From: Komagataeibacter xylinus
GTDB taxonomy: Bacteria > Pseudomonadota > Alphaproteobacteria > Acetobacterales > Acetobacteraceae
Direction: 5' to 3'
Assembly (NCBI RefSeq): GCF_004302915.1
Contig: NZ_QQBI01000001.1
Coordinates: 278,267 to 342,266, forward strand
DNA: 64,000 nt
Below the pieces are notes generated by a model. It was not told the DNA's origin. It did not search any database and saw nothing but the letters and a program-made list of their open reading frames with translations. Of the stretch, positions 1 through 64,000 are shown one piece after another. The translations under genes and the position numbers were made by a program. Each line of letters starts with the position of its first letter. The first letter of the stretch is position 1.

Positions 1-804
1 GCGCAGCTCCATCCGGTCGGTGCCCGCCAGCGTATCGGCCACCAGCTTGGTGCAGGGCTCGGCCACCGTAATGCGGTCGGAGCCTGCGTAATGCGCGGCC
101 AGCACCCCGTGCAGATCGGCCAGGCCGACAGTGCCGGGCAGCAGGTCGAGATGCAGCGGCACGGACACGATCATGCCCTGCGGAAAATGCCCGACCGAAG
201 GCACGAACAAAGGCAGTTGCGCAAGGCCCGCATACAGCTTCATTTCCGGTATGTGCTTGTGGCCAAGCCCCAGCCCGTACAGCTCGAAGGCGGGGCCGCC
301 ATCGCGTTCATGCGCCTCGATCATGCTGCGGCCACCGCCGCTGTAGCCGCTGACGGCATTGACCGTGACGGGATAGTCATCAGGCACCAGCCCGGCCTTG
401 ACCAGCGGGCGCAGCAGGCCCACCAGCCCGGTGGGGTAGCAGCCGGGGTTGGACACGCGCGCCGCCCTGCGGATGCGCTCCGGCTGGGCCGCATCCATTT
501 CGGGGAAACCGTAAACCCAGGCCGGGTCGGTGCGGAACGCGGTGCTGGCGTCGAGAATGCGGGGGGCCTCCGCGCCCATGGCATCGGCCATGGCCACGGC
601 TTCCTTCGCGGCCGCATCGGGCAGGCACAGCACCACCACATCGGCGGCGGCCATCATCTCGCGCCTTGCATCGGCGTCCTTGCGGCGGGCGGGGTCGATG
701 GAGCGCAGCGTGACCGGCAGGTGCCGCAGCCGCTCGCGGATGCCCAGCCCCGTGGTGCCTGCCTCGCCATCGATAAAGACCGTTGCCTGTCCGTCGCTGC
801 TCAT
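1..804 (-). CDS. argC: N-acetyl-gamma-glutamyl-phosphate reductase, 3' end cut by window
   Basis: NADPH-dependent reduction of N-acetylglutamyl-5-phosphate to the semialdehyde, third step of arginine synthesis in the cytoplasm. The reverse-strand reading begins MSSDGQATVFIDGEAGTTG, the compact nucleotide-binding N-terminus of the shorter (type 2) ArgC family. The catalytic-cysteine region reads VSNPGCYPTGL, and a GHKHIPEM stretch follows. The ATG is at 804-802 and the frame stays open to base 1, so the C-terminal end is missing. It is divergent from mazG, with about 95 bp between the two starts. The call rests on motifs and is fairly secure. Confidence 0.88.
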   Translation of the reverse strand, partial: MSSDGQATVFIDGEAGTTGLGIRERLRHLPVTLRSIDPARRKDADARREMMAAADVVVLCLPDAAAKEAVAMADAMGAEAPRILDASTAFRTDPAWVYGFPEMDAAQPERIRRAARVSNPGCYPTGLVGLLRPLVKAGLVPDDYPVTVNAVSGYSGGGRSMIEAHERDGGPAFELYGLGLGHKHIPEMKLYAGLAQLPLFVPSVGHFPQGMIVSVPLHLDLLPGTVGLADLHGVLAAHYAGSDRITVAEPCTKLVADTLAGTDRMELR

Positions 805-899
805 GTGCCATCCATCCTGATAAGAACTTCCCGCCCTGCGGTGCGCGATCTATACAAAACCTGCGCCCGACCGCAACACAAACAGGCAGGAACCACCCC

Positions 900-1694
900 A
901 TGCAAGACGCCACAGCCCCCCTCCAACGCCTGCTGGGCATCATGGCCCGCCTGCGTGACCCCGAGAGCGGCTGCCCGTGGGACAGGGCGCAGGATTTTGC
1001 CTCGATCGCGCCCTACAGCATTGAAGAAGCCTATGAAGTGGCCGACACCATTGCGCGCGAGGACTGGGAGGGCCTGCCCGATGAACTGGGCGACCTGCTG
1101 CTCCAGGTCGTCTATCACGCGCAGATGGCCGATGAGAAAGGCCTGTTCGACTTCGCCACCGTGGCCACCCTGATCGGCGACAAGATGGTCCGCCGCCACC
1201 CCCATGTCTTTGGCGAGGCCGAAGCCGCACCCGGCCAGTGGGAAAGCGGCAAGGCGCTCGAACGCCTCGCCCGCAACCGGCGCGGCACGCTCGATGACGT
1301 GCCCGTGGGCCTGCCGGCCCTCATGCGCGCGCGCAAGCTCTCGGCCCGCGCCGCCCGCGTGGGGTTTGACTGGGATACGGTGGGCGAGGTCGCCGCCAAG
1401 GTGGATGAGGAACTCGATGAACTGAAGGTCGAGCTTGAAAGCGGTGACCGCGACAAGATCTTCGATGAACTCGGCGACGTGCTGTTCACGCTGGCAACCC
1501 TGGCCCGCAAGCTCGACATGGACCCCGAGGCCTGCCTGCGCCAGGCCAATGCCAAGTTCACCCGCCGCTTTACCGCCGTCGAGCACGATCTGGCTGACCG
1601 GGGGCTGGCACTGGCCGATGTGGATGTAAAAACCATGGAGGAAGGCTGGCAGGCGGTGAAACGCCGCGAGCGTGCAGCAACAAAAAAGACTTAA
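900..1694 (+). CDS. mazG: Nucleoside triphosphate pyrophosphohydrolase MazG
   Basis: Hydrolyses (d)NTPs to monophosphates and pyrophosphate; a house-cleaning and stress-related enzyme. It is 264 aa, the usual length for the two-domain family. The first MazG domain has CPWD (25-28), EEAYE (42-46), DELGD (61-65) and RRHPHVFG (98-105). The second repeats the acidic EEELDEL and DELGD pattern in the C-terminal half. These acidic residues bind Mg2+. The ATG at 900 is chosen because homologues begin a few residues before the LLGIMARLRDPESGCPWD block; upstream codons are filler. A palindromic repeat starts 6 bp after the stop and separates it from the convergent phosphatase gene. Confidence 0.93.
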   Translation: MQDATAPLQRLLGIMARLRDPESGCPWDRAQDFASIAPYSIEEAYEVADTIAREDWEGLPDELGDLLLQVVYHAQMADEKGLFDFATVATLIGDKMVRRHPHVFGEAEAAPGQWESGKALERLARNRRGTLDDVPVGLPALMRARKLSARAARVGFDWDTVGEVAAKVDEELDELKVELESGDRDKIFDELGDVLFTLATLARKLDMDPEACLRQANAKFTRRFTAVEHDLADRGLALADVDVKTMEEGWQAVKRRERAATKKT

Positions 1695-1699
1695 AAATC

Positions 1700-1780
1700 A
1701 AAAGTTTTTGGTGAAGCTTTTTTCAAAAAGCTTCGAAAGAACGCCGCCTTTTTGAAAAAAGGCGGCACCCAAAAACTTTT
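1700..1780. repeat. Nested palindromic intergenic repeat, copy 1 (intact)
   Basis: About 81 bp filling the gap between the convergent mazG and phosphatase stops. Outer arms AAAAGTTTTTGGTG and CACCCAAAAACTTTT are complementary. Inside are two separate hairpins: GAAGCTTTTTTCAAAAAGCTTC (around 1713-1734) and GCCGCC-T5-GA6-GGCGGC (1743-1766). The whole can fold as a three-way junction. Related copies recur through the window. It probably acts as a bidirectional terminator here; origin as a mobile or amplified element is inferred. Confidence 0.85.
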
Positions 1781-1785
1781 ATCTT

Positions 1786-2622
1786 TTATGCCACCGTCAG
1801 CAGCAGGTCATGCAGCGCCTGCCAGCTTGCCCGGTCAGGCGCATAAAGCAGCCCGCCGCTGCGATCCGTCACGCGGTAGGGCGTGCCATCAAAATGGGCG
1901 CTGTAGCCGCCTGCTTCCTGATGGATCAGCCAGCCCGCCAGATGGTCCCACGGCAGGGTGCGGTTGAACAGCAGGAAATGGCAGCGCCCATCGACCAGCA
2001 TCAGGTATTCATGCGCCGCACAGCGGAAATCCCACGATCCCGCCACCTTGGGCAGGTTATGGGTCACGACATCCCGCACCGGGGCAGGCAGGTAGCGCCA
2101 TGAGGCATTGCCCGCCATTTCGCGCGCGGGCACGGCGGGGGCGACCTGCAGGCGGCGCTCGCCCCCCTTGCCATCATCGAGCCATGCGCCGTGGCCGCGC
2201 GCGGCCACGGCCGCGACATTGCAGATGGGGTCCACAATCGCCCCGCCCACCACTTCGCCACCCGATACGGCAGAGACCATCACGCCAAACAGCGGCACAC
2301 CCGCCGCGTAATTGGCGGTGCCATCAATCGGGTCGATCACAAAGGCCAGTTCAGCCGTGGCCAGGCCATCGAGCAGGTCGGGGCTGGCGGCCACCGCCTC
2401 CTCACCCACCACGAGGGCTTTGGGCCATGCAGCCTGCAGGGCTGCAGTCAGGTCGCGCTCGGTGGCTTCATCCGCCACGGTCACGATATCCATCGGCCCG
2501 CTCTTGCTGCGGATATCGGCACGGTCGAGGCAACGGAAGGACGGCATGACATGGCGCCGGGCCGCTTCACGCATCATCGCCACCACCTTGCGCATATCCG
2601 CCAGTGTGATCCGTTGCGTCAT
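1786..2622 (-). CDS. Inositol monophosphatase family phosphatase (possible histidinol-phosphatase)
   Basis: Mg2+-dependent phosphomonoesterase of the IMPase fold, 278 aa. Metal-binding motifs are present: GEE at 73-75, DPIDGT at 97-102 and WD at 225-226 followed by a glycine-rich C-terminus. In alphaproteobacteria members of this family include HisN (histidinol-phosphate phosphatase) as well as inositol- and AMP-phosphatases. There is no his gene nearby, so the substrate is not settled. The stop lies 6 bp from the palindromic repeat shared with convergent mazG. A gap of about 240 bp with a degenerate repeat separates its start from the hflX stop. Confidence 0.85.
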   Translation of the reverse strand: MTQRITLADMRKVVAMMREAARRHVMPSFRCLDRADIRSKSGPMDIVTVADEATERDLTAALQAAWPKALVVGEEAVAASPDLLDGLATAELAFVIDPIDGTANYAAGVPLFGVMVSAVSGGEVVGGAIVDPICNVAAVAARGHGAWLDDGKGGERRLQVAPAVPAREMAGNASWRYLPAPVRDVVTHNLPKVAGSWDFRCAAHEYLMLVDGRCHFLLFNRTLPWDHLAGWLIHQEAGGYSAHFDGTPYRVTDRSGGLLYAPDRASWQALHDLLLTVA

Positions 2623-2777
2623 TGCTGCCTCCGCCCCTGTCCGTTGTTCAACCCGTCATTCCTGCGCTGCCGGGCGCCATTTTTCCACCCCGCGCACCGT
2701 CATGGCCAGACTGCGCAAACAGCCTGCATGGGAGGCCTGCCTGGAAAGAATCCTGCAACCACAAGGCCGTTCCTGAT

Positions 2778-2845
2778 AAAGCTTTTCTCACGAAGCTTCA
2801 GAAAATGCCGCCTTTTTGAAAAGAAGGCGGCACCCGGAACTCTTA
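2778..2845. repeat. Nested palindromic intergenic repeat, copy 2 (degenerate)
   Basis: Degenerate copy just downstream of the hflX stop. The first hairpin is recognisable as AAGCTTTTCTCACGAAGCTTC, the second as GCCGCCTTTTTGAAAAGAAGGCGGC in two halves, followed by CACCCGGAACTCTT. Outer-arm pairing is weaker than in copy 1. It probably terminates the ntr-hfq-hflX transcript. Confidence 0.7.
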
Positions 2846-2860
2846 TTGACCGCGCAGGCC

Positions 2861-4171
2861 CTAATCGACCAGGCAGGTCACGACGCGACCGAACTGCATC
2901 TCGAAACGCGCGCGGTTGGCGGGGGAAAGGCGCACGGTCATTTCGGCCCCGTCCTCCCCATCACTGCGCTCGGTCACCTCGCCATGCTCATGCAGCCAAG
3001 CCATCGCTGCCCCCTCGGCCAGGGGGATACGGTACCGCGCCACTTCCATCGCGCGGGTCATGCGCTCGTCAATCGCGGCAAGCAGGTCGGGCAGGCCATC
3101 GCCTGTAATGGCGGAAATGACCACATTGCCCGGTCGCGCGCCCACGGCCTCGCGCCCGCCCACGAGGTCGGCCTTGTTCAGCACCTCGATCACGCGGCCC
3201 TGCCAGTCGGCCTCGATCGTGCCGTTGCGCGCCATGCCCTCGAGCACCTCGATCACGTCATTGCGCTGCGATGCGCTATCGGGGTGCGAGACATCGCGCA
3301 CATGCAGGATGATGTCGGCCTCGGCCACCTCTTCAAGCGTGGCGCGGAAGGCGGCGATGAGTTCGGTGGGCAGGTCGCTGATGAAGCCCACCGTATCCGA
3401 CAGGATCACCCGCCGCCCCGATGGCAGCTGGATGCCGCGCATGGTGGGGTCGAGGGTCGCGAAAAGCTGGTCCTGCGCATACACGCTGGCCCCGGTCAGG
3501 GCATTGAACAGGGTGGACTTGCCCGCATTGGTGTAGCCCACCAGCGCCACGATGGGGAACGGCACCCGCCTGCGCGCCTGCCGGTGCAGGCCGCGCGTGC
3601 GGCGCACCTGCTCGAGCTCGCGCTTGAGGCGCACGATCCGGTCGCCGATCATGCGGCGGTCGGCCTCGATCTGCGTCTCGCCAGGGCCGCCGAGGAAGCC
3701 GAAGCCACCGCGCTGGCGTTCAAGATGGGTCCAGGTGCGCACCAGGCGGCTGCGCTGGTATTCCAGATGGGCGAGTTCGACCTGCAGCGTGCCTTCACGC
3801 GTGGCCGCGCGCTCGCCAAAGATATCAAGGATCAGGGCGGTGCGGTCGATCACCTTGCAGCCCAGCGCCCGCTCAAGGTTGCGCTGCTGCACGGGGGTCA
3901 GGCGGGAATCGATAATGACAACGGTGATGTTGTCGGCCTTGACCGTCTCCTTGAGCGAATCGACCTGGCCCCCGCCAAGCAGGGTGGCGGGCCTGCGGGC
4001 ACGCAGCAGCAGCACCGCCTGGCACACCACCACCAGCCCGATGGAGGCGGCAAGGCCTACCGCTTCCTCCAGCCGGGCTTCGGCCGCGCGGGCATCATCG
4101 TGCCGGTCGGGCCGCTCCCATGGCAGGATGACAGCGGCGCGCGTGGCGGATGAAGGCGCCGCCACCGTCAC
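2861..4171 (-). CDS. hflX: Ribosome-associated GTPase HflX
   Basis: GTPase that binds 50S/70S ribosomes and rescues or splits stalled ribosomes in stress. It is 436 aa. The N-terminal HflX domain has the GGGQ and [10 protein letters not shown] blocks, then a coiled region with GGPGETQIE. The G domain has G1 GYTNAGKST (212-220), G3 DTVGF (259-263), G4 NKAD (332-335) and a SAITGDG loop. The start is GTG at 4171-4169, overlapping the hfq stop by 4 nt (GTGA), so translation is probably coupled to hfq. It is the last gene of the dusB-ntr-hfq-hflX operon, and a degenerate palindromic repeat follows the stop. Confidence 0.95.
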
Positions 4172-4446
4172 GACGGGCTGCCATCCGTGGCTGCCGGTTC
4201 TTCCGTGTCCTCAGCCGGGGGATCGAACAGGCTGACGGGGGTGGCGGGCATGACGGTGCTGATCGCGTGCTTGTAGACAAGCTGCGTATGCCCGTCGCGC
4301 CGCAGCAGGACGGAGAAATTGTCAAACCAGGTGATGATGCCCTGAAGCTTGACGCCATTGACGAGGAAAATGGTGACCGGCGTTTTCGACCGGCGGACGT
4401 GGTTGAGAAACACGTCCTGTACATTCTGTGAAGGTTCTTTTGCCAC
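4168..4446 (-). CDS. hfq: RNA chaperone Hfq
   Basis: Hexameric Sm-like protein that binds A/U-rich RNA and promotes sRNA-mRNA pairing. It is 92 aa: the Sm1 region has [20 protein letters not shown] and the Sm2 motif is YKHAIS. An acidic tail of about 20 residues ([15 protein letters not shown]) follows the core. The ATG is 127 bp downstream of ntrX, and the stop overlaps the GTG of hflX. Order ntrX-hfq-hflX is the classic alphaproteobacterial arrangement. Confidence 0.97.
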
Positions 4447-4573
4447 GGCAGGGCCTTACTTGTTGTTTGTTGGGCGAAAATCAACACGGCACAGTCACGT
4501 GTCATGCTACGGCGTTGCCACCATCCGTATCACGGTTCGTTGTCTAGCAGGCATGCGTCAGGTGGGCAAAAGC

Positions 4574-5965
4574 TCATCCTGCGTTGCGGTCCTCCGATGT
4601 TACGCCAAGCTGCTTGAGCTTGCGGTGCAGCGCGCTGCGCTCCATGCCCACAAAGCCTGCGGTACGGCTGATGTTCCCGCCAAAACGCAAAAGCTGCGCC
4701 TGAAGGTACTGGGTCTCGAACAGGTCACGCGCCTCGCGCAGCGGCAGGCTCATCACATCCTCGTCAGAATCGAACTTGAGCAGCGCGGGCGCCCCGTCCC
4801 CCACCGAGGAAGGCAGCATGTCGGCCCGGATGGGGTCGGTGCTGTTGCCCGGCATCATGATGAGCAGGCGCTCCATCAGGTTGCGCAGCTCGCGCACGTT
4901 GCCCGGCCATTCGTAGCTCTGAAGGGCCGCAATGGCATCGCCTGAAAGCTCGCGCAGCGGCAGGCCCGCGTTTTCGGCCGCACGGTCGAGGAACATGCGG
5001 GCAAGCTCGGGAATGTCCTCGCGCCGCTCGCGCAGGCTGGGAATGCGCAGCGGCACGACGGCGAGGCGGTAGTACAGATCCTCGCGGAAGCGCCCGAGCC
5101 CGATCTCGGCCTGCAGGTCGCGGTTGGTGGTGGCAAGTACGCGCACATCCACCTTGACCCGCCGCGAGCCGCCCAGCCGCTCGAAGGTCTGGTCCTGCAG
5201 CGCGCGCACGATCTTGCCCTGCGTCTCCAGCGGCATGTCGGACACTTCATCAAGCAGCAGCGTGCCGCCATGGGCGCGCTCGAGCACGCCGGTGCGCCGC
5301 CCCGTGCCATCGTCGCTGCCTTCGATGCCGAACAGTTCTTCCTCAAACCGGCCGGGGGCGAGCGTGGCGCAGTTCAGCGCAATGAACGGACCCTCCGCGC
5401 GGCGGGAGCTGGCATGGATCATCCTTGCCGCCACTTCCTTGCCGGTGCCCGCCGCCCCCGAGATCAGCACGCGCGAGCCCGTCGGCGCCACGCGGTCGAT
5501 CTGGTTGCGCACGGCGGCAATAGCGGCGCTGCGCCCCTCGAGCACGGTGCCCGAGCCCGCGCGCAGGCGCAGCTCGGCATTCTCGCGCGCAAGGCGCGAG
5601 GCCTCGAGCGCGCGGCGCACCACCACGAGCAGCCGGTCGGCCTGGAAGGGCTTTTCAATAAAGTCGTACGCGCCATGCTGCAGGGCGGCAACGGCGGTCT
5701 CGATGGTGCCGTGCCCCGAGATCATGATGACCGGGACGGACGGCTCCTCCTTGTGCAGCACATTGAGGATGCCCAGCCCATCGAGCCGTGAACCCTGCAG
5801 CCAGACATCAAGCACCACCAGCGCGGGCCGGCGCTCCCTGAAGGCGGCGATGGCGGAATCGGAATCGCCCGCCAGCCGCGTTTCGTATCCTTCATCGGCC
5901 AGAATGCCTTCGATAAGGAGCCGTATATCCGGCTCATCATCGACGATCAGGATTTCATGCCCCAT
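4574..5965 (-). CDS. ntrX: Nitrogen assimilation response regulator NtrX, without a GAFTGA loop
   Basis: Response regulator paired with NtrY, 463 aa. The receiver domain (1-120) has the DD pair at 9-10, phospho-acceptor D53 and K105. The AAA+ domain has Walker A GAAGTGKE (170-177) and Walker B LLLDE (236-240). A C-terminal Fis-type helix-turn-helix contains AGFVGMERSALHRKLKQLGV. Where sigma-54 activators carry GAFTGA, this protein has GIEGSDDGTGRRTG (213-226), so contact with sigma-54 is unlikely. NtrX proteins of other alphaproteobacteria also lack the loop. The start overlaps the end of ntrY by 11 nt. Confidence 0.93.
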   Translation of the reverse strand: MGHEILIVDDEPDIRLLIEGILADEGYETRLAGDSDSAIAAFRERRPALVVLDVWLQGSRLDGLGILNVLHKEEPSVPVIMISGHGTIETAVAALQHGAYDFIEKPFQADRLLVVVRRALEASRLARENAELRLRAGSGTVLEGRSAAIAAVRNQIDRVAPTGSRVLISGAAGTGKEVAARMIHASSRRAEGPFIALNCATLAPGRFEEELFGIEGSDDGTGRRTGVLERAHGGTLLLDEVSDMPLETQGKIVRALQDQTFERLGGSRRVKVDVRVLATTNRDLQAEIGLGRFREDLYYRLAVVPLRIPSLRERREDIPELARMFLDRAAENAGLPLRELSGDAIAALQSYEWPGNVRELRNLMERLLIMMPGNSTDPIRADMLPSSVGDGAPALLKFDSDEDVMSLPLREARDLFETQYLQAQLLRFGGNISRTAGFVGMERSALHRKLKQLGVTSEDRNAG

Positions 5966-8222
5966 GGTCGTCCTTTATCGGCAAAATCAACGTCGACACA
6001 GCTCCCCTGCCCCCGGCATTGTCCTCAAGCCCGATGCTGCCGCCATGATCTTCAAGAATCTTCTTGACGATCGCAAGGCCCAGGCCGGTTCCCTTGGGCT
6101 TGTGCGTCACATAGGGCTCGGTCAGCCGGGCGCGATCCTCGACCGGCAGCCCGATCCCGTCATCCTCGACGCGCAGGCGAACATGCGCGCCGTCATTTTC
6201 CAATGTAATACGGATGTGGCCAATGACGCCATCCCCGCCCGGCACCGCATCGGGCACGCGCATGGCGATGGCGTCGGCCGCGTTCTGCAACAGGTTGGTC
6301 AGCGCCTGGCCCACCAGCCTGCGGTCGCAGCGCACGATCGGCCCCCGGTCGGGCAGGTCGACATCATAGACCAGCTCGGGGTGGGCGTTGCGTTGCAGGA
6401 TCAGCGCCTCGCGCACGATGCGCGAGAGGTCCTCGTTGCGCATCACCGGCTGGGGCATGCGGGCGAAGGCGGAAAATTCATCCACCATGCGCCCGATATC
6501 GCCCACATGACGGATGATGGTGTCCACGCATTGCACGAACGTATCGGGGTCGGATGAAATCTCGCGCAGGAAGCGGCGCTTGAGCCGCTCGGCGGCAAGC
6601 TGGATGGGGGTGAGCGGGTTCTTGATCTCATGGGCGATGCGGCGCGCCACGTCCGCCCAGGCCGCCTTGCGCTGCGCCACCTGCAGGGCTGTTATGTCAT
6701 CAAACGTAACCACATAGCCCTCGGCCGAGACACCGGCCACGCTGCCCTGCATTTCCGCACCGATTCGCACCAGCAGCGTGCAGGCCCGGCCACCTGCCAG
6801 CACCTGCACCTCGCCCGTCAGTTCGCGCGCGCCATCATGCGCGATGCGGTCGAGCATGTCGGCCAGTTCGGGCACCACCTCGATCAGCGGATGGCCCACG
6901 CACTCGGCCATGTCGCGGTGCAGCAGCACGCTGGCCGCCCGGTTGGGCAGCTCGATCATGCGCTGCGAATCCAGCCCGATCACGCCTGCCGAAACACCGG
7001 ACAGCACGGCCTCGGTAAAGCGGCGGCGTTCATTGATCTGGTTGTTGGCCTGGATCAGCTCGGCGCGCTGGGTGGCAAGCTGCGTGGTCATGCGGTTGAA
7101 GGCGCGTGACAGGCTGGCCACCTCGTCATCGCGGTCGCCCTCGGGCACGTTGCTGTCGAGATCGCCCTTGCTCACCCGCTCGGACGCCAGGATGAGCAGG
7201 CCGAGCGGGCGCACGATCTGGTTGGCCAGCATCAGCCCGATCAGGATGGCGGCACCCAGCACCAGCACCGCCACGAGCGCGAAGATGAGCACGAAGGTGA
7301 ACTGGATCTTGCCGCGATTGCCATTGAGGCGCTGGTAGTCGGCCACCACCTGCTCGGTGCGGTGCATGTGCTCGAGGATGTCGGGGTCGACGGGGCGGGC
7401 GATCATGAGCATGAGCGGCGGCGTATCGCCCAGCGTCACCACCGCGCGGACGGTCTTTTCATCCGCCGAATCCAGGATCGCGATCTCGTTGGTGCGGGCC
7501 ATGAGGGTGGCGGCGGGCGGCGGCAGGTCCTTCATGTTGGCCGTGCGCCCCATCAGCCCGCCCGAGGCCACGACCGTGTTGGTGAACGGATCGTACACCA
7601 CCGCCACGTCCAGCCCGCGCAGGGTGGCCTGCGAATCCAGCACCTGCGAGAGCGCGTCGGGGTTGTGCAGCAGGTCATCACCCGAGCCGGCCAGCGCGTT
7701 CTGGGCGCTGACCAGGTAGTTGGCCAGCGAGAAGGCCTCCGTGCGGATATTGGCGTTATGCTCCTGCAGGTAGCCGCGCGAGGTTTCAAGCGCCTCGTTC
7801 AGCGCGGTGTTCACCCGGTCGCTGAACCAGATCTGGATGCCGTAATGGAAGAACACGGCGGCAAATGTGCCCACCACGATGGTGGGCGCCACCGCCACGA
7901 TGCCGAACAGCGTGACCAGCCGCACATGCAGCCGCGCGCCCGCCAGCCCGTTGCGCCGCTCGGCCAGCACGCGGCCCACCTTTTCGGTCAGGGAGGTGGC
8001 CAGCAGCAGCAGCACCAGAAAGTTGAGGATGAACACCAGCGCCTGTATCTGCGGGTGATGGGCCAGCGAATTGCCGCCCGACAGCACCACGAAGGTCGCC
8101 ACCCCCAGCACGAGGGCGAGCAGCACCAGTACCAGCGCCACGTTGCGGCGCACGAGCATGTCGAGCATGCGCCGCGCCAGGCGGTAGGCAACGCCGGGGC
8201 GCGACGGGGCGGGCGTGGTCAT
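5955..8222 (-). CDS. ntrY: Nitrogen regulation sensor histidine kinase NtrY
   Basis: Membrane sensor kinase for NtrX, 755 aa. Hydrophobic segments lie near 27-47, 61-77 and 101-126. An extracytoplasmic region follows, then another membrane helix near 305-327 that leads into a HAMP linker. A PAS-like segment ([18 protein letters not shown]) precedes the H-box [16 protein letters not shown], with phospho-acceptor His. The C-terminal ATPase has [18 protein letters not shown]. The start overlaps the ntrC stop by 4 nt (ATGA), so the two-component genes are tightly coupled. Confidence 0.95.
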
Positions 8223-9673
8223 GCCCCCCCGCGCACCACGGGAATGTCGAGATCGCGGATCTTCTTGCGCAGCGTATTGCGGTTCAGCCCCAGCATGGCG
8301 GCGGCGCGGATCTGGTTGCCGCGCGTGGCCGAGAGCATCATGGCAATGAGCGGGCGCTCCACCTCGGCAATCACCTTGTCATAGATATCGCTCATGGGCA
8401 TGTCATCCTGCCCCGCGCCCGCGGCGAGGAAGCGCTTGAGGTGGCGCTCGACCGCCTCGGCCAGGGTTTCGGTGCTGCCGCCCCCCTCGCCCGGCGCGCC
8501 GCTGCTGCTGACTTCAGCCAGTTCGGCATCGATGATGTCGGCCCCGATGCTTTCCTGCGGGTGGAGTGCGGTGATGCGGCGCATCAGGTTTTCAAGCTCG
8601 CGCACGTTGCCCGGCCAGCGATAGGCCTGCAGGCGGGCCATCGCCGCCTCATCGAGCACGCGCACGTTGCCCGCGCCATCGGCGTTCTCGTTGAGGAAGT
8701 GGCGCGCGAGCAGCGGAATGTCCTCCACCCGCTCGCGCAGGGGCGGCAGGCGCATGGGCACCACGTTCAGGCGGTAATACAGGTCCTCGCGGAAGTTGCC
8801 TTCACGGATCGCCTGGCGCAGGTCGCGGTGGGTGGCGGCGATGATGCGCACGTTGGCGCGGATGGGCACGGTGCCGCCCACGGTGGTGAACGCGCCATCC
8901 TGCAGCACGCGCAACAGCCTTGTCTGGGCCTCGGGCGGCATGTCGCCAATCTCATCGAGGAACAGCGTGCCGCCCGCCGCCTGCTCGAAGCGGCCCGCCA
9001 CCCGGCTCGTCGCCCCCGTAAAGGCCCCGCGCTCATGGCCGAACAGCTCGCTCTCGATCAGGTTGCGCGGAATGGCGGCCATGTTGATGGCCACGAACGG
9101 CCCCGCCCGGCGCGGCCCGTAATCATGCAGGGCACGGGCGACGAGTTCCTTGCCGGTGCCGCTCTCGCCCGTAATCATCACGGTCAGGTCCGATGTCGTG
9201 AGCCGGGCGATGATGCGGTAGATGTCCTGCATCACCACCGAGCGCCCGATGAGCGACATCTGCTCCTCAGGCCGGGGGGCCACCACCGCGGGCTGCACCG
9301 GCATGGCGGGGGTGGCCAGCGCGCGGGCGACAACGGCCAGCACTTCCTTGAGGTCAAAGGGCTTGGGCAGGTATTCGAACGCGCCGCGCTGGGTGGCCTT
9401 GACCGCCGTCATGAGCGTGGACTGGGCACTCATCACCACCACGCGCAGGTCGGGGCGGATGCGGCGGATGCGCGGAATGAGGTCGAGCCCGTTCTCGTCG
9501 GGCATGACCACGTCGGTAATCACGAGGTCGCCCTCGCCTTCCTCCACCCACTGCCACAGGGTAGAGGCCTGGGCCGTGGCGCGGACCTGATAGCCCGCGC
9601 GGCCAAGCGCCTGGCTCAGCACCGTGCGGATGGAGCGGTCATCATCGGCAACAAGAATGGTCGGCAGCGACAT
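8219..9673 (-). CDS. ntrC: Nitrogen assimilation response regulator NtrC (sigma-54 activator)
   Basis: Activates sigma-54 promoters under nitrogen limitation when phosphorylated by NtrB. It is 484 aa. The receiver has DDD at 10-12, D54 as phospho-acceptor and K104. The AAA+ domain has Walker A GESGTGKE (169-176), the sigma-54 contact loop GAFTGA (216-221) and [10 protein letters not shown] Fis-type [23 protein letters not shown], ends the protein. It sits about 30 bp after ntrB and overlaps ntrY. It has the intact GAFTGA that NtrX lacks. Confidence 0.97.
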
Positions 9674-9704
9674 ACGCTATAAATCTCTCAACTCTGGCAG
9701 GGCT

Positions 9705-10850
9705 TCAGGGCGTGCCACGGTCTTCGGTCACGACAGGCAGGTGCAGCAGGACCTCGGTGCGGCCGGGGCGGCTTTCCACCTCGATCACGCCGCCATGGTC
9801 GCCCACGATCTTGCCCGCCAGCGCCAGCCCCAGCCCGCTACCCGTGGTCTTGGTGGTGAGGAACGGCTCGAACAGGTGCGGGCGGATGTTCTCGGGAATG
9901 CCCGGCCCGTTATCGCGCACCGAAACCAGCAGCGGCAGCTGCACGCGCTGGCTGCCCGCCCCGGTGGAAACCCAGATGCCGGGGCGGTAGCTGGTGGTGA
10001 GCGTGATCTGTGGCGGGGCGTCGCCCTCGGGGTGGTCGTGCAGGGCCTCGGCGGCGTTTTTCACCAGGTTGAGCAGCACCTGCACCAGCTGGTCGCGGTT
10101 GCCCCATACCGGCGGCAGCGAGGGGTCATAGACTTCCTCGAAGCGGATATCGGCGGCAAAGCCCTGCTGGGCCAGCCTGCGCACATGCTCGAGCACGCGA
10201 TGGATGTTGACCGGCCTGCGCTCGAGCGGCCGGTCGCTGAACATGTCCATCCGGTCCACAAGGTCGCGGATGCGGTTGACCTCGTCCTGGATCAGCACGG
10301 CCAGCTCGCGGTCTGACTCGCCCACCGAGGTTTCAAGCAGCTGCGCCGCCCCCCTTATGCCCGAGAGCGGGTTCTTGACCTCATGCGCCAGAATGGCCGC
10401 CATGCCCGCAACGCTGCGCGCGGCCGAGCGGAAGGTGAGCTGGCGGTCCAGCACCTTCACGGCCGAGAAATCATGGAATGTCAGCGCGACCGAGCCGGGC
10501 TCCTCCATCACGGGCGCGCCCTGCACGGTCACGCCCTCGTGGCGCAGGCGCGGGCTTTCGAGCGTGACCTCGTGCTCGACCACGGTATGGTCCTGGGCGC
10601 GCACCTGTTCCATCAGCAAAAAGAGCGGGCTGTCACCGGGCAGGATATCGGTCAGGCGCATCTGCACCAGATGCGCGCGCGACATGCCAAAAAACGGCTC
10701 GGCGGCGCTGTTGACGTAGCCGATGGCGTTATCGGCGCGCACCACCACCACCGGCAGGGCCAGCGAATCGAGTATGACCCGCCCGTTGCCCGTTACGTTA
10801 TCGGGCGCGCAGGGTACATGGCCGGAAGGTGCGGGCGGGGTCTGGTTCAT
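9705..10850 (-). CDS. ntrB: Nitrogen regulation sensor kinase/phosphatase NtrB
   Basis: Soluble PII-controlled kinase/phosphatase for NtrC, 381 aa with no membrane segment. An N-terminal PAS domain ([19 protein letters not shown]) is followed by the H-box [20 protein letters not shown] and a GHKL ATPase with [10 protein letters not shown] and [18 protein letters not shown]. The start overlaps the dusB stop by 4 nt (ATGA). The dusB-ntrB-ntrC order matches the nifR3-ntrB-ntrC operon of Rhodobacter and Azospirillum relatives. Confidence 0.95.
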
Positions 10851-11908
10851 GCCGCGCGCGCTGCGGCCCTTTCCGCCTCCACGGTGGAGGGGCGCGGCCC
10901 GCGCACATGGCCTGCCGCAATCTGCCCGTCATAGAATTCATGGATCATGCCGACCACGCCATCGACCGTGTCCATCTTGTTCACGGCAGCGCGGAACCCA
11001 GCCGAGCCCGGCAGGCCCGCCGAGTACCATGACACATGCTTGCGCGCCAGCCGCAGGCCGGGATGGGCGCCAAAATGGTCGATCATCATGCCGTAATGCC
11101 TGAGCACGATGGCCTTTTCCGCCACCAGGTCCGGCTCGGGAATATCCTCGCCATGCATGAGCGCGCGCGCCACCTGGGCCAGGAACCACGGGCGGCCATA
11201 GCAGCCGCGCCCGATCATGACGCCCTGCGCGCCCGAGCGCTCCAGCGCCACGCGGGCATCCTCCACGCTTAGGATATCGCCATTGACGATGACCGGCAGG
11301 TCAACCGCATCGACCACGTTGCGCACGAAATGCCAGTCCGCCGTGCCGTTATAGAACTGCTGGCGGGTGCGGCCATGCACGGTTACCATGCGAATGCCCG
11401 ATTCCTGTGCAATCCGGGCCAGTGTGGGGGCGTTGAGACTGTTATGGTCCCAGCCCATGCGCATCTTGAGTGTTACGGGCACATTGACCGCGCGCACCAC
11501 GCCCTCAAGCAGGCGGCCGGCATGGGCCTCGTCACGCATCAGGGCGGAGCCTGCAAGCTGGCCCACGGCCACCTTCTTGACCGGGCAGCCGAAATTGATG
11601 TCGATGATGTCCGCCCCGCGATCAACCGCGATCCGTGCCGCCTGACCCATCGCCTCGGGGTCGCACCCGGCAAGCTGGACCGAATTGGGGCCATCATCGG
11701 CCACTTCGGCCATGCGCAGCGTGGTCTCGTTCTCGCGGATCATGGCCCATGACGCGATCATCTCCGACACGACCAGCCCCGCGCCGAGGCTGCGCGCCAG
11801 CCTGCGGAACGGCAGGTCGGTCACCCCCGCCATGGGTGCGAGAATGACCGGCGCCCTGAGAATGACCCCGCCACCCAGATCAATGGGCGAGAGCAGTTGA
11901 GACGACAT
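10847..11908 (-). CDS. dusB: tRNA-dihydrouridine synthase (NifR3/DusB type)
   Basis: FMN enzyme that reduces uridine to dihydrouridine in the tRNA D-loop using NADPH. It is 353 aa. The N-terminal TIM barrel carries [16 protein letters not shown], then the catalytic Cys108 in [11 protein letters not shown]. The FMN-phosphate site includes [14 protein letters not shown]. It is the first gene of the ntr operon (historically nifR3), so operon transcription probably starts in the 257-bp divergent gap to ispDF. Confidence 0.95.
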
Positions 11909-12165
11909 GAAACCCTACTTCCCCGCCGGCTTTCCAGCCGCATGCGGCAATGTGGAAACGGGCCAGCTACATTATCCATCAAGAATGCTTATGATTTAGG
12001 CAGAATACCTGCTCCCGCCGCCCCGTGCAATCAGCTTCGCGGCACGCAACGAACATTTTTGCCCGATTGTGACACCCAGAAAGGGCGGCCGGAACAGCCC
12101 CGACATTGCCCCTGTCCGCGCACAATGCTTGACGCGCGGCCCACATGGCCGCATTGCTCCGCATC
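11909..12165. promoter_or_regulatory. Divergent promoter region between dusB-ntr operon and ispDF
   Basis: A 257-bp gene-free stretch between the divergent starts of dusB (minus) and ispDF (plus). It must hold the promoters of both. It is locally AT-richer around 11965-12060, but I cannot assign convincing -35/-10 pairs by eye. Confidence 0.4.
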
Positions 12166-13335
12166 ATGCGTGTTGCAGCCATTCTTCTCGCCGCGGGCCA
12201 GGGCAGCCGGTACAGCGCCCAGACCGCGACCCCCGTCGCCAAGCAGTATGTCACGCTCGGCGGCTGGCCCGTCATCCGCCACGCGGCGGATGCCCTTGCC
12301 CCTCATGTCGGCCTCATCCAGCCGGTGGGCGATCCAGCCCTGCTGGCCCGTGCGCTTGAAGGCTTTGCGCCCGAGGGCTGCGCGGTCCTGCCCGTGGTGC
12401 CCGGTGGCGAGACGCGCCAGGCCAGCGTGCGCGCAGGCCTTGAGGCGCTTGACCGCCTGCCCGGGGGCGAGCGCCCCGACCTGGTACTGATCCATGACGG
12501 CGCGCGGCCCTACGTGCCCGCCAGCGTGACCGAGGGCGTGATCGCGGCGCTGGCCGAGCATGCGGGCGTGATCCCCGCAGTACCTGTGGCCGACACCATC
12601 AAGCGCGCGAAGGATGGCATCATTACCGATACCGTGCCGCGCACCGACCTGTTCCGCGCCCAGACGCCGCAGGGCTTCCGCTTCGGGCTGCTGCGCGACC
12701 TGCACCGCGCAGCCGAAGCCGCCGATGCCACCGATGACGCCGCCCTACTGGAAAACGCAGGCCACCCCGTAGCCATCGTGCCGGGTGCGGAAGACAACAT
12801 CAAACTGACCTACAAGGAGGATCTGGTGCGACTGGAACGCCTGATCGGCCCGACCCTGCTGCCGCGCACCGGCACGGGCTACGATGTGCATGCCTTTGCC
12901 GAGAACCGCCCGCTCATCATGTGTGGCATCAACGTGCCGCACACGCGCGGCCTTGCAGGCCACTCCGATGCGGATGTGGGCATCCATGCGCTGTGCGACG
13001 CCATTTACGGCGCCCTGGCCGAGGGTGACATTGGCCGCCACTTCCCGCCCAGCCAGAATGAATGGAAGGATGCCGACAGCGCGCGCTTTCTGGTGCATGC
13101 AGGCGAGCGCATCCGCCAGCGCGGGGGCATGCTGGTCAACGCCGATGTCACACTGATCTGCGAGCGCCCCAAGATCGGCCCGCATTCCGAAGCAATGCGG
13201 GCCCGCCTTGCCGAGCTGCTCAAGGTTGATGTCGACCGCATCTCGGTCAAGGCCACCACCTCCGAGCGCCTCGGCTTTACCGGCCGCGAGGAAGGCATTG
13301 CCTGCCTGGCCAGCGCCACGGTGCTGGTGCCCTGA
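12166..13335 (+). CDS. ispDF: Bifunctional IspD/IspF isoprenoid enzyme
   Basis: Fusion of 2-C-methyl-D-erythritol 4-phosphate cytidylyltransferase (IspD, about 1-225) and 2-C-methyl-D-erythritol 2,4-cyclodiphosphate synthase (IspF, about 230-389). It catalyses steps three and five of the MEP pathway to isoprenoids. The IspD part has [11 protein letters not shown] (8-18) with K26 and the [19 protein letters not shown] block. The IspF part has GYDVHAF (238-244, metal ligands D240 and H242), [15 protein letters not shown] and the [12 protein letters not shown] end. ATG 12166 is preferred over ATG 12145 because [11 protein letters not shown] is the family N-terminus. Such fusions are common in alphaproteobacteria. 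Confidence 0.95.
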
Positions 13336-13355
13336 GGCGGGGATAAAACAGAAAT

Positions 13356-13413
13356 AAAAGTTTTTGGATGCTGCCTTTATTCAGGAAGGCAGCATTTTTT
13401 TTGAAGCTTTTGA
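13356..13413. repeat. Nested palindromic intergenic repeat, copy 3 (truncated)
   Basis: Partial copy 20 bp after the ispDF stop, in the opposite orientation to copy 1. It has the arm AAAAGTTTTTGGATG, a hairpin ATGCTGCCTTTATTCAGGAA followed by GGCAGCAT and eight T, then one arm of the second hairpin (GAAGCTTTT). The GGCAGCAT-T8 structure is a good intrinsic terminator for ispDF on the plus strand. Confidence 0.75.
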
Positions 13414-13581
13414 TTTTCTCGATGGCTTGAGTGATCCGTCACGGTCAATGTCAGAATCGTCACCGTCGCTGGCAAACAGGTCCTGGCCCTTGCATATGAA
13501 GAAGCGCCCCCTGGCCCTGCCGCCATCCACCTGATTGCCGAGACTTTCGGGGGAGGAGATGGGTGTTGTCTCACTACCCAA
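13381..13581 (-). CDS. Possible small hydrophilic protein, 66 aa
   Basis: Open frame downstream of the ATP12 gene, starting at a TTG (13581-13579). It encodes a hydrophilic segment with SPESLGNQVDGG, RARGRFFICKGQDLFASDG, DDSDIDRDG and a lysine/serine-rich tail. The composition looks more protein-like than the alternative frames here, but there is no ATG/GTG start, the ribosome binding site is weak, and the last dozen or so codons run into palindromic repeat copy 3. I do not recognise a family. It may be chance. Confidence 0.3.
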   Translation of the reverse strand: MGSETTPISSPESLGNQVDGGRARGRFFICKGQDLFASDGDDSDIDRDGSLKPSRKSKASKKMLPS

Positions 13582-13621
13582 CCATGTGGGTCGGCGGGCA
13601 GTCCTATAACAGTAGGCGTTT

Positions 13622-14383
13622 TCACACGCCCCGGCAGAGCTGGAGGAAGCGCGCCGCATCCTCCACCTCCACCGCCTGCCCGCGCAGGGCTTCGAGCAGT
13701 TTCGCGTCCTCGCCCCATGTTTCCATCTGGCTGCGCTCGTCCACACTGGCAATCCCGGCGGCCTTTGACGCAGGCAGCGCACCGGTCACGACCATAAGCC
13801 CCAGCACGATGCTTTTCATCGCGGGCACCATCACGCCCAATGCCGCCAGGGTAGCATTATCCATCGGCGTCAGTAGCGTCCGCCACGCGTCATGCACGGC
13901 GGGTGACTGCACGAGCGGCATGATGCCCGTCGTGACCGCCATGTCGATGCCATGGCGCGCGCGCAGCCATGCAAGCGGCGGGTCCCACTGTGCCTGCTGC
14001 TGCCGGCACAGTGGGGCCGGATAATCGGCGCGGTAGCACAGCAACTCGCCATCCACATAATGCAGCAGGGCCGCGACCTGCGCTGCCGGGTCGGGGGCCA
14101 CGCGCTCGATCATGGTGCCCGCGATGCGGGTCATGGGCAGGTCATCGGGCGTGAAATGGCCGCCCTTTTCCCCGCCTGCCTTCATCCATTCATCGGCAAT
14201 GGCCTGTGCCAGCGCGCGCGATGGCACGCACAGCGCCGTGCCGCCGGGCAGGCGGATGCCCCGCCCGTCGAGCTCCACCGTAAAGCCGCCCCCGGCAACC
14301 GGGCTGATCGCAGCCGTGACCCAGAACCGCCGGCGCAGGCCCGCGGTCTGGGGCGTGGGGGGGCGTACGCCATCCTTCATCAT
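13622..14383 (-). CDS. ATP12 family chaperone for F1-ATPase assembly
   Basis: Homologue of mitochondrial ATP12, which binds the F1 alpha subunit during ATP synthase assembly; this family is found in alphaproteobacteria. It is 253 aa. Recognisable blocks are RRFWVTAAI near the start, FTVELDGRGIRLPGG, the SRALAQAIADEW stretch, DLPMTRIAGTMIERV and YVDGELLCYRADYP. The start overlaps the AsmA-like gene stop by 4 nt (ATGA), so it is the downstream partner in that transcription unit. Confidence 0.88.
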   Translation of the reverse strand: MMKDGVRPPTPQTAGLRRRFWVTAAISPVAGGGFTVELDGRGIRLPGGTALCVPSRALAQAIADEWMKAGGEKGGHFTPDDLPMTRIAGTMIERVAPDPAAQVAALLHYVDGELLCYRADYPAPLCRQQQAQWDPPLAWLRARHGIDMAVTTGIMPLVQSPAVHDAWRTLLTPMDNATLAALGVMVPAMKSIVLGLMVVTGALPASKAAGIASVDERSQMETWGEDAKLLEALRGQAVEVEDAARFLQLCRGV

Positions 14384-16866
14384 TTCAGGATGCCCAGCCC
14401 CTTGAGCAGGCCGCCCACCTTTTTCACGTCGGGCGAGGCCTTGGAGTTGCCAATCAGGCCAGCCGCGCCATTGGCGCCGCCTTCCGCCTTGGGCGCTGCC
14501 GTGGTGGGTTCGGGGCCGGTTGCGCCCTCACGCGCGGCCTTGAGGGTGGCCGGGCAGGGATCGGCCACGGCATTGCTGCTTGAGCCACCAAGCAGCAGGC
14601 CGATGGCATAACGCCCGTCGGAGCCCGCATCCATCTTGGGGCGCGGCGCGGCAAGCGTGCCGCCCACGCGCAGCGGCACGGAGGCCCCGGTGCCGCTGAT
14701 CATGAGCTGCGGCACCAGGTGCAGGTCAAGCGCCTGCGACACCATGCCCACCGTGCCCTTGCCTGTTACGGTCAACGCATTGGTCTGCACGCCGATGGTA
14801 TCGACATTGGCCGTGCCATCGGCCATGGCCATGTGCAGGCCGAAGCAGCGCAGCGCGATCGGGCCGGAGCCCAGCGCGCCCCGCGCGGCATCACCAAGCA
14901 TCTCGCCCAGCGCGCTGCCGCTGACCGTGCCATTGACCATCGACACGCCCAGGTGCCCGTTCATGCCGTTACGCAGTTCGGTGCGGGTGTTGCCCTGCGT
15001 CCTGACCGAACCGACCACCTGCAACGCACCCTGCACCATGTTCGAAAGCCCGGCCTTGCTCTCCAGCCAGGCGGCGGGCAGCACCAGCGTGCCGATGGTG
15101 CCCGAAACCGTGGGGGTCTTGCCCGCAGTGGCATCCACCTCGAACTGCCCCGACAGGCGGCGGCCCGTGCCTTCGGCCTGCAGGGGGTCAACCTTCAGCA
15201 CGCCGCTGCGCAGGTTGATATGGGTCAGGGCATTGCGGTACGTATCGCCCTCGAATTCCATCTGCGCAACCGTCAGGCGCAGGTCCATGTCCAGCTTGCG
15301 CAATTCATCAAACGGCAGGGCGTCATCATTCGCCTTGGCCTGCGCGGGCGCTGCCGTCACCTTTTTCGCATCCGCCTGCGCGGGTGGGCCCATCAGGGCA
15401 TCGGCATTGAGCCAGCTTGCATCGATCGTGCCACTGACCAGCGGCACCCCGCCCGCGCCACCATGCACGGACAGGTCAAGCCCGCCCTTGAGCGCAAGCT
15501 GCGTGCTCTTGACCACCAGATCGGAAAGCTGGAAATGCGCGCCGTTATCCTCGCTCACCAGATGGGTCGAGGCATCAAGATGATCGAGCACCGCGCCATT
15601 GGGCAGCGGCAGCTGGCCTGCCGTGGCCGTGACATTGACCACCGCGCGCGAGCCGCCCAGCGTGCCCGCCACCCGCAGCGAACCCGGATCGCCCGACAGG
15701 TCGAGCGACAGCGGCAGCGCCTCGGCAAGGTGCGACATCACCGCCGCGTCAAGCTGCTGGAGCGAGCCGAGGGTTCCGGTCAGCTTCAGCCCCTTACCCT
15801 GCCACTGGCCCTGGCTGTTGATGGTGACCGCATCCTTGGGCCCCGGCGCATCGATCGACAGGCCCTGCAGGGTCAGGCCCGACAGGTACTGCCCCGCATC
15901 GACCGCACCCGTGTCGAGGTGCAGGGAGTTGAGCAGCGGCACGCTGCCTTCCTTGTCGGCGGCACTCCCGTCAACCACATTGGCCTTGAGGGTGAGGCGG
16001 CGGACATCAGGCAGGCTCAGCCCCGGCACGAAGGCGTCGATCGCCTTGAGGCTGGCGATGTTGCCATCAACCGTGACGTTGTAGCCCTTCATGTGGTCGG
16101 GATCGGCCACGGTGCCATCGAGCGCAAGCTGGCCCACCTGCTCGCCGCCTGCCTTGAAGGCCGCCTTGAGCGCCACCGGCCAGCCGGAGCGCGCGGTGGA
16201 GGTGAGGTTGATCGACCCCGTATGCCCCGCCAGCGTGAAGCTGCCGGTATCATTATGGCCCGCCACGTCGATCTCGGGCTTGCTGCCATCCACATCGGTC
16301 AGGTTGATGTGGTCGAGCACGACCTTGCCCTTGCTGCCTGAAAGGCGGTCATCCCAGTCCACATCGGCATTGCTGATGCGGATGCTGCCGATCTGCACCT
16401 TCCAGTCCGATGCCGCCTGCTGGGTCGTGGCATCCGGCTTTGCGGTGGCCTGCGCGCCGGTGGGGGTGAGGCGCCAGTTGGCCATGCCCTGTTCGGTGCG
16501 CTCGAGGTGGATGACCGGATGGTCGAGCTTCAGGCCATCAAGCTGGATCTCGTGGTGCAGCAGCGCCATCAGGCCCACGCTGGCCTGCAGGCTGTCCGCC
16601 GTGACCATGTCGGTATAGGCCCCGCCCGCCATGTCAGACAGGCCCACATCCTTCACGGAAAGCGAAAGGGTGGGGAAAACGCTGAACTCCAGCGCGCCCA
16701 TGCGCACCTGCCGGCCGGTCTGTTTTTCAATCGCGGCAATGGCCTTGGCGCGCACGGCATCGGGGTCGAGCATGGATTTGAGCACCAGCCCCCCGCCGCC
16801 CGCTATCACCACAAGGGCGACCGCGCCCCCGATCAGGATCCGTTTTGCATTTCCGTTCTGTGCCAT
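14380..16866 (-). CDS. AsmA family protein, probable inter-membrane/envelope protein
   Basis: 828-aa AsmA-like protein with one N-terminal membrane segment (about 9-28, ILIGGAVALVVIAGGGGLVL) and a long periplasmic repetitive beta region. The N-terminal domain has GRQVRMGALEFSVFPTLSL and the C-terminal AsmA_2 domain has DLHLVPQLMISGTG. Members of this superfamily (AsmA, TamB, YhdP) are linked to outer-membrane phospholipid transport or assembly. ATG 16866 is chosen because the 73 codons upstream lack a signal or homology-like pattern and overlap rluC-type coding DNA. Its stop overlaps the ATP12 start. Confidence 0.87.
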   Translation of the reverse strand: MAQNGNAKRILIGGAVALVVIAGGGGLVLKSMLDPDAVRAKAIAAIEKQTGRQVRMGALEFSVFPTLSLSVKDVGLSDMAGGAYTDMVTADSLQASVGLMALLHHEIQLDGLKLDHPVIHLERTEQGMANWRLTPTGAQATAKPDATTQQAASDWKVQIGSIRISNADVDWDDRLSGSKGKVVLDHINLTDVDGSKPEIDVAGHNDTGSFTLAGHTGSINLTSTARSGWPVALKAAFKAGGEQVGQLALDGTVADPDHMKGYNVTVDGNIASLKAIDAFVPGLSLPDVRRLTLKANVVDGSAADKEGSVPLLNSLHLDTGAVDAGQYLSGLTLQGLSIDAPGPKDAVTINSQGQWQGKGLKLTGTLGSLQQLDAAVMSHLAEALPLSLDLSGDPGSLRVAGTLGGSRAVVNVTATAGQLPLPNGAVLDHLDASTHLVSEDNGAHFQLSDLVVKSTQLALKGGLDLSVHGGAGGVPLVSGTIDASWLNADALMGPPAQADAKKVTAAPAQAKANDDALPFDELRKLDMDLRLTVAQMEFEGDTYRNALTHINLRSGVLKVDPLQAEGTGRRLSGQFEVDATAGKTPTVSGTIGTLVLPAAWLESKAGLSNMVQGALQVVGSVRTQGNTRTELRNGMNGHLGVSMVNGTVSGSALGEMLGDAARGALGSGPIALRCFGLHMAMADGTANVDTIGVQTNALTVTGKGTVGMVSQALDLHLVPQLMISGTGASVPLRVGGTLAAPRPKMDAGSDGRYAIGLLLGGSSSNAVADPCPATLKAAREGATGPEPTTAAPKAEGGANGAAGLIGNSKASPDVKKVGGLLKGLGILK

Positions 16867-16897
16867 TTTACTTCCTGTCCTGTGGTGCCGGGCGGCG

Positions 16898-17875
16898 TTA
16901 TTTGCGCCGGGCCGGTGCGGCGGCCGGGGCGACAAACCCGATCTGCCTGAATGTCTCGCGCATGTGGGGCGAAAGCTCCGCCTCGACCACCAGCGTGCCG
17001 CCTGCGGGGTGCGGCAGTTCCAGCCTGCGGGCATGCAGGTGCAGCCTGTCGGCAAATCCGGTGACATGCGCCTTGTCACCACCATATTTCGGGTCGCCCA
17101 GTATGGGGTTGCCCAGCGCCTCGCAATGCACGCGCAGCTGGTGGGTGCGGCCTGTCAGCGGCGAGAGTGCGAGCCACGACATCTTGCGCGCCGCCGCATC
17201 AAGCACCTCGTATTCCGACAGGGCATGCACCGCATCCGCATCACCCCGCTCGGCCACCACGCTGATGGCCCCTGCCCCCGCGCCCAGCTTGGTCAAAGGC
17301 TGGTCGATGATGCCGGTGGCAGGCGACGGCCGCCCCACCACCACGGCCCAGTAAACCTTGTGCACGTCACGCCCGCGAAAGGCGGCGGCCAGCTTGGCGG
17401 CCACACCCGGCGTGCGGGCGACCAGCAGCAGGCCCGACGTATCACGGTCAATGCGGTGGACAAGGCGGGGGCGCGGGTCATCGGGGTTTTCACGCAGGCC
17501 CTCGAGCAGCGCGTCGATATGGTGGGTGATGCCGGGGCCACCCTGCACGGCAATGCCTGCGGGCTTGTTGAGCACGATCAGGTGGTCATCGCGGTAGATG
17601 ACCATCTCGTTGATCTCGCGCACCTGCCGCTCATCGAGCGGCCTGACCGCGAGCGGCGGCGGCCGGTTGGCATTGGGTATGGGCGGCACGCGCACGGCCT
17701 GCCCGGGTGCGAGCCGGGTGGCGGCGGTGGCGCGCCTGCCATCCACGCGCACCTGCCCCGTGCGGCACAGCTTTTGCAACGCGCCCTGCGTCAGGTGCGG
17801 GTAATGCCTGCGGAACCAGCGGTCGAGGCGGATATCGGCTTCGTCATCGCTGACGGTAAGGGTAACGACACTCAT
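16898..17875 (-). CDS. rluC: RluA/RluC family 23S rRNA pseudouridine synthase
   Basis: Isomerises specific uridines in rRNA to pseudouridine. It is 325 aa from ATG 17875. The N-terminal S4 RNA-binding domain has RLDRWFRRHYPHLTQGALQK and the catalytic domain has LVHRIDRDTSGLLLVART with the catalytic Asp. Later blocks are GRTHQLRVH and NPILGDPKYGG. The start overlaps the rarA stop (ATGA, 17872-17875), and AsmA follows about 30 bp after its stop. RluC is the likeliest assignment because of the S4 domain; RluD is possible. Confidence 0.85.
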   Translation of the reverse strand: MSVVTLTVSDDEADIRLDRWFRRHYPHLTQGALQKLCRTGQVRVDGRRATAATRLAPGQAVRVPPIPNANRPPPLAVRPLDERQVREINEMVIYRDDHLIVLNKPAGIAVQGGPGITHHIDALLEGLRENPDDPRPRLVHRIDRDTSGLLLVARTPGVAAKLAAAFRGRDVHKVYWAVVVGRPSPATGIIDQPLTKLGAGAGAISVVAERGDADAVHALSEYEVLDAAARKMSWLALSPLTGRTHQLRVHCEALGNPILGDPKYGGDKAHVTGFADRLHLHARRLELPHPAGGTLVVEAELSPHMRETFRQIGFVAPAAAPARRK

Positions 17876-19260
17876 GACCCACGGCTTTCGCGCACTCTGT
17901 TCCAACTGTCCAGCCGTCGCGCGACTTCGCGTTCATATCCCCGGTCGGTCGGCTGGTACAGTTTCAGCCTGCGCATGCCATCGGGGAAGTAGTTCTGCCC
18001 CGATATGCCGCCCTCCGAATCATGGTCGTATTCGTAGCCCTTGCCGTAGCCGATATCCTTCATCAGCGTGGTGGGCGCGTTGAGGATATGGGCTGGCGGC
18101 ATGAGGCTGCCGGTAGCACGTGCGGCCCGGCGGGCCATGTTGTAGCCCTTGTATACCGCATTCGACTTGGGCGCCGTGGCCAGATGCACCACGAGCTGCG
18201 CGAGTGCCAGTTCCCCCTCCGGCGAGCCAAGGCGCTCGAAGGTCTCCCATGCCGCAACCGCCAGCGGCAGGGCGTGGGGGTCGGCCATGCCCACGTCCTC
18301 GGCGGCGAAGCGGGTGAGCCTGCGGGCGATGTAGCGCGGGTCCTCGCCGCCTTCGAGCATGCGGGCAAACCAGTAGAGTGCGGCATCGGGGTCGGAACCG
18401 CGCAGGGATTTGTGCAGCGCCGAGATGAGGTTGTAATGCTCCTCGCGGTCCTTGTCGTACAGCGCCGCGCGGCGGGCGAGCAGGCGTGACAGGGCGGCGG
18501 GGTCAAGCGCCTCGCGCTGCGGCGGCAGGGCAAGAAGCTGCTCGACCATGTTGAGCAGGTAGCGCCCATCCCCATCGGCCATGGCGCGCAGGGTGGCGCG
18601 GGCCTCGGGCGTGAGCGGCAGGGGCCTGCCGGTGGTGGCCTCGGCGCGGTCGAGCAGCTGCTCCATCGCCGCATCATCCAGCCGGTGCAGCACCAGCACC
18701 TGGCAGCGTGAGAGCAATGCGCTGTTGAGCGCAAAAGAGGGGTTCTCGGTCGTGGCCCCCACCAGCACCACGGTGCCATCCTCCACCACCGGCAGGAAGC
18801 CATCCTGCTGGGCGCGGTTGAAGCGGTGGATCTCATCAACGAATAAAAGCGTGCCACCGCCCGAGGCTGCCGTGCGCCGGGCTTCCTCGAACGCGCGCTT
18901 GAGGTCGGCAACACCTGAGAACACGGCCGAAAGCTGCACGAAGCGCAGGCCCGCGGCGGCGGCCAGCAGGCGGGCGATGGTGGTCTTGCCCACGCCCGGC
19001 CCGCCCCACAAAATCAGGCTGGCAAGCGAGCCACGGGCCAGCATCTGGCGCAGGCTGCCATCGGGGCCGAGCAGGTGGTCCTGACCTACCACCTCATCAA
19101 GCGTGGTGGGGCGCAGGCGGTCGGCCAGGGGCTGGTTGCGGGCGGGCTGGGCGGAAGGCGCCTGCGGAAATGCGACCGGGCCACGCGCGGAGGGCTGCGG
19201 AGCCGCATTGCCAAACAGGTCTGCCGGGCCGTCATCCATGCTGTCTCGCCTGCCTGCCAT
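17872..19260 (-). CDS. rarA: Replication-associated recombination protein RarA (MgsA) AAA+ ATPase
   Basis: Clamp-loader-related AAA+ ATPase acting at stalled replication forks. It is 462 aa. The N-terminal PLADRLRPTTLDEVVGQDHL block is followed by Walker A GGPGVGKTT and Walker B LLFVDEIHRFNRAQQDGFLP, then sensor region GATTENPSFALNSALLSRC. The C-terminal part has DVGMADPHAL and YVYDHD-like YEYDHDSEGG. ATG 19260 is chosen because AGGAG lies 5 nt upstream; another ATG lies at 19239. It heads a coupled run with the rluC-type, AsmA and ATP12 genes. Confidence 0.93.
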   Translation of the reverse strand: MAGRRDSMDDGPADLFGNAAPQPSARGPVAFPQAPSAQPARNQPLADRLRPTTLDEVVGQDHLLGPDGSLRQMLARGSLASLILWGGPGVGKTTIARLLAAAAGLRFVQLSAVFSGVADLKRAFEEARRTAASGGGTLLFVDEIHRFNRAQQDGFLPVVEDGTVVLVGATTENPSFALNSALLSRCQVLVLHRLDDAAMEQLLDRAEATTGRPLPLTPEARATLRAMADGDGRYLLNMVEQLLALPPQREALDPAALSRLLARRAALYDKDREEHYNLISALHKSLRGSDPDAALYWFARMLEGGEDPRYIARRLTRFAAEDVGMADPHALPLAVAAWETFERLGSPEGELALAQLVVHLATAPKSNAVYKGYNMARRAARATGSLMPPAHILNAPTTLMKDIGYGKGYEYDHDSEGGISGQNYFPDGMRRLKLYQPTDRGYEREVARRLDSWNRVRESRGS

Positions 19261-19380
19261 GTGCTCCTGCCTGTAGGTGGTGCAATCGTGCCCCATTATG
19301 GGCTGTATCTGCATAAATTGGGAAGCATCATGGCCAATACCAGTCCCGGCTGCATGATACTGGCGATGTTATCTTGAAAA

Positions 19381-19430
19381 ACGGGGGCTTTTGAAGCTTT
19401 TTGAAAAAAGCTTCACCAGAAACTTCCTTC
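19381..19430. repeat. Nested palindromic repeat, right half only
   Basis: Contains GAAGCTTTTTGAAAAAAGCTTC and CACCAGAAACTTCC, matching the right half of the intact copies at 35021 and 53477. The GC hairpin half is absent on its left. Confidence 0.6.
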
Positions 19431-19515
19431 CGGTTTTTGGCAGGTTTACAGGCTGGTTTTTAAATTCCATGGATTGCGCAACAGGCAGCGTGAATATCGC
19501 AATATATCCACAGAA

Positions 19516-19555
19516 TGAAAGTTTCCGGGCGCTGCCTTTTTTCAAAAAAGCGACG
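19516..19555. repeat. Nested palindromic repeat, left half only
   Basis: Contains GAAAGTTTCCGGGCGCTGCC and TTTTTTCAAAAAAGCG, matching the left arm and GC hairpin of other copies, ending about 18 bp before the MBOAT stop. Together with the half at 19381 the order is reversed relative to an intact element. Confidence 0.55.
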
Positions 19556-19572
19556 TTGGCTGCACGGGTTTT

Positions 19573-20949
19573 TCAGAACTGGAAATAGATGAAAGCCTCC
19601 GGCGGCCTGCCACCCACCAGAAACACCAGCAGCACGAAGGCGATCCCGGCCGCCACCGCAAGCCACGGCGCGGGCCGCACGCGCTCAAGCACCACCTGCT
19701 GCGATGCGGGGCCGATCACCGCAATGGCCAGCGCAAGGCCCAGCACCACGGGGTGGGCTACCGTTACGCTGCCGCCGCCATGCACGCCCATCATCCCCGC
19801 CAGCATGCGCCCTGCTGCGGGTAGGTCGGCGGCGCGGAACACCACCCATGTCAGCAGCACGAACAGCATGGTCAGCGCGTAGCCCACGGCCCGTGGCAGG
19901 GCACGCCCGGTGCGGTCCCACGCATGGGCTGTGGCGAGGGCTCCGCCATGCAGCAGGCCCCAGGCCACGAAATTCCAGCCCGCCCCGTGCCACAGCCCCG
20001 CCAGCCCCATGGTGGCCATCACGTTCACCGCCTGCCGCGCGGGCGCGCAGCGGTTGCCACCCAGCGGGATATAGACGTAATCCCGCAAAAAGCGTGACAG
20101 CGTCATGTGCCACCGCCGCCAGAAGTCACGCACCGATACGGCGCGGTAAGGCGCATTGAAATTGAATGGCAGGCGGATGCCCATCATCAGCGCCATGCCG
20201 ATCGCCATGTCAGAATAGCCGGAAAAATCGAAATAGATCTGGAGCATGAAGCTCACGGCCGCCAGCCATGCCGCCCCCAGTGCGGGAGCATGCCCCATAT
20301 GGGCGGCCTCGAACACCGGCGTGCAGAGGCTGCCCAGCGTATCGGCCAGCCCCACCTTCTTGCCCAGCCCCACCAGCAGCAGCAGGAAGCCGCGTCCGAG
20401 GTTCTCCCACATGGCAGGTCCGCGCGGGCTGGCATCGAATTGCGGGATCAGTTCGTTATGCCGCACGATGGGGCCTGCCACGAGTTGCGGGAAGAAAGTC
20501 ACGAACTCCACAAAATCCGCCAGCCGGTAAACCCGCGCCTGCCCGCGCCTGAGGTCAACGAGGTAGGATATTTTCTGGAACACGAAAAACGACAGCCCCA
20601 GCGGCAGGATCACCGGCCATGGCGCAGGGGCATGGCCCATGGCGGCCAGCACGCAGCCTGCCAGCCAGCCCGCGTATTTGAAGCCGAACAGCACCGCGAG
20701 GTTGCCCGCAATGCCCAGCCACAGCCAGCCCCGCCACCGGGTGCGCCCCCACATTACGGCAACACCCTGGCTGAAGCCTGTCATGCCCAGCAGGAAGGGC
20801 ACGAACCGCCAGTCCCACACCCCGTAAAAGACAAGGGAGGCGGCAATGAGCACACCCTGCCGCGCGGCCCTGCTGGCGGCTACGGCATAATACAGCCCCA
20901 GCACCAGCGGCAGGAAGACGAGCAGGAAAGGCTGGCCCGCAAACAGCAT
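19573..20949 (-). CDS. MBOAT family membrane O-acyltransferase (AlgI-like)
   Basis: Polytopic membrane protein of 458 aa with about ten hydrophobic segments. The MBOAT signature region is RLPFNFNAPYRAVSVRDFWR followed by WHMTLSRFLRDYVYIPLGG. The candidate catalytic His is in GLAGLWHGAGWNFVAWGLLHG (split here as GLWHGAGWNF). AlgI, PatA and DltB relatives move acyl groups across the membrane onto polysaccharides or peptidoglycan. No SGNH/AlgX-type partner is beside it. It directly abuts the upstream flavoprotein gene (stop at 20950), so the two are probably cotranscribed. The acceptor is unknown; exopolysaccharide is a reasonable guess in an acetic acid bacterium. Confidence 0.87.
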   Translation of the reverse strand: MLFAGQPFLLVFLPLVLGLYYAVAASRAARQGVLIAASLVFYGVWDWRFVPFLLGMTGFSQGVAVMWGRTRWRGWLWLGIAGNLAVLFGFKYAGWLAGCVLAAMGHAPAPWPVILPLGLSFFVFQKISYLVDLRRGQARVYRLADFVEFVTFFPQLVAGPIVRHNELIPQFDASPRGPAMWENLGRGFLLLLVGLGKKVGLADTLGSLCTPVFEAAHMGHAPALGAAWLAAVSFMLQIYFDFSGYSDMAIGMALMMGIRLPFNFNAPYRAVSVRDFWRRWHMTLSRFLRDYVYIPLGGNRCAPARQAVNVMATMGLAGLWHGAGWNFVAWGLLHGGALATAHAWDRTGRALPRAVGYALTMLFVLLTWVVFRAADLPAAGRMLAGMMGVHGGGSVTVAHPVVLGLALAIAVIGPASQQVVLERVRPAPWLAVAAGIAFVLLVFLVGGRPPEAFIYFQF

Positions 20950-22182
20950 TCAGCCGCGACGTTCGGCCACGGCCTGCCCCGCCGCATGCCCGCTGGCCCA
21001 CGCCCACTGGAAGTTGTAGCCCCCCAGCCAGCCGGTCACGTCCACCGCCTCGCCCACCATGAACAGCCCCGGCACGTCGCGCGCTTCCATATCACGCGAG
21101 GAGAGACAGGCCGTATCCACGCCGCCGCGCGTGACCTCCGCCTTCACGTAGCCTTCCGTGCCATGCGGGTTGAGCCGCCATGCCCCGAGCGTGCCGGCCG
21201 TATCGGTCAGCACCGAATCGGGCAGGCCCGCAAGCTGGCCTTCGGGCAGGCAGGACTGCGCGAAAAGCTGCGCCAGGCGCTGCGGCAGCAGCATGGACAG
21301 CATGGCCACCCCGCCCGCACGCGGGCGGTCGCGCTTGATCTCGAGCAGCCGCGCCGCCGCATTGATGCCGGGCAGCAGGTCGATCTCGAGTGCTTCACCC
21401 GGCTGCCAGTACGATGATGCCTGCAAGATGGCAGGCCCCGACAGCCCCCGATGGGTGAACACCATGCCATCGCGGAAGGTGACATGCCGCGCCTGCCGCC
21501 CCGTGCCCTCATGGCAGGCAATGCCCACATTGACCGAAAGCCCGGCCAGCGGTTCCATCCACGCCATGTCGCGCGCGCCAAAGGTCAGCGGCACGAGGGC
21601 GGGCGCCGGGGCCACCATGCCCAGCCCGAAGCGGCGGGCCAGGTCATGCGCCAGCCCCGTGGCGCCAAGCTTGGGAATCGACAGCCCGCCAGTAGCCACG
21701 ATCAGGCTCGGCGCATGGAACACGCCGTGGTCGGTCTCGACGCGGTACTGCCCGGCCCCATCACGCGCAACATCGATGATGCGGTGCGACAGGCGCATCT
21801 CCACATGGCCTGCAGCACATTCGCGCATGAGCATGTCCACGATGTCACGCGCCGAACGGTCACAGAAGAGCTGGCCCGCCGCCTTCTCGTGCCAGGGAAT
21901 GCGGTGGCGCTGCACAAGGGCCAGGAAATCGGCGGGCGTGTACCGCGCCAGCGCCGATTTGGCGAAGTGCGGGTTGGCGGACAGGAACTGCCCCGCGCCT
22001 GCATCCATGTTGGTGAAGTTGCACCGCCCGCCGCCGGATATGAGGATCTTGCGCCCCGCGTGCTGCGCGTGGTCAAGCACCACAACGCGCGCGCCACCCT
22101 GCCCTGCCGTGGCGGCGGCCATGAGGCCCGCGGCCCCCGCGCCCAGCACGATGGCATCATGACCGGGGCCCTGCACTGCCAT
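20950..22182 (-). CDS. YhiN/HI0933-type FAD-dependent oxidoreductase
   Basis: 410-aa flavoprotein of the BaiN/HI0933 family; function in cells is poorly defined. The FAD site is VLGAGAAGLMAAATAGQGG, followed by GRKILISGGGRCNFTNMDAG and a second nucleotide stretch LIVATGGLSIPKLGATG. The C-terminal FAD block is MFVGEAVDVTGWLGGYN-like (LFMVGEAVDVTGWLGGYNFQ). It ends one base before the MBOAT start and begins 3 bp after the GST stop, so GST, flavoprotein and MBOAT form one unit. Confidence 0.88.
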   Translation of the reverse strand: MAVQGPGHDAIVLGAGAAGLMAAATAGQGGARVVVLDHAQHAGRKILISGGGRCNFTNMDAGAGQFLSANPHFAKSALARYTPADFLALVQRHRIPWHEKAAGQLFCDRSARDIVDMLMRECAAGHVEMRLSHRIIDVARDGAGQYRVETDHGVFHAPSLIVATGGLSIPKLGATGLAHDLARRFGLGMVAPAPALVPLTFGARDMAWMEPLAGLSVNVGIACHEGTGRQARHVTFRDGMVFTHRGLSGPAILQASSYWQPGEALEIDLLPGINAAARLLEIKRDRPRAGGVAMLSMLLPQRLAQLFAQSCLPEGQLAGLPDSVLTDTAGTLGAWRLNPHGTEGYVKAEVTRGGVDTACLSSRDMEARDVPGLFMVGEAVDVTGWLGGYNFQWAWASGHAAGQAVAERRG

Positions 22183-22185
22183 GCG

Positions 22186-22854
22186 CTAGAAATCCAGGTC
22201 CGCGTAATGGGCGGGCGGCGTAAAGCCGGAAATCCGGTCCTGCAGCACGGAGCGGAAGCACGGCCTGCTCTTGACGCGGGCATACCAGTCCTTGGCGGCA
22301 GGCGCGCGCGACCAGTCCACATCATCAAGGAAGTCGAGGCATGACAGATGGGAAGCCGCCGCGAAATCGGCCAGCGAGAGCTGGTTGCCCGCCAGCCACC
22401 GCCGCGTTTCGGCCAGCCAGTCGATATAGGACAGATGGGTGCGGATATTGGCATACCCTGCCCGCAGTGCTGCCCCATCGGGGTTGCCGCTGCCGGATAT
22501 GCGCTTGTACACCTTCTCGGTCAGCAGGTTGCGCGAGACCTCGCGGCCGAATTTCTCGTCAAACCACACCACCAGCCTGCGCACCTCCACCCGCTCGGCC
22601 AGCGTGCGGCCCAGCAGCGGGGTGTCGGGATAGGCTTCCTCAAGGTATTCGCAGATCACCCACGAATCCGGAATGCACAGCCCGGTATCCTCCTGCAGCA
22701 TGGGCACGGTGCCGGCGGGGTTGCGATCAAGGTAGTCGGGGCGCTGTTCCCACACACGCTCGATCTTGAGTTCAAACGGCAGCCGTTTTTCACCCATCAC
22801 GAGGCGAACCTTGCGGCAATAGGGCGAAAGGGGAAGGTGGTAGAGGATGCGCAT
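22186..22854 (-). CDS. Glutathione S-transferase family protein
   Basis: 222-aa protein with the N-terminal thioredoxin-like GST fold (LPLSPYCRKVRLVMGEKRLP) and TVPMLQEDTGLCIPDSWVI, the cis-Pro and glutathione-contact Ser region. An all-helical C-terminal domain has LSLADFAAASHLSCLDFL. The substrate cannot be told. It is first in the unit with the YhiN-type and MBOAT genes, and divergent from minC across about 180 bp. Confidence 0.88.
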   Translation of the reverse strand: MRILYHLPLSPYCRKVRLVMGEKRLPFELKIERVWEQRPDYLDRNPAGTVPMLQEDTGLCIPDSWVICEYLEEAYPDTPLLGRTLAERVEVRRLVVWFDEKFGREVSRNLLTEKVYKRISGSGNPDGAALRAGYANIRTHLSYIDWLAETRRWLAGNQLSLADFAAASHLSCLDFLDDVDWSRAPAAKDWYARVKSRPCFRSVLQDRISGFTPPAHYADLDF

Positions 22855-23033
22855 GTTCCCGCTTTATTGCATTGCCACGCCCTTCGCCAAGCCCCGAGTG
22901 CGCGCGCGTGCCCATATCGATGCGGAACTGGCCGTAAATGCCCTTAAACAGGCAGGATTTCCTCGACAGTCGCAGCCCGGCGCGGTAGCTGAAACAGACA
23001 GGCCCCATTGACCCAGAGCAGGACAGGAACACG

Positions 23034-23768
23034 TTGCCAGACGAACTGCGTCCCACACCCAAGATCCGCGCCCGTGGCCGGTCCTTCCTGGCCCTGGTCC
23101 TTTCACCCGAACCCCTGCTGGCCGACTGGCTGGCAGGCCTTGATGCCCAGATCGCGCGATCGAGCGCCTTTTTCGCGGGCAAGCCGGTCATTCTCGACCT
23201 CTCGCTGCTCGAGGCCGGGACCGAAGGGCTGGCCGAACTGTACCCCGCGCTGCGCGCGCGCGGCATCCGCATCATCGGAATCGAAGGCGGCGACGCCACC
23301 TGGCCCGCCTGCGCGGGGTGGGACTGGCCCGCAGGCTTTCAGGGCGGGCGCGCCTCGGGGGCCGTGGACATACCCGATGACACGACCCCGGCCCCCATCG
23401 AGCCGCCCCGCGGGGGCTCGATGCTCATCGAACAGCCGATCCGCTCCGGCCAGATGATCATGAACCCTGATGGCGACATCATCATCCTCGGCTCGGTCGG
23501 CTCGGGGGCGGAGGTGACGGCAGGCGGGTCGATCCATGTCTATGGTCCGCTGCGCGGGCGCGCCATAGCAGGCATGAACGGCCAGCCCGATGCCCGCATC
23601 TTCGCCCATTCCATGCAGGCCGAACTGCTGGCGATCGACGGTTATTACATCACCGCCGAGGAAATCGACCCCCGCTATGTTGAAAAACCGGCGCAGATCA
23701 TTCTCAATAATGACACACTTGTGGTCCAGCCGCTTGTTCCGCCCACAATCAGGGGCCGCAAACCCTGA
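23034..23768 (+). CDS. minC: Septum site-determining protein MinC
   Basis: Inhibitor of FtsZ polymerisation away from mid-cell; recruited by MinD. It is 244 aa. An N-terminal domain (about 8-105, with GRSFLALVLSPEPLLADWLAGL) is joined by a proline-rich linker to the C-terminal beta-helix with IRSGQMIMNPDGDIIILGSV and GSIHVYGPLRGRAIAG. The likely start is TTG at 23034, since the first in-frame ATG lies well inside the protein. First gene of minCDE. Confidence 0.92.
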   Translation: MPDELRPTPKIRARGRSFLALVLSPEPLLADWLAGLDAQIARSSAFFAGKPVILDLSLLEAGTEGLAELYPALRARGIRIIGIEGGDATWPACAGWDWPAGFQGGRASGAVDIPDDTTPAPIEPPRGGSMLIEQPIRSGQMIMNPDGDIIILGSVGSGAEVTAGGSIHVYGPLRGRAIAGMNGQPDARIFAHSMQAELLAIDGYYITAEEIDPRYVEKPAQIILNNDTLVVQPLVPPTIRGRKP

Positions 23769-23880
23769 GCCTTAAGTCCCGCCCCCGTTGCGCATCATGC
23801 GCGCCCATCCATATTACAACCGTATCCATCAGGTCATGAACAAGAAAACACCCCCCAAAAGCGCTCAAGGAACTACCCCC

Positions 23881-24693
23881 ATGGCAAAAGTGCTGGTTGT
23901 CACATCCGGCAAGGGCGGCGTCGGAAAGACAACGTCCACGGCAGCACTCGGGGCTGCGCTGGCACAGACCGGCCAGAATGTGGTGGTGGTCGATTTCGAT
24001 GTCGGGCTGCGCAACCTCGACCTGGTCATGGGGGCCGAGCGGCGCGTGGTGTTCGACCTGATCAATGTCATCCAGGGCGATGCCAAGCTCTCGCAGGCGC
24101 TGATCCGCGACAAGCGGATCGAGACGCTTTCCATCCTCCCCGCCTCGCAGACACGCGACAAGGATGCGCTGACCGCCGAGGGCGTGGCCAGCGTGATGGC
24201 GCAGCTGCGTGAAAAGTTCGACTGGGTGATCTGCGACAGCCCCGCCGGCATCGAGCGCGGCGCGCAGCTGGCCATGTACCATGCCGACCATGCCATCGTG
24301 GTCACCAACCCCGAGGTCTCCTCGGTGCGTGACAGCGACCGCATCATCGGCATGCTCGACAGCACGACCGAGAAGGCCAAGGGCGGCGGCAAGATCGAGA
24401 AGCACCTGCTGCTCACCCGCTATGACCCCGCCCGCGCCGCCCGTGGCGAGATGCTGCGCATCGAGGATGTTCTCGAGATCCTGTCCATCCCGCTGCTCGG
24501 CATCATCCCCGAAAGCGAGGAAGTGCTGCGCGCCTCCAACCTGGGCGCGCCGGTCACCCTGAGCAGCCCCGACAGCCCGCCCGCCCGCGCCTATGCCGAA
24601 GCCGCGCGCAGGCTGGAAGGCGAGAAGCTGGAAGTAACCGTACCGGTTGAACGCAAGGGCCTGCTGGCAAGCCTGTTCAAGGGGAAAAGCTGA
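23881..24693 (+). CDS. minD: Septum site-determining ATPase MinD
   Basis: Membrane-cycling ATPase that recruits MinC and is displaced by MinE. It is 270 aa. The deviant Walker A is GKGGVGKTT (10-18), switch regions include [17 protein letters not shown], and the C-terminal amphipathic membrane-targeting helix is [14 protein letters not shown] 23881 matches the family start [13 protein letters not shown]; upstream ATGs at 23788 and 23836 would add unlike sequence. The stop overlaps minE by one base (TGATG). Confidence 0.96.
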
Positions 24694-24968
24694 TGAGCCT
24701 GTTCGGTTCCTTCTTTGGCCGCGGTTCCAAGACCTCGGCCCCCGTCGCGCGCGACCGCCTGCAGATCCTGCTGGCCCATGAGCGCACCGGCAATGGCAAT
24801 GAATCCGACCTGCTGAACAAGCTCCAGGCCGAAATTCTTGAAGTGATCAAGCGGCATATCGCCGTTGATCAGGACAAGGTCCAGGTGAAACTGGACCGCG
24901 GCAATTCCGTCTCGATGCTGGAAATCGACATCGAAGTGCCGCAGATGCGCCCCTCGGGCCAGCCTTAA
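24693..24968 (+). CDS. minE: Cell division topological specificity factor MinE
   Basis: 91-aa MinD activator that drives pole-to-pole oscillation. The N-terminal membrane/MinD-binding part starts [20 protein letters not shown] and includes [10 protein letters not shown], followed by a topological domain ending in EIDIEVP. The ATG overlaps the minD stop. It is convergent with the GntR gene; a strong GC stem overlaps the latter's 3' end. Confidence 0.95.
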
Positions 24969-24981
24969 GGCGGCCCCAGCC

Positions 24982-25009
24982 AGCCCCGCCGGTTACGACA
25001 GGCGGGGCT
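24982..25009. terminator. Candidate terminator stem between minE and the gntR gene
   Basis: AGCCCCGCC (24982-24990) pairs with GGCGGGGCT (25001-25009) around a 10-nt loop. It overlaps the gntR stop codon. There is no T-tract on either side, so it may be a weak or Rho-assisted end for the convergent transcripts. Confidence 0.4.
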
Positions 25010-25667
25010 CGATCCAGCGCCGCGCATGCTCGAAATCACGCGTGACCGCCGCCTGGGCGGCGGTCACGTCGCGCTGGCGCAGGGCCATGATCAGTTCTTC
25101 ATGCGGGTGGGTGCGACCTTCGTGCTCGACCTGGATCATCGGGCGTGACAGGGCATAGATCGGCCCGATCCGCATCCACAGGTTGCGCAGGATGTTGGCC
25201 GTAAGGGGCAGTTCGGCCAGGGTGGCCACCGTAGTGTGAAAATCGGCGTTGAAAGCCGCCATGCCCCCGTCATCACGCGCGCGCGAGGCATCCATGAACT
25301 GGTGCTGCAGGATGACCAGCGCCTCGATACCGTGGGAAGAGGCGCGCTGGGCGGCGGCGGCAGCAAGGCGCATTTCAAGATCCATCCGCAAATCATGGAT
25401 CTCGGCAAAGCTGCGCTGGGTCATGGCGGGCACGACGGCGGTATTGCGGTCGTTGAGTTCCAGCGCATGCTCGGACACAAGCCGCAGCAGCGCCTCGCGC
25501 ACCGGCGTGGGGCTCAGCCCGAGCTCAGCGGCAAGCGGGCGCAGGACCAGCCGTTCGCCCGAGCGATACCGGCTACGGATCAGCCCACGACGCACATGAT
25601 CATAGGCTTCCTCGCTCAAGGCGCGGCGGGGAAGCTTTTCGGGCTGGCCTGCGGTGAATGCTACCAT
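24993..25667 (-). CDS. GntR family transcriptional regulator, FCD (FadR-type) domain
   Basis: 224-aa regulator. The winged-helix part has ALSEEAYDHVRRGLIRSRYR and LRPLAAELGLSPTPVREALL; the all-helical FCD effector domain has DLRMDLEMRLAAAAAQRAS, a DADFH-like NADFH and a metal-type HPHEELIMALRQRD. FCD regulators usually sense organic acids. An inverted repeat about 40 bp upstream of its start (25708-25725) may be its operator. It is divergent from the ferritin-like gene and lies near the aldehyde dehydrogenase, which it might control; that is inference. Confidence 0.88.
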   Translation of the reverse strand: MVAFTAGQPEKLPRRALSEEAYDHVRRGLIRSRYRSGERLVLRPLAAELGLSPTPVREALLRLVSEHALELNDRNTAVVPAMTQRSFAEIHDLRMDLEMRLAAAAAQRASSHGIEALVILQHQFMDASRARDDGGMAAFNADFHTTVATLAELPLTANILRNLWMRIGPIYALSRPMIQVEHEGRTHPHEELIMALRQRDVTAAQAAVTRDFEHARRWIEPRLS

Positions 25668-25707
25668 GCGCTTGAGTAATCCTTAATGCAAATAGGTCTT
25701 ATTAATT

Positions 25708-25725
25708 CAGATCAATAATGATCTG
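25708..25725. promoter_or_regulatory. Inverted repeat, candidate GntR operator
   Basis: CAGATCA (25708-25714) and TGATCTG (25719-25725) form a perfect inverted repeat with a 4-nt spacer in the AT-rich gap between the divergent gntR and ferritin-like genes. Size and place suit a dimeric winged-helix regulator. Confidence 0.4.
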
Positions 25726-25914
25726 GACGTGAATGGCAACGCCTGTGCAGGCGAAAAACCTGCCTCAACCCCCATTTTCTCGGGTTTATGGGCGTTTTGT
25801 CATGAAAGGCAGCCCATTTTGGGGGAACCACGCACTCTTTCGGCCCGTTACGCCAGCAACCCCTTTCAACTGGCCTGCACCATGTGCGGGCCGCCACATA
25901 CAGGGAAACCCATC

Positions 25915-26481
25915 ATGGCCGATATTGCTGAAAATACGTTCCTGACCGACGTGAAGACCCTGCGCGAACGCGCGAAGAAAGCAATTGAAAAAGGCGCGCT
26001 CACCCCCGCCTATCAGGGCAATGTGCAGACCGCCATCGACCTGTTGCAGACGGTGGTGGCAACCGAGCTTGTGTGCGTGCTGCGCTATACGATGCATTCC
26101 ATCTCCGTCGAGGGCATTACCAGCGAGAGCGTGGCCGCCGAGTTCGCCACCCACGCCAAGGAAGAACGCGCCCACATGATGTGGGCGGCCGCGCGCATCG
26201 ACCAGCTTGGCGGCGTGCCCAATCTCTCGCCCGAGGGGCTGGCCACCCGTTCCGCCTCCGAATATGGCAATGGCGGCAACCTCGTTGAAATGGTGCGCCA
26301 GAACCTGGTGGCCGAACGGCTGGTGATCGAGCATTACCGTGAACTGATCCGCTATTTTGCCGATCATGACCCCACAACGCGCATCATGCTCGAAAAGATC
26401 CTGGCGGAAGAGGAAGAACACGCAACCGACATGCACGACCTGCTCGTGGCCCATGAGGGGCGTCCGTTCCTGGAATCCTGA
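25915..26481 (+). CDS. Ferritin-like domain protein (bacterioferritin-type)
   Basis: 188-aa four-helix-bundle protein. Carboxylate/His ligands of a di-iron site are visible: VVATELVCVLRY, HAKEERAHMMW, VAERLVIEHY and AEEEEHATDM. It may store or detoxify iron, or handle oxidative stress, but it could be a member with another role. ATG 25915 fits the start of the helical fold; the ORF runs upstream to 25729 without family-like sequence. The neighbours are a GntR regulator upstream and an aldehyde dehydrogenase 110 bp downstream. Confidence 0.82.
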   Translation: MADIAENTFLTDVKTLRERAKKAIEKGALTPAYQGNVQTAIDLLQTVVATELVCVLRYTMHSISVEGITSESVAAEFATHAKEERAHMMWAAARIDQLGGVPNLSPEGLATRSASEYGNGGNLVEMVRQNLVAERLVIEHYRELIRYFADHDPTTRIMLEKILAEEEEHATDMHDLLVAHEGRPFLES

Positions 26482-26592
26482 GCCTGCGCCCCGCCTTACT
26501 GACAGCCCGCGCGCATCCACCCTGCCCCCTCAACGGGGCGCGGGTGGCCTTGCCGCGCGCCATGACCTGCCCGCACAAGGAAAGTCCGGATC

Positions 26593-28053
26593 ATGATCCA
26601 TATCTCGTCCAAACCGAAAACCTATGACCTGTTCATCAATGGAGACTGGCACAAGCCCGGCAACTCCGCGCACGACACCATCCACAATCCCGCCACGGGT
26701 GCTGTTCTGGCCACGGTGGCCGTGGCGAGCGAAGACGATGTCAACACCGCACTCGAGGCGGCACAGGCGGCTTTTCGATCATGGAGCAGGCTGGTTGCGA
26801 CCGAGCGGGCGGATTACCTCTACCGCCTGATTGAACTGATCCGGCGCGATAGCGAAAAGCTGGCCCGCATCATCACCCTGGAGAACGGCAAGCCGCTGAA
26901 GGAAGCGCGCATCGAGGTGGGGTTCGCCATCGAACTGATCCGCTTCGCCGCCGAGAATGTGCGCCGCCTTGAGGGCAACATCATTCCCGGCAGCCGCCCC
27001 GGCGAGAAAATCCTGATCGAGAAGATCCCCCACGGTGTGGTGGCGGGCATCTCGGCATGGAACTTCCCGCTGGCGCTGACCGCGCGCAAGCTCGGCCCGG
27101 CCCTGGCCGCAGGCAACACCTTCGTCATCAAGCCGCATGAACTCACCCCGCTTTCCACCTTCGCGCTGGCCGAACTCTCGGTCGAGGCGGGCTTCCCCAA
27201 GGGCGTGTTCAATGTCGTGACCGGCGGCGGCGCCACGGTGGGCAACGCGCTCGTGACCAATCCCATCACCAAGCTCATCACCATGACCGGCAGCACGCCC
27301 GCGGGCCGCAAGATCATGGCCGCCGCCTCCGAAGGGCTGAAGGAAGTGCGGCTTGAACTCGGCGGCAAGGCCCCGTTCATCGTGATGGAGGATGCCGATA
27401 TTGAAAAGGCGGTGGATGCGGCTGTTGCCGCGCGCTTCATGAATTGCGGGCAGGTCTGCACGGCCAACGAGCGCACCTATGTGCACACCGCCGTATATGA
27501 CGAATTCCTCAAACGCCTGCGCAAGAAGGTGGCCGCGCTGAAAACCGGCAACCCGCTTGATGAAACCACCGACATGGGCCCCAAGATCAGCGCCGCCGAA
27601 CTCGAGAAGGTCGATGCGATCGTACAGAAAGCCATCAGCCAGGGGGCGAAGGTCGAGCACGGCGGCAAGCGGCTGACCGGCGGCGCGTATGACCAGGGCA
27701 ATTTCTACGCTCCCACCCTGCTGACCGGGGTCACGGCGGAGATGGATATTGCGCAGGACGAGGTGTTCGGCCCCGTGCTGTCGCTGATCCGCGTGAAAGA
27801 CTTTGATGATGCCATCGCCCAGGCCAACAACTCGCGCTATGGCCTGTCGGCCTACATGTTCACGCAGAACCTTAAAAACATCATGCGCATGACCAACGAG
27901 CTGAACTTTGGCGAGATCTACGTCAACCGTGAAGGTGGCGAGGCCGCGCAGGGCTTCCACCACGGTTATGGCGATAGCGGCATTGGCGGCGAAGACGGCC
28001 AGTACGGGCTTGAAGCCTATGTCGATACCAAGACCGTCTATCTCAACGCATAA
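26593..28053 (+). CDS. aldA: NAD(P)+-dependent aldehyde dehydrogenase, AldA (lactaldehyde/glycolaldehyde) type
   Basis: 486-aa aldehyde dehydrogenase that oxidises an aldehyde to its acid. The cofactor region has PHGVVAGISAWNFPLALTAR, the general-base Glu is in RLELGGKAPF, and the catalytic Cys289 is in NCGQVCTANE. The EVFGPVLSLIRV motif is near the C-terminus. The overall pattern resembles AldA, with the MNCGQVCTANERTYV block. A sugar- or glycol-derived aldehyde is plausible, but the substrate is not proven. AAGGAAAG precedes the ATG. A rho-independent terminator follows at 28083. Confidence 0.88.
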   Translation: MIHISSKPKTYDLFINGDWHKPGNSAHDTIHNPATGAVLATVAVASEDDVNTALEAAQAAFRSWSRLVATERADYLYRLIELIRRDSEKLARIITLENGKPLKEARIEVGFAIELIRFAAENVRRLEGNIIPGSRPGEKILIEKIPHGVVAGISAWNFPLALTARKLGPALAAGNTFVIKPHELTPLSTFALAELSVEAGFPKGVFNVVTGGGATVGNALVTNPITKLITMTGSTPAGRKIMAAASEGLKEVRLELGGKAPFIVMEDADIEKAVDAAVAARFMNCGQVCTANERTYVHTAVYDEFLKRLRKKVAALKTGNPLDETTDMGPKISAAELEKVDAIVQKAISQGAKVEHGGKRLTGGAYDQGNFYAPTLLTGVTAEMDIAQDEVFGPVLSLIRVKDFDDAIAQANNSRYGLSAYMFTQNLKNIMRMTNELNFGEIYVNREGGEAAQGFHHGYGDSGIGGEDGQYGLEAYVDTKTVYLNA

Positions 28054-28082
28054 GCGGCTCGCACCTCTTCGCGCAGTCAGAG

Positions 28083-28108
28083 CGGCCCGGGGCAATCCGG
28101 GCCGTTTT
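28083..28108 (+). terminator. Rho-independent terminator after aldA
   Basis: CGGCCCGG (28083-28090) pairs with CCGGGCCG (28097-28104), followed by four or five T. It lies 30 bp after the aldA stop. Confidence 0.75.
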
Positions 28109-28141
28109 TATGCCAAAGAGAAGTTCAGCCGCACAACCGGC

Positions 28142-28222
28142 AAAGGTTTCTGGTGAAACGTTTTGCAAAAAGCATTGCAAGATTGCCGCCTTTAAAAAAA
28201 AGACGGCACCCGAAAACCTTTA
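28142..28222. repeat. Nested palindromic intergenic repeat, copy 4
   Basis: Lies between convergent aldA and coaA, ending about 20 bp from the coaA stop. Outer arms AAAGGTTTCTGGTG and CACCCGAAAACCTTT; hairpin 1 is altered (GAAACGTTTTGCAAAAAGCA), hairpin 2 is GCCGCC-T3-A8-GACGGC. Changes in one arm are partly compensated in the other (GGTTTC with GAAAACC), which points to selection on pairing or to gene conversion. Confidence 0.75.
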
Positions 28223-28241
28223 CTCTTTTAAAACCCGATCC

Positions 28242-29219
28242 TTAAATCTGGCGCATCCACACCGTATCGATCGCATGGCTCGGGCTTTTGTGCATGACCA
28301 CGCGGGCGCGCTCGCGCGTGGGCAGGATGTTCTGCTGCAGGTTGGGCAGGTTGATGCGCCGCCAGATGTCACGCGCAAGCTGCCCGGCCTCACGTTCGGG
28401 CAGGTCGGCGTAATGGTGGAAATAGGAGCCGGGCTTGCGGAAGGCGGTTTTCTGCAACAGCAGGAAGCGTTTGACGTACCAGTCCTCGATCACCTTCGTA
28501 TCGGCATCGAGATAGATCGAGAAATCAAAGAAATCAGACGCCATGAACGGCTGCTCGGACACGGTCTGGAGCACGTTCAGCCCCTCGAAGATCAGGATAT
28601 CGGGCTGGTCGATCACCTGATAGCGGTCGGGCACGATGTCATAGGCCTCGTGCGAATAGACCGGCACCCTGAGGTTGCGCCCGCCAGCCTTCAGCGCCGA
28701 GAGGAAGCCGATCATCTGCCGCAGGTCATAACTTTCGGGGAAGCCCTTGCGGTGCATGAGGTTGCGCTTTTCCAGCTCGCGCGTGGGCAGCAGGAAGCCA
28801 TCGGTCGTGACCAGCGCCACATTCGGGTGGTCGGGCCAGCGCGACAGCACGGCCTGCAGCAGGCGGGCAAACGTGCTCTTGCCCACTCCCACACTGCCCG
28901 CGATGCCGATCACGAACGGCATGGTCACGCCCGGCCTGCCCATGAACGCGCTCTTGACCATGCTGTTCAGGCTGCGGGTGGCCATGACATGCAGGTTGAG
29001 CAGGCGCGACAGCGGCAGGTAGATCTCGGTTATGTCTTCCAGCGAGACCGGCTCGTTATGCCCGCGCAGTGTTGCGATATCGGCCTCGCCCAGCGATTGC
29101 GGCACATTGGCGCGGAGTGCTGCCCATTCCGGGCGGGGAAAGATCAGGTAAGGCTGCACCGGGCCGGGAGCCGGATGCGTGGAGATGACGGGACGCGCGT
29201 CCAGCATGCAGTCCTCCAT
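28242..29219 (-). CDS. coaA: Type I pantothenate kinase
   Basis: ATP-dependent phosphorylation of pantothenate, the first committed step of CoA synthesis, feedback-inhibited by CoA in this type. It is 325 aa. P-loop GIAGSVGVGKSTFAR; further CoaA blocks are VTTDGFLLPTRELEKRNLMH, RKGFPESYD and DILIFEGLNVLQ. ATG 29219 is chosen because AAGGA lies about 8 nt upstream; an in-frame ATG also exists at 29204. Convergent with aldA and divergent from the glycerate kinase gene. Confidence 0.95.
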   Translation of the reverse strand: MEDCMLDARPVISTHPAPGPVQPYLIFPRPEWAALRANVPQSLGEADIATLRGHNEPVSLEDITEIYLPLSRLLNLHVMATRSLNSMVKSAFMGRPGVTMPFVIGIAGSVGVGKSTFARLLQAVLSRWPDHPNVALVTTDGFLLPTRELEKRNLMHRKGFPESYDLRQMIGFLSALKAGGRNLRVPVYSHEAYDIVPDRYQVIDQPDILIFEGLNVLQTVSEQPFMASDFFDFSIYLDADTKVIEDWYVKRFLLLQKTAFRKPGSYFHHYADLPEREAGQLARDIWRRINLPNLQQNILPTRERARVVMHKSPSHAIDTVWMRQI

Positions 29220-29511
29220 GCCCTTGTCCTTTCTGCTGTGGCGCCTGCCCATGGGCGCAGGCCATCTGCCGCGTATCACCATCGCCTGCCCCGATCCAGA
29301 TACGGGGCGCCCAATTTAGCGTGTACACCCCCGCCAACCCGCCGCATTCCGCCCATCCTGACACAGACGTGACAATTGTGACACACCGCGCCATGCTGCC
29401 CCGATGGTATGGACCCCATGGTGTCCTGCCCGGGCACCCCAGCCCGCGGGCGGGCCGTCTACCCCCGTGGCGGCCCCCGCGCCACGCCACGCCAATGACA
29501 GGGATAGCGTC

Positions 29512-30837
29512 ATGAACGATCCGACCATCCACCCGTTTTCAGCCGCCCCCCGGCAGAGCACGCCCGCGGACTGGACGGACACGCATGCCCGCGCCACCCT
29601 GCGCCGCATTCTTGATGCCGCCATCCACAGCGCCCTGCCCGATCAGGTGCTGGCGCGCTACCTGCCCCCCAGGCCGAAGGGCCGGTGCGTGGTGGTGGGC
29701 GCGGGCAAGGCGGCGGCAAGCATGGCGGCTGCCCTTGAACGCGCCTGGCCGGATGTGGCGATGAGCGGCTGCGTGGTCACGCGCGACGGGCACGCTGCCC
29801 CCACACGGCGCATCCGCGTGCTTGAGGCCGCCCACCCCGTGCCCGACGACCGCAGCGTGGCCGCAGGCCGCATCATGATGGCGGAAGTCGCCGGCCTGGG
29901 GCATGATGACCTGGTCATCGCCCTGATTTCCGGCGGCGGATCAGCATTGCTGGAACTGCCCAAACCGGGCGTGACGCTGGATGACCTGCGCACGATCAAC
30001 CGCGCCCTGCTGCATAGCGGGGCCAGCATACGTGACATGAATGTGGTGCGCCGCCATCTCTCGGCCATCAAGGGCGGGGGGCTGGCCGCAGCCGCCTGCC
30101 CCGCCCGGGTCGTGACACTGGCCATAAGCGACGTGCCGGGCGATGACCTGCTGACCATCGCCAGCGGCCCCACGGTGGCGGACCCCACCACCCCCGCCGA
30201 TGCCCGCGCCATCATTGCCCATTACGGCATTGCCCTGCCCGAGGCAGCGCGGAAGGTACTCGAACATGATGCCGGGCCGATGCCACCTTCCCCCGCCAAC
30301 CAGGTCACGCTGATCGCAACGCCGCTTATGGCGCTGCAGGCAGCCGCCAGCACGGCACGCGCATGCGGCCTGACGCCACTCATTCTGGGGGATGCGCTGG
30401 AGGGCGAAAGCCGCGACGCCGGCACGCTCATGGCCGGCATCGCCCTGTCGGCCCGCCTGCACGGCCTACCCGTGGCGGGGCCCGCCGTGCTGCTTTCAGG
30501 CGGCGAGACGACGGTGAGCATCAACCCGGCCGGTCCCGCGCCGGGGCGGGGCGGGCGCAATACCGAGTTCCTGCTCTCCATGGCCTGCGCCCTGCAGGGG
30601 CAGAAAGGCATCTGGGCCATTGCGGCGGACAGCGATGGCATTGATGGCACCGAGGATGCCGCAGGCGCCATCATCACCCCCGATACGCTGGCCCGCGCTG
30701 AAAAAGTGGGCTGCGACCCGCGTGCCGCCCTGCGCGCGCATGACAGCTACACCGTGTTCAGGCAGATGGGCGATCTGGTCATGACCGGCCCCACGCTGAC
30801 CAATGTGAACGACATCCGCGCAGTGCTTGTGCTGTAG
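29512..30837 (+). CDS. Glycerate 2-kinase, MOFRL/TtuD family
   Basis: 441-aa protein of the DUF4147-MOFRL family. These phosphorylate D-glycerate to 2-phosphoglycerate and are often mislabelled hydroxypyruvate reductase (ttuD). The N-terminal domain has VVVGAGKAAASMAAALE and LVIALISGGGSALLELP; the C-terminal MOFRL domain has PGRGGRNTEFLLSMA and IWAIAADSDGIDGTEDAAGA. ATG 29512 gives the expected N-terminus; the ORF continues upstream through repetitive G/C-rich sequence. It would feed glycerate from the glyoxylate or tartrate pathway into glycolysis. Confidence 0.88.
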   Translation: MNDPTIHPFSAAPRQSTPADWTDTHARATLRRILDAAIHSALPDQVLARYLPPRPKGRCVVVGAGKAAASMAAALERAWPDVAMSGCVVTRDGHAAPTRRIRVLEAAHPVPDDRSVAAGRIMMAEVAGLGHDDLVIALISGGGSALLELPKPGVTLDDLRTINRALLHSGASIRDMNVVRRHLSAIKGGGLAAAACPARVVTLAISDVPGDDLLTIASGPTVADPTTPADARAIIAHYGIALPEAARKVLEHDAGPMPPSPANQVTLIATPLMALQAAASTARACGLTPLILGDALEGESRDAGTLMAGIALSARLHGLPVAGPAVLLSGGETTVSINPAGPAPGRGGRNTEFLLSMACALQGQKGIWAIAADSDGIDGTEDAAGAIITPDTLARAEKVGCDPRAALRAHDSYTVFRQMGDLVMTGPTLTNVNDIRAVLVL

Positions 30838-30848
30838 GGGTATAGCTT

Positions 30849-31226
30849 CTACTTGCCCTGCCTGCCGTAGCTGACCTGCGTGTCAGGCACGACGAAATGC
30901 TTGCCATCGTCACTGTCAGACGGACTATCATCGCCAGCCTGGTTGGGGTCGTAGCCCGATGAGATCATCTGCATCGCCGCCGCATCAGGCGGCGTATGAT
31001 ATTCCTCGGTAGCACCCTCCTCATTGGGGCTGGGCAGCTTGGGCAGGTGGTGCGAGAGCGGGCGCAGGGCATTGTCTGCATGCGTGGCGTGGTGCCCCTC
31101 CCACGCGCTGCGCCCGAGCGGGCGGGGGGCTTCATCCACATCGGCCGGATCATTATTGTCGTCATGCCCGCCGCTACAGGCGGCAAGGCAGGCCAGCAAT
31201 CCGATCATTGCAAGACGTGGTCTCAT
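30849..31226 (-). CDS. Small acidic lipoprotein, unknown function
   Basis: 125 aa with a signal peptide MRPRLAMIGLLACLAACSGG; the lipobox LAAC puts the lipidated Cys at 17. The mature part is hydrophilic, rich in Asp, Pro and His (GGHDDNNDPADVDEAP, GDDSPSDSDDGKHF), without a domain I recognise. It is 11 bp from the convergent glycerate kinase stop and lies downstream of recA on the same strand. Confidence 0.7.
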   Translation of the reverse strand: MRPRLAMIGLLACLAACSGGHDDNNDPADVDEAPRPLGRSAWEGHHATHADNALRPLSHHLPKLPSPNEEGATEEYHTPPDAAAMQMISSGYDPNQAGDDSPSDSDDGKHFVVPDTQVSYGRQGK

Positions 31227-31302
31227 TCCGGCTGCCCTTACCCCCGCTTTTCAGGCCCTGCCCCCGTCGTGGCACAGGCCACGCCAGGGCGCAGGGACGA
31301 TA

Positions 31303-31323
31303 GCCTGTTACAATGGAACAGGC
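31303..31323. terminator. Hairpin downstream of recA
   Basis: GCCTGTT (31303-31309) and AACAGGC (31317-31323) around a 7-nt loop, 10 bp past the recA stop. No T-tract follows on the minus strand, so it is at best a weak terminator. Confidence 0.35.
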
Positions 31324-31332
31324 CAAGGGCAA

Positions 31333-32376
<1,044 letters not shown>

Positions 32377-32474
32377 TGCCTGCCTACCTGCTTCTTGTGG
32401 AATGAAACCTTATAACGGGCACCCTGCCCTGCCACGCCAGCCCGGAACAGGGGCGGGTCATGTCCTGCAATATG

Positions 32475-32489
32475 GAACAAAACAGGATC
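32475..32489. promoter_or_regulatory. Candidate SOS (LexA) box upstream of recA
   Basis: GAAC-N7-GATC on plus, i.e. GATC-N7-GTTC on the recA strand, one mismatch from the alphaproteobacterial GTTC-N7-GTTC box. A longer inverted repeat GGAACAGGG (32444) and CCCTGTTCC (32501) brackets it. Confidence 0.4.
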
Positions 32490-32553
32490 ATTTACAATGG
32501 CCCTGTTCCTTTCCTGCCCCGATAATGATGGCCCGCCGCGCAATAACCGCCGT

Positions 32554-33975
32554 TTAGCGCGGCCCCATGGCCAGCCCCGCACCACGCGGGTCGGTCACGG
32601 CGGTGCAGGTTGCGCCATCACCCGGCAGGCCGCGCGGGCAGGATATGGCGTTGACGCGCCCCTGCGCGGTTACAGGATGGGCATCGGGTGTCTGGCCTGC
32701 AAGGAGCTGGCGCATGGCAATGCCGGTGGCCGCCGCCGCGTCGTTCTGGCCCGACCCTGCCACCACCGCGCGGAAGGCGCGGCCCTGGCTGGCAATGGCG
32801 GCGGCATAAAGCGGCTGCGGCAGGCGCGCGGGCGAGGCGCCCAGCACGATGCCGGTATTGCCCGCCATGCGCCCGGTGCCAAACAGGTTGTCCATGCTCA
32901 GGCTGCACGCCACCGCCATGCCCCCGTGGTCAACCACGGTGAACGAGGTGGACGCCGGGAGCGAAGGCAGGCCCCCGCCGCCTGCCCCGCCTGCATTGAC
33001 AAAGGCCTGCGCGCGGGCGGTCAGGTCATCCCCCGTGCCACTGGCATGGCTGCCATTCTGTGCCCGCCAGCCCGCAACACTGGCCTGCGCGCGCGTTGCC
33101 GCATCGGACGAGGAGGCCGCGCGGAACGCCACCGCGGCCCCCAGCCCGCCATCGGCAGGCGGCGGCAGGAAGCTGACCTGCGTCTCGCCACTGCTGACGG
33201 AGAGCGGCAGCCGCTCAAACGGAATGGCCCCGCGCATGTCGGCCATGGTCAGGCCACCGCCCGCCTTCTGGCTGCCCGCCACGAAGGACTGGCCCAGCGC
33301 GCCATTATAAAGATCGCCCACGCCCATGCTGCGGATCTGGTCCAGCGCGCCTGAAAGATGGGTCTGCACCAGCGCATCGCCCTCGGCCAGCGCCTTGCCA
33401 TCCGAGCGGGCGAACACCGCGCGCACGCCCGCATCAGCCAGCAGCGGCACCTGGACTGCGGCAAGATCGGTGGCAAGCTGGCGGCTCACATTGATGCCAT
33501 TGGCCGCAAGTGCGATCGCGCCCGGCACCATCTCGGAAAACGCAGCCGAGCCATATTGCAGGTGCATCAGGTAAAGCCCGCGCGCCAGCATGGGCACCGC
33601 CGCCGGGCGATCGGCATGCGGCATGCCCGCCCCGTCGGTCACGCCCGCCACGGGCAGGAACATGAAGGCGCGGCCCCCGTTCTGGTCACCCGGACGGTAG
33701 GCAAGGCACGCCCCGCCCGCACCGAGCGAGGCACGCGAAGGCAGGGTCACGGCCAGGGCCAGCCCCATGGCCGTGGCCGCATCCGCCGCGTTGCCGCCGC
33801 GCTGCAGGATGTCACGCCCCACAAGGGTGGCCTGCGGCTCATCGGAGGAGACGGTGCCGATCAACTGCCCCGGCGAGGGACCAAACATGCTGGAAACGAT
33901 CCTGACCGGCGAATAGTTCTTGAACGCGCAGCCCGTAACCGAAAGGGCCAGAACCGCACACAGCGCCGTACGCAT
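32554..33975 (-). CDS. Gamma-glutamyltranspeptidase-like lipoprotein with altered catalytic site
   Basis: 473 aa from ATG 33975, where a lipoprotein signal MRTALCAVLALSVTGCAF starts (Cys16); an upstream in-frame ATG at 34050 would add 25 residues. GGT-family features are GRDILQRGGNAADAATAMGL and LGAGGACLAYRPGD, and a small-subunit-like STSFTVVD with FGTGRMAGNTGIVLG. Canonical GGTs have TTH[FY]S at the autoprocessing nucleophile; here the equivalent first residue is Ser342. The substrate Arg of the REMAP block is also not apparent. It may be inactive, slow or have another substrate. An amidase or transpeptidase role in the periplasm is only a guess. Confidence 0.72.
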   Translation of the reverse strand: MRTALCAVLALSVTGCAFKNYSPVRIVSSMFGPSPGQLIGTVSSDEPQATLVGRDILQRGGNAADAATAMGLALAVTLPSRASLGAGGACLAYRPGDQNGGRAFMFLPVAGVTDGAGMPHADRPAAVPMLARGLYLMHLQYGSAAFSEMVPGAIALAANGINVSRQLATDLAAVQVPLLADAGVRAVFARSDGKALAEGDALVQTHLSGALDQIRSMGVGDLYNGALGQSFVAGSQKAGGGLTMADMRGAIPFERLPLSVSSGETQVSFLPPPADGGLGAAVAFRAASSSDAATRAQASVAGWRAQNGSHASGTGDDLTARAQAFVNAGGAGGGGLPSLPASTSFTVVDHGGMAVACSLSMDNLFGTGRMAGNTGIVLGASPARLPQPLYAAAIASQGRAFRAVVAGSGQNDAAAATGIAMRQLLAGQTPDAHPVTAQGRVNAISCPRGLPGDGATCTAVTDPRGAGLAMGPR

Positions 33976-34223
33976 GGACCGACGGGCGACAGGGGTGATC
34001 GACGAATGCTCAGGCACGCAACGCTTCTCCAATGGGCAGGTCGGCTTCATTCCGTTGAACGGCTCGTAACGACCGCGCGATCGTAGGCCGGGCCTTCACG
34101 ACTTAGCGGCGTTCCGGGCCATCGGCAACAGGCATGGCGCCCGTGCGACCCCATGGCCCATTCCTTTCCGCTACCCGATCCTTTACACACCACCCTATCG
34201 CGACATGACAACGGAGCAAACCC

Positions 34224-35012
34224 GTGACTTTTCTTTCGCCCCGCCACAACCGGCCACGCCTGCTGCCCACCCTGCTCGCCACGGGGGCAATGCTGGCTGC
34301 CACGGCGGGCGCGGGCAGGGCTGCGGAGGCACAGGCCAGCTTCACCCCCGCCCAGCGGCAGGAAATTGTCGAGATCATGCGCAACGCGCTGAAAACCGAC
34401 CCCACCATCCTGTCAGACGCCATTGCCGCCCTGCGCACCAGCGCCAACGCCGCCCAGCAGAACGCGGCCCGCTCCGCGCTGGAAAGCCACCGCGCCGACC
34501 TGACCACGCCCACTGCTACCGATGGCGTGCTCGGCAATGCCTCCGGCCAGACCACCGTTGTCGAATTCTATGATCCCCGCTGCCCCTACTGCCGCAAGGT
34601 GCTGCCCGATCTCGACCGCCTGACGCGCGAGAACAGGGACCTGCGGATTATCGAAAAGGTCATTCCCGTGCTCGGCCAGCCCAGCCTGATTGCATCGCAG
34701 GCGCTCGTGGCGGCCTTCGTGCAGGGTGGCCAGGCGGCCTATTTCCGCATGCAAAGCGTGGTGATGAATGATTCCGTGCAGCCCACGGTGGAGCGCATGC
34801 GCACGCTGGCCACCCAGGCGGGGCTGGATGCCACCCGGCTGGTCAGTGACATGAATGGCGCGAAGGTCACGTCCATCCTGCAGGCCAACATGGAACTCGC
34901 GCGCGCGATCGGGCTCGATGGCACGCCCACCTTCGTGTTCAATGCCCGCCAGATCATTCCCGGCGCCGTCAGCTACGATGACCTGAAAAAGGCCATCGCG
35001 CAGAACCATTAA
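34224..35012 (+). CDS. Secreted DsbA/ScsC-family thiol-disulfide oxidoreductase
   Basis: 262 aa with an N-terminal signal (LLPTLLATGAMLAATAGAGRAAE), a helical N-terminal segment of the Com1/ScsC kind (QRQEIVEIMRNALKTDP) that often mediates oligomerisation, then a thioredoxin fold. Active site CPYC is at 120-123 in EFYDPRCPYCRKVLPDLD, and the cis-Pro loop is GTPTFVFN. It probably makes or isomerises disulfides in the periplasm. The start is GTG at 34224 with ACGGAG upstream. Divergent from the GGT-like gene. Confidence 0.88.
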   Translation: MTFLSPRHNRPRLLPTLLATGAMLAATAGAGRAAEAQASFTPAQRQEIVEIMRNALKTDPTILSDAIAALRTSANAAQQNAARSALESHRADLTTPTATDGVLGNASGQTTVVEFYDPRCPYCRKVLPDLDRLTRENRDLRIIEKVIPVLGQPSLIASQALVAAFVQGGQAAYFRMQSVVMNDSVQPTVERMRTLATQAGLDATRLVSDMNGAKVTSILQANMELARAIGLDGTPTFVFNARQIIPGAVSYDDLKKAIAQNH

Positions 35013-35020
35013 GGAAGAAT

Positions 35021-35094
35021 AGAAGTTTCGGGGCGCCGCCTTTTTTCAACAAGGCGGCGTTCTTTTTTAAAAAAAGCTTCGCCAGAAACTTTTT
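35021..35094. repeat. Nested palindromic intergenic repeat, copy 5 (intact, inverted order)
   Basis: Fills the gap between the convergent DsbA-type and hemA stops. Order is arm AGAAGTTTCGGGGC, GC hairpin GCCGCC-T6-CAAC-AAGGCGGC, AT hairpin TTTTTTAAAAAAAGCTTC, arm GCCAGAAACTTTT. This is the reverse complement order of copy 1. Confidence 0.8.
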
Positions 35095-35113
35095 CCTGTT
35101 TCAGGGCGTTGCC

Positions 35114-36415
35114 TCAGGCCATGGCCACGGCAGTGGCATCGGCCAGGTCATTGACCCGCAGCAGGTGGCCAAGGGCCGCCACCATCTCGTCCATCATCGC
35201 ATCCGTATGGCGCGGCCCCGGCGTGAGGCGCAGGCGCTCGGTGCCCCGCGGCACGGTCGGGTAGTTGATGGGGGTGGTGTACATGCCGTAATCATTGAGC
35301 AGCCGGTCGCTCAGTTCGCGGCAGCGCCGGGCATCGCCCACGGGGATGGGCACGATATGGCTCGGCGTCATGTTGAATGGAATGCCCGCCGCCCTGAGCT
35401 TGGCGCGGAAGGTATCGACACGCTCGAAAATGCGCTCGCGCCGCCAGTTATCCTTGCGCACCTGCTTCACGCTGGCCAGCGCCGCCGCCACGACCGCAGG
35501 CGGCAGCGCGGTGGTGAAGATGAAGCCAGAGGCGCTCAGGCGCAGATATTCGACAATATTGCTCGAGGCGGTGATGTAGCCGCCATGCACGCCAAAGCCC
35601 TTGGCCAGCGTGCCCTCGATGATGTCAACCTGATCGGCCACGGCATCGCGCTGCGACACGCCGCCGCCCTGCGCGCCATACAGGCCCACGGCATGCACTT
35701 CATCAAGGTAGGTCATGGCGCCGTATTTACGCGCCAGCGCGCACGTGCCCGCGATGTCGGCTATGTCACCATCCATCGAGTACACGCTCTCGAAGGCGAT
35801 CAGCTTGGGCGCATCCTTCGGCGCCGCGGCCAGCTTGGCCTCAAGGTCGGCCAGGTCGTTATGCTCGAAAATGACCGTGCTCGACCCGCGCGCGCCCTTG
35901 ATGCCCGCAATCATGGAGGCATGGTTCAGCCGGTCGGAAAAGCAGATCCAGCCGGGCATGCTTGTCAGGATGGTCTGGAGCGATGCCTGGTTCGAGACAT
36001 AGCCCGAGCCGAACAGCAGCCCTGCTTCCTTGCCATGCAGGTCGGCCAGCTCCGCCTCCAGCGCGGTGTGCACCGGGCTCGTGCCCGCGATGTTGCGCGT
36101 ACCGCCCGCGCCCGCGCCATGCTCATGAATGGCACGGATCGCGGCCTCGACCACGACGGGCTCGACCCCCATGCCCAGATAATCATTGGAGGACCAGACC
36201 ACGACCTCCCGGTCTTCGGGGCAGGCGGGGGTGGACGGCGTGGGCGCGGTCTCGGGCTGCTCGTATAACGGGTAACGGTCGGCCAGCCGTGACAGGGGCG
36301 TAAACTGCCGGTATCGCCCCTGGGCGCGGATATCGGCCAGCGCCGTCTGGCAGAACCGGAAAAACGGATGCCCATCCACATGATTACTGGACACTGCTGG
36401 TTTTCTCCATGGCAT
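35114..36415 (-). CDS. hemA: 5-aminolevulinate synthase (C4 pathway)
   Basis: PLP enzyme joining glycine and succinyl-CoA to 5-aminolevulinate, the first step of haem synthesis in alphaproteobacteria. It is 433 aa. Blocks: [54 protein letters not shown], and the PLP lysine in [14 protein letters not shown]. The C-terminus has [21 protein letters not shown] 36415 is the furthest upstream; a GTG at 36379 is an alternative nearer to the family's usual start. Convergent with the DsbA-type gene. Confidence 0.96.
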
Positions 36416-36581
36416 ACCCCGATCGTGTTTACGGGGCCTTCATTCATTACGCCCACCGTGCGGGGTGGCCCTGGGCCGGGGGGATGCAACCGCCCCTTAC
36501 TGGCGCCAGGGCTGGCGGTTAACCACCGGCAACGGGGCCTTTATGGCATGACGGGGGCGGAAATTGCAAAACCGCATTGAA

Positions 36582-37046
36582 CTACTCGACGTAAATGCAG
36601 ACCTGCGTTGCGCTGCCGGCGGGCACGCCCCGGGCGTCCATCTCGGTCTGGGCCACGCCCGCGCCCGCGTCCATCACCGCCTGGAGCACCGGCTGGCCAT
36701 CCGTGTCCACCGCCGCCTTCATGTCCGGCAGGCCGCTGGCGCTCCCCACCGGCACGTTGACCACGATGGTGAACAGCGCGTTGGGCTTGCGCGAGAGCGC
36801 ATCGGCCACGGCGGCCCTGACCGCGGGCTGCCACTGCGCGGGCGGCGTACCCGCCACGATGGTGACAAGCGGCGGCGTGGTGATGGCCGCCACCCTGGGC
36901 ACCGGCACGGCGGGCAGCTGTGGCGGGTCGCCTGCGTGGCGGTTGAAGGTTTTCTGGCTGACCAGCCGGCATCCGCCCATGGCTGGCAGGCACAGGGCCG
37001 CCACGATAATGGCACGGCGGGCAAAGCGGGGAGACGGACGGGGCAT
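36582..37046 (-). CDS. Small lipoprotein, unknown function
   Basis: 154 aa; signal peptide MPRPSPRFARRAIIVAALCL then PAMGGC lipobox (Cys26). The mature part has ALFTIVVNVPVGSASGLPDM and TEMDARGVPAGSATQVCIYV, resembling a small alpha/beta domain, but I recognise no family. Longer in-frame or other-frame ORFs here are overlaps. It sits upstream of hemA on the same strand and is divergent from the transketolase-like gene. Confidence 0.72.
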   Translation of the reverse strand: MPRPSPRFARRAIIVAALCLPAMGGCRLVSQKTFNRHAGDPPQLPAVPVPRVAAITTPPLVTIVAGTPPAQWQPAVRAAVADALSRKPNALFTIVVNVPVGSASGLPDMKAAVDTDGQPVLQAVMDAGAGVAQTEMDARGVPAGSATQVCIYVE

Positions 37047-37180
37047 GACCCGCTACCGATACAGTATCCGCCCCGCCGGGCATAGGGGCGCGTGCAGCAA
37101 TGTTGCCGCAGCGCACGGGGCGCAGTAACAGTACCCCACCGGCTCCGACCGATCATCCCCCGCCCCATGGACGATGCCGC

Positions 37181-39103
37181 ATGCCCGAAGACCAGGAAGC
37201 CCTCGCACTCTCGCCTGCCCCGCCACCAGCAGCCCCTGCCATGCCCGAGCGGCTGGCGACGGCGATCCGCCATGCCATCGGCGTGCATGAAACCGACCGG
37301 CGGCATGCCCCGCACGCCCGGGTCATGGCCGGGCTGTGCGCGGTGCTGTGGAGTCGCTTCCTGCGCTTCGACCCGGCCAGCCCCGACTGGCCGGATCGTG
37401 ACCGCCTGGTCATCTCCTCGCCCCGCTACCGGGTGCTGCCGCGCATCATGGCCGAACTGTCGGGGCAGGTCTCGCGCCCCGGCCTGCCCGCCGCGACCGA
37501 CCGGCAGGCCTGCGGCCCCAACGGGCAGGGACTGGGGGCCGCGATCGGCATGGCGCTGGCCGAGCAGAAGCTGGCCGCCCGCTTTGGCCGCTCGGTGGTC
37601 AACCACCGCATATGGGCGCTGGGGTGCTGGAGCGAGCTTTCCACCGGCGTGGCGCTGGAAAGCGCCGCCCTGGCCGGCCAGCTCGGCCTTGACCGCGTGA
37701 CCCTGGTGGTGGGCCTGTGGAGCACCGAGCGCGAGGAGGTGGACACCATCCTGCCGCGCTACAGCGCATCGGGCTGGTCGGTGCGCAAGGTCGATGCAGG
37801 CAATACCGAACAGATCGCAAGCGTCATCGCCTCCGCCCAGCGCACGCATAAGCCCTGCCTGATTGCATGCATCGCCCCGCCCGAAACCGACCCGCCACCG
37901 CCATTTGCCGATGATCCGGGCCTGTGGGCCGGGGCCGCGCGCCGGGGGGCGAGCGCACGGCGCTCATGGCTGCGCCGCCTGTTCAAGGACCGGCAGAAAG
38001 CCGAGTTCGAACGCATGGCGCGCAACCAGCGCCCCGCCTTCTGGCAGCCTGACTGGCAGCGTTCATGGCGCGAGCACAGCGCGCTGCTGGCCCGCGCCTC
38101 GCCCGCCTTCTCGGCGCAGCGCGGGCTCGAAACCCTGCATGAACTGCTGCCCGAACTGACCTGCCTGCGCTCGCGCCAGGGCATGATGCCCGATTTCTCC
38201 GCCCTGCGGCGCAGCAGTGGCGAGCCCGATCTTTCCTGCGGCACGCAGGTGCATGGCATGGCCGCTCTGCTCAACGGCATTGCGCTGCATGGCGGCCTGC
38301 TGGCCTTTGGCGCCACCACCATCATCGCGGTGGACCGCATGCGCCCCGCCCTGCGCTACGCCGCCATGACCGGCCAGCAGGTGATCTACCTGCTCAGCGA
38401 TGACGACCTGCCGCGCGGCACGAACGCGGGCGGCTGGCGGCCCGTCGAGCAGCTGGCCAGCCTGCGCGCCATGCCCAACATGGCGCTGTTCCGCCCCGCC
38501 GACCACCGCGAGACCATGGAATGCATGGAACTGGCGCTGCGGCGCACGACCGGGCCGAGCCTGCTGGTGCTGGAATCCGCCCCCTCGATTGCCGCCACCG
38601 TGCCCGAGCGCGAACAGCACGGCCTGACTAACCTGTGCGCGCGCGGCGGCTACGTGCTGGCCGAGGCCGAAGGCCCGCGGCAGGTCACGCTGGTGGCCAC
38701 GGGGCATGAGGCCATCGTGGCGCTGGGCGCGCGCGCGCTGCTGCGCGCGGCGGGCATCGGGGCGGCGGTTGTATCACTTCCGTGCTGGGAACTGTTCGCC
38801 GCCCAAAAAATGACGTATCGTGCTGCCGTGCTGGGAACAGCGCCCCGGATCGGAATCGAGGCCGCATCGGGTTTTGGATGGGATCGCTGGCTTGGGCCGG
38901 ACGGGCTGTTCGTGGGGATTGACGGGTTCGGGGCCACCCCCATGCCCGATGCGCCCGACAGTCTGGCCGACATCACGCCGGAGCGGATCTGCCGCGACGC
39001 CATGCGGCTGCTCCACGCCCATGCCGGAACCGCGATGGAAACCGTGGGAGGAAACGGCGCGCCTCCACCACCCGGGCTGGCATCGCTTGATGCCAGCATG
39101 TGA
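37181..39103 (+). CDS. Transketolase homologue with lost ThDP and catalytic residues (probable pseudoenzyme)
   Basis: 640 aa, roughly transketolase length, with all three domains recognisable. By alignment from memory to E. coli TktA: the GDG metal/ThDP motif is GCW (148-150); the Asn of DDNG is Trp180; His66 (SNGHGS) is Arg; the TPGHPE segment is missing; Glu411 (GVREFGM) is Val357 in GTQVHGM; His473 (THDS) is Ser406; Arg520 is Glu. Scaffold blocks such as [29 protein letters not shown] and [16 protein letters not shown] are kept. ThDP-dependent transfer therefore looks impossible, although the frame is open and composition normal. It lies 32 bp before gap and is probably cotranscribed with gap-pgk. 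A structural or regulatory role is inference. Confidence 0.85.
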
Positions 39104-39135
39104 ACATGTCTGACCCTTACGGAGATAATAAGAAC

Positions 39136-40158
39136 ATGGCTGTTAAAGTCGCAATAAACGGTTTTGGCCGCATTGGTCGCCTCGTGCTGCGCGGCATCAT
39201 TGAAAGCGGGCGCACCGACGTGGTGCCGGTCGCGATCAATGACCTTGGCAGCGTGGCCGACAACGCGCACCTGCTGTCCTATGACAGCGTGCACGGGCGC
39301 TTCCCCGCCGATGTGAAGGTCGAGGGCAACCAGATCATCATCACGGCCAATGGCCGCACCTATGCCCCCATCACCGTCTCGGCCGAGGCCGACCCCACCA
39401 GGGTGCCCTTCAAGGGCGTGGACGTGGCGCTGGAATGCACCGGCCGCTTTACCGACAAGGAAAAGGCCGCCCAGCTCATTACGGCAGGTGCGCGCAAGGT
39501 GATCGTGTCCGCCCCGGCATCAGGCGTGGACGCCACCATCGTGTACGGCGTGAACCAGGACGTGCTGACGCCTGACATGACCGTCATCTCGAACGCGTCA
39601 TGCACCACCAACTGCCTCGCCCCGGTGGCCAAGGTGCTGGATGACACGTTCGGCATCGAATGTGGCTACATGGTCACCATTCATTCCTATACCGGCGACC
39701 AGCGCACGGTGGACACGCTGCACAAGGACCTGCGCCGCGCACGTGGCGCCGCGCTGAACATGATCCCGACCTCGACCGGGGCCGCGCGCGCCGTGGGGCT
39801 GGTGCTGCCGCACCTCAAGGGCAGGCTCGATGGCACCGCCATCCGCGTGCCGACCCCCAACGTGTCGCTCGTCTCGCTCGACTTCGTGCCCAAAAAGGCC
39901 CCGGCCTCCGTCGAGGAAGTGAATGCAGCGCTGCTGAAAGCCTCCGAGTCGGGCCCGCTCAAGGGCATCCTTGCCTACAACACCGCGCCGCTGGTCAGCA
40001 CCGACTTCAACCACTCGCCCGCCTCCTCCACCTTCGATGCCACCCAGACGGCGGTGATCGATGGCGGCAAGCTGGTGCGCATCTGCAGCTGGTACGACAA
40101 TGAGTGGGGCTTCTCCAACCGCATGGCCGACACGGCTGCCGTATTCGGGGCACTGTAA
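39136..40158 (+). CDS. gap: Type I glyceraldehyde-3-phosphate dehydrogenase
   Basis: NAD+-dependent (possibly also NADP+) oxidation of glyceraldehyde 3-phosphate to 1,3-bisphosphoglycerate. It is 340 aa. Rossmann start [16 protein letters not shown]; catalytic Cys in [45 protein letters not shown] at the end. ATG 39136 follows GGAG. It lies between the transketolase-like gene and pgk; the stop overlaps the pgk ATG by one base. Confidence 0.97.
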
Positions 40159-41381
40159 TGGGCGCGGCAAGCTTCAAGACGCTGGATGACCTTGATGCCA
40201 CGGGCAAGAAGGTTCTCCTGCGCGCTGATCTGAACGTGCCGGTGCGCAACGCCCAGATCACGGACGCCACGCGCATCCTGCGCCTGCTGCCCACCATTCA
40301 GGAACTGGCCCAGAAGGGGGCGAAGGTGATTGTTGTCAGTCACTTCGACCGCCCCAAGGGCAAACCGGTGCCTGAAATGTCGCTTGGCCCCATTGCCGAT
40401 GCGCTGGGCGATGCGCTGGGCCGGCCGGTCACCTTTGTCGATGACTGCACCGGCCCCAAGGTGCAGCAGGCCGTGGACGCCATGCAGGATGGCGACGTGG
40501 TGGTGCTGGAAAACACCCGCTTCTACCCCGGCGAGGAACAGAACGACCCGGCGCTGGCCAAGGAATTCGCAGCATTGGCCGACTATTACGTCAATGATGC
40601 GTTCTCCGCCGCCCACCGCGCCCATGCCTCGACCGAGGGCGTGGCCCGGCTGCTGCCCTCCTTTGCAGGCCGCCTCATGGAGACGGAACTCAACGCGCTC
40701 AACATAGCGCTTGAAAACCCCGCCCGCCCGGTGGGCGCCATCGTGGGCGGGGCCAAGATCTCGACCAAGCTCGACCTGATCGGCAACCTGCTTGAAAAGG
40801 TGGACATGCTGATCATTGGCGGCGCCATGGCCAACACCTTCCTTGCAGCACAGGGCGTGGATGTGGGCCGCTCGCTGCAGGAGGCCGAGATGCACGACAC
40901 CGCGCGTACCATCATGGCCAAGGCGAAGGAAAAGAACTGCGAGATCATCCTGCCGGTTGATGTCGTGACCGCGACCGACTTCAGGGCGGGCGTGCCCACG
41001 CGCACGGTGCCGGTCAATGCCATTCCGGCTGATGCCATGGCGCTCGACGTGGGGCCGGAAACGGTCAGGCTGATCAATGAAAAGCTCACCACGCTGAAAA
41101 CGCTGGTCTGGAACGGCCCGCTTGGCGCGTTCGAGGTCTTGCCGTTCGATACGGCTACCAATGAAGTCGCGCGCGAGGTGGGCCGCCTGACCGATGCGGG
41201 CGCGCTCAAGAGCATTGCAGGTGGTGGCGATACGGTCTCCGCCCTGCGCCATGCGGGGGTGGAGAAGCATATCTCCTACATCTCGAGTGCGGGGGGCGCC
41301 TTCCTTGAATGGCTGGAAGGCAAGACGCTGCCCGGCATCATGGCGCTTGAGGCCGTGTTTGAACGGGCCATGCCCATCTGA
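40158..41381 (+). CDS. pgk: Phosphoglycerate kinase
   Basis: Transfers phosphate from 1,3-bisphosphoglycerate to ADP. It is 407 aa. N-terminal [20 protein letters not shown], substrate [18 protein letters not shown], and C-terminal nucleotide site with [17 protein letters not shown] and [14 protein letters not shown] 40158 overlaps the gap stop (TAATG). A rho-independent terminator follows at 41405. Standard partner of gap. Confidence 0.97.
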
Positions 41382-41404
41382 GCAGCCACGCCGTTACGTG
41401 AAGG

Positions 41405-41434
41405 AAGGGACCATCGTGAGGTGGTCCCTTTTTT
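41405..41434 (+). terminator. Rho-independent terminator of the gap-pgk operon
   Basis: AAGGGACCA (41405-41413) pairs with TGGTCCCTT (41422-41430), followed by further T to 41434. It is 23 bp after the pgk stop. Confidence 0.85.
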
Positions 41435-41459
41435 CATGAACAATACTTTGAAATGACAG

Positions 41460-41506
41460 AAGTTTTGGTGAAGCTTTTTAAAAAAACGGCAGCACCCGAA
41501 AACTTC
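41460..41506. repeat. Nested palindromic intergenic repeat, copy 6 (internally deleted)
   Basis: AAGTTTTGGTGAAGCTTTTT then AAAAAACGGCAGCACCCGAA and AACTT. The outer arms of the family are present but the inner half of both hairpins is missing, as if a deletion joined them. It lies between convergent pgk and the small secreted protein gene. Confidence 0.65.
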
Positions 41507-41517
41507 TCTTTTTGCCC

Positions 41518-41889
41518 CTAGCGGTTGTAGGGGTTGGTATCCACCCGCACGGCCTTGCCGGTGCGGTCGTAATACAGCACGGCGGTGCCGCGTTTTTCGG
41601 CATAGCCATCCGGCTCGCCGGTGGGCGTCCAGAACAGCAGGCGGTTCACGTCCGGCTGTTCCTTGACCCTGTCGCCCTTGGGGATGAAGCGGTACTGGCT
41701 GTAATCCATGTGCAGGGTGGGCAGCGGCGGCTTTTTGGAAAGCTGATGCATGGTGGCATGGCGCTGCGAGGCCTCGCCGGGGTCTTCATTGCCTGCATCG
41801 GCATGGCCGCCTTCCGCCATGGCCACACCCGGCGCGACAGCAGCGCCCAGCCACGCAGCAAGGACCAAATGCCGTAACCTGATAGACAT
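41518..41889 (-). CDS. Small secreted protein, unknown function
   Basis: 123 aa from ATG 41889, with a signal peptide (RLRHLVLAAWLGAAVAPGVAMA, likely cut before EGGHADAG). The mature part contains LPTLHMDYSQYRFIPKGDR and GTAVLYYDRTGKAVRVDTNP; it looks folded but I recognise no family. The gene follows the barrel protein gene by about 90 bp on the same strand, so the two probably work together. The ORF extends upstream to 41970 without a better start. Confidence 0.65.
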   Translation of the reverse strand: MSIRLRHLVLAAWLGAAVAPGVAMAEGGHADAGNEDPGEASQRHATMHQLSKKPPLPTLHMDYSQYRFIPKGDRVKEQPDVNRLLFWTPTGEPDGYAEKRGTAVLYYDRTGKAVRVDTNPYNR

Positions 41890-41977
41890 GAGCGCAGGCC
41901 TTTCCGTTCTTCCCGATTGCGGGGCCACCATCCCCCTTTTCCCGGCCTGACGCAATATCCGCCGTGGCACGCCTGCC

Positions 41978-43864
41978 TTACTGGAAAGGCAGGTAGCGGA
42001 AATCGAAGAAGATCTCGCTCAGGCTGGTCGTGGGCGCGCCGCCCATGCCCCCCCATGTATGCACCCGCGAATAGGCCAGCTGCGTGCCCGCCTGCACCGT
42101 GCCGTACTGGCCGTGGATGAAGCGGTACCATGCCCCGATGGTGAACTCCTCCACCGAGCGGATATTGGCGGTGCAGCCGCCAAGGGCTGCGGAGTTGAGG
42201 TCGGAGCCTTCGGTCATGCAGCCCGTGTTGTCGGCGTTGGGATTGCCATAGCCATAGCTGCCGCCATCTTCATCAAAATAGCTGCGGCCCGAGCGCTGCA
42301 TGCCGAAATAGCCGTACACGTCGATCACCTTGTTGGGATGCGCGATCACGCCTGCCGTGGTCTGGGCGCTTGACAGCAGGGCGGGCGCGCCATTGGCGCG
42401 CAGCGTGGCGTCAGGCAGCAGCACCGAGCCGTAGCGGCCAATGCCCTTGCCCGCCAGGCCCGCCAGCCGCACTTCCAGCCGGTGGGGTATGACCGGCAGG
42501 ATCATCGAGCCACCCGCCCCCCAGGCGATGGCGGTATGGTTCTCGCCCACCCCGTTGATGACCGAGCGGTCATGCGGGAAGTGGACCACGCCCTCGACCT
42601 CGTAATGGCCCCATGAGGGGTCCCATGCCAGCTTGCCGATGACGTCGGGCGCGATCTCGTTGGAATAGTTGGTGGTGGCGCTGCTCAGCCCCACGCCGTT
42701 CGAGCCGAGCTTGGCGTAGCCGCCATTGGCCAGGCTGTATTCCCCGTTGTCGCCTGCGGCACTGAAGCCGGTGGTGTCATAGATGGTGGCCGGGTTCTCG
42801 ATCGACAGGCCCGCCCACAGGCGGTGCTTGAAGAAATCCTTGACCAGCCGCACCTGCCACTGCCGCGACCAGGTCTGGCCCGCGAGGATGGAGGATTCAA
42901 TCGTTTCGGGCAGGCTTTCTTGGCGGGGCACGATGCCCACGCGGTCGGGCGTGAGCATGGTCCAGGCCTGGCCGATGAGGAAATGCGTGTTCGCGCGTGA
43001 ATCATCCAGCGTCAGGTAAGCCTGCCGCAGCCGGGGCACGTAGGAATTGCTTTCATACGGGTTGGTGGTCTCGGCACTCGCGCCAAAATCGGTTTCCACA
43101 AAGCCCGCCACGGTCAGGTGCGGGTTGAGCTGCCCGCGCGCCATGAGCGAGAAGCGCGAATACCGCGCATCGCCATTGAAGTTGGTGGTGTGGTAATTCG
43201 AGCTGTCGCGGAAGGGAATGGCATTCCAGTAGTTGAAGATGCCCGATGACACCTGACGGTTCTCGACCAGCGCCGCCGCATCGAAGAAGCCACCCAGAAT
43301 GATCGCCACCGGGCCAAGGTGGAACACCTTGCTGCCCAGCGCACCCGCCGACTGCGCGCCCACCGTCTCGCGGTTGTGGGGGCCGACATTGTTGTTGGCC
43401 ATGTGCGAGATCAGGTCTTCCTCGCGGTGCGCCACCACGGATTCAACCGTGGGCTGGTCACCAAGGGCCGATGTGGGGTCGGAATAGCCACCGATATGGG
43501 GGCGGCCCACCGGCTCGCCTGTCGCCGCCTGCTGCGTTGCATGGCCTTCCACCGGCACCCAGCCGCCGCGCACATGCCCGCCCGAGCCCGTGACCTCAAG
43601 CGGGTGGCCCGCGCCGCCGCCACCTGCCGCCGACGTGCCGCCGATGCGGGCGCGGTGCTGGGCGATCTGCTGGTGCATGGCGGCGAGTTCGTTCTGCAGG
43701 GCCTGCTGCTGCTGCTGCAGGTGGGCCATCTGGCGCTCCATGATATCCAGCGATTCGGGATCCTCATCGCCCCATGCAGCAGCCATGGGCACCAGAACGG
43801 AACACAGCATGAGCAGGCTGGCCAGACGGCCGGCGGGCTTGCCGGAGAGGAACGGAATCTGCAT
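41978..43864 (-). CDS. Outer-membrane beta-barrel protein with N-terminal coiled coil (DcaP-like)
   Basis: 628 aa. Signal peptide (GRLASLLMLCSVLVPMAAAWG), then a heptad-rich region LDIMERQMAHLQQQQQALQN about 39-75, a Gly/Pro linker and a C-terminal barrel with alternating aromatic strands (FVETDFGASAE, RQAYLTLDDSRANTHFLIGQ). It ends FFDFRYLPFQ, an aromatic-rich final strand. This layout (coiled coil plus barrel) resembles DcaP-type trimeric channels, but the match is by pattern only. The substrate is unknown. The small secreted protein gene follows. Confidence 0.68.
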   Translation of the reverse strand: MQIPFLSGKPAGRLASLLMLCSVLVPMAAAWGDEDPESLDIMERQMAHLQQQQQALQNELAAMHQQIAQHRARIGGTSAAGGGGAGHPLEVTGSGGHVRGGWVPVEGHATQQAATGEPVGRPHIGGYSDPTSALGDQPTVESVVAHREEDLISHMANNNVGPHNRETVGAQSAGALGSKVFHLGPVAIILGGFFDAAALVENRQVSSGIFNYWNAIPFRDSSNYHTTNFNGDARYSRFSLMARGQLNPHLTVAGFVETDFGASAETTNPYESNSYVPRLRQAYLTLDDSRANTHFLIGQAWTMLTPDRVGIVPRQESLPETIESSILAGQTWSRQWQVRLVKDFFKHRLWAGLSIENPATIYDTTGFSAAGDNGEYSLANGGYAKLGSNGVGLSSATTNYSNEIAPDVIGKLAWDPSWGHYEVEGVVHFPHDRSVINGVGENHTAIAWGAGGSMILPVIPHRLEVRLAGLAGKGIGRYGSVLLPDATLRANGAPALLSSAQTTAGVIAHPNKVIDVYGYFGMQRSGRSYFDEDGGSYGYGNPNADNTGCMTEGSDLNSAALGGCTANIRSVEEFTIGAWYRFIHGQYGTVQAGTQLAYSRVHTWGGMGGAPTTSLSEIFFDFRYLPFQ

Positions 43865-44026
43865 GTATCGCCAGGAGGCCCCATAACAGGTTTAAGACAG
43901 GATGTGACAAAACATGTCCGGCAGGCCGGGTAAATGATAATTTGTTTTAATAAGTCGCGATCCGCCGCACCGTGCTGTTTGCGCCACGCGCATCATGGCG
44001 GAATATGGCCGCCCTGGCAGCCAATG

Positions 44027-44671
44027 TTACAAAATGTCAGGGCGGCGGGCCGTCAGCGCCATGACCGCATCCTTCCAGAACATGTCTTCTGGCGCGGGGG
44101 TCACGCTGCCGGTATCTACCGGGCCGAAACCCGCGCGCTGCAACAGCACGCCGAGCATGCGCCCGCGATCAGCAGGTTCGAGCGCCTGCCACAGCGCCGT
44201 GGCCTTCTGCGGTATGAAGCGCTCGCCATAAGTCATGATGATCAGGCCTCCGGGCTGTAGCACGCGGGCCACCTCGCGCAGCACCTGCACCGGCTGGCGC
44301 AGGTAGGGCACCACGTCGCACAGCAGTGCGGCATCCATGCTTTCATCGGCAAGCGGCAGGTCGGGGGTTTCGTTGATGTCCTCCACCACGCGGTCGGTCA
44401 GGCGGGGGTTGGCATCAAGCGCCTGCGCGTTGACGCCGATGCCGATCACGCTGTCGAATTCCATGTCGGGCGGCAGGTGGCTGTCGGGGCCTGCCATCAG
44501 GTCGAGGATGTTGCCATCCTCGGGCAGGAGCGTGCGATAGAGCGCGGTGATGGCCGTCTGCGCGCCCTGGTCAAGCTGGGGGCCGGTGGGCCTGCGCGAA
44601 TAGAACAGCGTATCGGACTCAGGAGAGGCGACGGTGAAGGAATGCGGGTGAAACCCGTGCAGGTCGTTCAT
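44027..44671 (-). CDS. Class I SAM-dependent methyltransferase
   Basis: 214 aa. The SAM motif I is ILDLMAGPDSHLP, an unusual DLMAG variant also seen in a family of short methyltransferase-like proteins; the Methyltransf_11 region has DESMDAALLCDVVPYLRQP and VLQPGGLIIMTYGERF. The substrate is unknown. Divergent from the glyoxalase-type gene. Confidence 0.8.
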   Translation of the reverse strand: MNDLHGFHPHSFTVASPESDTLFYSRRPTGPQLDQGAQTAITALYRTLLPEDGNILDLMAGPDSHLPPDMEFDSVIGIGVNAQALDANPRLTDRVVEDINETPDLPLADESMDAALLCDVVPYLRQPVQVLREVARVLQPGGLIIMTYGERFIPQKATALWQALEPADRGRMLGVLLQRAGFGPVDTGSVTPAPEDMFWKDAVMALTARRPDIL

Positions 44672-44757
44672 GAATGTGCCAGACAGTGCAGGTGTAACAA
44701 TGCGATACGGGGTGGGCGTATCACGCCCCGTGCCGTGGAGAACAGGAGAAAAGCCGA

Positions 44758-45159
44758 ATGGCCCGCATGATCCATTCCATGATCCGCGTACTTGATGAAG
44801 CCGCGAGCCTTGCCTTCTATGAAACCGCCTTCGGCCTGAAAGTGGCCGACCGGCTTGTTTTTGATAGCTTCAGCCTCATCTACCTGTCGAATGACGAACA
44901 GACCTTCGAGCTGGAACTGACCGTAAACCACGGCCGCACAAAGCCTTATGACCTGGGCGATGGCTACGGGCACCTTGCCGTATCGGTGGCCGATGTCGAT
45001 GCCGAGCATGCCCGGCTGACCAAGGCGGGCCTTGCGCCGCTGGCAGTGAAGGACATGTCGTGTGGCGAGCGCTTCGTGGGAAGGTTCTTCTTCATAACCG
45101 ACCCCGATGGCTACAGGATTGAAGTGCTGCAGCGCGGAAAGCCGGGGCGTTTTATCTGA
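44758..45159 (+). CDS. gloA: VOC family protein, lactoylglutathione lyase (glyoxalase I)-like
   Basis: 133 aa, single glyoxalase module with paired beta-alpha-beta-beta-beta units. Metal-ligand candidates are H6 (MARMIHSMIRV), the Glu of FELELTVNHG, the His of GYGHLAVSV and the Glu of YRIEVLQR. This is the GloA pattern, converting the methylglyoxal-glutathione hemithioacetal to lactoylglutathione. AGGAG precedes the ATG. It lies about 70 bp before dapF. Confidence 0.85.
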   Translation: MARMIHSMIRVLDEAASLAFYETAFGLKVADRLVFDSFSLIYLSNDEQTFELELTVNHGRTKPYDLGDGYGHLAVSVADVDAEHARLTKAGLAPLAVKDMSCGERFVGRFFFITDPDGYRIEVLQRGKPGRFI

Positions 45160-45232
45160 TCGGGCTTGCAAGCAGGCGCGGGCGGTGCCATCCCGCTCGC
45201 ATAAAGGGGTGGCGAACCGCTATACAGGACGG

Positions 45233-46057
45233 ATGATGACCGGTTTTTTGAAAATGCACGGGCTGGGCAATGATTTTGTGGTGGTCGATGAGCGTACGCA
45301 GCGCCATGACCTCACGCCTGCCCGCATTGCCGCCCTGTCCGACCGGCATACCGGCATCGGCTGCGACCAGTTTGTCATCCTGCGCCCGGCCTGTGCCGAG
45401 GGTGCTGATGTGTTCGTGCGCTTTTTCAACGCCGATGGCTCGGAATCCGGTGCCTGTGGCAATGCCTCGCGCTGTGTTGCCGACCTTGTGGCGCGTGAAA
45501 GCGGGCGCACCAGCATCGGCCTGCAGACCCGCGCGGGCGTGCTGCCCGCCAGCATCGTGCGCCCCGGCATGGTCACGGTGGATATGGGCGTGCCCGCACA
45601 GGGCTGGGAAGATGTGCCACTGGCCCAGGCCACGGACACGCTGCACCTGCCCATTGCGGGCGACCCGGCGGCGGTGTCGATGGGCAACCCGCATGCCACC
45701 TTCTTCCTGCCTACGCCCGATGCGATGGACCCGTGTACAGCAGGCCCGGAACTCGAGCATCACCCGCTCTTTCCCCAGCGCGCCAATATCGGCTTTGCCC
45801 ATGTCACCGCGCCGGACGCCATGCGCCTGCGCGTGTGGGAGCGTGGCAGCGGGCTGACGCGCGCCTGCGGCTCGGGCGCGTGCGCCGCCGTGGTCAACGC
45901 CATACGGCGCGGGCTGGTGGAGCGTAGTTGCACGGTGGCGATGGATGGTGGCGAACTGCGCATTACGTGGCGCGAGGCGGACGGCCATGTGCTCATGACT
46001 GGCCCTGCCGTGACCAGCTTTACGGGCCACTTCAACCCTGAAGACTACCCACGATGA
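45233..46057 (+). CDS. dapF: Diaminopimelate epimerase
   Basis: Cofactor-free epimerase making meso-diaminopimelate for lysine and peptidoglycan. It is 274 aa (or 273 from ATG 45236). FLKMHGLGNDFVVVDERT start, first catalytic Cys in GNASRCVADL within ESGACGNASRC, second in GLTRACGSGACAAV. The stop overlaps the mtaB ATG (46054-46057), so they are coupled. Confidence 0.96.
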   Translation: MMTGFLKMHGLGNDFVVVDERTQRHDLTPARIAALSDRHTGIGCDQFVILRPACAEGADVFVRFFNADGSESGACGNASRCVADLVARESGRTSIGLQTRAGVLPASIVRPGMVTVDMGVPAQGWEDVPLAQATDTLHLPIAGDPAAVSMGNPHATFFLPTPDAMDPCTAGPELEHHPLFPQRANIGFAHVTAPDAMRLRVWERGSGLTRACGSGACAAVVNAIRRGLVERSCTVAMDGGELRITWREADGHVLMTGPAVTSFTGHFNPEDYPR

Positions 46058-47301
46058 AAAAGCCCGAAATCCTCACCTTCGGCTGCCGCCTCAACACTTA
46101 TGAGAGCGAGGTGATGCGCAACCACGCAGCAGGCCTGGACAATGTGGTGATCGTGAACACCTGCGCGGTCACGGGCGAGGCCGAGCGCCAGGCCCGGCAG
46201 GCCGTGCGCCGCGCCCACCGCGAGCGCCCCGATGCCCGCATCGTGGTGACCGGCTGCGCCGCCCAGATCGACCCCGCGCGCTGGGCCGCCCTGCCCGGCG
46301 TGACCCGCGTGCTGGGCAACCGCGAGAAGCTGGAGGCGGCAAGCTGGAGCGAGATGGCGCTGGGCGAAGGCCATGCCGTGTCCGACATCATGGCGGCGCG
46401 TGAAACCGCGCCGCATCTGGTGACCGAATTCGCCGGCCGCACCCGCGCGTTTGTGGAGGTGCAGCAGGGCTGCGACCACCGCTGCACCTTCTGCATCATT
46501 CCCTTTGGCCGCGGCCCCTCGCGCTCGGTGCCGGTGGGGGCCGTGGTGGAGCAGGTGCGCGCCCTTGTGCGCTCGGGCTACCGCGAGGTGGTGCTGACGG
46601 GTGTGGATATTACCTCATGGGGGCACGACCTGCCGGGCAAGCCGCTTTTGGGGCAGTTGTGCCGCAGGCTGCTCGCCCTCGTGCCCGAACTCGAGCGGCT
46701 GCGCCTCTCCTCGGTCGATCCGGTTGAGATTGACGAGGATATCTGGACGCTGCTCGAAGGCGAGCCACGCTTCATGCCCTACCTGCACCTGTCACTGCAG
46801 GCGGGCAGCGACATCATCCTCAAGCGCATGAAGCGCCGGCACCTGACCGCCGATGCGGCCGCTGTCGTGGCGCGGGCGCGCGCGTTACGCCCCGATATCG
46901 GCATCGGGGCGGATATTATTGCAGGCTTCCCGACCGAGGATGACGCGCTGTTTGAACAGACACTCGAATTCGTGCGGACCAACGCCCTGCCCTACCTGCA
47001 CGTCTTTCCCTATAGTGAGCGCCCCGGCACGCCGGCGGCGCGCATGCCCGCCATTGCGGTGCCCGAGCGCAAGGCGCGCGCGGCACGGCTGCGCGCGGCA
47101 GGCGCACAGGCGGCACGCGCGTTTCATGAACGCCTGCGCGGGCGCACCCTGCGCGTGCTGATGGAAACCGACACGGCGGGCCATTCGGAAGAATTCGCGC
47201 CCGTGCGGCTGGTGGAAGGCGCCGTGTCGGGTGCGGGGCGGATCGAGACGGTGCGCCCGGTGGCGGTTGACGATAACGGACTGGTGGCGGAAATTCCCTG
47301 A
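46054..47301 (+). CDS. mtaB: tRNA t6A37 methylthiotransferase MtaB
   Basis: Radical-SAM enzyme that adds a methylthio group to t6A37 in tRNAs reading ANN codons. It is 415 aa. The UPF0004 domain starts LTFGCRLNTYESEVMR and has VIVNTCAVTGEAERQARQ; the radical-SAM cluster is CDHRCTFC in VQQGCDHRCTFCIIPFGRG. C-terminal TRAM-like region. Between coupled dapF and ftsY. Confidence 0.93.
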   Translation: MKKPEILTFGCRLNTYESEVMRNHAAGLDNVVIVNTCAVTGEAERQARQAVRRAHRERPDARIVVTGCAAQIDPARWAALPGVTRVLGNREKLEAASWSEMALGEGHAVSDIMAARETAPHLVTEFAGRTRAFVEVQQGCDHRCTFCIIPFGRGPSRSVPVGAVVEQVRALVRSGYREVVLTGVDITSWGHDLPGKPLLGQLCRRLLALVPELERLRLSSVDPVEIDEDIWTLLEGEPRFMPYLHLSLQAGSDIILKRMKRRHLTADAAAVVARARALRPDIGIGADIIAGFPTEDDALFEQTLEFVRTNALPYLHVFPYSERPGTPAARMPAIAVPERKARAARLRAAGAQAARAFHERLRGRTLRVLMETDTAGHSEEFAPVRLVEGAVSGAGRIETVRPVAVDDNGLVAEIP

Positions 47302-47302
47302 T

Positions 47303-48301
47303 ATGGCTCTTGGCTTCTTTTCACGTCTCAAGGCGGGGCTTTCACGCTCCACGCAGAAACTCAGCGGCGGGCTGACCGCCGTCTTTACCCGGCGCAAGCT
47401 TGATGACCAGGCGCTCGAGGACCTCGAAGACCTGCTGATCTCCGCCGATCTTGGGCCCAGCGTTGCGGGCAAGGTGATCGAGTCCTTCCGCCGTTCCAAA
47501 TTCGGCAAGGAAGTGACCGACGAGGAAGTGCGCTCTGCGCTGGCAGAGGAAATTGCCACCATCCTCCAGCCCGTCGCCATTCCGTTCGAGCCAGACCCGA
47601 AGCACAAGCCGCATGTGGTGCTGGTGGTGGGCGTGAACGGCACGGGCAAGACCACCACCATTGGCAAGATGGCCCGCTATTATGGCGAGCAGGGCAAGAA
47701 GGTGATGATGGTGGCGGGCGATACCTTCCGCGCTGCCGCCGTCGAGCAGTTGCAGGTGTGGGGCGAGCGCACCGGCGTGCCGGTGATTGCGGGCAAGCCC
47801 AATGCCGATGCGGCGGGGCTTGCGTTCGAGGCCCTCAAGCGCGCCACGGCGGAAGAGGCTGACCTGCTTCTGGTCGATACCGCGGGCCGCCTGCACAACA
47901 AGAGCGCACTGATGGAGGAACTGGCCAAGATCATCCGCGTCATGCGCAAGTTTGATGAAAGCGCGCCCCATTCCGTGCTGCTGGTGCTCGATGCCACCAC
48001 CGGGCAGAACGCGGTGGAGCAGGTGCGGGTGTTCAAGGAACTGGTCAACGTGACCGGGCTTGTGGTGACCAAGCTCGATGGCTCGGCGCGTGGCGGCATT
48101 GTGGTGGCGCTCGCCGATGCGTTCGGCCTGCCGGTGCATCTGGTGGGCGTGGGCGAACAGGCCGAGGATCTCCGCCCCTTCTCCGCCGAGGCATTCGCCA
48201 AGGGGCTGGTGGGTGATTCCATCAAGGTGGTTGAACGGGACGAGCCCCCCGCCACCGAAGCGGACGAGACGCCCGAAGCCGGTCAGCCGCCTGCACAGTA
48301 A
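47303..48301 (+). CDS. ftsY: Signal recognition particle receptor FtsY
   Basis: SRP receptor GTPase, 332 aa with a short A domain. NG domain: G1 GVNGTGKTTTIGK, DTFRAAAVEQL, G3 DTAGRLHNK, G4 TKLDGSARGG and GVGEQAEDLRPF. ATG 47303 starts 1 bp after the mtaB stop. An acidic tail ends the protein. A palindromic repeat follows. Confidence 0.96.
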   Translation: MALGFFSRLKAGLSRSTQKLSGGLTAVFTRRKLDDQALEDLEDLLISADLGPSVAGKVIESFRRSKFGKEVTDEEVRSALAEEIATILQPVAIPFEPDPKHKPHVVLVVGVNGTGKTTTIGKMARYYGEQGKKVMMVAGDTFRAAAVEQLQVWGERTGVPVIAGKPNADAAGLAFEALKRATAEEADLLLVDTAGRLHNKSALMEELAKIIRVMRKFDESAPHSVLLVLDATTGQNAVEQVRVFKELVNVTGLVVTKLDGSARGGIVVALADAFGLPVHLVGVGEQAEDLRPFSAEAFAKGLVGDSIKVVERDEPPATEADETPEAGQPPAQ

Positions 48302-48320
48302 TCCTGTGAGGATAAAAGAC

Positions 48321-48401
48321 AAAAGTTTCCCGGTGCCGCCTTTTTAAAAAAGGCGGCATTCTTTTGGGGTGTTTTGAAAAAAGCCCACCAGAAATTTCTT
48401 T
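48321..48401. repeat. Nested palindromic intergenic repeat, copy 7 (intact, inverted order)
   Basis: Arm AAAAGTTTCCCGGTGCC, GC hairpin GCCGCC-T5-A6-GGCGGC, a modified second hairpin (GGGGTGTTTTGAAAAAAGCC), then CCACCAGAAATTTCTTT. It begins 20 bp after the ftsY stop and probably ends that transcript. Confidence 0.75.
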
Positions 48402-48785
48402 ATCATTAAAACGCTTCGATATCTTTCCAGGTAAAAAATACATATATATATTTTCAAGGCCGCCTGCTGGCAGGATAATGTATCTTTTTTGGCTATTCTT
48501 CTTCTGAAAAATACTTTTATCAATCCCTGACGTGTTCATGGCCTGCTTTGCAGCACAGGCTTCTGCTGATTGCGACTTCAGGCATGTTTGATGGGCGGAA
48601 AGTTACCAGAAATATATATTCATGAACATTTGTTAATAATTTTATTTTAAATAGCGCGGATTTTACATCAATTCACGCTCACTTTATTAAATATGTGCAA
48701 AATATTACAAATTAATTAGATTTTATAATTTGAAGTCAATTATGAAAATAATGCAATTATCGGGAAATTCTGGAACGGATTCCTC
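48402..48785. promoter_or_regulatory. AT-rich leader upstream of the OprB-type porin gene
   Basis: About 380 bp without a credible ORF, AT-rich by eye at a level unlike anything else in the window (for example TACATATATATATTTTC near 48433 and TTTGTTAATAATTTTATTTT near 48632). It must hold the porin promoter and could bind nucleoid proteins or have come in by transfer. No single promoter can be assigned by eye. Confidence 0.45.
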
Positions 48786-50222
48786 GTGAAGCAAATACTG
48801 ACATCGATTGCTTTGATTTTCATAGTCGTGATCTGCATTGATGATGCGTTTGCCCAGAGTGAAACCTCCAAATCCCTGCCCGTCGAGCTTGAACCCTATT
48901 CCGCCCATGCCTTTCCACTTGAAGGATGGGGCAACGCCGTGGTTGACCCGCAGGTGCCCACCCTGCACGGCGCGCCGCATCTGCTAGGCCAGTGGTTTGG
49001 TGCGCGCCGGTGGCTGAACAGGCATGGCCTGTACCTCAACTTTGCAGTCAATGAAGAATTCATGGGCAACGTGCGCGGCGGGCGCACGCGCTCCGACGTG
49101 CTGGCAGGCCAGGTGGCCGGTGAACTCGATATCGACTGGCAGCGGCTTGCGCATGTAAGCGGGTTATGGACCCACATGCTCGTCATCAACGGCCACGGCC
49201 GCAACTTTGGCTACAACCTGGGTGATTCGGTCACCAACCCCGAGCAGATCTATGGCGGGCGCGGCAATGTGGTGGCGCATCTGGTGGCGCTGTATGCCGA
49301 AAAGACGTTCCTGCACAAACGGATCGTTGTTTCCGGCGGTGACATTCCGACCGGCAGCTTCTTTGCCTATGACTACGTGGCCTGTTCTTTCATGAACGTG
49401 TCGGTGTGCAGCAATTTCGCGCCGGGCAAATACGTGCCGGGCGGGCGTGACTGGCCCTCGGGCAATCTGGGCGGGGTGCTGCGCGTCTTCCCGGCCAAGA
49501 AAGTCTATCTCATGGGGGGCATCTTCATGGTGTCACCCCATTCCTATAACGGCGGCATTTCAGGCTGGGCGCTGGCCCAGAGCGGGATGAGCAAGGTCAC
49601 ATCACAGGTCGAACTGGGCTGGATGCCGTGGTTTGGCAAGCATTCGCTGCGCGGCAACTACAAGCTTGGCGCGTGGTATGACAATTCGCGCTACCCCAAC
49701 CTCTATGCCGATATTCATGGCAACTCCTTCCAGCTTACGGGCCAGCCGCGCCGCTATGAGGCAGGCATGAGCACGGCGTGGTTCATGTTCGACCAGATGC
49801 TGGTGCGCAATGGCCCCGGCGTGGCGGAGGGGCTGGTGGCGGTGGGGGGTGCCGGCTATTCGCAGGGCAACCTCGTGGCCATGCGTGACCATGAATGGCT
49901 CGGCCTTGTCGAATCAGGCTCGCCGTGGCACCGCAGGCAGGACCAGATCGGGGCCATGTTCCAGCACATGGACATGAGCAGCACGCTGTCATTGCAGCAG
50001 GAATCATCACGCGCGCTGGGCCTGCCCTACCTGAGCAACCAGTGGGGGCCGGTATGGGGCGTGCAGCACTGGGAAAATGTGTACGAAGCGTTCTACAGCA
50101 CGCACGTGCTGCGCAATTCCACCACCATGCAGTTTGACTTCCAGTACCTGCAACACCCCGGCGCCACCACAACCTTCCATGATGCCGCCGTGCTTGGCAT
50201 CCAGTTGACGGCCAACCTGTAA
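48786..50222 (+). CDS. OprB-type carbohydrate porin
   Basis: 478 aa with a signal peptide (KQILTSIALIFIVVICIDDA, cut likely after AFA) and an outer-membrane barrel of the OprB family: LLGQWFGARRWLNRHGLYLN, DIDWQRLAHVSGLWTHM, VSGGDIPTGSFFAYDY, and a DAAVLGIQLTANL C-terminus without the usual final Phe. OprB porins take up glucose and other sugars. The start is GTG at 48786. It is directly followed by a GPH-type symporter, which suggests shared sugar uptake. Confidence 0.82.
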   Translation: MKQILTSIALIFIVVICIDDAFAQSETSKSLPVELEPYSAHAFPLEGWGNAVVDPQVPTLHGAPHLLGQWFGARRWLNRHGLYLNFAVNEEFMGNVRGGRTRSDVLAGQVAGELDIDWQRLAHVSGLWTHMLVINGHGRNFGYNLGDSVTNPEQIYGGRGNVVAHLVALYAEKTFLHKRIVVSGGDIPTGSFFAYDYVACSFMNVSVCSNFAPGKYVPGGRDWPSGNLGGVLRVFPAKKVYLMGGIFMVSPHSYNGGISGWALAQSGMSKVTSQVELGWMPWFGKHSLRGNYKLGAWYDNSRYPNLYADIHGNSFQLTGQPRRYEAGMSTAWFMFDQMLVRNGPGVAEGLVAVGGAGYSQGNLVAMRDHEWLGLVESGSPWHRRQDQIGAMFQHMDMSSTLSLQQESSRALGLPYLSNQWGPVWGVQHWENVYEAFYSTHVLRNSTTMQFDFQYLQHPGATTTFHDAAVLGIQLTANL

Positions 50223-50332
50223 GGACGCGCGGGCCAGACGGTGGAAACGGGCGCGGTCCGGCATTCCGTCGCCTTGTCGTTTCACAGCCACATGATAGCG
50301 TGCGCCTGAACTGGCATTTCATGGAAAGCAGG

Positions 50333-51640
50333 ATGATGGAAAACAGGCAGGCGCTTTCCGTAAAGGAAAAGATGGCCTACGGCTGTGGGGATGCTGCCTC
50401 CAACATGATGTGGGGCATGACATCATCTTACCTGATGTATTATTATACGGATATATATGGCCTGCCGCTGCCTGCCGTATCGTGGATACTGCTGGTGGCG
50501 CGTGTTGTCGATGCCTTCTGCGATCCGGCCATCGGCTATGGTGTTGACCGCATCGGCGGTCTGATCGTGCCGCGCCTGATCCGCTTCCTTGCCATTCCCT
50601 TTGGCCTGACGGGCTTCCTGTGTTTTCTGGCCCTGCCACTTTCCCCCATGGGGAAAGTCATGTGGGCTGGAGCAACCTATATCGTGTTTGGCGCCATCTA
50701 TTCCTGCATCAATACGCCCTATGGTGCGCTGGCCGTCATGATAAGCCGCTCTGCTACAGGGCGCGTTGGCCTTAATGCCTTCCGCATGATGGGTTGTCAG
50801 GCCGGATCGCTGCTTGTGGCGCTGCTGACCATTCCTGCCATCACATGGCTGGGTGGGGGCGAGAGTGCGGCGCAACACCGCTATGGCATGGCGGTTTATG
50901 TGCTGGCGCTGTCGGTTCTGGGCAGCTTTTTGTGGCTGTGCGTGGCGCGTGGCTGCACCGTGCGGCATCCACCAGCACCCGTCCGGCAGAACCTTATGGT
51001 CACGCTGCGCCATCTTTGTGGAAACCGGCACTGGGTGCTGAGCAACCTGCTCGCATTCTTTTATTTCGTGGGGCAGGCGGCCCTGTTCGGGTTTGTACTG
51101 TATTACGCCCGCACCATTCTGGGTGGCACGGAGCAGCTGGGCGCCAATATCATTACCTTCATCACCGTCCTGCTGTTTGCAGGCGTGCCCGCCTGCCTTC
51201 CGCTTGCCCGGCGCGTGGGCAGCGTCCGCAGCGGCATCATATGCCTGAGCGTGCAGGGGGCGGCCTACCTGATGATGGCTGCGGCGGGTGCATCCATGGC
51301 TGGTTTCTTGCTGTCCGTAGCACTTCTGGCGCTGGCGCAGGGCGTGATGTCTCCGCTGTATTACACCTTACTGGCGGAAGCCGTGGATAATGGTGATCCG
51401 CGCACCTCGACCGGAGCAGCTGGCCTAGCGTATTCGATCAACACATGGGTCACGAAACTGGCAATGGGGCTGACCGGATTCGTTCTGGCGCAGTTCCTGT
51501 CACAGGGCCATTACATCGAGGGTGGGGCTGCGCAGCCACCGGGACTGTGCGCATGGATCATGGCAGGATTTGTGTGGCTGCCACTGGGCGCAGTCTGCAT
51601 GCAGGCGCTGTGCCTTCTGGCATGGCGCGGCAGGGCGTGA
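50333..51640 (+). CDS. GPH-family (MelB/YicJ-type) sugar:cation symporter
   Basis: 435 aa from ATG 50333 with about 12 membrane segments. The N-terminus has KEKMAYGCGDAASNMMWGMT, the GPH hallmark, followed by YYTDIYGLP, DAFCDPAIGYGVDR and INTPYGALAVMISR. These symporters move glycosides, pentosides or hexuronides with H+ or Na+. Upstream GTG 50300 and ATG 50321 are alternatives. It is 110 bp after the porin, so the pair may be one uptake system. The substrate is not shown by the sequence. Confidence 0.85.
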   Translation: MMENRQALSVKEKMAYGCGDAASNMMWGMTSSYLMYYYTDIYGLPLPAVSWILLVARVVDAFCDPAIGYGVDRIGGLIVPRLIRFLAIPFGLTGFLCFLALPLSPMGKVMWAGATYIVFGAIYSCINTPYGALAVMISRSATGRVGLNAFRMMGCQAGSLLVALLTIPAITWLGGGESAAQHRYGMAVYVLALSVLGSFLWLCVARGCTVRHPPAPVRQNLMVTLRHLCGNRHWVLSNLLAFFYFVGQAALFGFVLYYARTILGGTEQLGANIITFITVLLFAGVPACLPLARRVGSVRSGIICLSVQGAAYLMMAAAGASMAGFLLSVALLALAQGVMSPLYYTLLAEAVDNGDPRTSTGAAGLAYSINTWVTKLAMGLTGFVLAQFLSQGHYIEGGAAQPPGLCAWIMAGFVWLPLGAVCMQALCLLAWRGRA

Positions 51641-51667
51641 CCATCATGTCAGCGCTGTAACTGAAGG

Positions 51668-51683
51668 AGGCCTGATCAGGCCT
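51668..51683. terminator. Perfect palindrome after the symporter gene
   Basis: AGGCCTGATCAGGCCT, 28 bp past the stop, can form a 6-bp stem with a GATC loop. There is no T-tract, so termination is uncertain. Confidence 0.35.
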
Positions 51684-51964
51684 GCCCGGTCAGGTGCGCG
51701 CGCAAACAGACAGGTGGCACGAGCCTCGGCGGCATGCCCGTGTGTGTCTCCTTGCCGCAGTGCGGCACATTTCCGGAAATGAATGGGCCTGGCCGCTTTC
51801 CGGTATCCCTTTCATAATCGAGGAGGCAGCGCGCGAGCGTGGCAAATATCGGCGGACAATGACAGTTCCGCTTTCCTGATGCCATCTGTGAACTCCATTA
51901 CATTGAAACAAACCCCTGCAGGTTCATGCCCTCCGGTCTATCGTGGCAGGACCAGGCTGAGCAT

Positions 51965-52123
51965 TCAGCCCGCATTTCGCTTGAGCAATCTGAATCCCTT
52001 CCGGAGCCTTTCGACTTCCTTGCCGAAGGTCAGGCCGGCTTCCGTCGCAGGCTTGATGCCGAAAGGGAAGCTGGGCGTGATCCATGCGATGCGATGTGCT
52101 TCGTCCTGTATTTCACGACCACA
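51965..52123 (-). pseudogene. Possible gene fragment (C-terminal scrap)
   Basis: About 52 codons open on minus with no start codon, ending at TGA 51967-51965. The translated stretch is amphipathic and lysine/arginine-rich near its end (GKEVERLRKGFRLLKRNAG). I do not recognise the parent family. It may be a remnant or chance. Confidence 0.25.
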
Positions 52124-52174
52124 CTACGGTGGTGATCCGCGGATAGCAGCCCTCTGCCATTCCACCTGGCATCC

Positions 52175-53365
52175 TCAATGACTGCCCCCATGCGGGTAAA
52201 ACACCACCTTGATGCAGTCATCCTTCTTGTCGCGGAATTTCTCGTAAAGCGCAGGCCCCTCCTCAAGGTTGGCGGAGCGATGGCTGATGACGAAGGAGGG
52301 GTCGATCTCGCCGTTCTGGATGCGCTCAAGCAGGGGCTGGAGGTATTTCTGGGCATTGGTCTGGCCCGTGCGCAGGGTCAGGCCCTTGTTCATCAATAGC
52401 CCGATCATGACCGGCCCGAGCGCACCTGCGTAAACGCCGGGCATCGACACGATGCCGCCGGGTCTGCAGCCCAGAATGGCCTGGTTGAGCGCAAAGGGCC
52501 GCTCGAGCGTGGTGGCCGAGAGCAGGGCCGAGCCGACCTTCTGCATCATGGTATCCGCGCCATGGGCTTCCATGCCCACCGCCTCGATCACCGCATCCGG
52601 CCCCAGCCCGTGGGTCATGGCAACGAGGGTCTCCTGAATGTTCTCGGTGCCAAAATCGATTGTCTCGGCGCCCGCAGCGCGTGCCATGGCCAGCCGCTCG
52701 GGCACTTCATCTATGGCGATAACCCGCTTGGCCCCGAGCAGGAAGCATGAGCGGATCGCCATCTGCCCCACCGGGCCGCAGCCCCATATGGCGATGGTCT
52801 TTTCGGCCTCGGGCGTAATGTCGCAGTATTCTGCGGCCTGATAGCCGGTGGGGAAGATATCGGACAGGAAAAGCACCTGATCATCGCTCAGCCCTTCGGG
52901 CACAATGATCGGGCCAATATCGGCATGCGGCACCCGCAGGTATTCCGCCTGCCCGCCGGGAAAACCACCCGTGATGTGCGAATAGCCAAACAGTCCCGCC
53001 AGCGGGTAGCCAAATGTCTCGGCCTGCTGGCGGCCATTGGGGTTGGTGCGCTCACAGCAGCTCCAGTTGCCCCATTTGCATTGACGGCACGCCCCGCACG
53101 AGATGGTAAAGGGCACCACAACCCGGTCACCTACCGTAAGGCGGGTGTTGTCGCGCCCCACCTCCACCACCTCGCCCATGGTTTCGTGGCCAAGGATGTC
53201 GCCACACTGCATGGTGGGCATCATGCCATCCATCAGATGCAGGTCGGAGCCACAGATGGCGCAGGCCGTTACTTTGATGATGGCGTCATGCCCATCCATA
53301 ATGACAGGATCAGGCACGCTTTCGCAGGTGATCTTGCCTTTTTTCTGCCAGGTCAGTGCTTTCAT
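52175..53365 (-). CDS. Zinc-dependent alcohol dehydrogenase (glutathione-independent formaldehyde-DH-like)
   Basis: 396 aa medium-chain dehydrogenase. Catalytic Zn ligands [13 protein letters not shown] (Cys) and LGHETMGEV (His-Glu); structural Zn cysteines in [16 protein letters not shown]. Rossmann motif [13 protein letters not shown]. The length and pattern match the FDH/threonine-DH-like branch often near sugar-oxidation genes. The substrate is unknown. ATG 53365; no gene upstream to the ABC importer. Confidence 0.88.
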
Positions 53366-53476
53366 GGGAAAACGTCCTGCTTGAAGGGGATATCAGGCAG
53401 ACGCATGGGGGGCGGTATGGTTTGCTGACCAGCTCCAGAAAAGCGCTCCGGTCGCGGAATAATCGTGATGAAAAAC

Positions 53477-53556
53477 AGAAGTTCTTGGGTGCCCTCTTTC
53501 TTCAAAAAGGCGGCGTTCTTTGAAGTTTTTTGAAAAAAGCTTCACCAAAAACTTTT
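53477..53556. repeat. Nested palindromic intergenic repeat, copy 8 (intact, inverted order)
   Basis: Arm AGAAGTTCTTGGGTGCC, partly degenerate GC hairpin with AAAAAGGCGGC, AT hairpin GAAGTTTTTTGAAAAAAGCTTC, arm CACCAAAAACTTTT. The last arm runs into the TAA stop of the ABC ATPase gene (53557-53555). Confidence 0.75.
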
Positions 53557-54295
53557 ACTCCAGGGGTCTGGTTTCGCGTGGGGCGTAAAGCCGTTCCAGC
53601 ATGGAAGGCCCCAGCACCTCGGCCGCAGGCCCGTCGGCCATGATCCGCCCCTGTCGCAGCGCAATGGCACGGCCGAACACGCAGGCAGCGGCAAGCGGGT
53701 CATGCGTGGTGGCCACGATGGCATGCCCCTGCGCGGCAAGCTTTTGCAGCAGGGCGTAAAGCCGCTGCTTCTGCCCGTAATCCAGCCCGGTTTCCGGTTC
53801 ATCAAGAATGAGCGTGCGCGCACCTTGCGCCAGCGCGCGGGCCAGCAGGGCCGCCTGCCGCTCCCCGCCTGAAAGTTGGGTATAGGGCCTGTCCGCCAGA
53901 TGGATGATGCCCAGCGCATGCAGGGCCTGCGTCACCTCATCGCGGTCATGGCGGGGCAGGCCCGGTGCAAAGGGCGTTTCCGCCAGGCGGCCCATGCCCA
54001 CAATATCGCGCACGCTATAGGGAAAGAGCGGCACATGCCCCTGCGGCACATAGGCGATGCGCCGCGCCACCTCGCGCCGTGACCAGGCCTGCATGGGCCG
54101 GCCCTCCAGCAGCACCTGCCCTGCCCCCGGTCGCGCCAGCCCCAGCAGCAGGCGCAAGAGCGTGGTCTTGCCCGCGCCGTTATGGCCGAGCAGCGCGGCC
54201 ATCTCCCCTGCCCTGATGCCAAATGACAGGTCATGCAGCACAATGCGCCCGGCATGGCTGAAACTGACATGATCCATGCACAGCACGACACTCAT
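53555..54295 (-). CDS. ABC transporter ATP-binding protein, FecE/BtuD type
   Basis: 246 aa. Walker A GHNGAGKTTLL, Q-loop AYVPQGHVPLFPYS, signature LSGGERQAALLARAL, Walker B LILDEPETGLD, H-loop TTHDP. FecE-type ATPases power import of iron chelates, haem or B12. ATG 54295 overlaps the permease stop by 4 nt (ATGA). Three-gene importer operon. Confidence 0.93.
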   Translation of the reverse strand: MSVVLCMDHVSFSHAGRIVLHDLSFGIRAGEMAALLGHNGAGKTTLLRLLLGLARPGAGQVLLEGRPMQAWSRREVARRIAYVPQGHVPLFPYSVRDIVGMGRLAETPFAPGLPRHDRDEVTQALHALGIIHLADRPYTQLSGGERQAALLARALAQGARTLILDEPETGLDYGQKQRLYALLQKLAAQGHAIVATTHDPLAAACVFGRAIALRQGRIMADGPAAEVLGPSMLERLYAPRETRPLE

Positions 54296-55314
54296 GCCCG
54301 CCACCCCCGTCGCAGCAGCGGCAGCACGGCCACGAACAGCGCAACACCGAGCAGGTCGGCAATCAGGCCCACGGGAATTTCCTCAACTGAAAGCGTGCGC
54401 GCCAGATCATCGCACACCAGCAGGAACATGCCGCCAAGGCAGGCACTCGTGGGCAGTACGCGCATGTTGCATGGCCCCACCAGCAGGCGTGCCACATGCG
54501 GCACCACCAGCCCCACCCAGCCAATCATGCCCGCAACCGAGACCGTGAGCGCCGCCAGCACGGTGGCCGCCCCAATCACGCCATAGCGCAGCGCCATGAC
54601 CGGAATGCCCAGCGTGCGGGCCTCCTCATCGCCCATGGCCAGGCCATCGAGCATGCGCCCGCAGGCGCTGAGCAGCACGATGCCCACCACAACCGGCCCC
54701 ACCATGACGCCCAGCGCATGCGGCGTAACCTGCGTGAGGCTGCCCAGCAGCCAGAACACGATGTCCGGCAACTGGTTCTGCGGGTCGGCAATGTATTTGA
54801 GCAGCGACAGCAGCGCCGTGAACAGCGCCGAGCTGATCAGCCCGCCAAAGACCAGCATCAGCATCGACGCCGCATCGAACAGATGCGCCACCCCCACGCC
54901 ACAGGCCACCGCCAGCAGGCCACCCAGAAAGGACAGCCCGCCCACACCGGCAGGCCCAAGCCCCCACACAATGCCCAGCGCCGCCCCGGTGCCCGCCCCC
55001 GCCAGCACGCCCAGCAGGCCCGGCGAGACCAGCGGGTTGCGAAACACCGCCTGATACGCGGCCCCCGCTACCGAAAGGGCAGCCCCCACGCAGATCGCCC
55101 CGCCAATGCGCGGCAGGCGGGCGCCAAACACCACGCTATGCACCATATGCGCCTGTGGTGTATCGGCCTGTGCCACCAGCCCCAGGCTTGCGGCCAGCGC
55201 GTGCAGCACCTGCGCGGGCTGCACCGCAAAGCGCCCGATACAGGCCGAGAAAACCGCAAGCCCCACCAGCACGATAATCGCCAGTGCCGCAGCCGTCAGT
55301 CCGCGCAGCCTCAA
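54292..55314 (-). CDS. ABC transporter permease, FecCD/BtuC type
   Basis: 340 aa, about ten membrane helices with the FecCD pattern: LPRIGGAICVGAALSVAGAA, FRNPLVSPGLLGVLAGAGTG, GWVGLVVPHVARLLVGP and a final IPVGLIADLLGVALFVAVLP. It overlaps the ATPase and the substrate-binding gene by 4 nt each. Confidence 0.93.
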   Translation of the reverse strand: MRLRGLTAAALAIIVLVGLAVFSACIGRFAVQPAQVLHALAASLGLVAQADTPQAHMVHSVVFGARLPRIGGAICVGAALSVAGAAYQAVFRNPLVSPGLLGVLAGAGTGAALGIVWGLGPAGVGGLSFLGGLLAVACGVGVAHLFDAASMLMLVFGGLISSALFTALLSLLKYIADPQNQLPDIVFWLLGSLTQVTPHALGVMVGPVVVGIVLLSACGRMLDGLAMGDEEARTLGIPVMALRYGVIGAATVLAALTVSVAGMIGWVGLVVPHVARLLVGPCNMRVLPTSACLGGMFLLVCDDLARTLSVEEIPVGLIADLLGVALFVAVLPLLRRGWRA

Positions 55315-56363
55315 GGGGCGCTGCCCGGCACGGGCTGCGGCGGCTGGCCTGCAAGGATGCGCCGCGCGTCGTCCTCGGTCAGGTTGTAGTGGAAATAGGT
55401 ACGGTAGAAGTCGCGCGTCAGCGCCACGGGGTCGATGTCGTCAAACAGGTCGGGGTGCAGCGTTTTCGCCGCCCAGCTGATCTGCAGCGGCAGTTCGCTA
55501 CCGTAGCGATCCCACGGGAACACGCCAGATGGGTTGGCATGGACCAGCCCGTTGCGCACGGCGTCCAACCGTTGCCACAGCCCGCCATCGGCAGCGGGAT
55601 CGATGGTGCCGCAATCAGGGCCGAGGATGATGACATCAGGGTTCCACGCTGCCACCTGCTCGGGCGTGACCGGCTTCATGTTGCCGCTCACCCCGGTTGC
55701 GGCATTGCGGCCCCCGGCCAGCGTGATCCATTCATCCACGATGCTGCCCGCCCCATCCACCCGCAGCGGGTGCAGCGACTGGATGTGCAGCACGCGCGGG
55801 CGCGCCGCCCCGGGCACGTTGGCAAGACGCTCGCGCACGTCATTGACCGTCTGCTTCATCATGGTGCGGTAATGGGTGGCGGTGGCGTGCGCATGCTCGG
55901 TGCCGAGGGCCGCCGCCGTCATGTCCACCACGCGCAGCAGGCCATCGACATCCTGAAACGAGGAGACCAGCACCGGAATGTCCACCGCGCCAAACGCCGT
56001 AATGGCCGCCGAGGCCTGCGGCACGAATACAAGATCCACCTGATCGCGCAGCAGGGATTCCGCATTGACCTGCGGCCCGTTGACCACCCGCGCCTGCGCA
56101 AGTGCCGGAAACACCCGGTACATCCACGGCCGTGCCTGCGGGCTGTCCACCGTCATGACAATCTGCTGCACGCCACCAAGCATCAGCAGCAGTTCGTTAT
56201 GGGCAAACCACAGATCGGCAATGCGGGCAGGATGGTCGGGCACGGCCTGCACGTGGCCTGCCATGTCGGTAATTTCGCGCGCCGTGGCGGGATGGGCCGC
56301 GAGGCCCGCTGCCATGACGCATGCCAGCGCCCCCGTGGCTACAGTGCATCTGCCCCAGTTCAC
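55311..56363 (-). CDS. ABC transporter substrate-binding protein, FecB/BtuF type
   Basis: 350 aa; signal peptide near ACVMAAGLAAHPATA. Periplasmic-binding family 2 blocks: TDMAGHVQAVPDHPARIADL and AWNPDVIILGPDCGTIDPA. The LWFAHNELLLMLGGVQQIVM region resembles siderophore/metal chelate binders. No TonB receptor or sigma-factor lies nearby, so the substrate is uncertain (iron chelate, cobalamin or haem). Confidence 0.88.
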   Translation of the reverse strand: MNWGRCTVATGALACVMAAGLAAHPATAREITDMAGHVQAVPDHPARIADLWFAHNELLLMLGGVQQIVMTVDSPQARPWMYRVFPALAQARVVNGPQVNAESLLRDQVDLVFVPQASAAITAFGAVDIPVLVSSFQDVDGLLRVVDMTAAALGTEHAHATATHYRTMMKQTVNDVRERLANVPGAARPRVLHIQSLHPLRVDGAGSIVDEWITLAGGRNAATGVSGNMKPVTPEQVAAWNPDVIILGPDCGTIDPAADGGLWQRLDAVRNGLVHANPSGVFPWDRYGSELPLQISWAAKTLHPDLFDDIDPVALTRDFYRTYFHYNLTEDDARRILAGQPPQPVPGSAP

Positions 56364-56483
56364 AATCCTGTCCCCTGAGCGGTTATTATATCCTTGCAGA
56401 TATATAGACTAACCGGCCCGGCGCAATCAGCCCCACAGAGGTTTCCTGAAACGGCAATCCAGAAAACATCTTGGAAACATAAG

Positions 56484-56570
56484 GAAGTTTTTGGTGAAGC
56501 TTTTTTCAAAAAGCTTAAAAAAATGCCGCCTTTAAAAAAAAGGTGGCACCCAAAAACTTTTACTGTTTTT
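56484..56570. repeat. Nested palindromic intergenic repeat, copy 9 (intact)
   Basis: Arm GAAGTTTTTGGTG, AT hairpin GAAGCTTTTTTCAAAAAGCTT, GC hairpin GCCGCC-T3-A8-GGTGGC, arm CACCCAAAAACTTTT. Same order as copy 1. It ends about 12 bp before the gcvP stop, so it probably terminates the gcv operon. Confidence 0.8.
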
Positions 56571-56582
56571 TAAATCAGCCTG

Positions 56583-59477
56583 TCAGGCCTCGTAAGTGCT
56601 CATATCGGGGCAGGAGCAGATCAGGTTGCGATCGCCATAGGCATTGTCCAGCCGGTTGACGGGCGACCAGTATTTGCTCGCCGGATGCACCGCACCGGGC
56701 AGGCAGGCGCTCGCGCGGTCATAGGCCCGCGTCCAGTCGGGGTCGGTCAGGTCGCGCACGGTGTGTGGCGCATGGCGCAGGGGGCTTTCCTCAATGGTGA
56801 GTTCGCCAGCCGCAACCGCGCTGATTTCCTTGCGGATGGCAATCATCGCATCACAGAAGCGGTCCAGTTCGGCCCGGCTTTCGGACTCGGTCGGCTCGAT
56901 CATGAACGTGCCCGCAACCGGAAAGCTGACCGTGGGCGCATGAAAGCCATGGTCAACCAGCCGCTTGGCAATGTCATCGACCGTCACCCCCGTCTCGTCC
57001 TTGAGCGGGCGCAGGTCGATGATGCATTCATGCGCAACACGGCCATTGGCCCCCTGGTACAGCACCGGGTAATGGGCCGCGAGGCGGGTGGCGATGTAAT
57101 TGGAGTTCAGGATCGCGACCTCGGTGGCGCGTTTCAGCCCGGCATCCCCCATCATGACCATGTACATCCACGAAATGGGCAGCACATCCGCCGAGCCGAA
57201 GGGCGCGGCCGAAATGGCGTTGGCCCCGCCATCCTGCGGCGCACCCGGCAGGTAGGGAGCCAGATGCGCCCCCACCCCGATCGGCCCCATGCCGGGGCCA
57301 CCGCCGCCATGGGGAATGCAGAAGGTCTTGTGCAGGTTGAAGTGGCTGACATCGCCGCCATACACGCCCGGCTGGGCAAGGCCCACCTGCGCGTTGAGGT
57401 TCGCGCCATCAACGTAAACCTGCCCGCCTGCCGCGTGCACCAGTTCGCAGATCTCGCGCACGTTCTCCTCGAACACGCCATGGGTCGAGGGATAGGTGAT
57501 CATGATCGCGGCCAGCGCATCGGCGTGCTTTGCAATCCTGGCCTTCAGGTCTTCAATATCGACATTGCCGTTGCTGTCGCATGCCACGACCACCACCTTC
57601 ATGCCCGCCATCTGGGCCGAGGCCGGGTTGGTGCCATGGGCCGAAGCCGGGATGAGGCATACATCACGCCCCACATCGCCACGTGCGCGATGGTAGCCGC
57701 GAATGGCCATCAGCCCCGCGAACTCGCCCTGCGCGCCGGAATTGGGCTGGAGCGAGACCGCCGCATAGCCGCTGATCTGGCACAGCATGCGCTCCAGATC
57801 AATGAACAGGCGGGCATAGCCGCGCATCTGCTCGGCTGGCGCGAAGGGGTGGATGTTGCAGAATTCGGGCCACGTGATCGGCAGCATCTCCGCCGTGGCG
57901 TTGAGCTTCATGGTGCACGAGCCCAGCGGGATCATGGAGCGGTCGAGCGCCAGATCCCGATCAGCCAGGCGGCGCATGTAGCGCAGCATGTCGGTTTCCG
58001 ACTGGCAGGCCGAGAAGATCGGCTGGGCCAGAAGTTCGCCCGTGCGCACGAGGCTTTCGGGGATGGTGCTGCCTGCGGTGGAAAGCCCGGCCTCGACCTG
58101 TGCCACGCGGGCCGCATCGCCACTGACCGCCGCCCATATGGCGCGCACCGTGTCCGGAGTGGTGGTCTCATCAAGGCTGATGCCCACATGCGCGCCATCG
58201 ACCCGGCGCAGGTTCATGCCCGCATCAAGCGCACGCCCCATGACCGCATCGGTCTGTGCGCCGGTGCTGACCGTCACGGTATCAAAGAACGCCTGCGTCA
58301 CCACCTCGGTGCCGAGCGCGCGCAGGCCAGCGGCAAGGATGGTGGTGAGTTTGTGGATGCGCGTGGCAATGGCCCTAAGCCCCACCGGTCCATGATACAG
58401 CGCATACATGGACGACACGATGGCGGGCAGCGCCTGCGCCGTGCAGATGTTCGATGTCGCCTTCTCGCGGCGGATGTGCTGCTCGCGTGTCTGGAGCGCC
58501 AGGCGGTAGGCGGGCTTGCCGCGCGAATCGATCGACACGCCCACGATGCGGCCGGGAATGTTGCGGCGGAAGGCATCGCGCACCGCCATATAGGCCGCAT
58601 GCGGGCCACCGGCCCCCATGGGCATGCCGTAGCGCTGCATGGAACCCACCGCAATATCGGCCCCCAATGCGCCGGGGCTTTGCAGCAGCATCAGCGCCAG
58701 CGGGTCGGCGCACAGGGCGGCAATGGCACCGGCTTCGTGCAGCTTTTCAATCCACGGGCGCGGGTCGCGCAGTTCACCTGTCGAGCCGGGATACTGGAAC
58801 ACCGCGCCAAACACGGCCTGCGCATCGAGGTCGGTGGCGGGGTCACCCACCACGACCTGCCAGCCCAGCGGCTCGGCGCGGGTACGGATGACGGCGATGG
58901 TCTGCGGATGGCAGTTGGCATCGACAAAGAAAGCCTGCGCCTTGCTTTTGGCCACGCGGCGGGCCATGGCCATGGCCTCGGCGGCGGCGGTGCCTTCATC
59001 GAGCAGCGAGGCATTGGCCACGTCGAACCCGGTCAGTTCGATCACCAGCGTCTGGAAATTGAGCAGCGCCTCGAGCCGCCCCTGGCTGATCTCGGGCTGG
59101 TAGGGCGTATAGGCGGTGTACCACGCCGGGTTCTCCAGCACGTTGCGCTGGATGACGCCGGGCAGGATGGTGTCGTAATAGCCCTGGCCGATCAGCGAGG
59201 TCAGCACCCGGTTTTCGCTTGCCATGCCGCGCAGCCGGGCCAGCGCCACATGCTCGGGCACGCCCGCGCCAAGGCCCATGGCGCCATCAAGGCGGATGGA
59301 ACCGGGCACGGTCTGGGCCATCAGGGTGTCGAGCGTATCCGCCCCCACCACGCGCAGCATGGCCGCCACGTCATGTGCATCGGGGCCGACATGCCGGGCG
59401 CAGAACGCCCCGGCGTCAGCGCCCGTATCTTGCCACAGGGAAGAAGAACCGCAGGAAGAAGACGTCACGGCCAGCAT
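56583..59477 (-). CDS. gcvP: Glycine dehydrogenase (aminomethyl-transferring), single-chain P protein
   Basis: PLP-dependent decarboxylase of the glycine cleavage system, 964 aa (single-polypeptide type). N-terminal half with [14 protein letters not shown] and [20 protein letters not shown]-terminal half with the PLP lysine in [20 protein letters not shown] and [23 protein letters not shown] 59477; the first 25 residues are Ser/Gly-rich and poorly conserved. It lies 34 bp after gcvH in gcvT-gcvH-gcvP order. Confidence 0.96.
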
Positions 59478-59511
59478 ACTCCGTCAGAGATGGGAACGGG
59501 GGAAAGAGAAA

Positions 59512-59877
59512 TCAGCCAACCAGCGCGGTGTAGGTGGCGTGATCCATCAGCCCTTCAAGCTGGGTGGCGTCCGCAATGGTCATGCGCACGATCCAGCCTT
59601 CGCCCTCGGGGTCGCGGTTGATGAGGGCCGCGTCATCGGTCAGCGCATCATTGAAGGCCAGCACGTCGCCCGTGACGGGGGCATAGATGTCGGATGCCGC
59701 CTTGACGGATTCGACCACCGCCACGCTATCGCCCTGCTCCACGGTGGTGCCGGGGTCGCGGGCTTCGGAGAACACGATTTCGCCCAGTTCATTGGCCGCA
59801 TGCGCCGTAATGCCGACCACGGCCACATTGCCTTCAACGCGCAGCCACTCGTGTTCCTTGGTGTAATAGACGGTCAT
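59512..59877 (-). CDS. gcvH: Glycine cleavage system H protein
   Basis: 121-aa lipoyl carrier that shuttles the aminomethyl group between P, T and L proteins. Starts MTVYYTKEHEWLRVEGNVAV; lipoyl Lys59 in VVESVKAASDIYAPV; ends LMDHATYTALVG. About 47 bp after gcvT. Confidence 0.96.
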   Translation of the reverse strand: MTVYYTKEHEWLRVEGNVAVVGITAHAANELGEIVFSEARDPGTTVEQGDSVAVVESVKAASDIYAPVTGDVLAFNDALTDDAALINRDPEGEGWIVRMTIADATQLEGLMDHATYTALVG

Positions 59878-59924
59878 GTCCGTGCTTCCTTGATGTGAAT
59901 ATGGGTTTGAAAAAACAGCAAAAA

Positions 59925-61058
59925 CTAGCGCTTGAACGTAGCGGGCACGAAGGGCAGCGCCACGACCGCCACAGGCAGCAGCCGCCCGCGCACGCTGGCG
60001 AACAGCCGCGTGCCCACCGCCATATGGTCGGCAGCCACATAGCCCATGGCCACGGGGCCACCCACGCTGGGACCAAACGCGCCTGACGTCACACGACCGG
60101 CGGGCACCTGCCCCGCCTCATCGGCAAACAGTTCCGCGCCACCACGCACCGGGGCGCGGCCTTCGGCGCGCAGGCCCACACGGCGGCGCGTCGTGCCATC
60201 GCCCAGCTGGTCGGCCACGATCCGCGCGCCGGGGTAGCCACCCGCACGCGCGCCACCGGGCCTGCGGCTTTTCTGGATGGACCATTCCAGCGCACCTTCC
60301 ACCGGGGTGGTGGTCAGGTCGATATCCGCGCCGTACAGGCATAGCCCCGCCTCAAGCCGCAGGCTGTCACGCGCGCCAAGGCCCGCAGGGGCCACACCGG
60401 GCTGGGCCAGCAGGGCGCGGGCCACGGTTTCGGCCCCCTCATTGGCCATGCCGATTTCATACCCGTCCTCACCGGTATAGCCCGAGCGCGAGACGATGCA
60501 GTTCACGCCCGCAAGGTCCATTTCCGCCACATCCATGAAGCGCATGGCGGCAGCTGCGGGGTTCAGGGCAGCAAGGGCTGCCTCGGCTGCAGGCCCCTGG
60601 AGTGCGATCAGCGCGCGCCCATCCAGCATCTCGACCATGCAGGTTTCATTCAGGGCCTTGTGCACATGGGCGAAATCGGCCGCCTTGCAGGCAGCATTGA
60701 CCACGAGCAGCAGCCACTCGCCCATGTTGGTGACCATCAGGTCATCGCTGATGCCGCCATCATCGGTGGTGAACACGGCATAGCGCTGGCGGCCGGGCTT
60801 GAGGCTCGCAATATCGGCAGGCACCAGCGCCTCGAGTGCTGCAGCGGCATCGGCAATGTTGCCCGAGCGCGGGCGGATGCGCACCTGCCCCATATGCGAG
60901 ACATCGAACAGCCCCGCCTGACCGCGCGTGTGCAGGTGCTCGGCCATGACGCCGGCGGGGTACTGCACCGGCATGTCATAGCCTGCAAACGGCACCATGC
61001 GGGCGCCGAGTTCGATATGAAGGTCGTAAAGCGGGGTGCGCAGCAGGGGCTGGGTCAT
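59925..61058 (-). CDS. gcvT: Aminomethyltransferase (glycine cleavage T protein)
   Basis: 377 aa. Folate enzyme releasing ammonia and forming methylene-THF. Blocks: LRTPLYDLHIELGARMVPFA, HTRGQAGLFDVSHMGQ, SGYTGEDGYEIGM and GARDSLRLEAGLCLYG. The ATG (61058-61056) overlaps the stop of a 46-codon ORF by 4 nt. The larger frame extending to 61745 runs through the riboswitch and is not part of the protein. Confidence 0.96.
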   Translation of the reverse strand: MTQPLLRTPLYDLHIELGARMVPFAGYDMPVQYPAGVMAEHLHTRGQAGLFDVSHMGQVRIRPRSGNIADAAAALEALVPADIASLKPGRQRYAVFTTDDGGISDDLMVTNMGEWLLLVVNAACKAADFAHVHKALNETCMVEMLDGRALIALQGPAAEAALAALNPAAAAMRFMDVAEMDLAGVNCIVSRSGYTGEDGYEIGMANEGAETVARALLAQPGVAPAGLGARDSLRLEAGLCLYGADIDLTTTPVEGALEWSIQKSRRPGGARAGGYPGARIVADQLGDGTTRRRVGLRAEGRAPVRGGAELFADEAGQVPAGRVTSGAFGPSVGGPVAMGYVAADHMAVGTRLFASVRGRLLPVAVVALPFVPATFKR

Positions 61059-61195
61059 GCGGGCAGGGCCTTGTGCGGGTCCACAGGCACGCGCGCGGCC
61101 CTGCATGGCAGGCATGCGGGCGGGCAGGCACGAAACGCGCCAGCGGAACAGGTCGGGGAAAATGCGGGGAACACGGTAACGAACGGTGCAGGCAT
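61055..61195 (-). CDS. Possible 46-aa leader ORF between glycine riboswitch and gcvT
   Basis: ATG at 61195 with AGGAG placed 6 nt upstream (61202-61206); stop TGA overlaps the gcvT ATG (ATGA). The gcvT start itself has only a weak AAGG about 14 nt away. The peptide begins MPAPFVTVFPAFSPTC and contains four cysteines (16, 24, 28, 31). It has no recognised domain. Its role may be to couple ribosomes into gcvT, under riboswitch control of the leader's ribosome binding site. It could instead be chance. Confidence 0.45.
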   Translation of the reverse strand: MPAPFVTVFPAFSPTCSAGAFRACPPACLPCRAARVPVDPHKALPA

Positions 61196-61224
61196 GCGGG
61201 ACTCCTGTCGAATCCTGTGTGGAT

Positions 61225-61395
61225 TCCAAGTGCCCCTTCTGTCGCATGTGCCTGAGATCGCTATCCCGTCGGCGGGCATCCGGGTTACGGATACCTCTTT
61301 CCAGAAGTCTTGGCCGACCGGTCCTTTGGCCTGAGAGTTTCCGGGGCGGTTGCTCCTTCGGCGCTGGCGCGGGGCCAGTCTCTCCCGTGTCGACA
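61225..61395 (-). promoter_or_regulatory. Tandem glycine riboswitch controlling gcvTHP
   Basis: On minus, aptamer 1 has CGGGAGAGAC, then CGCCGAAGGAGCAAC and AAACTCTCAGGCCAAAGGAC. Aptamer 2 follows at GGAAAGAGG, with CCCGCCGACGGGATAGC and ATCTCAGGCACATGCGACAG then AAGGGG. This is the two-aptamer glycine-binding class. A GAATCC-ACACA-GGATTC hairpin and the AGGAG of the small leader ORF lie just downstream. No clear intrinsic terminator with T-tract follows, which favours translational control. Confidence 0.9.
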
Positions 61396-61523
61396 AAGCT
61401 GACTTGACATGACCGGATGCGCCAAGTCAATCCATGAAAATGCGCCATGGTTGTGCACACCATGACACCGCCCACCGCAGGCATTACGTTCTGGGCCTGT
61501 AACGTAAAAAGGATGATCCCTTC

Positions 61524-61832
61524 ATGACCAGCCCGCTGACCATCGTGGCCGAATTCCGCGTTCCCGCCGAGCACCGTGACCACTTCCTCGAACTCTGCGC
61601 CTATGACAGCGCCCATTCCGTGGCCGATGAAAGCGGCTGCCAGCGCTTTGAGGCCGTCTGCCCGCTCGATGACCCGCAGACCATCATCCTGGTGGAAGTC
61701 TATGATGATGAAGCCGCCTTCGAGACCCATCTCGCCACCCCGCATTTCAAGGTGTTCGAAGTGGCCGTGAAAGAACTCGGCGTGGATCTGGTCAGCCTGC
61801 GCAAGACCGCCCGCATCGCGCCCCGCGGCTGA
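61524..61832 (+). CDS. Antibiotic biosynthesis monooxygenase (ABM) domain protein
   Basis: 102-aa ferredoxin-like dimer-forming protein. LTIVAEFRVPAEHRDHFLEL, then DESGCQRFEAVCPLDDPQTI and EVYDDEAAFETHLATPHFKV, the standard YgiN-like pattern. Quinol monooxygenase or haem/small-molecule binding is possible. Function unknown. Followed by a strong bidirectional terminator. Confidence 0.85.
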   Translation: MTSPLTIVAEFRVPAEHRDHFLELCAYDSAHSVADESGCQRFEAVCPLDDPQTIILVEVYDDEAAFETHLATPHFKVFEVAVKELGVDLVSLRKTARIAPRG

Positions 61833-61852
61833 GCCCTGCCTCAGGGCGCAAC

Positions 61853-61893
61853 AAAAAAGGCCGGAGGGGCGTGTTCCCCTCCGGCCTTTTTTT
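61853..61893. terminator. Bidirectional intrinsic terminator between the ABM gene and speE
   Basis: GGCCGGAGGGG (61859-61869) pairs with CCCCTCCGGCC (61876-61886), flanked by six A on the left and seven T on the right. It serves both convergent genes. Confidence 0.9.
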
Positions 61894-61909
61894 GGTTTGT
61901 GCCTTCCGC

Positions 61910-62770
61910 TCAGCGCGGCAGGTTCTGCGCGATGTAGGGCGGCAGGACGAAGGAGGCGACATGCATCTCCGGCGTCCAGTAGCGCGTGTTCGCAATGCCC
62001 GCCTTCTCGGCACGCGCGCGGATCACGTCGGCCCCGTGGCGGCCTGGCACCGTGCCCTTGGCGGCAACCCCCAGCGTCATGAACCCGCCCACATAGGTCG
62101 GCACGGCAGCGACATAGGCCGAGACATGATCGAAGAACTGCGCACGCCGCGCGCTGGTGTCGCGCAGTTCATCCGCCTGCATGAACGGCACGCCGCACTG
62201 GTTCACGATAATGCCGTTGGCCGTGAGGATGCGCGCGCAGTGCTTGTAGAACGAATCGGTAAACAGCACCTCGCCCACACCGATCGGGTCGGTACTGTCG
62301 ACGATGATGACATCAAACGAGCCGTCGGGCGCGTTCGTCACGTATTCGATGCCGTCGCCCACGATGACCTCGGCGCGCGGGTCGTTCCAGGCATCGCCTG
62401 CAATGGCGGGCAGGAATTTCTTTGAAAGTTCGATGACCTCGCCATCGATCTCGACCATCACGGCCTTTTCCACCGTGCGGTGCTCGAGCACGCGGCGCAG
62501 CACGCCGCCATCGCCCGCGCCGATGATCAGCACGCGCTTCGCATCGCCATGCTCGAGCAGCGGCACATGGGTCAGCATTTCCTGATAGACGAATTCGTCG
62601 CGTTCCGTGATCTGGACCACGCCATCGAGCATCAGCACCCGGCCAAGATCGACATTCTCGAACACCGCAATGTCCTGAAACTGGCTTTTGGTGCGTGCCA
62701 GCAGCTTATCCACGCTCAGTTCCTGCCGCCAGCCCTGGTACAGGCCTTCGCTGATCCACTCACGGGACAT
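61910..62770 (-). CDS. speE: Spermidine synthase (polyamine aminopropyltransferase)
   Basis: Transfers aminopropyl from decarboxylated SAM to putrescine. It is 286 aa. VFENVDLGRVLMLDGVVQIT, VLIIGAGDGGVLRRVLEH (GGGDGG-like), VEIDGEVIELSKKFLP and VIIVDSTDPIGVGEVLF. ATG 62770 follows GGGGG; a TTG two codons earlier is possible. It lies downstream of speD, with a stem-loop between them. Confidence 0.96.
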   Translation of the reverse strand: MSREWISEGLYQGWRQELSVDKLLARTKSQFQDIAVFENVDLGRVLMLDGVVQITERDEFVYQEMLTHVPLLEHGDAKRVLIIGAGDGGVLRRVLEHRTVEKAVMVEIDGEVIELSKKFLPAIAGDAWNDPRAEVIVGDGIEYVTNAPDGSFDVIIVDSTDPIGVGEVLFTDSFYKHCARILTANGIIVNQCGVPFMQADELRDTSARRAQFFDHVSAYVAAVPTYVGGFMTLGVAAKGTVPGRHGADVIRARAEKAGIANTRYWTPEMHVASFVLPPYIAQNLPR

Positions 62771-62815
62771 GACCAACCCCCTTTACGTCTTTAATCGATG
62801 CACATGAAAAAGCAC

Positions 62816-62842
62816 GGGCCGGAAATACATCCGGCCCGCCAC
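62816..62842 (-). terminator. Stem-loop between speD and speE
   Basis: GGGCCGG and CCGGCCC (62816-62822 and 62831-62837) around an 8-nt loop. On minus it is followed by GTGC and five T. It might attenuate speE or stabilise the speD message. Confidence 0.45.
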
Positions 62843-62903
62843 TTCGACTTTAATTTAGTGAAAGCACGCCAGGGCGCATAAACGCCACCCCGGCCACAGC
62901 CGC

Positions 62904-63368
62904 TTAAAGCTGCACGCGCCCACGGCGCTGCTCGTCCACCTCGATCCGGCCCGCCTGGAACAGGCGCTGCATGACCGGAATGGCAAGGTGCGGATCGCAC
63001 GCCCCACACATGAAAATATCCACGGCGGCAAAATTGCGCTCGGGCCATGTGTGGATCGAGATATGACTTTCCGCCAGCACGACCACGCCCGACACGCCGC
63101 CATTGGGCGTGAAGTGATGGAAGTGGCTGTGCAGGATCGTCGCCCCCGCCGTGACGGCGGCCTCGCACAGGGTACGGTCGATCTGTTCCGGATTATCGAG
63201 ATTCCGGGCATCCCACAGATCGACAAGAAGGTGCGTTCCCGCAAACTTCATTCCGTCTTTCTCGACGAAATAATCCTTCCGGTCGTCCTCGGACGAAAAC
63301 GGCGCTGAAGAGATCTGGTTATCGCTCGGGTGTTCCGAGACCATCCCCAGTTGAGCAAGTGCGTTCAT
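62904..63368 (-). CDS. speD: S-adenosylmethionine decarboxylase proenzyme
   Basis: 154 aa. Self-cleaving, pyruvoyl-dependent enzyme that supplies decarboxylated SAM. The cleavage site is in VLAESHISIHTWPE, between Glu100 and Ser101; Ser101 becomes the pyruvoyl group. The catalytic Cys is in IFMCGACDPH. ATG 63368 gives a 39-residue extension before MKFAGTHLLVDLW, where short family members start (ATG 63251). Upstream of speE on the same strand, consistent with polyamine synthesis. Confidence 0.94.
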   Translation of the reverse strand: MNALAQLGMVSEHPSDNQISSAPFSSEDDRKDYFVEKDGMKFAGTHLLVDLWDARNLDNPEQIDRTLCEAAVTAGATILHSHFHHFTPNGGVSGVVVLAESHISIHTWPERNFAAVDIFMCGACDPHLAIPVMQRLFQAGRIEVDEQRRGRVQL

Positions 63369-63527
63369 CACGTACCCCCAAACCAGTAGACAGCCTGTTG
63401 GGCAGAATTGCCCCCTTGGGCCAAGAGAGGCGCTGATAGGGCCTGCGGGGCTTGGGGTGCAAGTGTTTTTCGCAGCCTGCGAAAAGTTTTTTGCCCCCAC
63501 CCCGCACCCCTGCGCGCAAAGCGGTGT

Positions 63528-64000
63528 CTATTTTGCCGGTTTACGCTTCACTTTTGCCGGTTTTTCTTTCTTTTTCGGGCTTTCGGCCGTTTTGGCGCCT
63601 GCGGCCACTGTGGCTTTTTTGCCGCGCGGCCTGCGTGGCGCCACAGGCTCATCTTCCACCGGCACGAGCGGTTTGTGTTCGAGCAGCGGGCGCAGGAATC
63701 GCCCGGTATGGCTTTCAGGCGTGGCGGCCACCTGTTCGGGCGTGCCGCAGGCCACGATGCGGCCACCGCCATCGCCGCCCTCCGGCCCCATGTCGATCAC
63801 CCAGTCAGCGGTCTTGATCACCTCGAGGTTGTGCTCGATCACCACCACCGTGTTACCCTGGTCCACCAGCGCGTGCAGCACCTCGAGCAGCTTGCGCACG
63901 TCCTCGGTGTGCAGGCCGGTGGTGGGTTCATCAAGGATGTAGAGCGTGCGGCCCGTAGCCCGGCGCGCCAGCTCCTTTGACAGCTTGACGCGCTGCGCCT
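63528..64000 (-). CDS. uvrA: Excinuclease ABC subunit UvrA, 3' end only
   Basis: Only the C-terminus is in the window. On minus it reads [17 protein letters not shown]-like residues, then [20 protein letters not shown] (Walker B), [20 protein letters not shown] and a Lys/Pro-rich tail ending [11 protein letters not shown]. UvrA is the damage-recognising ATPase of nucleotide-excision repair. The 5' end is beyond base 64000. Confidence 0.94.

Follow-up and report, generated by a model that had tools for sequence, protein, structure and literature searches.

A degenerate transketolase homologue in front of gap-pgk in Komagataeibacter xylinus looks like an old retained pseudoenzyme

Reading frame, family match and predicted fold

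The question raised by this locus is why a bacterium should keep, directly in front of gap and pgk, a full-length transketolase (TK) homologue whose active site appears to be lost. The window, i.e., the whole stretch of DNA analyzed, comprises 64,000 nucleotides of the K. xylinus contig NZ_QQBI01000001.1. The protein, termed pseudo-TK in the following, and its first domain are encoded at:

37181..39103, + strand: degenerate transketolase (pseudo-TK), 640 amino acids, recognized by its open frame, Pfam, NCBIfam, predicted structure and alignment
37286..37870, + strand: former ThDP pyrophosphate-binding (N) domain, amino acids 36–230, Pfam PF00456

The initial annotation described an intact frame of 640 codons that retains the transketolase scaffold, and both statements hold. 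The frame contains no internal stop, and the N, Pyr, and C domains of the fold are all present according to Pfam (Transketolase_N, 3.3e-25; Transket_pyr, 7.3e-16; Transketolase_C_1, 5e-28) and the predicted structure. The AlphaFold model, calculated with 36 aligned sequences, has a mean pLDDT of 80.4 and a pTM of 0.83. When it was compared to the PDB by Foldseek, the best 50 of 473 matches (E ≤ 0.001) were all transketolases, and E. coli TK matched the model with a TM score of 0.78–0.80. Coding on the opposite strand was rejected, as the register checked there contains three internal stops; the long antisense ORFs were regarded as a common feature of DNA rich in G+C.

Despite this fold, the protein scores only 280.9 bits against the NCBIfam transketolase equivalog model TIGR00232, whose cut-off is 682.25. 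Other degenerate homologues also fall below it (L103, 351.4; L093, 322.9; L088, 288.9), as does an intermediate form (L049, 658.9), whereas the canonical controls L113 (785.7) and L001 (835.5) exceed it.

Loss of the active site

Residues were compared with TktA of E. coli MG1655 at 21 positions assigned to the active site. The comparison included 28 degenerate rows (27 of the 29 degenerate loci introduced below plus the window protein) and 51 canonical rows; L087, which is cut by a contig end, and the MAG-derived L127 were left out. According to this alignment, the following codons of the window gene mark the altered site:

37625..37633, + strand: C149-W150-S151, replacing the (G/S)DG metal/ThDP motif
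37643..37645, + strand: T155, replacing the invariant E160 (Thr in 27 of 28 degenerate rows)
38249..38251, + strand: V357, replacing the catalytic Glu411
38336..38338, + strand: R386, replacing the invariant Tyr440 (Arg in all 28 degenerate rows)

Across the 28 degenerate rows, the Glu411 position is occupied by Val (19), Glu (5), Asp (3), or Ala (1). Further replacements in the window protein are H66 by R82, D155 by W150, G156 by S151, H461 by D407, D469 by N415, and H473 by W419; R520 corresponds to Ser, Ala, or a gap, varying with the alignment, and gaps lie opposite N185, I187, H261, and H100, the last of which belongs to the TPGHPE segment. The metal/ThDP motif (G/S)DG...N185 is represented by CWS and a gap, and the catalytic and substrate-binding set H66, H261, R358, S385, H461, H473, and R520 is not conserved. 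Identity to TktA is confined to two of the 21 positions, G114 and H26 (opposite window residue H42), and the latter is His in just 7 of the 28 degenerate rows. The GPxGQG motif is retained. The proposed loss of the ThDP site and of catalytic residues, including V357 at E411, R82 at H66, and the missing TPGHPE segment, is thus borne out, and neither an intact GDG-N30-N motif nor a catalytic Glu was found elsewhere in the protein in the alignments. Some initial assignments need correction, since GDG aligns with CWS and not with GCW, and the readings of His473 as Ser and of Arg520 as Glu were alignment slips.

The losses are concentrated in the active site. TktA shares 219 positions that are invariant (≥95%) in the 51 canonical rows. 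Twenty-one of them belong to the active site, and 20 of these are kept in less than half of the degenerate rows (sole exception, G114). Outside the active site, 84 of 198 such positions are lost and 114 retained (Fisher's test against the active-site losses, 2e-6).

Genomic location

Pseudo-TK is flanked by three genes that recur at this locus:

35114..36415, - strand: divergent hemA-like gene (Pfam Aminotran_1_2), a conserved neighbor in acetic acid bacteria, presumably encoding 5-aminolevulinate synthase
39136..40158, + strand: gap (GAPDH), with its probable ATG 32 bases past the pseudo-TK stop
40104..41381, + strand: pgk, open frame as listed, with an inferred probable start at the ATG at 40158

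Of 20 neighborhoods inspected (host and 19 other genomes), 19 have gap directly 3' of the degenerate tkt and 18 contain pgk. A broad scan of genome contigs, from which the best 80 of at least 555 passing candidates were kept, yielded 29 degenerate and 51 canonical loci; gap and pgk were found 3' of the gene in all 29 degenerate loci, and 27 of these loci have the divergent hemA-like gene at their opposite flank. The claim that relatives have an active tkt before gap-pgk was likewise substantiated, as a canonical tkt occupies this place in Roseomonadaceae. An exception to the linkage is genome G158, in which an intact pseudo-TK adjoins an aconitase-like gene, and gap is on another contig. This copy (L074, 6071-7951, - strand) has a branch among the longest (1.29), yet is intact, which makes it a natural experiment on the importance of linkage to gap. 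Scans for promoters (3 weak sites versus 0.8 expected) and terminators (3 sites versus 2.6 expected) were of no use.

Elsewhere in the window, a gamma-glutamyltranspeptidase-like gene with a lipoprotein-like start was observed (32554-34050, - strand; Pfam 136 bits). It reads STSFTVVD at the segment where TTHFSVVD, with the nucleophile Thr, would be expected, and may be catalytically altered too.

Distribution and history

Pseudo-TK was found in all 19 genomes of the genus searched (host and 18 others), in each case without internal stops, although the G001 copy lies in two pieces on two contigs. The occurrence of the degenerate form in all of these genomes rules out chance or sequencing errors as its source. 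The closest relative among the matches listed is L077 of K. xylinus (96%). The 29 degenerate loci among the best 80 belong to Komagataeibacter (11), Acetobacter (9), Gluconacetobacter (6), Novacetimonas (2), and one MAG, and the 51 canonical loci to Roseomonas, Belnapia, Siccirubricoccus, MAGs, and others. Acetobacter, Gluconacetobacter, and Novacetimonas thus have intact orthologues as well.

Between these two groups the active-site residues form a series. Canonical rows keep mostly 20–21 of the 21 residues (lower values: L108, 17; L116, 18; the partial L030, 19), among further genomes G021, G029, and G268 have 21, and the near-canonical copy of G191 has 17. The intermediates L049 and L050 keep 13 and 14, and L025 and L052 keep eight; the remaining early degenerate rows retain 0–4. 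Copies of Komagataeibacter, Novacetimonas, Gluconacetobacter, and Acetobacter keep 1–6, the maximum of six being reached in the A. pasteurianus group, which retains equivalents of D155, G156, and E411 among them. Two further degenerate copies, in G127 and G085, keep three and none, respectively. The gap-linked tkt of G191 (L276, 3725-5695, + strand), a genome with further canonical tkts, shares the same four changes as L108 and perhaps represents an early stage.

No match to P0001 at 1e-60 was obtained in 55 of 249 genomes of the family. Examination of 20 of these 55 revealed gap without a tkt in the 1.5 kb upstream in 15 genomes and a degenerate copy in one (G085); four could not be judged, because G020 has only a distant gap, G091 offers 0.66 kb of upstream sequence, no gap was detected in G122, and G132 is fragmented. 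Since 15 of the 20 lack a tkt upstream of gap, the gene, as judged from these contigs, has been lost in many relatives and its function would be dispensable in those lineages. The G085 copy (L280, 5634-7073, - strand; 534-aa frame) is the most degenerate gap-linked copy seen, and its genome also has two canonical tkts. In G132, a short stretch resembling the TK C-terminus lies 5' of a gap copy in a fragmented assembly (L207, 1253-1378) and is possibly a remnant. As a candidate correlate of pseudo-TK retention, the succinate dehydrogenase gene sdhA occurs in 29 of 30 carriers and in 10 of 17 presumed non-carriers, a comparison that is confounded by descent and in which absence of pseudo-TK is unproven for G091 (short upstream region) and G122 (no gap found).

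In a quick tree of 54 of the 134 extracted proteins (the partial rows L023, L027, and L030 were among those omitted), 33 of 34 degenerate rows formed one clade (SH-aLRT 97) with L052 apart, and within this clade Acetobacter, Gluconacetobacter, Novacetimonas, and Komagataeibacter grouped in turn. A more careful 30-row tree is consistent with this picture as far as the acetic acid bacteria are concerned. It places the canonical L028 among early intermediates; a single clade of all 16 degenerate rows was neither rejected (AU p = 0.112) nor shown. Pseudo-TK descends from an ancestral gap-linked transketolase of the Acetobacteraceae, and the grouping by genus suggests that it is probably older than the split of Acetobacter, Gluconacetobacter, Novacetimonas, and Komagataeibacter, with losses elsewhere.

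Companion transketolases

The initial annotation suggested looking for a canonical tkt elsewhere in the genome, and the host has two such genes. Both L001 and L002 retain all 21 active-site residues, and in both cases a transaldolase/PGI fusion and a 6PGD gene come next. These two clusters lie at L269 and L270 on host contigs C15 and C12, one of them continuing with zwf. Pseudo-TK is 35–37% identical to the host's active TKs over the matched part. A survey that counted any PF00456 match above 400 bits as a canonical companion, and that drew on 31 of the best 80 loci, the other genomes, and the host, found a further canonical tkt in all 33 distinct carrier genomes (17 of 17, 16 of 16, and the host; G258 and G303 are identical by coordinates and were counted once). 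The companions of the other carriers score 416 to 530 bits. Conversely, where the ancestral copy is canonical or near-canonical, 21 of 23 genomes have just one match above approximately 400 bits (14 of 14 in the best-80 set and 8 of 10 among the other genomes, where G034 equals G310 and was likewise counted once); G035 and G191 have more than one. The ancestral copy is linked to gap in all 23 except G022, where the contig ends nearby. In this survey, full degeneration was thus confined to genomes that have another tkt. In G313, G315, and G316, extra matches of the TK_N type were seen (130–139 bits, frames of 285–378 amino acids), perhaps subunits of split-type TKs.

Selection and newly conserved residues

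Selection was assessed over the homologous part of the protein by a pairwise codon model (own GY94-type script). Median omega of pseudo-TK was 0.095 in Komagataeibacter (36 pairs, 9 genomes), 0.076 in Gluconacetobacter (15 pairs, 6 genomes), and 0.076 in Acetobacter (21 pairs, 7 genomes; distances high), and the smallest likelihood-ratio statistic against omega = 1 was 54.9. The active tkt gave 0.054, 0.059, and 0.059 in the same genera (6, 6, and 15 pairs), and gap, pgk, and hemA were lower still in Komagataeibacter and Gluconacetobacter (0.025–0.057); the PGK value for Acetobacter was discarded as an artefact of gapped alignment pieces. Constraint extends over all three pseudo-TK domains and the linker (median omega 0.048–0.129). 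Relaxed selection or frameshifts in close relatives, which would have spoken against the initial reading, were not seen: selection is purifying in all three genera, and the 19 genus genomes are free of internal frameshifts and stops. A decaying pseudogene was rejected on these grounds, omega being far from 1. Intact but fast-evolving copies exist (L048, L053, L056, and L121).

Besides old residues lost, new ones have become conserved. Twenty-three positions are nearly fixed (≥95%) in the 28 degenerate rows and different in the canonical rows, among them N141, T155, R265, W292, C328-L329, C353, and R386, and several of these residues occupy former active-site positions (e.g., R386 at Y440 and T155 at E160). 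The combined loss of old and gain of new constraint argues, at the level of the alignment, for a changed function rather than decay.

Possible function

An intact frame under purifying selection that lacks catalytic residues, together with canonical tkts elsewhere and an active tkt in front of gap-pgk in relatives, supports the reading as a pseudoenzyme, which looks old and retained rather than like a decaying pseudogene. We lean, somewhat beyond even chances, towards a non-catalytic protein of TK fold that is kept for a contact function. The components of this explanation differ in strength. From its residues, pseudo-TK almost certainly lacks TK catalysis, and its conservation very probably reflects a selected function of the protein; that it acts by protein contact is our guarded preference, with GAPDH/PGK as a tentative partner and active TK as a less likely one. 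The order of events would be that a second tkt took over and released the gap-linked copy from catalysis, after which the protein was kept for its contacts. Made together with GAPDH and PGK, it would engage in protein–protein contact at the glyceraldehyde-3-phosphate branch point and either hold or tune GAPDH/PGK, which is slightly preferred because the operon position is conserved, or pair with active TK as human TKTL1 does. More speculatively, pseudo-TK might be an ancient bacterial pseudoenzyme, as old as the root of the acetic acid bacteria or older, that regulates or scaffolds the glyceraldehyde-3-phosphate node without catalysis. Its contact function would then predate the loss of catalysis and keep the gene before gap-pgk, making it an independently evolved counterpart of TKTL1 that likewise lost part of the cofactor-anchoring N domain.

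Pairing with active TK would make pseudo-TK a TKTL1-like regulator, whose half-dead heterodimers have altered activity. The active sites of TKs form between the two subunits of the dimer, which counts for this possibility, as do the human precedent and the canonical tkt found in all 33 carriers examined, which fits a heterodimer. The low identity to the host TKs makes it less certain, however; moreover, the host tkts sit with tal/pgi and gnd, away from pseudo-TK, and the spread of companion scores indicates that these TKs may not be one type, so that we consider this regulator rather unlikely. A new ligand-binding or enzymatic activity, with the former ThDP pocket remodelled around the residues that became fixed in degenerate sequences, would agree with the near-fixed replacements at or, in sequence, near active-site positions (R386/Y440, T155/E160, C353, and C328-L329/G377-G378). 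It appears improbable, since substrate-binding positions are lost, the pocket positions of D155, D381, S385, and H461 vary between genera, and many of the 23 gained positions lie elsewhere in sequence.

Loss in many relatives, the fast-evolving copies, and the 534-aa G085 copy without any active-site residue could point to slow decay, and the codirectional arrangement 32 bases from gap to a frame whose sole role is to promote gap expression through its own translation. Both are very improbable in view of omega values of about 0.08–0.10 in three genera with protein-level constraint across all domains, frames that are open in all 19 genus genomes (one as two contig pieces), and the intact G158 copy that is uncoupled from gap. 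Least credible is that the protein is still an active TK, or another ThDP enzyme, whose catalytic residues have shifted position. The GPxGQG motif and the overall predicted fold are kept, and the A. pasteurianus group retains equivalents of D155, G156, and E411 among its six residues, but the window protein has D155, N185, E411, H66, H261, H461, H473, and R520 replaced or gapped, for which reason an active TK was dismissed, and the best other ThDP family, DXS (TIGR00204), gave E = 0.29.

Among bacteria of use for vinegar and cellulose, a natural series leads from enzyme (mostly 20–21 of 21 residues) over intermediates (13–14, then 8) to pseudoenzyme (1–6 in the acetic acid bacterial genera), which permits the roles of a metabolic enzyme besides catalysis to be addressed directly. 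Metabolic maps of acetic acid bacteria are also affected. In the A. pasteurianus 386B genome paper (PMC3751514), APA386B_1521 is counted as a transketolase beside APA386B_1152, and its number directly follows those of pgk (1519) and gap (1520). From these locus numbers and the A. pasteurianus locus L103, APA386B_1521 apparently is pseudo-TK, which would then have been counted as transketolase in at least one published genome.

Comparison with known systems

No paper on a bacterial pseudo-transketolase was found by title or abstract beginning, in a search covering few subscription papers and bioRxiv preprints; the 20 hits listed of 151 in one part of it concerned human TKTL1, tkt1 of E. coli, or unrelated subjects, and data on partners, expression, or phenotype did not turn up either. 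Among known systems, the closest is the gap-linked TktA-type TK (EC 2.2.1.1) of Roseomonadaceae, which has the same predicted fold, length, domain order, and place before gap(-pgk) and is about 41–45% identical to pseudo-TK. Compared to it, most acetic acid bacterial forms lost 20 of 21 active-site residues; in pseudo-TK the TPGHPE and ThDP loops are deleted and the score misses the family cut-off by about 400 bits. The TK of C. hydrogenoformans (6YAJ/6YAK) has homologous domains and gave weak matches (3e-8 and 3.5e-5), but is a split-chain enzyme, whereas pseudo-TK is one full-length chain.

Human TKTL1 resembles pseudo-TK in being derived from transketolase, in lacking part of the N-domain active site (in pseudo-TK the TPGHPE region is absent), and in occurring alongside an active TK, and a regulatory role has been reported for it. 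Recombinant TKTL1 reportedly has virtually no TK activity but binds TKT with a KD of 0.146 umol/L and alters its activity (PMC6555833), a model of the deletion shows no specific cofactor binding (PMC3485151), and a further study agrees on the missing activity and TKT binding (PMC12525540); the title of PMC6334435 claims the contrary. TKTL1 is, however, a close paralogue of TKT, whereas pseudo-TK is far more diverged and has lost nearly all catalytic residues. Unlike TKTL1, which is reported to bind TKT, pseudo-TK is a putative partner of the active TK at most, and its gene sits before gap-pgk.
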